Below the pieces are notes generated by a model that ran no database searches, was not told the DNA's origin, and worked only from the letters and a program-made list of their open reading frames with translations. Made by a program: the position numbers and the translations under genes. A stretch of DNA of 34,183 nt from Bacillota bacterium (GTDB lineage: Bacteria > Bacillota > Sulfobacillia > Sulfobacillales > Sulfobacillaceae): positions 1-34,183 of the forward strand of contig JAJYHT010000034.1 in the NCBI GenBank assembly GCA_021784595.1, written 5' to 3'. Shown here in pieces: positions 1-34,183 of the stretch (position 1 is the stretch's first letter; each line of letters starts with the position of its first letter).

Positions 1-16
1 CGATGGAGGGATTATT

Positions 17-403
17 ATGCCCGACCTGATGGAGATTTTGATTGAAGTGCTGAAGCAGACCATTATTCCAGCACTGCCCGATGGTTACGAAAAAGAGCAG
101 GCAGTGGCTATGGTGGCAGTCTTGCGTACAGTCCGCGTGGACCCAGAACCTGCTTTAGGCTTAGCGCGGAAAAAAACAGATCTGCTAGCTCGGGGCATGG
201 GTGAGATTGAGCAGCATTACCCAGCCATGGCACATTTAGATATAGAGCCGGGATTAGAGGCAGAAGCTACGCTGCAGAGATGGAATACCCGGCTGTCTCT
301 GTTGATTCAACAATCGTGCAGCCGACCTGAAACCGATCAATTAAAGACCATGATCCGCCAATTATTGCGTGAGCAGATCAATCTGGAATTGTCGCGGGAG
401 TAG
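17..403 (+). CDS. Small unknown protein (DUF6285-like at best)
   Basis: A 128-residue soluble, mostly helical and charged protein that I do not firmly recognise. It has no signal peptide, membrane segment or metal-binding motif. The N-terminus (LMEILIEVLKQTIIPAL) and the basic-acidic C-terminus (LLREQINLELSRE) weakly recall the DUF6285 family, whose members usually lie beside an acyl-CoA dehydrogenase and an aminoglycoside-phosphotransferase-like gene. The upstream neighbour is outside the window, so this context cannot be checked. A GGAGG site (positions 5-9) precedes the ATG at good spacing, which supports a real gene, probably the last of an operon entering from the left. Confidence 0.6.
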   Translation: MPDLMEILIEVLKQTIIPALPDGYEKEQAVAMVAVLRTVRVDPEPALGLARKKTDLLARGMGEIEQHYPAMAHLDIEPGLEAEATLQRWNTRLSLLIQQSCSRPETDQLKTMIRQLLREQINLELSRE

Positions 404-545
404 GCAATATTGTGCATTGCCGGTCGGATGAGCTCCCAGTGCGCTAAAAGGGGAGTCGCACAGGTGTGGGTCAAATCTTTTTTTGCTGCGGACAGCCGCC
501 TTGGTGCCTGGCCTGGGATCGTGAACCCATGTGTTTTCTATTTTC

Positions 546-585
546 AAAAAAAGATGCCGGCCAACTAAAATCCGTGGCCGGCATC
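546..585 (-). terminator. Rho-independent terminator of the GH31 remnant
   Basis: A perfect 11-bp stem (GATGCCGGCCA at 553-563, TGGCCGGCATC at 575-585) with an 11-nt loop is followed on the minus strand by seven Ts (546-552). It lies just after the stop of the GH31 fragment and is that gene's surviving terminator. Confidence 0.85.
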
Positions 586-594
586 CCCAGACAA

Positions 595-1002
595 CTAGGT
601 GAGGTTGGGAAGAAGATGGGCGAGTGTAGCGTCCTCTTTGACGAAACAGAGAATTTCGTTAAAAGGCGGACTCTGAAGCGTGTGCCATCGTTTCCCCTGG
701 TAATATTGCTCGGGGTGAAACAAGGATCGCCAATGCCCATGGGGAAGATATAGGCGCTGTACGCCTTCTTTGAAAAATGTGGGTACGACCAAAAGGTCGG
801 CACCCAGGTAGTACTCAAAATCTATCTCATACGTATTAGGATCCGATGGATGCATCAACACCAAGGGACGCACTAAAGGAAGTCCGAGGTCAAGCGACTG
901 GCGCGAGGCGGCCATCAGGTATGGCCGTATGGCCTGCCGATAGTAGGCGAGTTGCCGAAACAGGGACAGTGTTTGGGCGCCGACGCCGCATGTCCAGACT
1001 TG
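595..1002 (-). pseudogene. C-terminal remnant of a GH31 alpha-glucosidase/alpha-xylosidase
   Basis: The minus-strand frame is open from 1002 to the stop at 595 and encodes about 135 residues typical of the end of a glycoside hydrolase family 31 catalytic barrel and the following beta domain: LFRQLAYYRQAIRPYLM, GLPLVRPLVLMHPSD, and YYLGADLLVVPTFFKEG. Full GH31 enzymes are 650-800 residues, so about 80% of the protein, including both catalytic aspartates, is missing. There is an in-frame stop at 1003-1005 and no plausible start before the internal ATG at 915. It ends in its own terminator. It is a 5'-truncated relic; the truncation point lies next to a truncated ABC permease on the other strand. 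Confidence 0.8.
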
Positions 1003-1015
1003 TCACCTCCTTAAC

Positions 1016-1192
1016 CATGTTCTCCGGGTGGTATTGGCATTGAACAGTCTAGAATCGTATACCTCTAGCGTGCAGTTTGCCAATGTGGTTATGGCCGGTG
1101 CCGTGGTAGGGATTCTTCCCGGCGTCTTGCTCTTTCTATGGCTTCAAAAGTACTTTATTCGTGGCGTCGCGATGACGGGAATTAAGGGCTAA
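1016..1192 (+). pseudogene. C-terminal remnant of a carbohydrate ABC transporter permease
   Basis: The plus-strand frame ending in TAA at 1190-1192 encodes a tail typical of MalG-type sugar ABC permeases: VQFANVVMAGAVVGILPGVL, LQKYFIRGVAMTGIKG. The hydrophobic segment is the last transmembrane helix, and the motif YFIxGxxxxGIKG is the usual C-terminus of this family. Only about 55 of roughly 280 residues are left, and no start codon with a ribosome site precedes it. With the GH31 fragment on the opposite strand, it indicates a former glycoside uptake and hydrolysis locus. Confidence 0.7.
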
Positions 1193-1298
1193 ATGATGAG
1201 CTCTTATGAAAGAGTCCTAAGGGTCCGGCTGCCTAATGTGAAATTTTATGCGTTTGGGGAATTGACTCCCCGGTAGTTGGTCCTGTCCCTCGTTTAAA

Positions 1299-1335
1299 TC
1301 AGAGAAGAGCTCGACAAAGCCGTTCTCTTCTCTGA
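1299..1335 (-). terminator. Hairpin downstream of the GH15 gene
   Basis: A perfect 11-bp inverted repeat (TCAGAGAAGAG at 1299-1309, CTCTTCTCTGA at 1325-1335) with a 15-nt loop lies about 55 bp beyond the GH15 stop. The T-run after the stem is weak (TTT), so the terminator role is an inference. Confidence 0.5.
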
Positions 1336-1388
1336 ACGTTCACTCCGTTTAACATAAGGCACAGAGCGCAGCAGCCTGGATCAGGATT

Positions 1389-3212
1389 TTACCTGTTGGG
1401 AGCAGGGACCTCAATTCGCGACAGGTCTAACAACGTCATGATGAGGCCTAAATGGGAGAATCCTTGTGGAAAGTTTCCCCGCGGCGCACCGGTCGCTTGA
1501 TCCGCATGCTCGCCTAACAGCCCCAGATCCGTACGATTCTTTAACAGGCTCTCTACAATATGTTCCGCTTCTTGAACACGGCCTAACAGGATATAGATTC
1601 GGGCTAACCAAAAGCTGGCCAGCACAAACGGGTGGGCGGCAGCACCCAGCATGTCGCCGCTATAACGGTAAACCCAGAAATCTTTGACTAAGACACTCTC
1701 TATCTCTTTAAGAGTGGCTAAGAATCGTGGGTCATCGGCACGGCAATAGCCGTAGAGGGGCATGACCAGCAGCGCCGCATCGACTGAGTCACCGCCAAAG
1801 GCTTGAACGTAATGTCCTGTTTGGGTATTGAATCCTTCGCACTCGATGGCGTCGCGAACCTTTTTGGCGGTAGTTTGCCATCTTATGGCTGTTTTATCTT
1901 CCTTGACCGCTTCGGCCAGTTGAGACCCATATTGCAATGCGACCCAGCACATCAGTTGAGAATGCGTGTAGTAGGCGTCTTGATCACGAAATTCCCACAG
2001 ACTGGCGTCTTTTTGGTGCCAGTTTTTCTCCACCCAGTCAACCATAGTTTTTAGGGTATGCCAATAGAAGCGGATAAACGCAATGTCCCCTGTCGCGAGA
2101 TAGTACCGCCAGACCGTCCATAAGAAATCCCCTTCGATGTCCAACTGCTGCTGGCGCGTGGCGGCATTGCCTTCGCGACAGGGGACCGAGCCTTGATAGC
2201 CGGCAAGCCAGTCTAAATCATGTTCGCCGCGAATCAATGAGCCATCCACGTGAAAAAACGGCGCTTGAAAAGGTTTGCCTTGAAGGTCGACACAGTTCAG
2301 CAGAAATTCTAAAAAGCGTCGGCAAGCCACCTGGTCACCCGCATTTAACAGAGCTTCGGCGGCATAAGAACCGTCACGAACCCAGGCGAAACGATAATCC
2401 CACTGGCGGCTCTCCCCAATGGTTTCGGGCAATGAAGTGGTGGGTGCTGCGATAATGGCGCCGTTAGTGCGGTAGGTCAGGCCATCGAGTACCAGCAGTG
2501 ATCGGATGAAGGCGTGTGAATGGGGCCCTTTGTATGCAGGCAGCTGGGCGATGCGGTGCCGCCAATAAGTAATGGTTTGGGCCAGCGAGGTGTTCATCTG
2601 TTCTCGTTCAATATCCTCTTCTAGGGAAGTCGTTTGGTCGGTCAGAACGTCAGCCGCTTGAACCAGCCGATCTTTGTCGTCGGCAATATATTGCATCACC
2701 AGTTCATAGTGGCCGGGCGGCAAATGCCAAACTCCTTCGGAGAGGTTTGAGGTAATTTTATGAGACGCTAACAGCGGTGAACCGTTTAAGGCAAAGACCA
2801 TCGCTTCGGGCGCCAAGGGGTTGCGAAATACCGCACCCCTGTCAACTGCAGTGACTGCGCAATGTATCAGACCATAATGGAATCGCGGTCGAATTTCGAC
2901 CGTCATTGACACTTCACTTTTAATCACGCGACGGATTTCCGAACGGCCGATGGCAAGATAGTCGTGGATGATGGCGCGCCCGCGCGCAGTTTCCCATGCG
3001 GTCGTGATGATATTGGTATTTTCCATGTATTCTTGGGTGTTCTCGCCATCTGCATCGGGATAGACCCGAAAGTATCCGTTATCTTCCGTGCCGAGCAGAC
3101 GGGCGAACACCGCGGGGCTGTCAAAGCGGGGAAAAGCCGCCCAGTCAATGGAGCCATCGGGTCCGAGCAATGCCGCGCCATGGGCGTTCGATAGGAATCC
3201 GTAAAATTTCAT
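1389..3212 (-). CDS. GH15 family glucoamylase/trehalase-type hydrolase
   Basis: A 607-residue intracellular glycoside hydrolase of family 15. The N-terminal third (from YGFLSNAHGAALLGPDGSID) is the beta-rich domain found in trehalase-like GH15 proteins; the catalytic (alpha/alpha)6 barrel starts near residue 240 with QWDYRFAWVRDGSY. The two expected catalytic glutamates are visible, Glu407 in LWEFRDQDAYYTHSQ and Glu568 in LGEHADQATG, just before the family signature GNFPQGFSHLGL. No signal peptide is present. Bacterial and archaeal relatives include trehalases and glucoamylases, so the substrate (trehalose or an alpha-glucan) cannot be fixed from sequence. Its ATG overlaps the stop of the glucose dehydrogenase gene by 4 bases (ATGA), implying coupled translation and release of glucose to that enzyme. 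Confidence 0.92.
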   Translation of the reverse strand: MKFYGFLSNAHGAALLGPDGSIDWAAFPRFDSPAVFARLLGTEDNGYFRVYPDADGENTQEYMENTNIITTAWETARGRAIIHDYLAIGRSEIRRVIKSEVSMTVEIRPRFHYGLIHCAVTAVDRGAVFRNPLAPEAMVFALNGSPLLASHKITSNLSEGVWHLPPGHYELVMQYIADDKDRLVQAADVLTDQTTSLEEDIEREQMNTSLAQTITYWRHRIAQLPAYKGPHSHAFIRSLLVLDGLTYRTNGAIIAAPTTSLPETIGESRQWDYRFAWVRDGSYAAEALLNAGDQVACRRFLEFLLNCVDLQGKPFQAPFFHVDGSLIRGEHDLDWLAGYQGSVPCREGNAATRQQQLDIEGDFLWTVWRYYLATGDIAFIRFYWHTLKTMVDWVEKNWHQKDASLWEFRDQDAYYTHSQLMCWVALQYGSQLAEAVKEDKTAIRWQTTAKKVRDAIECEGFNTQTGHYVQAFGGDSVDAALLVMPLYGYCRADDPRFLATLKEIESVLVKDFWVYRYSGDMLGAAAHPFVLASFWLARIYILLGRVQEAEHIVESLLKNRTDLGLLGEHADQATGAPRGNFPQGFSHLGLIMTLLDLSRIEVPAPNR

Positions 3213-4324
3213 TGCGCACCTCGTGGGGCCATGACGATCACGCTTTTAACGGCATCGGGAGATTTTTGATAGGCGTCCATAAATTGATCCAGGGGGTGGC
3301 GCGCGGTGATCAGCTGTTCCGTTAATCCTGGCCACCGATCTGACCAGTCGGCGAGATCGGCGACTGCCGCCAGATAATGATGACGGGCCGCGTTTACGGA
3401 ACCGACGATGGTTTGGTTTTCGAGCACAAGCGATACATTGAGCACATCGCTGTCGACCGTGATGTCATGATGTCCACTGGTCACGCCGGTAAGCACTAAA
3501 ACGCCATTACGCCCCAGAGAGCGAGCTGCCCGAAAAAGAAGCGGAGAATAGCCAGTGGCCTCTACCACCACATCGAACCCGGCAGCCGGCACAACTTTTT
3601 CAAGCGGGGTTTTTTGGTCGTCAATATACTGGATGCCTGCACGCTGAACCAACTGCGCTTTGGGAGAGTCCGCGGGTCGTTGGTCGAGCACGCTAACATC
3701 TAAGCCGCGCTGCCGCAATAACAGGGCGGCTAGGATGCCAACCGGGCCTGCGCCCGTCACTAATGCCGTATGGGGCTGGGCCCACCGCCGGGGATAGGCC
3801 ATCTCCGCTTCTTCGATAGCTTTTTCGACGATGGTGAGTGGCTCAACCAACACGGCCACCGGACGCAGCGTATTCGGTATGGAAACTAAGGCATTGGCAT
3901 CGACAACGGCAAATTCCCGCAAGAATCCATCAAGCCCTTTAATGCCGTGTTCCTGATAATTGCCGGTCAGGCACAGGTCCCATCGGCCACTGGCGCATGC
4001 AGCGCAGAGTTCTGGACAGGGACGGCGCACAATCGGCACCACCAGTTGTCCTACGGATAAGCCTTGCACACCAGGGCCCAGGCAATCAATGATGGCGAGC
4101 GATTCGTGGCCTGGCACCAAGTCCTGGTGCCCTAAAGGGGGCTGCCCATAAGAGCCCGAGGCAATTTCAATATCGGTGCCGCAAATACCTACTTCTAGGA
4201 CGTGGAGGTCAACTTGTCCAGTCTTAGGCATTTCTCGAGCGACAGTGGCTAACCGTTCGCTGCTGGCCACACCGGGTGTCACTACGATGGCGCGACAGGT
4301 GGCATTGTTCGTGTCTGGTGTCAA
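3209..4324 (-). CDS. gdh: Zinc-dependent glucose 1-dehydrogenase (MDR family)
   Basis: A 371-residue medium-chain dehydrogenase closest in pattern to archaeal glucose 1-dehydrogenase. From the chosen start, the catalytic zinc ligand region is VGICGTD (Cys48) and GHE (73-74), the structural zinc loop has Cys103, 107, 110 and 118, and the NAD(P)-binding GAGPVG is at 191-196. The C-terminal part (LGRNGVLVLTGV) resembles the GDH C-terminal domain. I chose the TTG at 4324 because an AAAGGAG site sits 8 nt upstream; a longer frame to 4453 is open but has no family similarity or ribosome site. Oxidation of free glucose to gluconate would feed an Entner-Doudoroff type route. Other sugar or polyol substrates are possible. 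Confidence 0.85.
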   Translation of the reverse strand: MTPDTNNATCRAIVVTPGVASSERLATVAREMPKTGQVDLHVLEVGICGTDIEIASGSYGQPPLGHQDLVPGHESLAIIDCLGPGVQGLSVGQLVVPIVRRPCPELCAACASGRWDLCLTGNYQEHGIKGLDGFLREFAVVDANALVSIPNTLRPVAVLVEPLTIVEKAIEEAEMAYPRRWAQPHTALVTGAGPVGILAALLLRQRGLDVSVLDQRPADSPKAQLVQRAGIQYIDDQKTPLEKVVPAAGFDVVVEATGYSPLLFRAARSLGRNGVLVLTGVTSGHHDITVDSDVLNVSLVLENQTIVGSVNAARHHYLAAVADLADWSDRWPGLTEQLITARHPLDQFMDAYQKSPDAVKSVIVMAPRGAQ

Positions 4325-4590
4325 TCTCTCATCTCCTTTGTTCCTGATGAGTGGTATCGACGGATAGGGTGTAGCCGCAATGGTGATGGGCGATCCAGCA
4401 ACACCTCCCTGCAGGATGGCCTTATTATAGGCTTCTCTTTGGGTATTGCCCACCCGTCCATCGGACTAAAGCGGGTCGCCGCTCTTATGGGATAATACAA
4501 GAGGCTGGGTTGGCCTTGACTCATAAGTGTGTATCGCTCCAGAATTGGCGCCTCTTATGGCGCCCACCCCATGCAAAGGGAGGCCAAATC

Positions 4591-5190
4591 ATGAATTCAA
4601 AGCAATCTCTTTACATCGTGCGCCATGGTCAAAGTGTTGCTAATGCTTCGCGTGTGATGCAAGGCTGGTTCAATACCCCGCTATCGGCAAGAGGCCAACA
4701 GGAGGTCTTGCGCCTTAAGCGTTTTTTGCCGGTCAATGTGCCTATTATTGCAAGTGATCTCGATCGAGCGCGCCAAACAGCGGAGATTTTGCGAGGAGAG
4801 GGTCAGCCTGTGGTGTGGGAGTCCCGACTTCGGGAAGCTGACGTGGGGGATTGGCAAGGGCGCCCAAAAGCGGAGTTGATCTACGAATGGGACTGGCAAA
4901 ACTACATGACAAACCCTGAACACTTCCAGTTTCCAAACGGGGAGGCTCTCTCTGCAGTTGCCCAGAGGCTTTTGGAGGTCATCGAGGAGATCAGCCATCC
5001 GGCTGCAGTGCTGGTCACCCATCGTCTGGCCTTGCGAACTCTGCTTAGCGGGTTGACACAAAATTGGACCAACTTGCACCAGATCGCCATACCAAACGCT
5101 TCGATCACCCAGCTGGTACGGGTTTTCGGACACACGTGGGATATCCAAACCGTGGGCTGGGTGCCTCGACTAGAGAGTATCCATGATTAA
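4591..5190 (+). CDS. Histidine phosphatase family protein (PGM-like)
   Basis: A 199-residue member of the phosphoglycerate mutase-like histidine phosphatase superfamily. The phosphoacceptor motif is LYIVRHGQS with His12; the second catalytic histidine is His144 in VTHRLALRTL, and the acid loop is LREADVGDWQGR. The start is the ATG at 4591 behind GGGAGG; the frame is open further upstream but lacks a site. Small proteins of this type act on many sugar phosphates, cobalamin intermediates or phosphoglycerate, so the substrate is unknown. It lies 325 bp upstream of comA in the same direction; a role in dephosphorylating phosphosulfolactate is only a guess. Confidence 0.88.
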   Translation: MNSKQSLYIVRHGQSVANASRVMQGWFNTPLSARGQQEVLRLKRFLPVNVPIIASDLDRARQTAEILRGEGQPVVWESRLREADVGDWQGRPKAELIYEWDWQNYMTNPEHFQFPNGEALSAVAQRLLEVIEEISHPAAVLVTHRLALRTLLSGLTQNWTNLHQIAIPNASITQLVRVFGHTWDIQTVGWVPRLESIHD

Positions 5191-5515
5191 TCGGTCCAAA
5201 AACGGAGGAATTTCCCCTTAGAGTAGGGTGAGCGTCTCCAAGATGGCCAGAGGGGGGCTCTCCTCATCTCCTCTGCTTTGACCAAATCCAAGGAGGACAG
5301 GTAAAGTTTGAATATCGCAACACATTTGGCGCACGCTGAATTTCTTTGGAAGCGGGGAACCCATACCATTGGGGCGAATCTCTGGCATTGGCGCCAGAGT
5401 AGGGAGACAGATCCTTCCGAGCCCGTCAGCTAACCTCGTAAGCGTTGCTCTGTAGAGAAGTTCCAGTGTGTTTTTTTGCGTCCATTTGGGTTGCGCCCAC
5501 AGAAGGGAGATTGCT
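5191..5515 (+). other. Intergenic region before comA
   Basis: No convincing gene is seen here. A short hairpin (CTCTGGC at 5380-5386, GCCAGAG at 5393-5399) and a purine-rich stretch near 5250 are the only notable structures. It probably carries the promoter of the comA unit, but I cannot point to clear -35 and -10 boxes. Confidence 0.4.
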
Positions 5516-6283
5516 ATGGGAACATTGGATATTCCGATCAGATCCCAAAAGCCGCGCACCGAAGGACTGACGTTAATCAATGACCGCGGAGTCGGATTGG
5601 GCGCATGGGAGGACGCTTTACAAATGTCCGGGGAGTATGTTGACGTAGTGAAGCTCGGCATTGGCACTGCCTATGTGATGAAAAACCTGGAAGAAAAAGT
5701 AGGGTTTCTGCACAGTCGTGATGTGCAAGTGGTATTGGGCGGCACGTTGTTTGAAACGTTTTGGGCTCAAGGGCAACTCGACGCCTATTACCAGTTTGTC
5801 AAAGATCTCGGTTTGCAGTATGTAGAGATTTCATCAGGAAGCTATCCGATACCTCTGGACGATAAAGTAGCCATCGTGGAGCGCTTTGCCAAAGAATTTC
5901 ATGTAATGGCAGAGGTGGGCAATAAAGACGACGATAAACAGGCTGGAATCGCCGAACAGGTGGCGGAGGCTCACGCGTTGCGTCAAGCTGGCGCCAACAA
6001 GGTGATTTTGGAAGGGCGGGCATCGGGCACTGGCGGCATGTATGACCAGGACGGCAATGTCGACGATGCCTTAATCGACGCCATGACCCAAGTGCTTGCC
6101 GTCAGTGACATCATTTTTGAAGCTCCTTTAGAACAACAGCAGATTGCATTCATCCGGCGATTCGGTCCCAATGTAAACCTCGGCAACGTGTTATTCGAGG
6201 ACATCCTGATGTTGGAGACCGAGCGTGTGGGGTTGCGATTTGACACACTGGCGACGTCACGACCGGAGGGACTTTCGGGATGA
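5516..6283 (+). CDS. comA: Phosphosulfolactate synthase (ComA family)
   Basis: A 255-residue TIM-barrel enzyme matching the ComA family throughout. ComA adds sulfite to phosphoenolpyruvate to give (R)-phosphosulfolactate, the first step of coenzyme M synthesis in methanogens and of 3-sulfolactate formation in Bacillus spores. Family hallmarks are YVDVVKLGIGTAYV, VVLGGTLFETF, LQYVEISSGSYPIP, VMAEVGNKD, VILEGRASGTGG, IIFEAP and FGPNVNLGNV. The ATG at 5516 follows AAGGGAGA; the longer open frame upstream lacks family similarity. The gene overlaps the next one by 4 bases. No ComB-type phosphatase and no ComDE decarboxylase are in the window, so the end product is not coenzyme M on present evidence. 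Confidence 0.9.
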   Translation: MGTLDIPIRSQKPRTEGLTLINDRGVGLGAWEDALQMSGEYVDVVKLGIGTAYVMKNLEEKVGFLHSRDVQVVLGGTLFETFWAQGQLDAYYQFVKDLGLQYVEISSGSYPIPLDDKVAIVERFAKEFHVMAEVGNKDDDKQAGIAEQVAEAHALRQAGANKVILEGRASGTGGMYDQDGNVDDALIDAMTQVLAVSDIIFEAPLEQQQIAFIRRFGPNVNLGNVLFEDILMLETERVGLRFDTLATSRPEGLSG

Positions 6284-7185
6284 TTCTGGTGACGGAAATG
6301 ATGCACGACGAAGGCGTCAAAAGACTCGAAGACTTTCCCTTACGCTATGAGCCGGATTTATATCGGAAACCGCAGCAGTTGCAGCGTTGGTTGCCGGAGG
6401 TCGAGGCTTTAATTGTTCGCAACCAGACCCAGGTGAACCTGGACTTATTGTCGAAGATGCCGCGGCTGAGCGTGGTGGGACGGCTCGGCGTCGGACTGGA
6501 TAACATTGATACCAAGGCTTTAGAACAACGGGGCATTGCGCTTTTGGTACCTCGGGGTGCCAACGCCTCGGCGGTGGCGGAATATGTGATCGGGGCGATG
6601 CTGGCTTTTTCGCGGCAATATGAACAGATGGCGATGGGGACACGAGCCGGTAGATGGGAACGCCCGATGAATGTTCAGGGAATTTCGGGCCGCCACTTGC
6701 GCCTGGTTGGGTATGGGGCGACCGGGAAGGCCGTGGCAGAGCGGGCGGAGCCATTTGGACTGCGCGTGAGCGTCTATGATCCGTATGCTGATCAGGTGCC
6801 CAGTCGGTATCGGGTCAAGGCGTTGGAGGACGGTTTGGAGTCCGTGGACTATCTAAGCCTGCATGTGCCTCAAACACCAGATACCAAAGGGATGGTGAAT
6901 GCGAAACTGCTGGGTTGCCTCAAGCCTGGAGCCATTCTCATCAACGCATCCCGTGGTGAACTGGTCAACGAGAAAGACTTGGCCGATGCCATCAAGTCAG
7001 GTCATCTGGCAGGAGCCATTTTGGATGTGCGCGGCCATGAACCGCCTGATCGCGAGGATAGATTGTCACGATTAGACAAAATATGGACGACGCCGCATAT
7101 CGCGGGATTGACTGATGAGAGTCAGCGAACGATTGCCGTTTGGATAGCCGAGGGCGTAAAAACGGCGCTTCGCGAGCGCCGTTAG
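6280..7185 (+). CDS. D-2-hydroxyacid dehydrogenase, possibly sulfolactate dehydrogenase
   Basis: A 301-residue NAD-dependent 2-hydroxyacid dehydrogenase (phosphoglycerate dehydrogenase fold). The Rossmann motif is GYGATG (144-149), and the catalytic triad is in place: Arg225 (INASRGEL), Glu254 (RGHEPP) and His273 (TPHIAGLT). The start overlaps the comA stop (ATGA), so the two are coupled. By context the substrate may be sulfolactate/sulfopyruvate; SlcC, the (S)-sulfolactate dehydrogenase, belongs to this family, whereas ComC does not. Note that ComA makes the (R) form, so the stereochemistry would need testing. Phosphoglycerate or another hydroxyacid remains possible. A hairpin covers its last codons. 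Confidence 0.85.
   Translation: MILVTEMMHDEGVKRLEDFPLRYEPDLYRKPQQLQRWLPEVEALIVRNQTQVNLDLLSKMPRLSVVGRLGVGLDNIDTKALEQRGIALLVPRGANASAVAEYVIGAMLAFSRQYEQMAMGTRAGRWERPMNVQGISGRHLRLVGYGATGKAVAERAEPFGLRVSVYDPYADQVPSRYRVKALEDGLESVDYLSLHVPQTPDTKGMVNAKLLGCLKPGAILINASRGELVNEKDLADAIKSGHLAGAILDVRGHEPPDREDRLSRLDKIWTTPHIAGLTDESQRTIAVWIAEGVKTALRERR
7161..7183 (+). terminator. Hairpin over the 3' end of the hydroxyacid dehydrogenase
   Basis: A 9-bp perfect stem (AACGGCGCT at 7161-7169, AGCGCCGTT at 7175-7183) with a 5-nt loop ends at the stop codon. There is no T-run; it may stabilise or attenuate the transcript before the PanD-like gene. Confidence 0.4.
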
Positions 7186-7223
7186 GAAAACACGATGGCA
7201 GTTCAAGGGAGGGGTGGTGTTCG

Positions 7224-7610
7224 ATGCAATATCGGATGATGACAGCGAAAATCCATCGGGCTCGGGTGACCGAGGCCAATTTGAATTACATTGGGTCGGT
7301 GACAATTGACCAGACACTTTTGGACGCGACAGGTCTATTGCCCTATGAGATGGTGCAAATTACCAATTTGTCCAATGGCGCCTTATGGCAAACCTACATT
7401 ATTCCCGGTCCCCAAGACAAAGGTGACATTTGTCTGAACGGGCCGCCCGCGCGTTTGTTTCAACCAGACGATTTGGTCGTCATCCTGGGGTGGCGGATGG
7501 TTGACCAAGAGCAATTGCGTGAGCATCAGCCCACGGTCGTTTTCGTCGATGATAAAAATCATATTACTGACGTGGTTCGGGACGAAAAGGCCTTTACCAT
7601 CGTCCGCTAG
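7224..7610 (+). CDS. PanD-like pyruvoyl decarboxylase with altered active site
   Basis: A 128-residue protein alignable end to end with aspartate 1-decarboxylase PanD and conveniently in the same numbering as the E. coli enzyme. Conserved are Lys9 and His11 (KIHRARVT), the Gly24-Ser25 self-cleavage site that creates the pyruvoyl group (NYIGSVTID), Thr57, Tyr58 and Asn72. Changed are Arg54, which binds the substrate carboxylate in PanD and is Leu here (NGALWQTY), and Ala74-Ala75, which are Pro-Pro (NGPPARL). It should still mature but may decarboxylate something other than aspartate. The ATG at 7224 has AAGGGAGGGG upstream; it lies 38 bp after the dehydrogenase gene, with no panB or panC nearby. 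Confidence 0.8.
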   Translation: MQYRMMTAKIHRARVTEANLNYIGSVTIDQTLLDATGLLPYEMVQITNLSNGALWQTYIIPGPQDKGDICLNGPPARLFQPDDLVVILGWRMVDQEQLREHQPTVVFVDDKNHITDVVRDEKAFTIVR

Positions 7611-7645
7611 TAAAATGAACGCCGAAACAAATCCCAGGCTCTCCA

Positions 7646-7683
7646 CTCAGGACCGGGGGGTCAGTTGCCCCCAGGGTCCTGAG
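7646..7683 (+). terminator. Hairpin between convergent panD-like and ptsI genes
   Basis: An outer 9-bp stem (CTCAGGACC at 7646-7654, GGTCCTGAG at 7675-7683) continues into an inner GGGGG/CCCCC stem, giving about 14 pairs. There is no clear T-run on either side, so it may act as a bidirectional or intrinsic-like terminator. The rest of the 7611-7922 gap shows no gene. Confidence 0.6.
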
Positions 7684-7922
7684 CTATGGGTACCAACTCC
7701 AACCTGGCAACCTCATCACAGGGCGCGATGATGATAAGCTGCCTGACTGTGGCCTGGGAGCGCGCCTCGAAACGGGATTCTCAGTTGTTGAGCGAAAAAC
7801 AAGGACAGTCCGGTTCCCGGTTCGTACTTCTCAAACTTGTAGTGATCAGAACAGGTCTTCGTCCAAATAAGAGTGATGTGGTCCAAAAATGCTTTGAAGC
7901 ACCGGGGCTTGGGTGAAAGGGA

Positions 7923-9557
7923 TTAGCTTTTAAATCGCCCAAACTCGTGCCCCGTCTGTTCGGCAAAGTGGTCTCCTAGAATCAATTTATGGTACTCCGC
8001 CTCACATTCCGCAACGGACAACTCCGACACTCTTGATTTTAGGACAGGAACCAGGTGTGGAGATACGCTAAACTCACGCAACCCTAAACCAACCAGTAAT
8101 GGCGTATGCGAGACGTCCCCAGCCATCTCGCCACACATGCCGATGGGGATGTGTGCCTTTTCTGCAGCGTCCACCGTCATACGGATGGCTCCTACGACGG
8201 CCTGGTCGTCTGGGCGATAGTAACGTGACAATTGTGTCACAGAACGATCTGCCGCAAACAGATATTGAATGAGATCGTTGGTGCCAATGCTGAAAAAGTT
8301 CACGACCCGTGCAAAATTTGTGGCCAGAAAGACCACCGAGGGAACCTCCACCATAATCCCCAGCGGTATCGGACAATGTTCCAGATTGAGTGAGGATTGA
8401 GCGCGGAGCATCAAATTTTGGCACTCTGTCCAATCGTTGATGGTGGCGATCATAGGAAACATGAGTTGGACGGGGAAGTCTTGGCTCAGTCGCAACACGG
8501 CTCTAAGTTGGGCATCATAAAGGTCTGGATATTGGGTTAGCAAACGAGCGGCTCGAGTCCCGAGAAATGGATTGGGCTCCACCGGAAGATTGAGATATGG
8601 CAAGGGTTTGTCTCCACCAATGTCCACTGCGCGGATGATAATCGGTCTGCCTGCAGGCGCTGCCTGAGCAATGGAATAGAGGACCTCATATTGCTCTTGT
8701 TCGGAAGGAAAATGATCACCAGCAAATAAGAATTCAGTACGCAGCAAACCGATGCCATCGGCACCCAATTCGTGCGCGGTAACCGCATCCTGCACGGATC
8801 CCACGTTGGCTTCTATGCGAATGGGGACACCATCCTTGGTAGATACAATGTCTGGATGCACCGTAAATGTCTTGCGCGGGATGAACACGGCACCCTGCGA
8901 CATTTCTTCGTCTGACACGGTTCCCAACGAACCGTCGACCATCACCGGATCTCCGTCATGAAGCCACTGTTGAACATTTTCGACAATCACGGCCGGGATC
9001 TGCAAGGAGCGGGATAAGATGGCGACATGGGAAGTCAGGCTGCCTTGACCGAGCACGATCCCGACTACCCGTGACAGGTCGATCTTCGCGGTATCGGACG
9101 GAAACAAGGTATCCGACACCAAGATGCTAGGACCTTCCGCAGGCCAAGGCGTCGCGTCGGCTGATGTCGTGAGTAGATCAAGAAGATGTTTCCCGATATC
9201 GCGCACATCGTCAGCGCGTGCCGCCAAATACGGATCGTCAATAGCGTCGAATTGCTGCGCAATAGTGGCGATGCTGTCTTGAACCGCCTCTATCAGCGAG
9301 GCGCCGGACGCCATTGCTGCCGAAATGGCATCCCAAAGCATCGGATCATCCACCATCAGCACTTGCGCACGCAAGATCTCTTTGAGCACCGGGGACGATG
9401 CGGTATCCGCTAAGTGGGCCAATGTTTGCACGGCCTTAAGGTGAAAATCTTGCACGGATAGGGTGGTCTCTCGGCCGTTGGCCGACGGTGCCTTTCGCAA
9501 CCACATAATGGGGGCTTGGATGCGACCCGGAGAAACGCCTAAACCTTTAAGTTTCAT
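7923..9557 (-). CDS. ptsI: PTS Enzyme I (phosphoenolpyruvate-protein phosphotransferase)
   Basis: A 544-residue cytoplasmic Enzyme I, which transfers phosphate from phosphoenolpyruvate to HPr. The phosphorylated residue is His177 in GSLTSHVAILSRSLQIPAV; the PEP-binding barrel shows ANVGSVQDA, GIGLLRTEFLF, AVDIGGDKPLPYL and GTRAARLL, and the C-terminal active-site cysteine is Cys475 in IGMCGEMAGD. I take the ATG at 9557, 8 nt after AGGAG; the GTG at 9566 overlaps that site. It follows the HPr gene by 58 bp on the same strand. Encoding Enzyme I beside one PTS transporter instead of in a stand-alone ptsHI operon is less usual. Confidence 0.95.
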   Translation of the reverse strand: MKLKGLGVSPGRIQAPIMWLRKAPSANGRETTLSVQDFHLKAVQTLAHLADTASSPVLKEILRAQVLMVDDPMLWDAISAAMASGASLIEAVQDSIATIAQQFDAIDDPYLAARADDVRDIGKHLLDLLTTSADATPWPAEGPSILVSDTLFPSDTAKIDLSRVVGIVLGQGSLTSHVAILSRSLQIPAVIVENVQQWLHDGDPVMVDGSLGTVSDEEMSQGAVFIPRKTFTVHPDIVSTKDGVPIRIEANVGSVQDAVTAHELGADGIGLLRTEFLFAGDHFPSEQEQYEVLYSIAQAAPAGRPIIIRAVDIGGDKPLPYLNLPVEPNPFLGTRAARLLTQYPDLYDAQLRAVLRLSQDFPVQLMFPMIATINDWTECQNLMLRAQSSLNLEHCPIPLGIMVEVPSVVFLATNFARVVNFFSIGTNDLIQYLFAADRSVTQLSRYYRPDDQAVVGAIRMTVDAAEKAHIPIGMCGEMAGDVSHTPLLVGLGLREFSVSPHLVPVLKSRVSELSVAECEAEYHKLILGDHFAEQTGHEFGRFKS

Positions 9558-9615
9558 TTTCTGCACTCCTGTCTGTTAAGGCAATGGTGGAACTTACGCT
9601 AGTCGGCTGGCATTC

Positions 9616-9882
9616 TTAGATTTCTCCCAGGTTATTGCTGAACGCGGCAGATATCTGATCGATGGCGGCGGACTCATCCGCGCCTTCAGCCATTACGGTG
9701 AGTGGGGCGCCTTGCGAAGCGCCTAGAGATAAAATGGATAAGATGGACTTCGCGTTGGCGGTTTTTTCTTTATACCGTACGGTAACGTTGGATGTAAAAG
9801 ACTTTGCCAATGCCACCAAAAGCGCTGCGGGTCTGGCGTGCAAACCGGATGGATTCGTAAGTGTAATGTCACGACTCATCAT
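9616..9882 (-). CDS. ptsH: HPr phosphocarrier protein
   Basis: An 88-residue HPr with the phosphoacceptor His15 in NPSGLHARPA and a serine at exactly position 46 (NAKSILSILSLGASQGA), the site used by HPr kinase in Firmicutes for catabolite control. The start at 9882 is preceded by AGGAGG at 8 nt; a second ATG follows directly. It overlaps the 3' end of the upstream SorC-type regulator gene by 14 bp and is followed by ptsI, so the three form one leftward operon. Confidence 0.93.
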   Translation of the reverse strand: MMSRDITLTNPSGLHARPAALLVALAKSFTSNVTVRYKEKTANAKSILSILSLGASQGAPLTVMAEGADESAAIDQISAAFSNNLGEI

Positions 9883-10831
9883 GGGTGAGCCCTCCTGTGT
9901 CAGATTGATTTTTAAGCTGTTGGGCGGTTGGCCTATCTGTAACCAAGACATCGAGTACTCCCATTCGCAAAGCGCCCATGATGGCCTGAATTTTTTCAGG
10001 ACCCCAGCCAATGCCAATCACGCGCGGAATGCGTTTAAGGGTCTCTAAGGGGATTCCGATGGTCCGTTGATCAATGTCGCTATCCAACGGGGTGCCATCC
10101 AATCGATAGAATCGCGAACAAATGTCGCCCACGGCATTCATCGCCTCCAGTTCCGCTACCATCCGTGGGTCTAAATATTCGGTAGCAGTTAAGGTGGAAA
10201 AAACACCGACAGCTCCTATGCCCACCAGGGCGATATCCACAGCACTGGCTCGTGCGAGTACACGAGAAATGGCCGGTTCTGTCATAAGACGCGTGTAAGT
10301 TTCATGTTGGACAATGGCAGGAGCGTCGAGGGTGACGGCTTGAGCGCCGAGGCGGTCGGCTAATTTAAGGACCAATGTGTTGCCGAGATAATTTTGTTGG
10401 ACGGCCCCAACTCCTCCTGACAATGCCACGATGGTGACCTGGCTCATCGGATCCGTCCGCGGCAGCGCCTCTACCACCGCCGCCACGGACCGCCCCCAAG
10501 ACAGTCCAACGGAATGGTCCGGAGATAGGGTGCGCAATAACAGGTCGGCGGCCATAGCGCCCAATACTGGGCCTGGCGCTTGCTGCTCGCAATTGCAAAT
10601 TACTACTTCCGCCAAATCAAACCTCGACTCCAGATAGGTTTCCAAATCAAAGTCAAAGGTATCACTTGGTGACGGTTCTACCGTGATTTTCACTACCCCT
10701 TGTCGTCGGGCTTGAGTTAGCATGCGGGAAATGGTGGAACGAGATATTCCGATTCTTTTTGCGATCTCCTCTTGATTGATTTGATCCTCGTAATACCACT
10801 TACACACTTTGACCAGTAAGCGCGAGTCCAT
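9869..10831 (-). CDS. SorC/DeoR-type transcriptional regulator of the polyol PTS
   Basis: A 320-residue SorC family regulator: an N-terminal helix-turn-helix at about residues 18-42 (INQEEIAKRIGISRSTISRM) and a C-terminal sugar-phosphate-binding domain, with VGLSWGRSV, VTIVALSGGVGA, ALVGIGAVG and the terminal VIGIGWGPEK typical of the family. Proteins of this kind respond to a phosphorylated sugar or polyol. The ATG at 10831 has GGAGG 9 nt upstream; the frame is open to 10933 but that extension lies in the AT-rich divergent promoter region. It is divergent from gutM and most likely controls both transcripts through the palindromes between them. Confidence 0.9.
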   Translation of the reverse strand: MDSRLLVKVCKWYYEDQINQEEIAKRIGISRSTISRMLTQARRQGVVKITVEPSPSDTFDFDLETYLESRFDLAEVVICNCEQQAPGPVLGAMAADLLLRTLSPDHSVGLSWGRSVAAVVEALPRTDPMSQVTIVALSGGVGAVQQNYLGNTLVLKLADRLGAQAVTLDAPAIVQHETYTRLMTEPAISRVLARASAVDIALVGIGAVGVFSTLTATEYLDPRMVAELEAMNAVGDICSRFYRLDGTPLDSDIDQRTIGIPLETLKRIPRVIGIGWGPEKIQAIMGALRMGVLDVLVTDRPTAQQLKNQSDTGGLTHDES

Positions 10832-10975
10832 GAGAAGCGCCTCCATTCCAATATGTCGGAAAATTCCTATGAAAAATTTTAAAAATAATATTTGCAAATA
10901 GATAGAGTTAACGTATAATTCCATCAGATACACATTCTATCATATATGCACAAACGTGCAAGGGGTGTTTTCTAA
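10832..10975 (+). promoter_or_regulatory. Divergent promoter and operator region of the PTS module
   Basis: A very AT-rich 144-bp stretch. TTGCAA (10892-10897) and TATAAT (10914-10919), 16 bp apart, form a good sigma-A-type promoter for the rightward operon. Overlapping the -35 box is a perfect 12-bp palindrome TATTTGCAAATA (10889-10900). A second inverted repeat, TGCAC-AAAC-GTGCA (10947-10960), lies just downstream of the promoter. Both share a TGCA core and are candidate operators of the SorC-type regulator. The ribosome site AAGGGG precedes gutM. Confidence 0.6.
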
Positions 10976-11380
10976 ATGGGTATCGATGCAGCGCTCGGGT
11001 TATTGGCATTGTGGGGTGCAAGTTGGCTGTTGACTACCATACAGGTGAGGCACTATCGGCAATTCATGAATCAGCTTCAAGAGACTTTTCATGAGGGTTA
11101 TCTAACCTCAGGCATTGTTCGGGGAACTTTCCGTCGCGGATGCGTCGTCATTGTGGCGATTGATCGTTCAGGAGAAATTGTCAGCGCATATTGCATGGAG
11201 GGGCGCACCAGTCTTGCGCGTTTTCAACCTTATGTGGACCCAATTGGTTGCATGTTTACCGAATTCGTGGAAAGTCGCGTACTGCCGGGCGTGAAGGGGA
11301 AGGCCTTGGTTAACGCATGTTCCTTACTGGAGGAACGGCTGATTAGAGGCGTTTTGGAGCCTACGCCAAGTGCGGGGTAA
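10976..11380 (+). CDS. gutM: GutM-type glucitol operon activator protein
   Basis: A 134-residue protein of the GutM family, found in glucitol/sorbitol PTS operons. It has an N-terminal hydrophobic segment (ALGLLALWGASWLLT) followed by QVRHYRQFMNQL, which resembles the start of E. coli GutM, and a cytosolic domain with VVIVAID and IVSAYCMEGRTS. Whether it acts as a DNA-binding activator or a membrane accessory protein is not clear from sequence. It is the first gene of the rightward operon, 16 bp before the IIC gene. Confidence 0.8.
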   Translation: MGIDAALGLLALWGASWLLTTIQVRHYRQFMNQLQETFHEGYLTSGIVRGTFRRGCVVIVAIDRSGEIVSAYCMEGRTSLARFQPYVDPIGCMFTEFVESRVLPGVKGKALVNACSLLEERLIRGVLEPTPSAG

Positions 11381-11396
11381 ATCTTAATAGGATGGG

Positions 11397-11966
11397 GTGA
11401 GTAATTTGTTGCATATCATTGATTGGCTTGGGTCCCATTTTTACGGTTTGTTCGAGGCGGGCGGAACCCAGTTTGTAGGGTTAGTCACAGGAATAGTCCC
11501 GATTTTAGTGGTGTTGTTAACCTTTATGTACGCAGTCGTGAGATTCATCGGTCAAGAACGGGTCAATAAGGCGATTCTTTACAGTTCCAAGTATTCTGTG
11601 CTGCGGTATACTTTGATGCCCATTCTTTCACTACTTCTACTGGCTAATCCCATGGCTTATACGTTCGGCCGCTTTCTTCCCGAATACCAAAAGCCGGCTT
11701 TTTACGATGCTGCCGTGTCGTTTTGTCACCCCGTCACCTCATTCTTTCCATATGCCAATGCTGGAGAAATTTTTGTATGGCTTGGCATTGCCGACGGCGT
11801 TTCCAAGCTTCACATGTCCATTGCCCCATTGGCTGTACGGTATTTCCTACTAGGCATTGTCATCATTTTAATCCGTGGACTGTTGACGGAGCGGATTACT
11901 GTGTACCTCATGGGCCGAAAATCCAATCAGCTTAAGACGGTCGCGGCGCAGACACAGGCTTCTTAA
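11397..11966 (+). CDS. srlA: PTS glucitol/sorbitol-type IIC component
   Basis: A 189-residue membrane protein, almost the same length as E. coli SrlA (about 187). It has four or so hydrophobic segments, around residues 25-48 (VGLVTGIVPILVVLLTFMYA), 75-92 (MPILSLLLLANPMAYTFG) and 145-165. The motif LPEYQKPAFYDAAVSFCHP and the region PYANAGEIFVWLGIADG are typical of the family. It starts with GTG behind GGATGGGG. It forms the polyol channel together with the membrane part of the IIB protein. Confidence 0.9.
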   Translation: MSNLLHIIDWLGSHFYGLFEAGGTQFVGLVTGIVPILVVLLTFMYAVVRFIGQERVNKAILYSSKYSVLRYTLMPILSLLLLANPMAYTFGRFLPEYQKPAFYDAAVSFCHPVTSFFPYANAGEIFVWLGIADGVSKLHMSIAPLAVRYFLLGIVIILIRGLLTERITVYLMGRKSNQLKTVAAQTQAS

Positions 11967-11995
11967 TACTTTGAACAATAGGAGGGAAACAGACT

Positions 11996-13003
11996 ATGGC
12001 GTATCGTAAAGTCCGGGTCAATCCTGGCGAGGGGGGCTGGGGGAAAGGTTTGGTGATTGCTCCTCACGACCGGAAATGCAAGGTTGTGTCGGTAACCGGT
12101 GGAGGTATCCACCCGGTGGCCCAGAGAATCGCTGATCTGACGGGGGCAGAAGTGGTGGATGGGTTCAGAACCCAGGTTCCCAAGGAAGAAATGTGCTGCG
12201 TGATTGTTAATTGTGGCGGCACAGCCCGGATTGGAGTGTATCCACGGATGGGCGTTCTGACCATTGACGTCATTCCTTCTGGACCATCGGGACCTCTTGC
12301 TCAGTACATTAATGAGTCAAATTTTGTGTCAGGGGTGCGAGTTGACAGTATTGCGCCGACAGAGTCTGAAGGCGAGGCCGAAGTAGAACCCACCATAGTG
12401 ACCAATGCAGCGCCCAATCAAATTCCCGCCAATCCGTTTGGTCAACAAAATGGTGCGCAAAGAAGCTTTTTCTTAAAGCTGTCGGGTGTCATGGGATACA
12501 TTGTTGGGACTTTGTATCAATCAGGCCGCGAAGCAGTGGATATGATTATCCGAAATATTTTGCCCTTCATGGCCTTTGTCAGTCTGCTTATTGGCTTTGT
12601 CATCTACACCGGTCTTGGACATGACCTAGCCGCGGTGGTCGCTCCTCTGGGAGGCACCGTATGGGGGCTGGCTCTGATCGTGTTGGTGGGCACATTCCCG
12701 TTGTTCTCGCCGATGCTTGGGCCTGGCGCGGTGGTGGCCCAAATTGTAGGCGTGTTTGTGGGAACGGAAATCGCGGCGGGGGTCATTCCTCCTCAATATG
12801 CGCTTCCGGCATTGTTTGCCATCGATGGCCAGGTGGGATGTGACTTTATTCCCGTTGCCATGGCCTTAGGGGAAGCTACGGTGGAAACCACTGAAGTAGG
12901 TGTGCCCGCGGTATTGTTCAGCCGACAAGTGACCGGTGTTGTGGCAGTGATATTAGCATGGCTTGCAAGTTATGGTCTGTATAGCGGAAGCCATATCAAA
13001 TAA
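11996..13003 (+). CDS. srlE: PTS glucitol/sorbitol-type IIB component (SrlE)
   Basis: A 335-residue protein with an N-terminal phosphotransfer domain and a C-terminal membrane half, the layout of SrlE/GutE. The expected phosphocysteine is Cys73 in VNCGGTARIGVYP. Membrane segments follow from about residue 180 (ILPFMAFVSLLIGFVIYTG), 220 (GLALIVLVGTFPLFSPML) and 310 (VTGVVAVILAWLASYGLY). AGGAGG lies upstream of the ATG. It sits 29 bp after IIC. Confidence 0.92.
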   Translation: MAYRKVRVNPGEGGWGKGLVIAPHDRKCKVVSVTGGGIHPVAQRIADLTGAEVVDGFRTQVPKEEMCCVIVNCGGTARIGVYPRMGVLTIDVIPSGPSGPLAQYINESNFVSGVRVDSIAPTESEGEAEVEPTIVTNAAPNQIPANPFGQQNGAQRSFFLKLSGVMGYIVGTLYQSGREAVDMIIRNILPFMAFVSLLIGFVIYTGLGHDLAAVVAPLGGTVWGLALIVLVGTFPLFSPMLGPGAVVAQIVGVFVGTEIAAGVIPPQYALPALFAIDGQVGCDFIPVAMALGEATVETTEVGVPAVLFSRQVTGVVAVILAWLASYGLYSGSHIK

Positions 13004-13015
13004 GGAGATGGGGCC

Positions 13016-13393
13016 ATGAGTTCCGTATGCGGTTTTGAGAGTGTGGTGGTGTCTATTGGACCGGAGGTTGCAGAATTCGTGGCCACCCATCTTGTCATCT
13101 TGTTTGGCGAAGGCGTCCCCGAAGAATTAGCTGATGTCAGTGTGGTGCACCATGCTCGCTTTGTTGATAGAGATCTCATTCTTGTGCCCGGCAACACCAT
13201 CGTATTTGGGGAGTCTTTGTTCGTCATCGATGAAGTGGGATGCGACGCTGAAAACAATTTGAGAGAGCTTGGACATGTTGTTCTCGTTGAAGGAAATGAG
13301 CCGATACTTCCCGGTCAAGTGCGTGTGTCCGGCGACTGGCTCGCTCTGCAAGGATTACAGACAGGAACCACAGTTAAAGTTTGGAGACGATGA
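13016..13393 (+). CDS. srlB: PTS glucitol/sorbitol-type IIA component
   Basis: A 125-residue cytosolic IIA protein of the glucitol family (E. coli SrlB is 123). The likely phosphohistidine is His45 or His46 in VSVVHHARF. Other family-like stretches are GNTIVFGESLFVIDEVG and LVEGNEPILPGQVRV. It is 12 bp after IIB with an AAGGAG site, completing a full IIC-IIB-IIA set. Confidence 0.9.
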   Translation: MSSVCGFESVVVSIGPEVAEFVATHLVILFGEGVPEELADVSVVHHARFVDRDLILVPGNTIVFGESLFVIDEVGCDAENNLRELGHVVLVEGNEPILPGQVRVSGDWLALQGLQTGTTVKVWRR

Positions 13394-13414
13394 GACAAGA
13401 GGGGGTTCGCTAGC

Positions 13415-14701
13415 ATGGGAAATCTATTGCGTGATTTAGAAATACGGGAATTGGAGAACAACCCCATTTCGGTTGCAGTTATTGGTGCAGGTCAAATGGG
13501 CCGCGGACTCGTTGCAGGCCTTGGAGCAATAACTGGAATGCGACCCTCTATGGTAATTGACGTAGACACGGACAGAGCGCGCGATGCGTTGTTGCATGCA
13601 GGCATTGCGTCCGCCCAAGTTCACACCGTGTCCGATCCGACTGATGCCGAAACAGTCATCGCGCAGGGCGGTTACGTGGTTAGCGGAAATTACCGAGACA
13701 TTCCCCAACGGAAAATTGACGCGGTAGTGGAGGCGACTGGCGTACCGGAAATTGGTGCGCGTGCGGCTCTTGATGCCATCGCACGTAAACAGCATATCAT
13801 CCTGCTGAATGTAGAGACGGACGTAACGATTGGCCGAATTCTTAGCAAACTGGCCACTCAGGCTGGAGTGGTCTATTCGGTCTCTGCCGGCGATGAGCCT
13901 GGCGCCACGGTGGAACTGGTGGAGTTTGCAAGGACCATGGGACTTACCGTGGTAGCGGCAGGCAAGGGAAAAAACAACACACTAGATGTGGATGCAACAC
14001 CCGATACGGTGCGGGATGAGGCGTTGTCTAAAGGGGCCAGCCCTCACATGTTTTGCTCATTCGTGGACGGTACCAAGACCATGGTGGAGATGACTGCGGT
14101 AGCAAATGCCACCGGTCTTCAACCTGAACGACCAGGTATGCGAGGAATGACATTGGCGGTGGCAGATTTGTCCAAAACCTTTGCCTTGGTGGAACAAGGA
14201 GGCGTGCTGACTCGCACCGGCATAGTGGATTTTGTTCACGGCATCGCACCAGGAGTGTTTACGGTGGTGACTACTGATAACGAAGTCATCATGGATAACA
14301 TGGTCTATTTGAAGGTTGGAGATGGGCCTCAGTGGACGCTATATCGTCCATATCATTTGGCTAACCTGGAAACACCCCACACTGTGGCAAAAGCGGTGCT
14401 GTACCATGACATTTGCTTAAAACCACTGTCATATCCGGTGGCAGAAACGGCGGCCGTAGCTAAACGACTTTTACGCGCTGGAGAGGTCATTGATGGTATC
14501 GGTGGGTATACGGTTCGCGGTCAAATTATGACGTACGAGGACGCCTGCGCGTCCGATGCGGTTCCGTTGGGTGTGGTGGAAGGGGCCGAACTCTTAACCG
14601 ATGTGCCTAAAGGTCAGGTCGTACGGTGGTCTGATGTGCGCTTAAAGGAAAATTCCATGGTCGTGTCCTTACGTAGGCTTCAAATGCAGTGGTTAGACTA
14701 G
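13415..14701 (+). CDS. COG4091 oxidoreductase (homoserine dehydrogenase/DRL-like, SAF domain)
   Basis: A 428-residue NAD(P)-dependent oxidoreductase with a homoserine-dehydrogenase-like N-terminal Rossmann domain (VIGAGQMG at 22-29), a substrate domain (VYSVSAGDEPGATVELVEFA; VVAAGKGKNN) and a C-terminal SAF-like domain (from about residue 350). This is the COG4091 group, which contains DRL, the DXR-like enzyme of Brucella that interconverts 1-deoxyxylulose 5-phosphate and methylerythritol 4-phosphate, as well as many uncharacterised members. True homoserine dehydrogenases lack the SAF part. Here it replaces the SDR-type sorbitol-6-phosphate dehydrogenase expected in a glucitol operon, so it probably acts on the phosphate delivered by the PTS. 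The exact reaction is unknown. Confidence 0.8.
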   Translation: MGNLLRDLEIRELENNPISVAVIGAGQMGRGLVAGLGAITGMRPSMVIDVDTDRARDALLHAGIASAQVHTVSDPTDAETVIAQGGYVVSGNYRDIPQRKIDAVVEATGVPEIGARAALDAIARKQHIILLNVETDVTIGRILSKLATQAGVVYSVSAGDEPGATVELVEFARTMGLTVVAAGKGKNNTLDVDATPDTVRDEALSKGASPHMFCSFVDGTKTMVEMTAVANATGLQPERPGMRGMTLAVADLSKTFALVEQGGVLTRTGIVDFVHGIAPGVFTVVTTDNEVIMDNMVYLKVGDGPQWTLYRPYHLANLETPHTVAKAVLYHDICLKPLSYPVAETAAVAKRLLRAGEVIDGIGGYTVRGQIMTYEDACASDAVPLGVVEGAELLTDVPKGQVVRWSDVRLKENSMVVSLRRLQMQWLD

Positions 14702-14718
14702 GAGGTGTCGTAACAACC

Positions 14719-15726
14719 ATGACGCGATCAGCAGCTCAGCCGTTACCACAAGCGTCTACATTGGAAGAATCCTTGCGGTGGTTGCGCATCATGCTCACAA
14801 TTCGTCGCTTCGATGAAACGATTGATGAACTCTTCGCCCAAGGCAAAGTGCATGGAACGACTCACTTATACATTGGGGAGGAGGCAGTGGCCACAGGCGT
14901 GATTGCGGCATTGCAGCCCGGAGATGTTGTGACGTCAACACATCGGGGACACGGTCACAACATTGCCTTGGGTGGAGACATTAATGCTATGATGGCCGAA
15001 CTTTTGGGGCGAGAGACGGGATACTGCCGAGGTTTTGGAGGCTCAATGCATATCGCCGACCAGTCCCTCGGGAACCTTGGAGCCAACGGGATTGTCGCAG
15101 GTGGACTGCCGATTGCCGTGGGCGCTGCGTTGGGCTTTCAGCTGCAACAGCAGTCGCAGGTGGTGGTGGCGTTCTCGGGAGATGGGGCATTAAATGAAGG
15201 GGCATTTCACGAGGCAGCCAATTTAGCTGCGATTTGGAAATTGCCGGTGGTGTTTGTGGTGGAAAATAATCAGTACGGCATGAGTGGTTCGGTCAAGGAG
15301 ATGTTTGCCCTTGGGCATCTCGCCGAGCGTGCCGCAGGATATGGCATTCCCGCGACCATGGTGGATGGCAACGATATCTTCAGTGTGTGGGAAGCAGCGG
15401 GCCAGGCGATTGAGACGGCACGTAGTGGGAGCGGCCCGAGCCTTATTGAAGCGGTGACCTATCGATACAAGGGACATTCCAAAAGTGATGCGAATCGATA
15501 CCGGAGTCGGGAGGAAATTCAGCAATGGCGTCAACGTGACCCGATTGATCATTTAAAAGAATACCTGATCGCGAATGGAGCCGATGGGTCTAGCCTTGCG
15601 CAGATTCAACGTGAGGTCGCCCAGGCGGTTGCCGATGCATTGCAATTTGCTGAGTCGTCACCATGGCCTGACCCGTCCATGCTTGAAGATGCGGTGTATG
15701 CGAAGGAGGATGGGACTCATGTCTGA
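14719..15726 (+). CDS. acoA: Acetoin dehydrogenase-type E1 component, alpha subunit
   Basis: A 335-residue thiamine-diphosphate-dependent E1 alpha. The cofactor motif runs from Gly154-Asp155-Gly156 (SGDGALNEG) to Asn183-Asn184 (VVENNQYGMS). GKVHGTTHLYIGEEAV, GFGGSMHIADQSLGNLGANG and especially TYRYKGHSKSDANRYR match acetoin dehydrogenase AcoA better than pyruvate or branched-chain enzymes, so an acyloin is the likely substrate. I chose the ATG at 14719 after AGGAGGTG (spacing a little long); GTG at 14689 would overlap the previous gene. Its end overlaps the beta subunit start by 8 bp. Confidence 0.88.
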   Translation: MTRSAAQPLPQASTLEESLRWLRIMLTIRRFDETIDELFAQGKVHGTTHLYIGEEAVATGVIAALQPGDVVTSTHRGHGHNIALGGDINAMMAELLGRETGYCRGFGGSMHIADQSLGNLGANGIVAGGLPIAVGAALGFQLQQQSQVVVAFSGDGALNEGAFHEAANLAAIWKLPVVFVVENNQYGMSGSVKEMFALGHLAERAAGYGIPATMVDGNDIFSVWEAAGQAIETARSGSGPSLIEAVTYRYKGHSKSDANRYRSREEIQQWRQRDPIDHLKEYLIANGADGSSLAQIQREVAQAVADALQFAESSPWPDPSMLEDAVYAKEDGTHV

Positions 15727-16714
15727 GATGACCTATGGCGCCGCGATCCGCTCAGCCATTGAATGGGAAATGGATCGCGATCCGCGCGTCTTTATCATGG
15801 GCGAAGATATCGGAGTCTATGGTGGTGCCTTCGGAGTAACCATGGGCATGGTCGATCGTTTTGGGAAAGAGCGCGTCCGCGATACCCCAATTGCGGAAGA
15901 AGGTATTGTGGGTGCCGGAATCGGGGCAGCGCTAGTGGGGATGAGACCGATTGTGGAAATGCAGTTTTCGGACTTCATTATGAACGCGATGGATCAGGTC
16001 GTGAATCAAGCCGCCAAAATTCACTTTATGTTCGGTGGGCGGATGAGCGTGCCGTTGGTGATTCGAGGGCCCGCTGGTGCGGGCACCGGCGCAGCAGCCC
16101 AACATTCTCAAAGTTTGGAAGCATGGTTTCATCATGTTCCTGGTTTGAAGGTCATTATGCCAGCATTTCCCGACGATGCGCGCGGCTTGTTGCTGTCTGC
16201 GATTCGGGACCCGAATCCTGTGGTGTTCTTTGAACACAAACTGCTATACAAATTGAAAGGGGAAGTGAATGAAACCGATGAAGGATTACCGTTTGGGCGG
16301 GGCATCATCCGGCGGTATGGCGCTCATGCGACGGTGGTCACCTACTCGCTGATGGTGCATCGAACGCTCGAAGCGGCCGAGCACCTGGCTAAGAAAGGGT
16401 GGGACATCGAGATCATTGATTTGCGCTCGCTAGTCCCGATGGATGTGGATTTGGTGGTAGAGTCGGTGAAGCGAACGGGGCGATTGGCGATTTGTCACGA
16501 AGCAGTCGGACGTGGAGGTGTCGGTGGGGAAATAGCGGCGCGGGTCTTGGAAAGTGATGCCTTTGATTACCTCAATTCACCATTGTTGCGGATTAGTGGA
16601 CTGAACACGCCCGTGCCGTATAGTCCACCACTCGAACAAGCCTTTATGCCGAGCGTCGACCGCATCGAACAAACGCTGGAGGCATGGCTGACCCAAGAGG
16701 TGACTTCGCAATGA
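15719..16714 (+). CDS. acoB: Acetoin/2-oxoacid dehydrogenase-type E1, beta subunit
   Basis: A 331-residue transketolase-like beta subunit. Hallmarks: FIMGEDIGVYGGAFGVT, RVRDTPIAEEGIVGAGIGAA, VEMQFSDFIMNAMDQ, RGPAGAGTGAAAQHSQSLEA, and the C-terminal IDLRSLVPMD and CHEAVGRGGVGGEIA. It pairs with the preceding alpha subunit to decarboxylate or cleave the substrate and load the acyl group on the lipoyl domain. AAGGAGG is 9 nt upstream of the ATG. Its stop overlaps the next start (ATGA). Confidence 0.92.
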   Translation: MSEMTYGAAIRSAIEWEMDRDPRVFIMGEDIGVYGGAFGVTMGMVDRFGKERVRDTPIAEEGIVGAGIGAALVGMRPIVEMQFSDFIMNAMDQVVNQAAKIHFMFGGRMSVPLVIRGPAGAGTGAAAQHSQSLEAWFHHVPGLKVIMPAFPDDARGLLLSAIRDPNPVVFFEHKLLYKLKGEVNETDEGLPFGRGIIRRYGAHATVVTYSLMVHRTLEAAEHLAKKGWDIEIIDLRSLVPMDVDLVVESVKRTGRLAICHEAVGRGGVGGEIAARVLESDAFDYLNSPLLRISGLNTPVPYSPPLEQAFMPSVDRIEQTLEAWLTQEVTSQ

Positions 16715-17883
16715 TTCCCTTAAAAATGCCTAAACTGGGTTCCACGATGGATGAGGGGACTATCGTGGCCTGGAAAGTGATGCCCGGAGACATAGTGGGT
16801 GCTGGCGACGTACTCTACGAAGTGACCACTGACAAGGTGAATATGGAAGTCGAGGCCGAGAAATCACTGAAAGTGATTAAACTGCTTGCTCAAACAGGCG
16901 CTACCGTCGCCGTGGGAGCGAACGTCGCACTAATCGAAACGGACGAACCGGTGTTGGACCTAAGTCTCACGCAATCAGAGGAGGTGCGTTTGGCTGATTC
17001 GCCCAGTCCTCAACCAGTGCACAAGGAGATGTTGCGCGGGGCGCAGACCTTTGAAGAAAGCCCGCAAGCAGTGCGTGCATCCCCAGCGGCGCGCCATTTG
17101 GCGCGAAAGTTGGGTGTGGATCTGCAAACACTGGCAGGCAGTGGGCCGCGGGGCCGTGTCACACCAATGGATGTACAAAATTATCACCGAAATCATGCCA
17201 ATGAACCACTGCAAAGTCCGGCGGAATCTCCTCCCATCCGGGAACCGCAACCCTTTATGGGACCTCGAGCCATAGTGGCGCATCGAATGACTCAGTCGGC
17301 TCAGATACCCCAGGTTACATTAACGATGTCAGCCGATATGACATCGGTACTCTCATTGCGCACGCAGTGGAAAGAGCGGGGATCGGCTGTATCAGTGGTG
17401 GACATGGTGCTATTAGCAACAGCACGCATGCTGGGGGAAGTGCCTAGTTTAAACGGCTGGGTCGAAGGGGCGCAATTTGTGGCCGCGCCCGGGGTGGACT
17501 TGGGTTATGCGGTGGATGTTCCGCATAAGGGCCTCTATGTGGTCACCGTACAGGAAGCCCATGCACTGCGCCTGGAACAGATAGCCCAACAGCGCCGCCT
17601 ACGCACGGACAGAGCGTTAAAAGGCACCGCAACTTTGCAGGACTTAGGAAAACCATCGTTTACCATTTCGAATTTGGGTCCTATGGGGGTCGAGACGTTT
17701 AATCCGCTTTTGATGCCGCCGCAGGTCGGTATTCTAGGCTTAGGGGCAATCTATGGCAGCCATGAATCGCCTAGGATGAGCCTATGCCTAACATTTGACC
17801 ATCGCGTCATTGACGGTGCTCCCGCTGCTCTCGCACTAAAGCGCATAAAGCAGTTCCTGGAGATGCCGACGCTACTGTTATAA
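16711..17883 (+). CDS. acoC: Lipoyl-dependent acyltransferase E2 component
   Basis: A 390-residue E2 with a single N-terminal lipoyl domain (lipoylated Lys42 in TTDKVNMEVEAE), a peripheral-subunit-binding domain at about 118-155 (ASPAARHLARKLGVDLQ, GPRGRVTPMDV) and a C-terminal acyltransferase domain with the catalytic DHRVIDG (363-369). It transfers the acyl group, presumably acetyl, to CoA. No dihydrolipoamide dehydrogenase (E3) gene is in the operon, so E3 must come from elsewhere in the genome. Confidence 0.92.
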   Translation: MIPLKMPKLGSTMDEGTIVAWKVMPGDIVGAGDVLYEVTTDKVNMEVEAEKSLKVIKLLAQTGATVAVGANVALIETDEPVLDLSLTQSEEVRLADSPSPQPVHKEMLRGAQTFEESPQAVRASPAARHLARKLGVDLQTLAGSGPRGRVTPMDVQNYHRNHANEPLQSPAESPPIREPQPFMGPRAIVAHRMTQSAQIPQVTLTMSADMTSVLSLRTQWKERGSAVSVVDMVLLATARMLGEVPSLNGWVEGAQFVAAPGVDLGYAVDVPHKGLYVVTVQEAHALRLEQIAQQRRLRTDRALKGTATLQDLGKPSFTISNLGPMGVETFNPLLMPPQVGILGLGAIYGSHESPRMSLCLTFDHRVIDGAPAALALKRIKQFLEMPTLLL

Positions 17884-17912
17884 TCAACTAAAAGCGTGAG
17901 GAGGGAAAGACC

Positions 17913-18302
17913 ATGGGACAAGTGTCGGAACCCACCAAAGTTGAGTTGCTGTGTATTCCCTGCATGCACGCCACCCAACACACGATTACGTACGTCAATC
18001 GGCGCCTGGTGTCGCTGGAGTGTGATGACTGCCACCACCGGGTGGAGGTGGGCGAGGGAACCGACGCTCATACGGCCGATGAGACGAGAGCCCATCGCGT
18101 TTCCCTTCTGGAAATCGAGCAGTTGTACACGGCGGAATTTTTGCATCGGATTCTCACCAAACCGCACCGTATGGGTGAGCAGCTGCAAGAGGATCTGTCA
18201 CTATTCTTGGTGACTCTGCCGCTGCGTTTGATAACCAAGCCTTACCGACTCATGAAGGAAGTCTTGCGCCACGAGGATCACAGTGGTGACCCGCGCCGTT
18301 AA
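17913..18302 (+). CDS. Small zinc-ribbon-like protein of unknown function
   Basis: A 129-residue protein with two CxxC pairs (Cys14/17 in LCIPCMH and Cys37/40 in LECDDCHH), spaced as in a zinc ribbon, followed by a long amphipathic, partly hydrophobic helix region (EDLSLFLVTLPLRLITKPYRLMKEVL) that might contact a membrane or a partner protein. I do not recognise it. It lies 29 bp after the E2 gene with a strong GAGGAGG site, so it is probably the last gene of the PTS-acyloin operon. Confidence 0.65.
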   Translation: MGQVSEPTKVELLCIPCMHATQHTITYVNRRLVSLECDDCHHRVEVGEGTDAHTADETRAHRVSLLEIEQLYTAEFLHRILTKPHRMGEQLQEDLSLFLVTLPLRLITKPYRLMKEVLRHEDHSGDPRR

Positions 18303-18755
18303 ACCAAGCCAGGGGCCCATTAGTTTCATGAGCTGGATTTTCCTGCCGTGGGAAACTTTGATCTGCACATCGTTTGATGGGCCAAGAACAAAGGCAAGGT
18401 TTGATCCGTCGATTGGTGTTTTCGATAGCAGTCTGAAGGGATGGATGTCCCGGGGGATTCTTGGCAAACCGGGCAATCACCCAAACGACTCTTTCTGGCG
18501 GGCCAGAAATCTGGTCGTGGCGAGAGAGTGCAGCCATAAGCGAAAGAAGTACGAAAACTGAGCGGGCAAGGGGGGCCTATATATCGGCTCATGCACGGTA
18601 TGGGGACGAGATGTAAGGCAATCACTAAACACCAGCCCCGCTAAAATTTTCCTCGCACATGCCAGGACCTCTGGTTATCCTGATCGGTCATTGAAAGCGC
18701 ATCAGCAGGGCTAATCAATGCACATATGAGGTGCAAGTGGCATCTCAGCCCCATG

Positions 18756-18799
18756 AAATCCCACGCCATCCTGTCTTTCTATGATGGCGTGGGATTTTT
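18756..18799 (+). terminator. Strong rho-independent terminator
   Basis: A perfect 15-bp stem (AAATCCCACGCCATC at 18756-18770, GATGGCGTGGGATTT at 18783-18797) with a 12-nt loop runs into TTTTT. It lies about 450 bp after the last gene of the PTS operon, so it probably ends that transcript or an unannotated transcript from the gap. Confidence 0.85.
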
Positions 18800-18843
18800 C
18801 CTGACCAAAATTCCGCGCCCCACATTATGCTTTCTGCAAAATC

Positions 18844-18886
18844 CCCCGTATGGGGTATAAACCGATTCGCCACAACTTCCTATGAT
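18844..18886 (+). promoter_or_regulatory. Palindrome and possible -10 box upstream of acyl-CoA dehydrogenase
   Basis: CCCC-GTAT-GGGG (18844-18855) followed by TAT, then 25 bp, then TATGAT (18881-18886) as a possible -10. No good -35 is visible, which would suit an activator bound at the palindrome near -42. The same arrangement recurs before the MFS gene near 33753. Confidence 0.45.
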
Positions 18887-18932
18887 GCTTTTATAACATA
18901 TTTCTTTCATATGACTTGGAGGCGAAGAAACA

Positions 18933-20132
18933 ATGGAATTTGGTCTTAGTCAGGAACAGGAGCGAGTCAAGGGCATCGCCAAGGAACTGGCTCTGGATTT
19001 TGCCAAACGCGCAGCGCAGCACGATGCCGAACGCTCCTTGCCGCTGGAAAACTTTGCCCAGATGCGTGACGCGGGCTTTTATGGATTGGTTGTCCCCAAG
19101 GAGTTGGGCGGGTTAGGTCTCGGCATGCTCGGTTGGGTGGCGGCGGCAGAAGAAATCGCCCAAGGAGACGCAGCCACAGCTTTGGCCTTTAATATGCATA
19201 TCAACGGCACTGGAGGAATTTGCCAGAGGCCCGAGATACCTGACGATAAGAAACAGCGTGCGGCCACTACGGCTCTCGAGGGACATTTAATGTGCACGAT
19301 GGTGTCTGAACCGACTTCTTCCAGTCTCTTGCCTTCGACCTACAATCCTACCGTAGAGGCTGAAAAAGTTCCGGGCGGCTATCGTCTGTACGGTAGGAAA
19401 TGGTTTGCTTCCAACTTCGAAGGCAGTGATTACGCTTATCTTTATGTTCATCCAAAGGGTAATGCCAATCCTGCTCAAGCCATGGCGGTGCTGATTCCAA
19501 CCCGTCAAGATGGCATTACCGTGACCGATATTTGGGATACCTTAGGCATGCGGGCGACACGCAGCAACCAGGTCGATTTTACCGGTGCGTTGGTGAGCGA
19601 TGATTTTGTGCTTTATGAAACAGAGAGCTTTGTCGGATCATTTCTGATTGAAGAAAGCAGCTTTTCATTTGGCGGCTATACGTCGTGCTACATGGGATTG
19701 GGTTTGGGAATGATTAATTGGGCAACCAAATACTTAGGCGAGCGAACGGCCAAGGGTTATGCGCAACCGATGGGATACCACCCCGACATTAGTCACCGGA
19801 TAGGCATACTGGCGACGGAGATCGATGCCGCACGCTATATGGTATATAAAGCCGCCTGGCACCAAGACCATTATGGGCCGAGTTTGGCCACCTTCGAACA
19901 ATTCCTGAGAGCCAAGCTAGCAGTGGGTAATGCTCTACAAAGCCTTGCGTCGGGGCTTGCGGTGGCATGCGGTCTCCATTCCCTCTTTAAAGGCCAGCCT
20001 CTGGAACGGATGATTCGCGATGCAGCGACAGCTCCCATTATGCCGCCAAGTGCCGATGCCTGTGCGTCGATGATTGGCCTTTTAGCGATGGGGCTTGATC
20101 CCGGTCAAGCACCTAGTATCCGTATGGCTTAG
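18933..20132 (+). CDS. Acyl-CoA dehydrogenase family protein
   Basis: A 399-residue flavoprotein with the acyl-CoA dehydrogenase fold: N-terminal helical domain (LPLENFAQMRDAGFYGLVVP, ELGGLGLGMLGWVAAAEEI), middle beta domain (CTMVSEPTSS; YGRKWFASNFEGSDYAYLY; WDTLGMRATRSNQVDF) and a C-terminal helical domain. The end reads MIRDAATAPIMPPSADAC in place of the familiar YEGT-type segment that carries the catalytic glutamate in many members, so it belongs to a divergent subgroup and its substrate is unknown; it could also be a flavin monooxygenase-like relative. GGAGG precedes the ATG. Confidence 0.85.
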   Translation: MEFGLSQEQERVKGIAKELALDFAKRAAQHDAERSLPLENFAQMRDAGFYGLVVPKELGGLGLGMLGWVAAAEEIAQGDAATALAFNMHINGTGGICQRPEIPDDKKQRAATTALEGHLMCTMVSEPTSSSLLPSTYNPTVEAEKVPGGYRLYGRKWFASNFEGSDYAYLYVHPKGNANPAQAMAVLIPTRQDGITVTDIWDTLGMRATRSNQVDFTGALVSDDFVLYETESFVGSFLIEESSFSFGGYTSCYMGLGLGMINWATKYLGERTAKGYAQPMGYHPDISHRIGILATEIDAARYMVYKAAWHQDHYGPSLATFEQFLRAKLAVGNALQSLASGLAVACGLHSLFKGQPLERMIRDAATAPIMPPSADACASMIGLLAMGLDPGQAPSIRMA

Positions 20133-20139
20133 CCAGTAG

Positions 20140-20186
20140 GTGAGTGCGATGATGCCCGTCCTTGAGGCGGGCGTCATCGCACTCAC
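20140..20186 (+). terminator. Long hairpin after acyl-CoA dehydrogenase
   Basis: A 19-bp stem (GTGAGTGCGATGATGCCCG at 20140-20158 with its near-perfect complement at 20168-20186, one G-T pair) and 9-nt loop start eight bases after the stop. No T-run follows, so termination is likely but not certain. Confidence 0.65.
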
Positions 20187-20285
20187 ATCGAATGCCGTGT
20201 CAGATTGAAGAAGTCACGAAAGGTGCCCATTTCCGGAGACCTTTGTTTTTGTGTATAAGAGGAAAAATATGTTAGGAGGATGAGA

Positions 20286-21062
20286 ATGATGGACCTAAAA
20301 GGCAGGGTAATCATCGTTACCGGGGCCGCTAGCGGCATCGGTGAAGCGACTGCCATGCGATTGGCTAGCGAAGGCGCGCATCTGGTGATTAATGACATCA
20401 ATGGGCAGGACTTGCGGATGACAGGAGAAATGCTGAAAGGTTCGGGTCATCTTCAATTAGAGGGCGACGTCTCACAAGAGAGCACCGCAAAAGCGTTGGC
20501 TCAGGCCGCCGAAGAAACGTTTGGGCGCATCGATGGTCTGGTTAACAATGCGGGGATCCATTACATCCATGACATCAACGAAATAACATCGGACGATTTT
20601 GACCGGGTGGTGGGAATAAACTTGCGCAGCATGTTTTTATGCGCAAAGCACGTGATCCCCGCCATGCTGCGTCAACGCCAGGGTTCGATTGTCAATCTGG
20701 CCTCAATTTCTTCGTATGTTGGACAAGAAATGGAGGGTAAAAGTACAGTTCTCTACAACATCACCAAAGCGGGGGCATTGCAAATGGCCCGCTCATTGGC
20801 CACTCGCTACGCAGCAGACGGGATTCGAGTCAACGCGGTAAGCCCAGGGGCCACCCACACTAATCAAATTATTCACGAAAATCCCAACCGGGGAGCCGAA
20901 CTAGAGGCTCAGATATGGATGGGCGCGGCCTCGGCAACCCCTCTCGGGAGAGTGGCCGTGCCATCGGAAATTGCTGCCTGCATTGCATTTTTATTATCGG
21001 ATGAAGCATCGTTTGTCACAGGAACGGCACTTATTGCCGATGGCGGTTATCTAGCCCGCTAA
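20286..21062 (+). CDS. Short-chain dehydrogenase/reductase
   Basis: A 258-residue classical SDR. Cofactor motif GAASGIG (13-19), NNAG structural motif (VNNAGIHYIHD), catalytic Tyr157 and Lys161 in YNITK with the serine in NLASISS, and RVNAVSPGATHT after it. The acidic DIN after the second strand (LVINDINGQD) suggests NAD(H) preference. Of the nearby start codons I take 20286, six bases behind TAGGAGG; 20280 lies inside the site. The substrate is unknown; it begins a group with a nitrilase-fold protein and an aldehyde dehydrogenase. Confidence 0.9.
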   Translation: MMDLKGRVIIVTGAASGIGEATAMRLASEGAHLVINDINGQDLRMTGEMLKGSGHLQLEGDVSQESTAKALAQAAEETFGRIDGLVNNAGIHYIHDINEITSDDFDRVVGINLRSMFLCAKHVIPAMLRQRQGSIVNLASISSYVGQEMEGKSTVLYNITKAGALQMARSLATRYAADGIRVNAVSPGATHTNQIIHENPNRGAELEAQIWMGAASATPLGRVAVPSEIAACIAFLLSDEASFVTGTALIADGGYLAR

Positions 21063-21090
21063 CCATAAGAAGGGGAGAGGAGAATTGGCT

Positions 21091-22152
21091 ATGGATCCCT
21101 ATTCAGCTGTCGGTTTGGTTTCTACCGTCCGCGGCATAAAGAAGCGTGCGGAGATTCAACGCAATCTCAATCACCTGGCCGATCTGGTCGCAGCCTCCAA
21201 CTGGCTGTCGGGTCTGGATTTGCCCGTTAAACTGATGGCCATTCCAGAAGGAGCGCTGCAGGGTTTTACCGACGAGGTCTTTGACTTGGATCATGAACGG
21301 TATGCCGACGAATGCGCCATCGATGTCCCGGGGGAGGAAACAGCGTTCTTAGGGCAGTTAGCCCAACACTGGAAAGTGTATATCATGGCGCAGGCCAAGG
21401 CGCGCCATCCCGAGTTTCCGAAAAGATTCTTTAATGTCGGATTTATAATCGACCCCACGGGCGCCGTGATTTTGCGTCATCACAAGCTGGCACCCCTATT
21501 CCCGGTGGAACATTCGGTCACGCCCTATGATGTGTTCGACCGCTGGATAGAGCTCTATGGCTATTCTCTGGACGCTTTTTATCCGGTGGTGAGCACCCCC
21601 ATTGGGCGTCTTGGCATTATGATGGCCAATGAGGGATCTTATCCAGAGAACGCCCGGGGATTGGCCTTGAATGGTGCCGAAATTGTGTACCGCGCCGCCT
21701 ATCCCCATCCGCACACCGGCAATGACTTTTTTGAAATTCAGAACCGCGCCCGTGCTTTAGACAATAATTTTTATGTGATCGCGCCCAATCTGGGTACGTA
21801 TTACCTGGATCAAGACGCCGAAATCCCCATTGACACCTTTGGCGGACATTCAATGATCGTGGATTACAAGGGTCAGATGGTAGGGCAACACAAATATGGT
21901 GGAGGATCGTCTTATGTCGCAGGCACCATCAACCTGGATGCCTTAAGAAAGTTCCGCACGCAAGCTCGTTGGGACAATTGGGCCAAGGATTTGCAAACCG
22001 AGCAATATCGACTGATCTATGAGAGAAACATCTATCCCAAAAACCTCTATTTGAACACCGCTCCCTATACGCATGAACAGTACCAGGAACGCGTCATCGA
22101 ACCACAAATTGCTCGCATGGTGGAAATGGGGATTTGGGAATCGGGCGACTAG
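21091..22152 (+). CDS. Nitrilase-superfamily protein lacking the catalytic cysteine
   Basis: A 353-residue carbon-nitrogen hydrolase-fold protein. The first two members of the Glu-Lys-Cys triad are present, Glu53 in MAIPEGALQ and Lys132 in LRHHKLAP. The third is not: the segment aligned with the usual G-V-x-x-C-Y-D-x-x-F-P-E reads GIMMANEGSYPENARGLA, so the nucleophile position is Ala179. The codon is plainly GCC. Overall fold signatures such as RALDNNFYVIAPN and GGHSMIVDYKGQ are intact, arguing against random decay. The ATG at 21091 suits the GAGGAG site; a TTG at 21085 is also possible. Function unknown; amidase activity by the normal mechanism is unlikely. Confidence 0.82.
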   Translation: MDPYSAVGLVSTVRGIKKRAEIQRNLNHLADLVAASNWLSGLDLPVKLMAIPEGALQGFTDEVFDLDHERYADECAIDVPGEETAFLGQLAQHWKVYIMAQAKARHPEFPKRFFNVGFIIDPTGAVILRHHKLAPLFPVEHSVTPYDVFDRWIELYGYSLDAFYPVVSTPIGRLGIMMANEGSYPENARGLALNGAEIVYRAAYPHPHTGNDFFEIQNRARALDNNFYVIAPNLGTYYLDQDAEIPIDTFGGHSMIVDYKGQMVGQHKYGGGSSYVAGTINLDALRKFRTQARWDNWAKDLQTEQYRLIYERNIYPKNLYLNTAPYTHEQYQERVIEPQIARMVEMGIWESGD

Positions 22153-22260
22153 AGTTAAAGGGGGCCCTAGTGTCTCCGATCGTTGTCATGCGGAGCACCG
22201 AACGGGACGACTTGGCAGCGTCGTTGAAGCTGAAAACTTTGGAAATGGAGTGGATGCATA

Positions 22261-23721
22261 GTGAACACGCTGAGGGAGTTGAACACCAATTATATCGATG
22301 GTGTATGGCGTGCTGGATTGAGCGGCCAAATTTACGAAAACCGCGATCCCTATACCGGAGATGTGGTGTCAAGCATCACATTGGCTGATGCCCGCGACAT
22401 CGATGCGGCGTATAAGGCAGCCGCCCGGGCTCAAAAAGAGTGGGTCGGAATGGGACCATGGGAACAAAGCCGCATTCTCGAAAATGCTATCACGGTGATC
22501 GAAAAATACGAAAACAACGGGGAACTTAGTGATCTTATTGCGGCGGAACTGGGAGGGAATCGGCTTAAGGCGGGATTTGAGACGTTTCTGACTAAAAATA
22601 TTATCAAGGAAGCGGCGACCTATCCCCAACGGATGGATGGCTATATTCTACCGGGGACGATTCCTGGCAAGGAAAACCGCCTCTATCGCATTCCGGTGGG
22701 CGTCGTGGGTGTGATTAGCCCAAGCAATTTCCCGCTGTTTTTAACCATGAAAATGGTCGTCGCGGCATTAGGAGCTGGCAACGGAGTGGTCTTGAAACCC
22801 AATGAGAACACCTATATTAGCGGCGGACTGTTTTTAGCTAAGGTATTCGAAGAGGCGGGCCTGCCCCCAGGGCTGCTCAATGTGGTGGTAACCACGGTGG
22901 AACTGATGGGGGATTCCTTTATCGCGCACGACATTGTGTCAGCCATTGCCTTTACTGGATCGAGCGCGGCGGGATCGCAAATTGCCGCCCTTGCGGGAAA
23001 GCATTTAAAGGACGTAGCGTTGGAGTTGGGCGGCAATAGTGCATTCATCGTGTTGGATGATGCGGATATTGATTACGCCGTCAATGCAGCGGTGTTTAGC
23101 CGGTTCACGCACCAAGGGCAAATTTGCATGTGCGGCAACCGCATTTTAGTGGCGAATTCGGTATATGACGAGTTCGTAGAAAAGTTTGTAAAAAAGGTCA
23201 AAACATTAAAAGCCGGTGATCCCCGGAACGAGGATACGATTATTGGTCCCTTAATCACCGAGCGTCAGACCAGAGCGTTGCTGGCCACGGTAGACGCCGC
23301 GGTGGAACAAGGCGCTGAGGTGTTATATCGAGGAGAAGTGCGTGGCAACGTGGTGGAGCCGATTGTACTGGCTGGCAGCAACGCTCTAGCCTGTGCCCGT
23401 GAAGAAATGTTCGGCCCGGCCGTGGTCATTGTCAGGTTTGAAGACGACGAGGACGCCATCACAATCGCCAACGATACAAAATATGGATTGAGCGGCGCTG
23501 TGCATACGGCAAATCTCGAACGTGGCGCCGAACTAGCCAAACGGATTGAAACGGGTATGATTCATATCAACGATACGACTATTAACGATGAACCATTGAT
23601 TGCGTTTGGGGGAGAAAAGCATTCAGGGGTAGGCCGCTTTAATGGTCGGTGGGCGCTGGAAAAGTTTACTACACTGAAATGGATATCAGTCCAACACACC
23701 AAGCGGGTCTTTCCGTATTAA
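22261..23721 (+). CDS. Aldehyde dehydrogenase, benzaldehyde/vanillin-type
   Basis: A 486-residue NAD(P)-dependent aldehyde dehydrogenase. The catalytic cysteine is Cys289 in GQICMCGNRIL, the general base Glu255 in LELGGNSAF, and the oxyanion Asn is in VISPSNFPL. INDTTINDEPLIAFGG and SGVGRFNG at the C-terminus resemble benzaldehyde and vanillin dehydrogenases, so an aromatic or bulky aldehyde is a reasonable guess. It starts with GTG. It follows the nitrilase-fold gene by 108 bp in the same direction. Confidence 0.92.
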   Translation: MNTLRELNTNYIDGVWRAGLSGQIYENRDPYTGDVVSSITLADARDIDAAYKAAARAQKEWVGMGPWEQSRILENAITVIEKYENNGELSDLIAAELGGNRLKAGFETFLTKNIIKEAATYPQRMDGYILPGTIPGKENRLYRIPVGVVGVISPSNFPLFLTMKMVVAALGAGNGVVLKPNENTYISGGLFLAKVFEEAGLPPGLLNVVVTTVELMGDSFIAHDIVSAIAFTGSSAAGSQIAALAGKHLKDVALELGGNSAFIVLDDADIDYAVNAAVFSRFTHQGQICMCGNRILVANSVYDEFVEKFVKKVKTLKAGDPRNEDTIIGPLITERQTRALLATVDAAVEQGAEVLYRGEVRGNVVEPIVLAGSNALACAREEMFGPAVVIVRFEDDEDAITIANDTKYGLSGAVHTANLERGAELAKRIETGMIHINDTTINDEPLIAFGGEKHSGVGRFNGRWALEKFTTLKWISVQHTKRVFPY

Positions 23722-23769
23722 GTCTCGAGAAGCTATGACAAACACATATAAAGGAAGGGAGGGTTTTCG

Positions 23770-24306
23770 ATGAATAGTCCGCATGAGTTGGCAACATTTG
23801 CCGGCGGTTGTTTTTGGTGTATGGTTAAGCCGTTTGACCAATATCCGGGGGTGATAAGTATCACCTCAGGATTTACCGGAGGCCATGTGGCGGATCCCAC
23901 CTACGAAGCGATCAGTACAGGATTAACGGGCCATTATGAGGCCGTCCAAATCGTATATGATCCCCGGTTGATTACCTATAACCAGTTGCTGAATATTTTT
24001 TGGCAGCAAATTGACCCCACGGACTTGGAAGGGCAATTTGCCGACCGAGGTGCCCCATACCGGACAGCAATCTTTTACCACACCCCACAGCAACAAGAAG
24101 CTGCAGAGGAGTCTCGGCGTATACTAGACCAAAGCCATCGGTTTGATGACCCCATCGTGACTATTATCGCACCGGCAACGACATTCTACCCTGCCGAAGA
24201 CGCACATCAGGATTATTATAAGAAAAACCCGGACCACTATCAGGAATACGAACGAAGTTTAGGACGAGACGCTTTTCTCGACGATCATTGGGGAAAATCG
24301 CGTTAA
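23770..24306 (+). CDS. msrA: Peptide-methionine (S)-S-oxide reductase MsrA
   Basis: A 178-residue MsrA. The catalytic Cys14 lies in FAGGCFWCM, with Cys17 two residues on as a possible resolving cysteine. TSGFTGG, DPTYEAISTGLTGHYEAVQI, FWQQIDPTDLEGQFADRG and the C-terminal AEDAHQDYYKKNP match the family. It repairs oxidised methionine in the cytosol. AAGGAAGGGAGG is upstream, and it is followed by a terminator. Confidence 0.95.
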   Translation: MNSPHELATFAGGCFWCMVKPFDQYPGVISITSGFTGGHVADPTYEAISTGLTGHYEAVQIVYDPRLITYNQLLNIFWQQIDPTDLEGQFADRGAPYRTAIFYHTPQQQEAAEESRRILDQSHRFDDPIVTIIAPATTFYPAEDAHQDYYKKNPDHYQEYERSLGRDAFLDDHWGKSR

Positions 24307-24332
24307 ACAAAACTTAGCAACGGACAGCTCTG

Positions 24333-24374
24333 GCCAAAAGCATCGCCAGGCGCCGGGGAGGGTGTGCTTTTGGC
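24333..24374 (+). terminator. Hairpin terminator after msrA
   Basis: GCCAAAAGCA (24333-24342) and TGCTTTTGGC (24365-24374) form a 10-bp perfect stem around a GC-rich loop, about 26 bp past the msrA stop. No long T-run follows. Confidence 0.55.
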
Positions 24375-24468
24375 GCACGAATCACCACATCATCGGTCTT
24401 TTTTATGAGAATCGGCCGTTTACTATCTTGTGATTGGCGTTGTCTACACCGTATTCGAAGTGACGGTG

Positions 24469-25208
24469 TCACCGCAAGCGAAAAAGACAGTGCTCTGCCA
24501 ATCGTCCCAAGTAGAGCAAATCGATGGTTTTTGCGAAAATGCCCATGTTATGCCCTGGGTCAACCGGATTAGGAATCACTGTACTCTGTAGGACGAGTCG
24601 ACGCACGTGGACTTGGTCGGTATGACTGGAAGCGATTAAAGAAATACCGGCAACTCTTCGAGGAAACAATTTTGTCCAGTACCATTTCTTAATCCTCTGT
24701 GATCGCCGCGTGTGAAAGATTAGGCCGTCCGTTTGGGCCGTACGTCAAACACGAATCTCATCCCATCAGGCTGCCTCCGCCCGATTTTTTCGTCCTAAGG
24801 TCCATCGGATCTGATGACAGCCGAGTTAGCCGTAGTGATGACAAATAGCGTTAGCGTCAACACGTGGGTTGAAAGAACCTGGATAGAATTATCGCTGTGT
24901 CCCCAGAGATGCCATGCTTCCAGAAATCCATCTATCCCATTAAAGTGAATGACATCATAACCCCGTCGAGGTAGACGCCATACGGGTACTGCATAATTTT
25001 TGCTCAGAGTGGGGACTCTCCGGATGCGGAAAGTGTCAGCTGGCCGTTGGTTGAAAGTGGGGCATCTTTGCCACGGATGCGTCGGTTCAACGTGACGGTC
25101 TTTCCATCGACTCCTGAATGCAAGAGCCGTTGAGCAAGTGTTGGTTTGGAGGATTCTAAACCACCTCGGTAGGGAAAAAGTGACCAAAAGCACGCGAATT
25201 ATAGCCAT
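24469..25208 (-). pseudogene. Frameshifted remnant of a GT4 glycosyltransferase
   Basis: Pieces of one GT-B glycosyltransferase are spread over frames. The start MAIIRVLLVTFSLP (from 25208) changes frame near 25165 into GGLESSKPTLAQRLLHSGVD, then near 25010 back into NYAVPVWRLPRRGYDVIHFN and GIDGFLEAWHLWG. A later piece (24669-24469) reads LIASSHTDQVHVRRL, TVIPNPVDPG and DLLYLGRLAE, as in the hinge region of GT4 enzymes. The C-terminal half with the donor site is missing. The start overlaps the end of the broken WecG-type gene, so both were once in one minus-strand operon. Confidence 0.75.
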
Positions 25209-25977
25209 TCCCGACTGTTAACGGCCCACCAAAGAAATTGAGGAGCGTTCCACAAATATCTCCGCCAAAGTCTTCGTGGTTCAGACAGGAGGAGACGCCG
25301 TAACCATTCCAAGCGAGCACGCCGCCAAATTGAGGGAGCACGTCTCATGGTGCCTCCAAAATATTCTACAAATGCTCCCACGCCCATAGCTATTGGGCAT
25401 TGAGTATCTTTCTGATGGGAATTTATCCAAAAGTCTTGATAGGGCATGCCCAATGCAACAAATAGGATGCGCGTGCCGTGCATCACGATACGTTGAATGA
25501 CGTCAGGTGTGGGAATAGGATCATAACCATTGCAGCCTGTAATCTCAATTCCTGAATACTCTTTACGAGCGCGTTCGTTAGTAGCGATTAGCGCGGCTTC
25601 ATGTCTAGCATAGATAAAGACAGGACAATGCTGGAGAGCAGCCTCTTTAAGTACATGGGGAATGAAGTCGGTACCATTAAGGTTTGAAGAAATCGTTGCC
25701 GATGGAGTCTAGCTGCCAACGCTATGCCTACTTCATCGTTCCAGTTAATGGTTGTGGTTAATAGTTTTCGGTACCTATGGTCTTGAAGTATCTCGGTTAC
25801 AACATGAGCATTAACAAATACGAATTGATGAGGAATGAAGTCGGTAATGTGTTTCCGAATGAGCTCAATGGCACCAGAATAAGTAACATTCATAAGATGA
25901 AGGTTGTGAATTGATACCTTGGGGAATTTATTAGGGGATTCGGGTGGAACATAGCTGTTAATTCGGGGAGACAGCAT
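25199..25977 (-). pseudogene. WecG/TagA/CpsF family glycosyltransferase with one frameshift
   Basis: The first part, from the ATG at 25977 (AGGAGGTGAG upstream), reads VSIHNLHLMNVTYSGAIELI and FVFVNAHVVTEILQDHRY. Near 25678 the frame shifts and the expected sequence goes on: GTDFIPHVLKEAALQHCPVF, GYDPIP, RILFVALGMPYQDFWI, MGVGAFVEYFGGTMRRAP, and ends with WLRRLLLSEPRRLWRRYLW. The total of 779 bp is one base short of 260 codons, so a single missing base (probably an A in the codons for Leu-Asn) explains it. Family members add N-acetylmannosamine-type sugars to lipid-linked precursors. It may be a true pseudogene or a sequencing error. Confidence 0.85.
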
Positions 25978-26573
25978 GGACTCACCTCCTATGGAAAACT
26001 AATGGATGCCATGAAGTACATTCTAATGTTGACTTTAGGAAAGCTTTTTCAACAAGGGAGTCACCCCCAGGCGGTGAAGTGGGTTCTTCATCCCCCTCGT
26101 CCTCATAGATGAGAAACAGAAGAGAGAGTTGGTGCAAAATATTTTGAGATGCTTAGTGGAGAACGGTGTTATATCAAGGGATGAAAAGGATTTAGGGAGA
26201 GTCTTCTTCTGGATAATCGAAGACGATGGGTTACATGGCTGGTAACTAACTGGGTAAGTTGTACGAGTTACATCTCGGGATAAGAGGAGTTCTGCGCTTA
26301 GTCCCGCCATTTGGGATAAGCGGAAATTCTGAAATGCTCCGCGAATTCAGGAACCTCTACCAGGACTCCTCGCGAATGATGTGGCAGAGTGACATTATCC
26401 GGGGGAAGCCCCAGGGTATCGATTAGTGACAATAACAGTTTCACCCTAAAAGGTCGATAGCAAATGGCTGTAATAGTCGACTAGAATGGAAATGAGACTC
26501 TAAAGAAGTGCGGCACCAAGAAGGGCGGGAAAGATCGCTTCAGACCAGTGTTTAGGAAGATTGGAGGAAAGTC
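25978..26573 (+). other. Gap between diverging glycosyltransferase genes
   Basis: About 600 bp without a recognisable gene. Short frames exist on the minus strand (for example 26310-26035) but show low-complexity, serine-rich translations with no family resemblance. The region is relatively AT-rich and may hold eroded coding DNA and the two divergent promoters. Confidence 0.4.
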
Positions 26574-27548
26574 GTGACAGAAGTTACCATTGCTGTGTGT
26601 ACCGCTAATCGTCCCACTTTGTTGTCCAAACTACTATCAAGCTTGCGCGAGCAAACATATAGTCACAACCTTTTCGAGATTCTGATTATAGATAATGGGA
26701 CAGATAAGCAAACTGAATCGGTGGTTAGGTTACACGTGCCGTTGACAGATATTACCACTCGCTATGTTCATTTAACTCGACCTTCGCTATCGATGGCTCG
26801 CAATTGCGCAATTGACATATTTCAAGGAGATATATTGGTGTTTTTAGATGATGACGTCTATACTGACCCGACATGGTTGGAAATTATGATGAGAGCGTGG
26901 AAAGATTTCCCTACCCGGATGATAGGAGCTGTAGGGGGCAAAATTCTTCCCGACTGGGCGATTGATCCTGGAGTCTTCAATGATCGTCGGTTTTGGTGGC
27001 TTTTCTCATTATTGGATTATCATCGGTCACTAACTGTTATGAAACCTCCCATGTTGCCCTTTGGGGCAAACTTTGCACTTTCTCGACAAGCGGTTGAAGC
27101 CGTCGGTTACTTTGATGAAAGCTTAGGTCGGAGAGGAAAAACATTGCTATCCGGTGAAGAAATGAAATATCTAAACCAGGTAAGAAAAGAAGGGTACGAT
27201 ATTGTCTACACTCCTCATGCAGTGGTACATCACCGAGTGGAGGAAGAGAGATTGAATATAAAATGGGTGTTGAAGCGGTCCCTTTGGGAAGGAATTACCT
27301 TGTATGTGATATCGGTCCATTCTTTGGCCAAAACAAGGCGTTGGCTGCGCACCTTTCATAAAGCTATTGAAATGGTTGGTTATGGGATACTTGCATGGGC
27401 TGTTCCGGCAACTAAATTTCAACGCCTACACTGGAAAATTCAGTGGTATATTCGGTGGGGGTTTTTAACGGCAAAGAGAACATTAGGTGGCGAGTTAAAA
27501 CATACCGCCACCGATTATGGCCCAGAGAAATTAGCAATTAAAAAATAG
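26574..27548 (+). CDS. Family 2 glycosyltransferase
   Basis: A 324-residue GT-A fold glycosyltransferase. N-terminal VTIAVCTANRPTLLSKLLSS and ILIIDNGTD form the nucleotide-sugar site; FLDDDVY (around residues 95-101) holds the metal-binding DxD; PFGANFALSR and SGEEMKYLNQVRKEGYDI carry the later acceptor/base region. The C-terminal third is basic and hydrophobic (VGYGILAWAVP) and may touch the membrane. It starts with GTG after TTGGAGG. Base use is more AT-rich than in the metabolic genes to the left. Likely role: a sugar transfer in surface polysaccharide synthesis. Confidence 0.9.
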   Translation: MTEVTIAVCTANRPTLLSKLLSSLREQTYSHNLFEILIIDNGTDKQTESVVRLHVPLTDITTRYVHLTRPSLSMARNCAIDIFQGDILVFLDDDVYTDPTWLEIMMRAWKDFPTRMIGAVGGKILPDWAIDPGVFNDRRFWWLFSLLDYHRSLTVMKPPMLPFGANFALSRQAVEAVGYFDESLGRRGKTLLSGEEMKYLNQVRKEGYDIVYTPHAVVHHRVEEERLNIKWVLKRSLWEGITLYVISVHSLAKTRRWLRTFHKAIEMVGYGILAWAVPATKFQRLHWKIQWYIRWGFLTAKRTLGGELKHTATDYGPEKLAIKK

Positions 27549-27577
27549 ATGTTCTATAACAACTCGGTGTAATGGAG

Positions 27578-28543
27578 TTAGTGCTCGTTTCGCGAAAAAT
27601 AGAGAAGGCCGACCGGTCCCTTAGGCACCACACGAATCAATTTGAATCCGCGAGCATTTAGTGTAAGAATCATGTTTTGGGGAGAACGGTGGTGGTATTC
27701 AATAATAATCGCATCCACTTGTTGAAGATCGTCGAAGGACAGGCTCAAATCATTTACGATATCAAATTCGCAACCCTCGCAGTCTAGTTTTAGAACGATA
27801 CGTTTGTCACGTCCTGAAATCCTTCGAACAATCGAAATTACTTCACCTAGACTGACCGTATCTACTTCTTCGGATTCACCTTGGATATTTTCATTGATTT
27901 CCATGAGAGGGCCAGATAACGTTGAGCTGAGACTTTCACAAGGATTGTAGCGTCCAAGTAATCTTTGCGATGAAGCACTCAAGCCGAAGCAATGACAAAA
28001 AATCATCTTTTCGAGATGATTACGTTGGATATTCTCCATTAATTGTTGAAAGGGTTGACTAAAGGGTTCGAATGCGTGAACCTCAGCTCCTTTCAGAGCA
28101 AAATATATTGCACTATCGCCGATATTTGCGCCGATGTCGATTACGATATGGTCGGCTACAGGAAATATCCCATACTCGTCCTCAAGAAAACGTTCGTATA
28201 TTACCATAAGATCTGACGCTAATGATTGTTGATGGACAACAAATTCCGCTTGTCCAGGAATTGTTAAAAGATAGCGACCATCTTGGTGTGGTTTGAGTAG
28301 CCATCCATATTCCTGCATAGCTAATAGTACGATTAAGGACCACAGTTGGTGAACATAAATAGTTAACTCAATACCCTGCCAACGGAGCAAGAGCTTGTCG
28401 TCATAGGTTAGAATTTGGCCACCCGAGCGCAAAAATTTGGCAACCGCGGCGAGTTGACGATATTTCAATGAATAACGAATCAATGTCCAGCTATGGGATA
28501 ACCGTGCGATGGACCACAATCGGGTTAATCGCTTAACAGTCAT
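27578..28543 (-). CDS. FkbM family methyltransferase
   Basis: A 321-residue protein with a C-terminal S-adenosylmethionine-dependent domain of the FkbM type: IVIDIGANIGDSAIYFALKG, VHAFEPFSQPFQQLMENIQ, VLKLDCEGCEFDIV and AIIIEYHHRSPQ. The N-terminal 130 residues are not recognised. The ATG at 28543 has AAAGGACGG upstream; the open frame to 28663 is not supported. It is convergent with the GT2 gene, ending 29 bp away. Such enzymes often O-methylate sugars in surface polysaccharides. Confidence 0.87.
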   Translation of the reverse strand: MTVKRLTRLWSIARLSHSWTLIRYSLKYRQLAAVAKFLRSGGQILTYDDKLLLRWQGIELTIYVHQLWSLIVLLAMQEYGWLLKPHQDGRYLLTIPGQAEFVVHQQSLASDLMVIYERFLEDEYGIFPVADHIVIDIGANIGDSAIYFALKGAEVHAFEPFSQPFQQLMENIQRNHLEKMIFCHCFGLSASSQRLLGRYNPCESLSSTLSGPLMEINENIQGESEEVDTVSLGEVISIVRRISGRDKRIVLKLDCEGCEFDIVNDLSLSFDDLQQVDAIIIEYHHRSPQNMILTLNARGFKLIRVVPKGPVGLLYFSRNEH

Positions 28544-29141
28544 ATCGTTCCGTCCTTTCTTAAATATACAGATTGAAATGAAGTAAATAGATCTTTTAAA
28601 CTCTGTTTCATAGTAGGAACGGTACTCCTGTTTGCCAATCCCCCGACACCGATGAGAATTCAAACAAATATCTCATGAAGTTGGTCATGTTAGAGGAAAA
28701 AATCACCTTCAAGGGGTGAGGCGCGCATAATTCTATCTGTGGCACTCTACCATTGTAAGATTCTTCAAGAAATCGCCTTGAATTATCGATCATCTTATGT
28801 GCGGATTGGATTAGGACTGGGGTTGCACTTTGTGATGCACTTGACACGACACCTAAAAGTGTCCACCAACATTGGCTGTTTGCGAACGGTCCCGCATTTA
28901 TAGCCCTTGAGGTGGTTTGGCAGGCACTGATTATTTGTGTACCGTTCATTCTCGAAAGGATGGTCACCGTGATGGGCTACGGCAACGGAGCCTGGAGGAC
29001 GGTAGAATAACGACTAGTCCACGTAAACCGCCCGACGTAGTAACAGTTTGGTCCGGCGTGGACAAAACATGTTCCCAGACGAAAAATAGGGAATTATCTT
29101 CTAAATCGACGTGTACTCTTCGTGGAAAGAGGGAGGTCAGA
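28544..29141 (+). other. Gap before the GT4 gene
   Basis: About 600 bp between divergent genes. A 119-residue minus-strand frame (28967-28608) and the 5' extension of the GT4 frame are open but have no ribosome site and no family features. A small inverted repeat GACAC-CTAAAA-GTGTC is near 28847. I see no gene. Confidence 0.4.
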
Positions 29142-30293
29142 ATGATTATTGGCATTGACGGGAGGTCTTTGCTTCCACCGATTACTGGTATTGGTCGATA
29201 TCTGGAAAGTATTTTGGAGGTTTGGCCGGTTCCGGAGGATAAGATTTATATATATGTACCGAGAAGTCTTGCACTTCGGTTTTCGTTGCCTTGCTACGGA
29301 GGGGTAAAATCATCTACTGGGATGCCTCCACTTGTTTGGCGCGAGAGTCAACTTCCCAGGGCCATGATTAGGGATGGTGTCGATGTGTTCTGGGGGCCAC
29401 AATTCGTTCGGCCAGTCAGGAAGCTACCCATGGTATCGGTAGTGTCTGTTCATGATGCATTTTGGATGGAATCTTCGATCGGGGCGATGGGATTTAAGCG
29501 TTGGTTAGGCATGCGATTGTTCGTGCCAAAGTCTTTGGAATCGGCTACACGGGTAATTGTTTTAAGTGAAGAGGCTATGCATAAGTTGTCGCTTGGTAGT
29601 GGTAACTTAAACGCGAAACTGGTATACATTCCTCCACCTGTCATTGTCGGCCCCCGACGCCAAAGAACAAAATTTACTGACCGCGTAAAACTCCTGATGG
29701 TGAATACAATTGAGCCGCGTAAAAATGTTCCATTGGTTGCGCAAGTCGTACGAAATCTAAATCGCAGGAAAATTTGGGTGCAACTTGATATCGTTGGTCC
29801 ATGGGGCTGGGAGCATAATCGCTACCGGTCTCTCATTGCGCACTCCATGACGTCAGGAATTTATTACCATGGTTACGTGGATAACGAAAAGTTGAAGAGC
29901 TTTTATGAACAAACTGACTTTCTTATCAGTGCTTCACTTTATGAAGGAACAGGACTGCCTTATTTAGAGGCGTTGGGGGGAGGTGTGCCGGTGATTGCCT
30001 CCGATATCTCAGCCTCGCGTTACTTGGCCCAAACATTTCGTGCAGTAGCCATTATTTCATGTGATGGATCCGACGCGATTCAGACATGGACCGAGGGATT
30101 AGTGAAAATTTTGTCGGATAGAACTGAATGGCAGCAAAAAGCCGCAGACGAAGCAGAGCGGGTGGCCATGCGTTACGCGCCGAAATCAATTGCTTTGGCA
30201 ACACGGCAGATCCTCTATGAGGCATTTCAGACAAATTTCAGAAACAGCGGGAGTGATTTTGAGGATCTCGACGTGGGCAAAGTTTTGCGCTAG
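29142..30293 (+). CDS. Family 4 glycosyltransferase
   Basis: A 383-residue GT-B retaining glycosyltransferase. It starts MIIGIDGRSLLPPITGIGRY, the usual opening of mannosyl/rhamnosyltransferase-like GT4 proteins; VHDAFW and VIVLSEEAMHKL are in the N-terminal domain, LLMVNTIEPRKNVPLV marks the start of the C-terminal domain, and SLYEGTGLPYLEALGGGVPV is the donor-binding EX7E-type region. The ATG at 29142 follows GGGAGG. Upstream extension to 28917 is open but unlike the family. It is followed directly by a group II intron remnant. Confidence 0.9.
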   Translation: MIIGIDGRSLLPPITGIGRYLESILEVWPVPEDKIYIYVPRSLALRFSLPCYGGVKSSTGMPPLVWRESQLPRAMIRDGVDVFWGPQFVRPVRKLPMVSVVSVHDAFWMESSIGAMGFKRWLGMRLFVPKSLESATRVIVLSEEAMHKLSLGSGNLNAKLVYIPPPVIVGPRRQRTKFTDRVKLLMVNTIEPRKNVPLVAQVVRNLNRRKIWVQLDIVGPWGWEHNRYRSLIAHSMTSGIYYHGYVDNEKLKSFYEQTDFLISASLYEGTGLPYLEALGGGVPVIASDISASRYLAQTFRAVAIISCDGSDAIQTWTEGLVKILSDRTEWQQKAADEAERVAMRYAPKSIALATRQILYEAFQTNFRNSGSDFEDLDVGKVLR

Positions 30294-30321
30294 GTATGAA
30301 AAAAAGGGTATTCGTATTTTA

Positions 30322-30864
30322 GTGCGCTGCGAAGGCGCACGGTTTGGGAGCAAACCGTGGCCGAACTATGCAAGAGATGAGGGACGGCCCCTCGAAATCG
30401 CCTTGCAGGAGGAGATTTCAAACCACCGTCAGTGGCTGGGGCGAAAAGCCCTGGTCGTGAGCGTGCCGGGAAAAGGCCCCGCTAGACGGGGTCAGGTGTG
30501 TGCCCGGGAGCTGAACGTCAGTTAACTCCTGACGAGGTGTCCAAAGGATAGAGGCGTCATCGAAACCGGGGTCCTGAAATTACCCCGGGACAGGGTAGAG
30601 CGGGAACCTGTCTACTGGCTCCACGGTGGCCGACATGAAGGGGGCAGGACCTGGGCGCAGGCTCTGGCATGGAACGCAGGAACCTTCGCACGGTGGTTGA
30701 CCGTATCGCGCAGATGGTGGTCAAGTTGACCTTCGAGCCTGTGGTCGAACCCCACTTTCATCCCGACTCGTACGGGTATCGCCCCGGACGGTCGGCGCAT
30801 GATTGATGCATTGACATTGACCCAAACCCGCCAACGTTGTTGGCGGCATGATTGGCTGTTGGAG
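30322..30864 (+). mobile_element. Group II intron remnant with reverse transcriptase fragment
   Basis: The stretch begins with a GTGCG 5'-end motif at 30322 and contains stem-rich sequence resembling intron domains I to IV (for example paired GGGTCC...ACCCCGG, and GGAACGCAGGAACCTT, which resembles the conserved part before the encoded protein). At 30696 it enters the middle of an LtrA-type reverse transcriptase: VDRIAQMVVKLTFEPVVEP, HFHPDSYGYRPGRSAHD. A 4-base duplication at 30801-30807 creates a stop, then DALTLTQTRQRCWRHDWLLE continues in another frame. The protein's N-terminus and everything after residue LLE are missing. No domain V was found. It is a dead element. Confidence 0.75.
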
Positions 30865-31282
30865 GCTCACGGTGCTTTTGCTTGGACCGGACACCAGGCT
30901 GTTCTAGTGCGGCTTCCCAAGCGGTCTCGGCATGGCCATGTTGTCGGCTGCCTAAGCCATAGAGCATCCGTTCCAGCACCGTCTGCGTGGCCAGCGCCGG
31001 GTTCCGAAATTGATGGTACGTGTCTACGGAATTTCCTCTGCGCCATCGGCGGTCCGGCCCCGAGGATGGGTGACGGCGATTTTCCTATCCTCCCAAAAAA
31101 CACATGTGGCCAGCTTCGGTCCCGTGTCGGACTGGTTGACGCTTGGGATCATGCCGTCCTTTGGGCCCTGCTCACTGAACCACCTCCGCCGCCATCATCT
31201 GTTGCAAGACCTGCAGTCCCACCCGCAGCGAGAGAGCCAATAATCCGTCTTCCGCATCCTGGAGGATGTCCACCCACGGCAC
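30865..31282 (-). mobile_element. Mutator-type (IS256-like) transposase fragment
   Basis: Read on the minus strand, the N-terminal third of a mutator-type transposase is visible across frames: VDILQDAEDGLLALSLRVGL, VLQQMMAAEVVQ then a stop at 31174-31172, GPKGRHDPKRQPVRHGTEAG, FWEDRKIAVTHPRGRTADG, a shift at EIP, then VDTYHQFRNPALATQTVLER and MLYGLGSRQHGHAE, ending at SK-STVS. The rest of the transposase and its inverted repeat are gone. It abuts the intron fragment with no intervening bases at 30864/30865. IS family is inferred from pattern only. Confidence 0.7.
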
Positions 31283-31329
31283 CGGTCAGAGGCTGTTCGG
31301 GATGAGGCTTTTTCTTTATCCTGGTAGTC

Positions 31330-31397
31330 ACTAGCGATTCGTCCTATGATGGGGTCAACACTCTCTATTCAACCAGAGAGCCATCAGGATCGCTAGT
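31330..31397. repeat. Long imperfect inverted repeat
   Basis: ACTAGCGAT (31330-31338) pairs with ATCGCTAGT (31389-31397), and TGATGG (31347-31352) with CCATCA (31381-31386); inside lies a second stem CTCTCT (31361-31366) with AGAGAG (31375-31380). The whole folds into one bulged hairpin. It could be an IS end structure or a transcript hairpin. Confidence 0.5.
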
Positions 31398-31565
31398 TTC
31401 AATTTCCACGAAAATGGGGCATTCTCCATTCGAACCAACCCATTTTTGACAGAGGGATGGGATATTAGTTCAAATCGCTGCATCGTCTGCCGCGCCAATG
31501 GCGGCTAACATGCGGTTATTGGCCGTTGTTCCAGCAAAAGGACCGAAAGCCATTCGTTGACAATC

Positions 31566-31588
31566 ATATGTGATCAGTGATAACATAT
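31566..31588. promoter_or_regulatory. Inverted repeat upstream of the LuxR-type gene
   Basis: ATATGT (31566-31571) and ACATAT (31583-31588) flank GATCAGTGATA, about 80 bp before the LuxR start. A symmetric site in this place may be an operator for the regulator itself; no binding data exist. Confidence 0.35.
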
Positions 31589-31658
31589 AAGTCAGGCAAT
31601 TTGAGAATTCGGAGGATTAGTTCTGACCGACCATAGGTAATACGGAAGGTGATTAAAT

Positions 31659-32717
31659 ATGATGCCATATGGCTTCCGTGACCGTGATGATGTTGCACTT
31701 TCGCCCCTCGTAGCCGGTGTTCATAAAAGTCTGAAACGGGACACCTTGCCGGGGAATTATCTGAAATCGATTGGCAGATGGATTCATGGGCGTGGGTATG
31801 GTTTTTACGAGGTAGACCCCACAACCGGGATGCCTGGATCAATCCATGCTATTGGAGTCAGTCATGAATTTTTGGATATTTACGAAACGGTTCGCAATGA
31901 TGATCCGCTCTTGCAGCAAATACGGTCGAGCAATCGTCCATGCCTCATCAACCTCCCTGAAAAATCGGCAGATGTTACCTCAGACTTCCTTACTGTATTT
32001 CATGACGAGCGATTAGGCAGTTATATGTTGGGTCCGGTTGTGGTGGATCGCCAACTTGTGGCTACCCTTAACTTTGCGCGGGCACTCAATGATCCGCCCT
32101 TTACACGAACTGATTTAAGAAAGCTCCAGGTCGCTTGCTTGCATGTGTCCCGGGCATATGCGCTATGTCTGGATGCGGAGAAGACACGCAGGGAAAGGGA
32201 ATATTATAGGCAAGCCTTAGATGAAGCCCCCTATGCACTGTACTTAACCCGCCGGTCATCGGACGATAGTGAACAAATCCTTTTCAAAAACCGTCTGGCA
32301 GTACAAGCTGATGCGCGAGACTATGTGCCGGTGATGGTAGGCAAGGATGCGCGCGTAAATTATCAGGTTCGGGAGCCGGGAAACGAAACCGAGGTCAGCG
32401 TACGGTCGGTCAAGATTGACCATGATCATGAAATTTGGGCTCACTTTTTGGTGGAACAAGTCAATGCCAGATTATCTACCGAAGCTCAGTTATTTCTTAC
32501 TCGACGGGAAAAAGAATTGATTGAATGTCTGATTCAGGGCTTTGACAACAAAACCATCTCGAATATTTTGTGCATCAGTCCCCATACCGTCAAACAACAC
32601 TTCCGAAATTTATTCGATAAGTTTTCCGTGCATACGCGAACAGAGCTGGTGGCCCGCGTCCTCGCCGCGTCGCATCTGGATTCCATGGGAAAGCAACAAG
32701 ATACCCCAAACGGGTGA
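31659..32717 (+). CDS. LuxR-type transcriptional regulator
   Basis: A 352-residue regulator. The C-terminal LuxR helix-turn-helix is clear at about residues 280-337: LTRREKELIECLIQGFDNKT, ISPHTVKQHFRNLFDKF, with the usual TRRE and K-x-H-x-x-N-L-x-x-K pattern. The first 170 residues look like a GAF-type sensor (LINLPEKSADVTSDFLTVFH; LGPVVVDRQLVATLNFAR), then a middle segment (PYALYLTRR) resembles a short PAS-like linker. The signal is unknown. The ATG follows GGAAGGTG. It sits upstream of a flavin reductase-like gene and an MFS gene that it may control. Confidence 0.87.
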   Translation: MMPYGFRDRDDVALSPLVAGVHKSLKRDTLPGNYLKSIGRWIHGRGYGFYEVDPTTGMPGSIHAIGVSHEFLDIYETVRNDDPLLQQIRSSNRPCLINLPEKSADVTSDFLTVFHDERLGSYMLGPVVVDRQLVATLNFARALNDPPFTRTDLRKLQVACLHVSRAYALCLDAEKTRREREYYRQALDEAPYALYLTRRSSDDSEQILFKNRLAVQADARDYVPVMVGKDARVNYQVREPGNETEVSVRSVKIDHDHEIWAHFLVEQVNARLSTEAQLFLTRREKELIECLIQGFDNKTISNILCISPHTVKQHFRNLFDKFSVHTRTELVARVLAASHLDSMGKQQDTPNG

Positions 32718-32778
32718 TGCGAAGAGGGCGAATGCTTTCCTATACTGAAGCCACATTTCAATATAGGGAGATGGGCAC

Positions 32779-33252
32779 ATGGTACCGACGACGCCAGAGG
32801 AATTTAGACGTATTTTGGGTCGTTTTGCAACAGGCATTACTGTGGTGACGTCCCATGCCTTGGGAGGGTCTCACGGAATGACCGCGACATCATTCACCTC
32901 GGTGTCACTAGAGCCCCCTTTAGTGCTGGTGTGTGTGGACAAGACGGCAAATACCCACGATGTTTTGCTCAATGGCGAGCGGTTTCTTGTAAACATTTTG
33001 GCCTCGCGTTCTGACCACCGAGACACCTGCATTAATTTCGCTGGAAAAACCAAAGATTGGTCGCTCGCATCATGGACCGATACTCCTTGGGGTCCAAAGA
33101 TCGACCAGGCCGTTGCGGTGCTCGGTTGTCGCAAAACCAAAAGTTGGCCTGAAGGCGATCACACGATTTTTATCGGACGGGTGGAAGCTCTTGGAGGCTC
33201 ACCGGGTGAGCCCTTGGTCTATTACAACCGGGATTTCTGGCGCATTTCATAA
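32779..33252 (+). CDS. Flavin reductase-like (HpaC/DIM6 family) protein
   Basis: A 157-residue flavin-binding protein of the flavin reductase family that supplies reduced flavin to two-component monooxygenases. Typical segments are FRRILGRFATGITVVTS, GMTATSFTSVSLEPPLVLVC and RFLVNILASR, with a C-terminal DHTIFIGRVEALG. The ATG at 32779 follows AGGGAG. No partner oxygenase gene is in the window, though the acyl-CoA dehydrogenase-like protein at 18933 has a fold shared by some such oxygenases. It lies 61 bp after the LuxR gene. Confidence 0.88.
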   Translation: MVPTTPEEFRRILGRFATGITVVTSHALGGSHGMTATSFTSVSLEPPLVLVCVDKTANTHDVLLNGERFLVNILASRSDHRDTCINFAGKTKDWSLASWTDTPWGPKIDQAVAVLGCRKTKSWPEGDHTIFIGRVEALGGSPGEPLVYYNRDFWRIS

Positions 33253-33396
33253 CACAAGGGTGCAATACGAGGGGATGATGAGCACTGTTGGGCTGATTAT
33301 CCTGATATGATCGGAAACCTGTCTTTGAATCAACCAACCGATTGAATTGGTTGGTATGCCTCCGCCGGGGCTCCCCGGGCAAGTCGCTCATATCAT

Positions 33397-33440
33397 GACC
33401 GCCACCCAAATCGTGCCACTCCGTGCCGAGGGTGGCGGTC
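33397..33440 (+). terminator. Hairpin after the flavin reductase gene
   Basis: GACCGCCACCC (33397-33407) and GGGTGGCGGTC (33430-33440) form an 11-bp perfect stem with a 22-nt loop, about 145 bp past the stop. There is no T-run, so its role as a terminator is tentative. Confidence 0.45.
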
Positions 33441-33752
33441 TGCATGCCATGGCCGCATGGCCCAACACCGCCAGTAGAAGGCTATCAATATATCAATCCA
33501 CCCCACCGGCAAAAAGAGGGTAGGGCGTTATGCCGGAGTCCTCCTTTGACTTTGCCATTTAGATGTGGGGAAGTCCTTTTGTAATGTGCACAGTATGACC
33601 CCCCAGTAAAATGGCTGATGCCATCCGTATGCAATCAAGCCTGCGTGGCCTCCCTGCCAAGTATCTGCGGGGACTAACCCGCGACGGTTTTCAAAGGCTT
33701 TCTCGCCTTTTTCGGCCAATATCTCTGCAAACAGTTATAAGCCTGTAGAATA

Positions 33753-33795
33753 CCCCTTTTGGGGTATGTTGAATCAAATTGATAATTGATAAATT
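33753..33795 (+). promoter_or_regulatory. Palindrome and possible -10 box upstream of the MFS gene
   Basis: CCCC-TTTT-GGGG (33753-33764; 7-bp stem ATACCCC/GGGGTAT) followed 25 bp later by TAAATT (33790-33795). Motif and spacing match the region before the acyl-CoA dehydrogenase gene. On its own the TTTT-loop hairpin could also be a small terminator. Confidence 0.4.
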
Positions 33796-33881
33796 TTTCT
33801 GAATTAGCGGTGTCCCCTCTGCGTGGCATGCTAGCGTGCAATTCATAAGGGGAGTCCGTCTAGCAAAGGAGAGGATGCCAA

Positions 33882-34183
33882 ATGCGCAGTTATAACGACC
33901 TTGACGTCAATGCCAGAAATGCCATCCGGCGATATCAACCGATGCTTATTGCGATAGCGCTAGTCGCTGAATTGTTTTTAGCGGGTGATTGGTATGGATT
34001 CGCTGCAGTCATTTCTTTTGTTTCCAAATCTCTCGCCTTGACTGCCAGTCAGGCTGGCTTTGCTCAGGGATTGTTTGCCATAACGTATGCCATTTCGCTG
34101 TTTGCTTGGGGACCGCTGGTAGATAAGGTACATGCCAAGTGGATGATCGTAGGCGGGCTCTTAGGCACGGGCGCGGTCATGTT
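33882..34183 (+). CDS. MFS transporter, N-terminal part (cut by window end)
   Basis: The frame from the ATG at 33882 (AAAGGAGAGG upstream) is open to the end of the window, about 100 residues. It has a short polar start, then hydrophobic segments MLIAIALVAELFLAG, AGFAQGLFAITYAISLFAWG and WMIVGGLLGTGAVM. GPLVDKVHAKW after the second/third helix is the loop motif of the major facilitator superfamily (G-x-x-x-D-K/R). The substrate cannot be told from this part; organic acid or sugar are options. Confidence 0.8.
   Translation, partial: MRSYNDLDVNARNAIRRYQPMLIAIALVAELFLAGDWYGFAAVISFVSKSLALTASQAGFAQGLFAITYAISLFAWGPLVDKVHAKWMIVGGLLGTGAVM

Follow-up and report, generated by a model that had tools for sequence, protein, structure and literature searches.

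Three genes lie head to tail on the plus strand at 5516–7610 of the window (the whole 34,183-nucleotide stretch analysed, which is contig C22 of a draft genome of 3.79 Mb) and encode a ComA-family protein, a D-isomer-type 2-hydroxyacid dehydrogenase and a PanD-family protein. That they form a conserved operon preceded by a c-di-AMP riboswitch is virtually certain. The operon is likely to belong to a C3-sulfonate pathway. It may be osmotically regulated and produce a C2/C3 sulfonate compatible solute, for which taurine is the foremost, still tentative, candidate.

The trio had been recognized in the original prediction, and both the open reading frames and the family matches agree with its position, with the overlap between the first two genes and with the PanD-like gene that follows (Table 1). 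The ComA2 open reading frame was listed from 5468, and the gene was taken from 5516. Its stop codon overlaps the start of the dehydrogenase gene in the sequence ATGA, the PanD-like gene (PanD2) begins 38 bases past the dehydrogenase, and the next gene downstream has the opposite orientation. The same genome also carries a second ComA (ComA1) adjoining ComB on contig C19 (locus L005), a second PanD with His54 on contig C5, panC on contig C44, i.e. on a separate contig from PanD2, and a PF00282 decarboxylase. The cassette is thus additional to a classical ComA-ComB pair. The claimed absence of ComB and ComDE was correct within the window, but the genome does have a ComB, beside the canonical ComA.

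Table 1. Positions of features within the window.
Feature	Position	Strand	Basis and remarks
Histidine phosphatase superfamily gene	4591..5190	+	PF00300; own transcription unit upstream of cassette
c-di-AMP riboswitch aptamer	5324..5459	+	RF00379; upstream of ComA-like gene
Run of seven T, probable intrinsic terminator (expression platform)	5471..5477	+	Sequence, MFE fold
ComA2, divergent phosphosulfolactate synthase family protein, 255 aa	5516..6283	+	PF02679
2-Hydroxyacid dehydrogenase, SlcC-like, 301 aa	6280..7185	+	PF02826/PF00389
PanD-like pyruvoyl-dependent decarboxylase, W55, Arg54-less type (L54, P74, P75)	7224..7610	+	TIGR00223, residue table
Group II intron RNA	30379..30497	+	RF01999, 107 bits

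The riboswitch was identified in a search with RF00379 at 85.4 bits against a gathering score of 38 (E 9.6e-19). The aptamer is full-length (model 1–134), its conserved core being CCGUCAGCUAACCUCGUAAGCG, and the ATG of ComA2 lies 57 bases downstream of it. In the MFE fold, the aptamer is followed by a long closing helix, the 3′ strand of which is abutted by the T run, an arrangement that would probably act as an intrinsic terminator. A simple terminator scan did not return this T run, and scanning for consensus promoters and terminators was uninformative. Riboswitches occupied the same position at the cassettes of five genomes from four genera (G000, G003, G005, G006 and G030), with the T-rich run retained in all five copies. 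For any given gene, the probability that one falls by chance in the 250 upstream bases is about 2 in 10,000. Cassettes from genus g9 and from families f30, f10 and f41 had none, several of them having been rechecked at E values up to 1, which rules out a riboswitch at every cassette; ComA1 of the window genome also had no c-di-AMP riboswitch.

Published c-di-AMP riboswitches target osmotic-stress and wall genes, and one of them is reported to terminate transcription of an osmolyte-synthesis gene at high c-di-AMP, a signal that osmotic distress is absent (PMC9337991). The recurrence of the riboswitch before the cassette, in four genera and five genomes, points to osmotic control and an osmolyte product. 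Neither the riboswitch nor the phosphatase gene upstream of it had been included in the original prediction, and the riboswitch shifts the probable role of the operon to osmotic adaptation. Six c-di-AMP riboswitches are present in the window genome in total; of the remaining five, four lie ahead of wall-hydrolase or peptidoglycan-binding genes and one ahead of a glycosyltransferase gene. The last of these riboswitches (L182, 4293–4423, minus strand) stands before a GT4 glycosyltransferase that is nearest to the MshA model and matches sucrose-phosphate synthase more weakly; possibly this is another osmolyte or thiol gene. At f30, SAM riboswitches lie within a few kb of the cassettes, ahead of another gene cluster (L128, 12076–12182, minus strand; L129, 1817–1925, plus strand; L130, 4541–4649, plus strand). 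In the open-access literature, no earlier report of a c-di-AMP riboswitch before ComA or PanD was found, which is weak evidence of novelty.

ComA and PanD were searched in 154 genomes of the class. The two genes lay within 2 kb of each other on one strand in four families, which exceeds the roughly 0.1–0.3% expected per genome by chance. Other members of the window's own family (G003, G005, G023, G027 and G030) showed the full arrangement of phosphatase, ComA2, dehydrogenase and PanD in that order. The ComA2 gene of G030 (L055) is split across two frames, a possible sequencing error. The phosphatase was missing from the cassette of G031, and both phosphatase and dehydrogenase from that of G006. 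In G020 and G029, phosphatase, dehydrogenase and PanD remained without ComA2, while G015 (L057) had only an intact PanD beside what is left of ComA2, a fragment interrupted in frame by a stop codon. Such reduction of the cassette with PanD kept, through loss of ComA2 (G020, G029), of the dehydrogenase (G006) or of all but a fragment of ComA2 (G015), counts against the pathway. The order ComA, dehydrogenase, PanD was found again in f30 (G089–G091), a distant family of the class. In f10 and f41 the order was ComA, ATP sulfurylase, PanD with a divergent ComB alongside, and the f10 cassette additionally carries a class III aminotransferase. No aminotransferase was present in the f1 and f30 trio cassettes. 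Many W55-type PanD genes are solitary. Because the relatives are drafts, in many cases probably binned from metagenomes, all of these absences are soft.

ComA2 scored 257 bits against PF02679 (cut-off 25.2) and 230.8 bits against the equivalog TIGR03849, under its cut-off of 280; the ComA of the f10 cassette reached 329 bits, above that cut-off. Identity between ComA2 and ComA1 is 39%. Based on its family, ComA2 would add sulfite to phosphoenolpyruvate (PEP). The histidine phosphatase, which accompanies the cassette in seven genomes (G003, G005, G020, G023, G027, G029 and G030), is a candidate phosphosulfolactate phosphatase that could replace ComB.

General libraries placed the dehydrogenase near phosphoglycerate dehydrogenase. 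It was also compared with 72,556 plasmids, 2967 of which held a homologue, and hydroxyacid dehydrogenases encoded by Paracoccus, Sinorhizobium mexicanum and Methylobacterium matched best. The matching gene of P. aestuarii, P. seriniphilus and M. radiotolerans shares a single gene run with SuyA and SuyB (both UxaA family), ComC (Ldh family) and a sulfite/sulfate exporter, and in P. versutus it adjoins an Ldh-family gene with a TauE-type exporter nearby. SlcC-ComC-SuyAB is a sulfolactate breakdown set, for which S. mexicanum has also been named (PMC12421959), and the gene content of the Paracoccus and Methylobacterium clusters matches this set. The f30 cassette dehydrogenase retrieved largely the same plasmid relatives, and an unrelated paralogue from the window genome matched GhrB-type enzymes and not the SlcC set. 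A further SlcC-like dehydrogenase (L152, 7064–7999, minus strand, contig C24 of G000) lies amid flagellar genes and antisense to them; this paralogue, too, retrieved largely the same relatives. In the best tree, the cassette and SlcC proteins fell on one side of a branch with support of 42/70, which neither strongly supports a common clade nor rejects it. Judged by its plasmid relatives, the dehydrogenase may convert sulfolactate to sulfopyruvate. SlcC itself is an (S)-sulfolactate dehydrogenase. The product of ComA is (R)-phosphosulfolactate (PMC5695019), so that the cassette dehydrogenase would need the opposite specificity or another partner.

PanD2 matched PF02261 and scored 130.7 bits against TIGR00223, above the cut-off of 106; its closest plasmid relatives are ordinary panD genes with identity of up to 52%. 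Its residues were inspected in a set of 107 PanD sequences, comprising 105 from the class and those of E. coli and B. subtilis. None of the 107 departed from K9, H11, Y22, S25, T57, Y58 and N72, and self-processing and activity are thus to be expected of all. Arg54 was present in 28 and missing from 79, including PanD2 with Leu54, and was absent from every one of the 16 ComA-adjacent proteins (13 Leu, 3 Trp). All Arg54-less PanD have Trp55 and, together with eight Arg54/Trp55 proteins, make up one clade of 87 (SH-aLRT 100). Pro74 and Pro75 are found in all Leu54 PanD, in which Glu56 is replaced by Gln, Arg or His. PanD has its active site at the interface of subunits. Arg54 and the backbone NH groups of Ala74 and Ala75 bind the ligand carboxylate in the M. 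tuberculosis enzyme, whose R54A mutant is inactive (PMC6969166). Prolines at positions 74 and 75 are unable to donate these backbone hydrogen bonds. With Arg54 lost, both prolines present and Glu56 changed, aspartate bound in the usual way is unlikely to be the substrate, and PanD2 is probably not primarily an aspartate decarboxylase. The original prediction had proposed a search for the trio in other genomes and had named an ordinary aspartate decarboxylase in an unconserved gene order as evidence against it; the gene order was found to be conserved and Arg54 to be lost.

Canonical PanD adjoins panC in several genomes and W55-clade PanD in none. In family-level tests, which rest on small counts, panC was present in 11 of 11 families with canonical PanD and missing from 5 of 12 with the W55 type only (Fisher p = 0.024), f30 with its ComA-dehydrogenase-PanD operon being among the five. 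Limitation of ComA linkage to W55 PanD was discarded as a statistical argument, as it was not significant by family (p = 0.09). Some panC-bearing genomes have a W55-type protein as their sole PanD and one of them, G048, also has no PF00282 decarboxylase, so W55 PanD may still make beta-alanine. A rule by which Arg54-less PanD occurs only where a PLP decarboxylase of PF00282 covers beta-alanine fitted the L54-only f1 genomes and was broken by G048.

Other PanD types were also noted. A second family with His54 and Trp55 and no Arg54 (L006, 8198–8587, and relatives) is conserved across the order and adjoins an MFS transporter gene and a small MTH1187-like gene. It is present in every genome of the order that is at least 86% complete and has no PF00282 decarboxylase, and may be the real beta-alanine maker in genomes of that kind. 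Several genomes of family f40 (L163–L176) have three PanD genes, some combining the canonical Arg54 and Leu54 types. In other genera (L121, L126, L120), Leu54 PanD adjoins genes for a Gfo/Idh/MocA oxidoreductase and glycerol kinase/glycerol-3-phosphate dehydrogenase, with an aldose-epimerase-like gene upstream.

A pathway with putative substrates throughout, and a putative aminotransferase and product, can be proposed from these assignments. ComA2 would combine PEP and sulfite into phosphosulfolactate, from which sulfolactate would be formed by the neighbouring histidine phosphatase or by ComB encoded elsewhere. The SlcC-like dehydrogenase would yield sulfopyruvate, a housekeeping aspartate-type aminotransferase would convert this to cysteate, and the altered PanD, with its self-made pyruvoyl group, would decarboxylate cysteate to taurine. 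Transamination to cysteate is postulated because aspartate aminotransferases are broad in substrate. By analogy with known c-di-AMP riboswitches, high c-di-AMP (no osmotic stress) would stabilize the riboswitch and transcription would end at the T run ahead of ComA2, whereas at low c-di-AMP the operon would be transcribed. The sulfonate pathway of the original prediction is supported by the SlcC-like dehydrogenase, the conserved ComA-PanD linkage and the ATP sulfurylase in the sister cassettes; taurine as its end product is still conjectural, with a likelihood slightly short of even. More tentative again is the complete proposal, i.e. de novo taurine synthesis from PEP and sulfite by an osmolyte operon that a c-di-AMP riboswitch controls, with the first pyruvoyl-dependent cysteate decarboxylase, derived from PanD via loss of Arg54. 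With Arg54 lost and two NH donors missing through Pro74 and Pro75, the known anion site is gone, and a sulfonate would want such a site too. One guess is that Gln, His or Arg at position 56 compensates. Further points against the proposal are the lack of an aminotransferase in the f1 and f30 trio cassettes, the many solitary W55-type PanD, the cassettes that have no riboswitch and the TIGR03849 score of ComA2.

In four families PanD has been retained behind ComA, and canonical PanD is never ComA-adjacent; both facts weigh against an operon in which sulfolactate is itself the osmolyte (or its enantiomers are interconverted via sulfopyruvate) and PanD2, serving another need, is merely carried along. 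For sulfolactate, moreover, the genome already has ComA1-ComB available. This explanation has precedents, as sulfolactate from the ComA pathway is a spore solute of Bacillus subtilis (PMC517825) and SlcC with ComC constitutes a sulfolactate racemase (PMC12421959), and PanD-L is solitary in many genomes; overall it appears unlikely. The spore sulfolactate raised in the original prediction suits the ComA1-ComB pair better than the cassette operon. About equally unlikely is that PanD2 supplies pantothenate synthesis as an aspartate decarboxylase whose pocket is unusual and whose position near ComA is incidental. In favour of this are the TIGR00223 score and the panC of nearly all genomes of the family, some with W55-type PanD only, but Arg54 is required in characterised PanD (PMC6969166) and is lost here together with the changes A74P and A75P. 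Furthermore, W55 PanD is never panC-adjacent and occurs in families without panC, the ComA linkage recurs, and the window genome has its other PanD (H54) and the PF00282 decarboxylase.

R54L, P74 and P75 would together give a hydrophobic, donor-poor side-chain pocket (PMC6969166), as expected if the PanD2 substrate were an amino acid whose side chain is uncharged, with another amine or a sulfonate conjugate being the osmolyte made by the operon. No other feature of the clusters suggests such a substrate, and Gln, Arg or His in place of Glu56 could rescue anion binding; this is the least probable of the three. The coenzyme M pathway shares its first three steps (ComA, phosphatase and sulfolactate dehydrogenase) with the cassette, but its sulfopyruvate decarboxylase (TIGR03845) was above cut-off in none of the 18 cassette bearers searched; the window genome had no match at all, and weak matches were seen only in f30 and, once, in G027. 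With the genome's own ComA-ComB pair elsewhere and ComDE not found, coenzyme M was ruled out as an extremely improbable assignment.

If taurine or a related sulfonate is indeed the product, bacteria would possess a route to it that neither starts from cysteine nor employs a PLP decarboxylase, and a large PanD subfamily named ‘aspartate 1-decarboxylase’ in databases would be explained. The second messenger of osmotic stress would then directly govern sulfonate synthesis. The enzymes of the individual steps are small and soluble, which makes each step testable.

Among known systems, the yitBA-yisZ operon of B. subtilis includes ATP-sulfurylase and sulfite-forming genes. Both it and yitCD have been inferred to serve phosphosulfolactate synthesis (PMC517825), and they have the ComA-family synthase and a sulfonate solute in common with the cassette; the ATP-sulfurylase genes inferred for the same pathway compare with those of the f10 and f41 cassettes. 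The B. subtilis spore operon is under sigmaE/sigmaK sporulation control and the cassette under a c-di-AMP riboswitch. Relative to that operon, the cassette lacks ComB and has gained the dehydrogenase and PanD, the placement of ComA beside ComB being found only on C19 (L005). The SlcC-ComC-SuyAB catabolism of Paracoccus and Chromohalobacter shares the SlcC-like dehydrogenase, at about 42% identity. SuyAB and ComC are missing from the window cassette, and the presence of ComA suggests that sulfolactate is made rather than broken down. The methanogen coenzyme M pathway (ComA-ComB-ComC-ComDE) has the first reactions in common, but the cassette has no ComDE, its dehydrogenase is not of the ComC family and PanD is found instead. 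PanD2 belongs to the aspartate 1-decarboxylase family with the self-cleavage Gly-Ser site and all catalytic residues, and differs from canonical PanD in Arg54 to Leu, Ala74-Ala75 to Pro-Pro, Trp at 55 and Glu56 to Gln, as well as in being linked to ComA rather than to panBC. With the c-di-AMP (ydaO/yuaA) riboswitch, the element upstream of ComA2 shares the full aptamer, the conserved core and a terminator-like T run.
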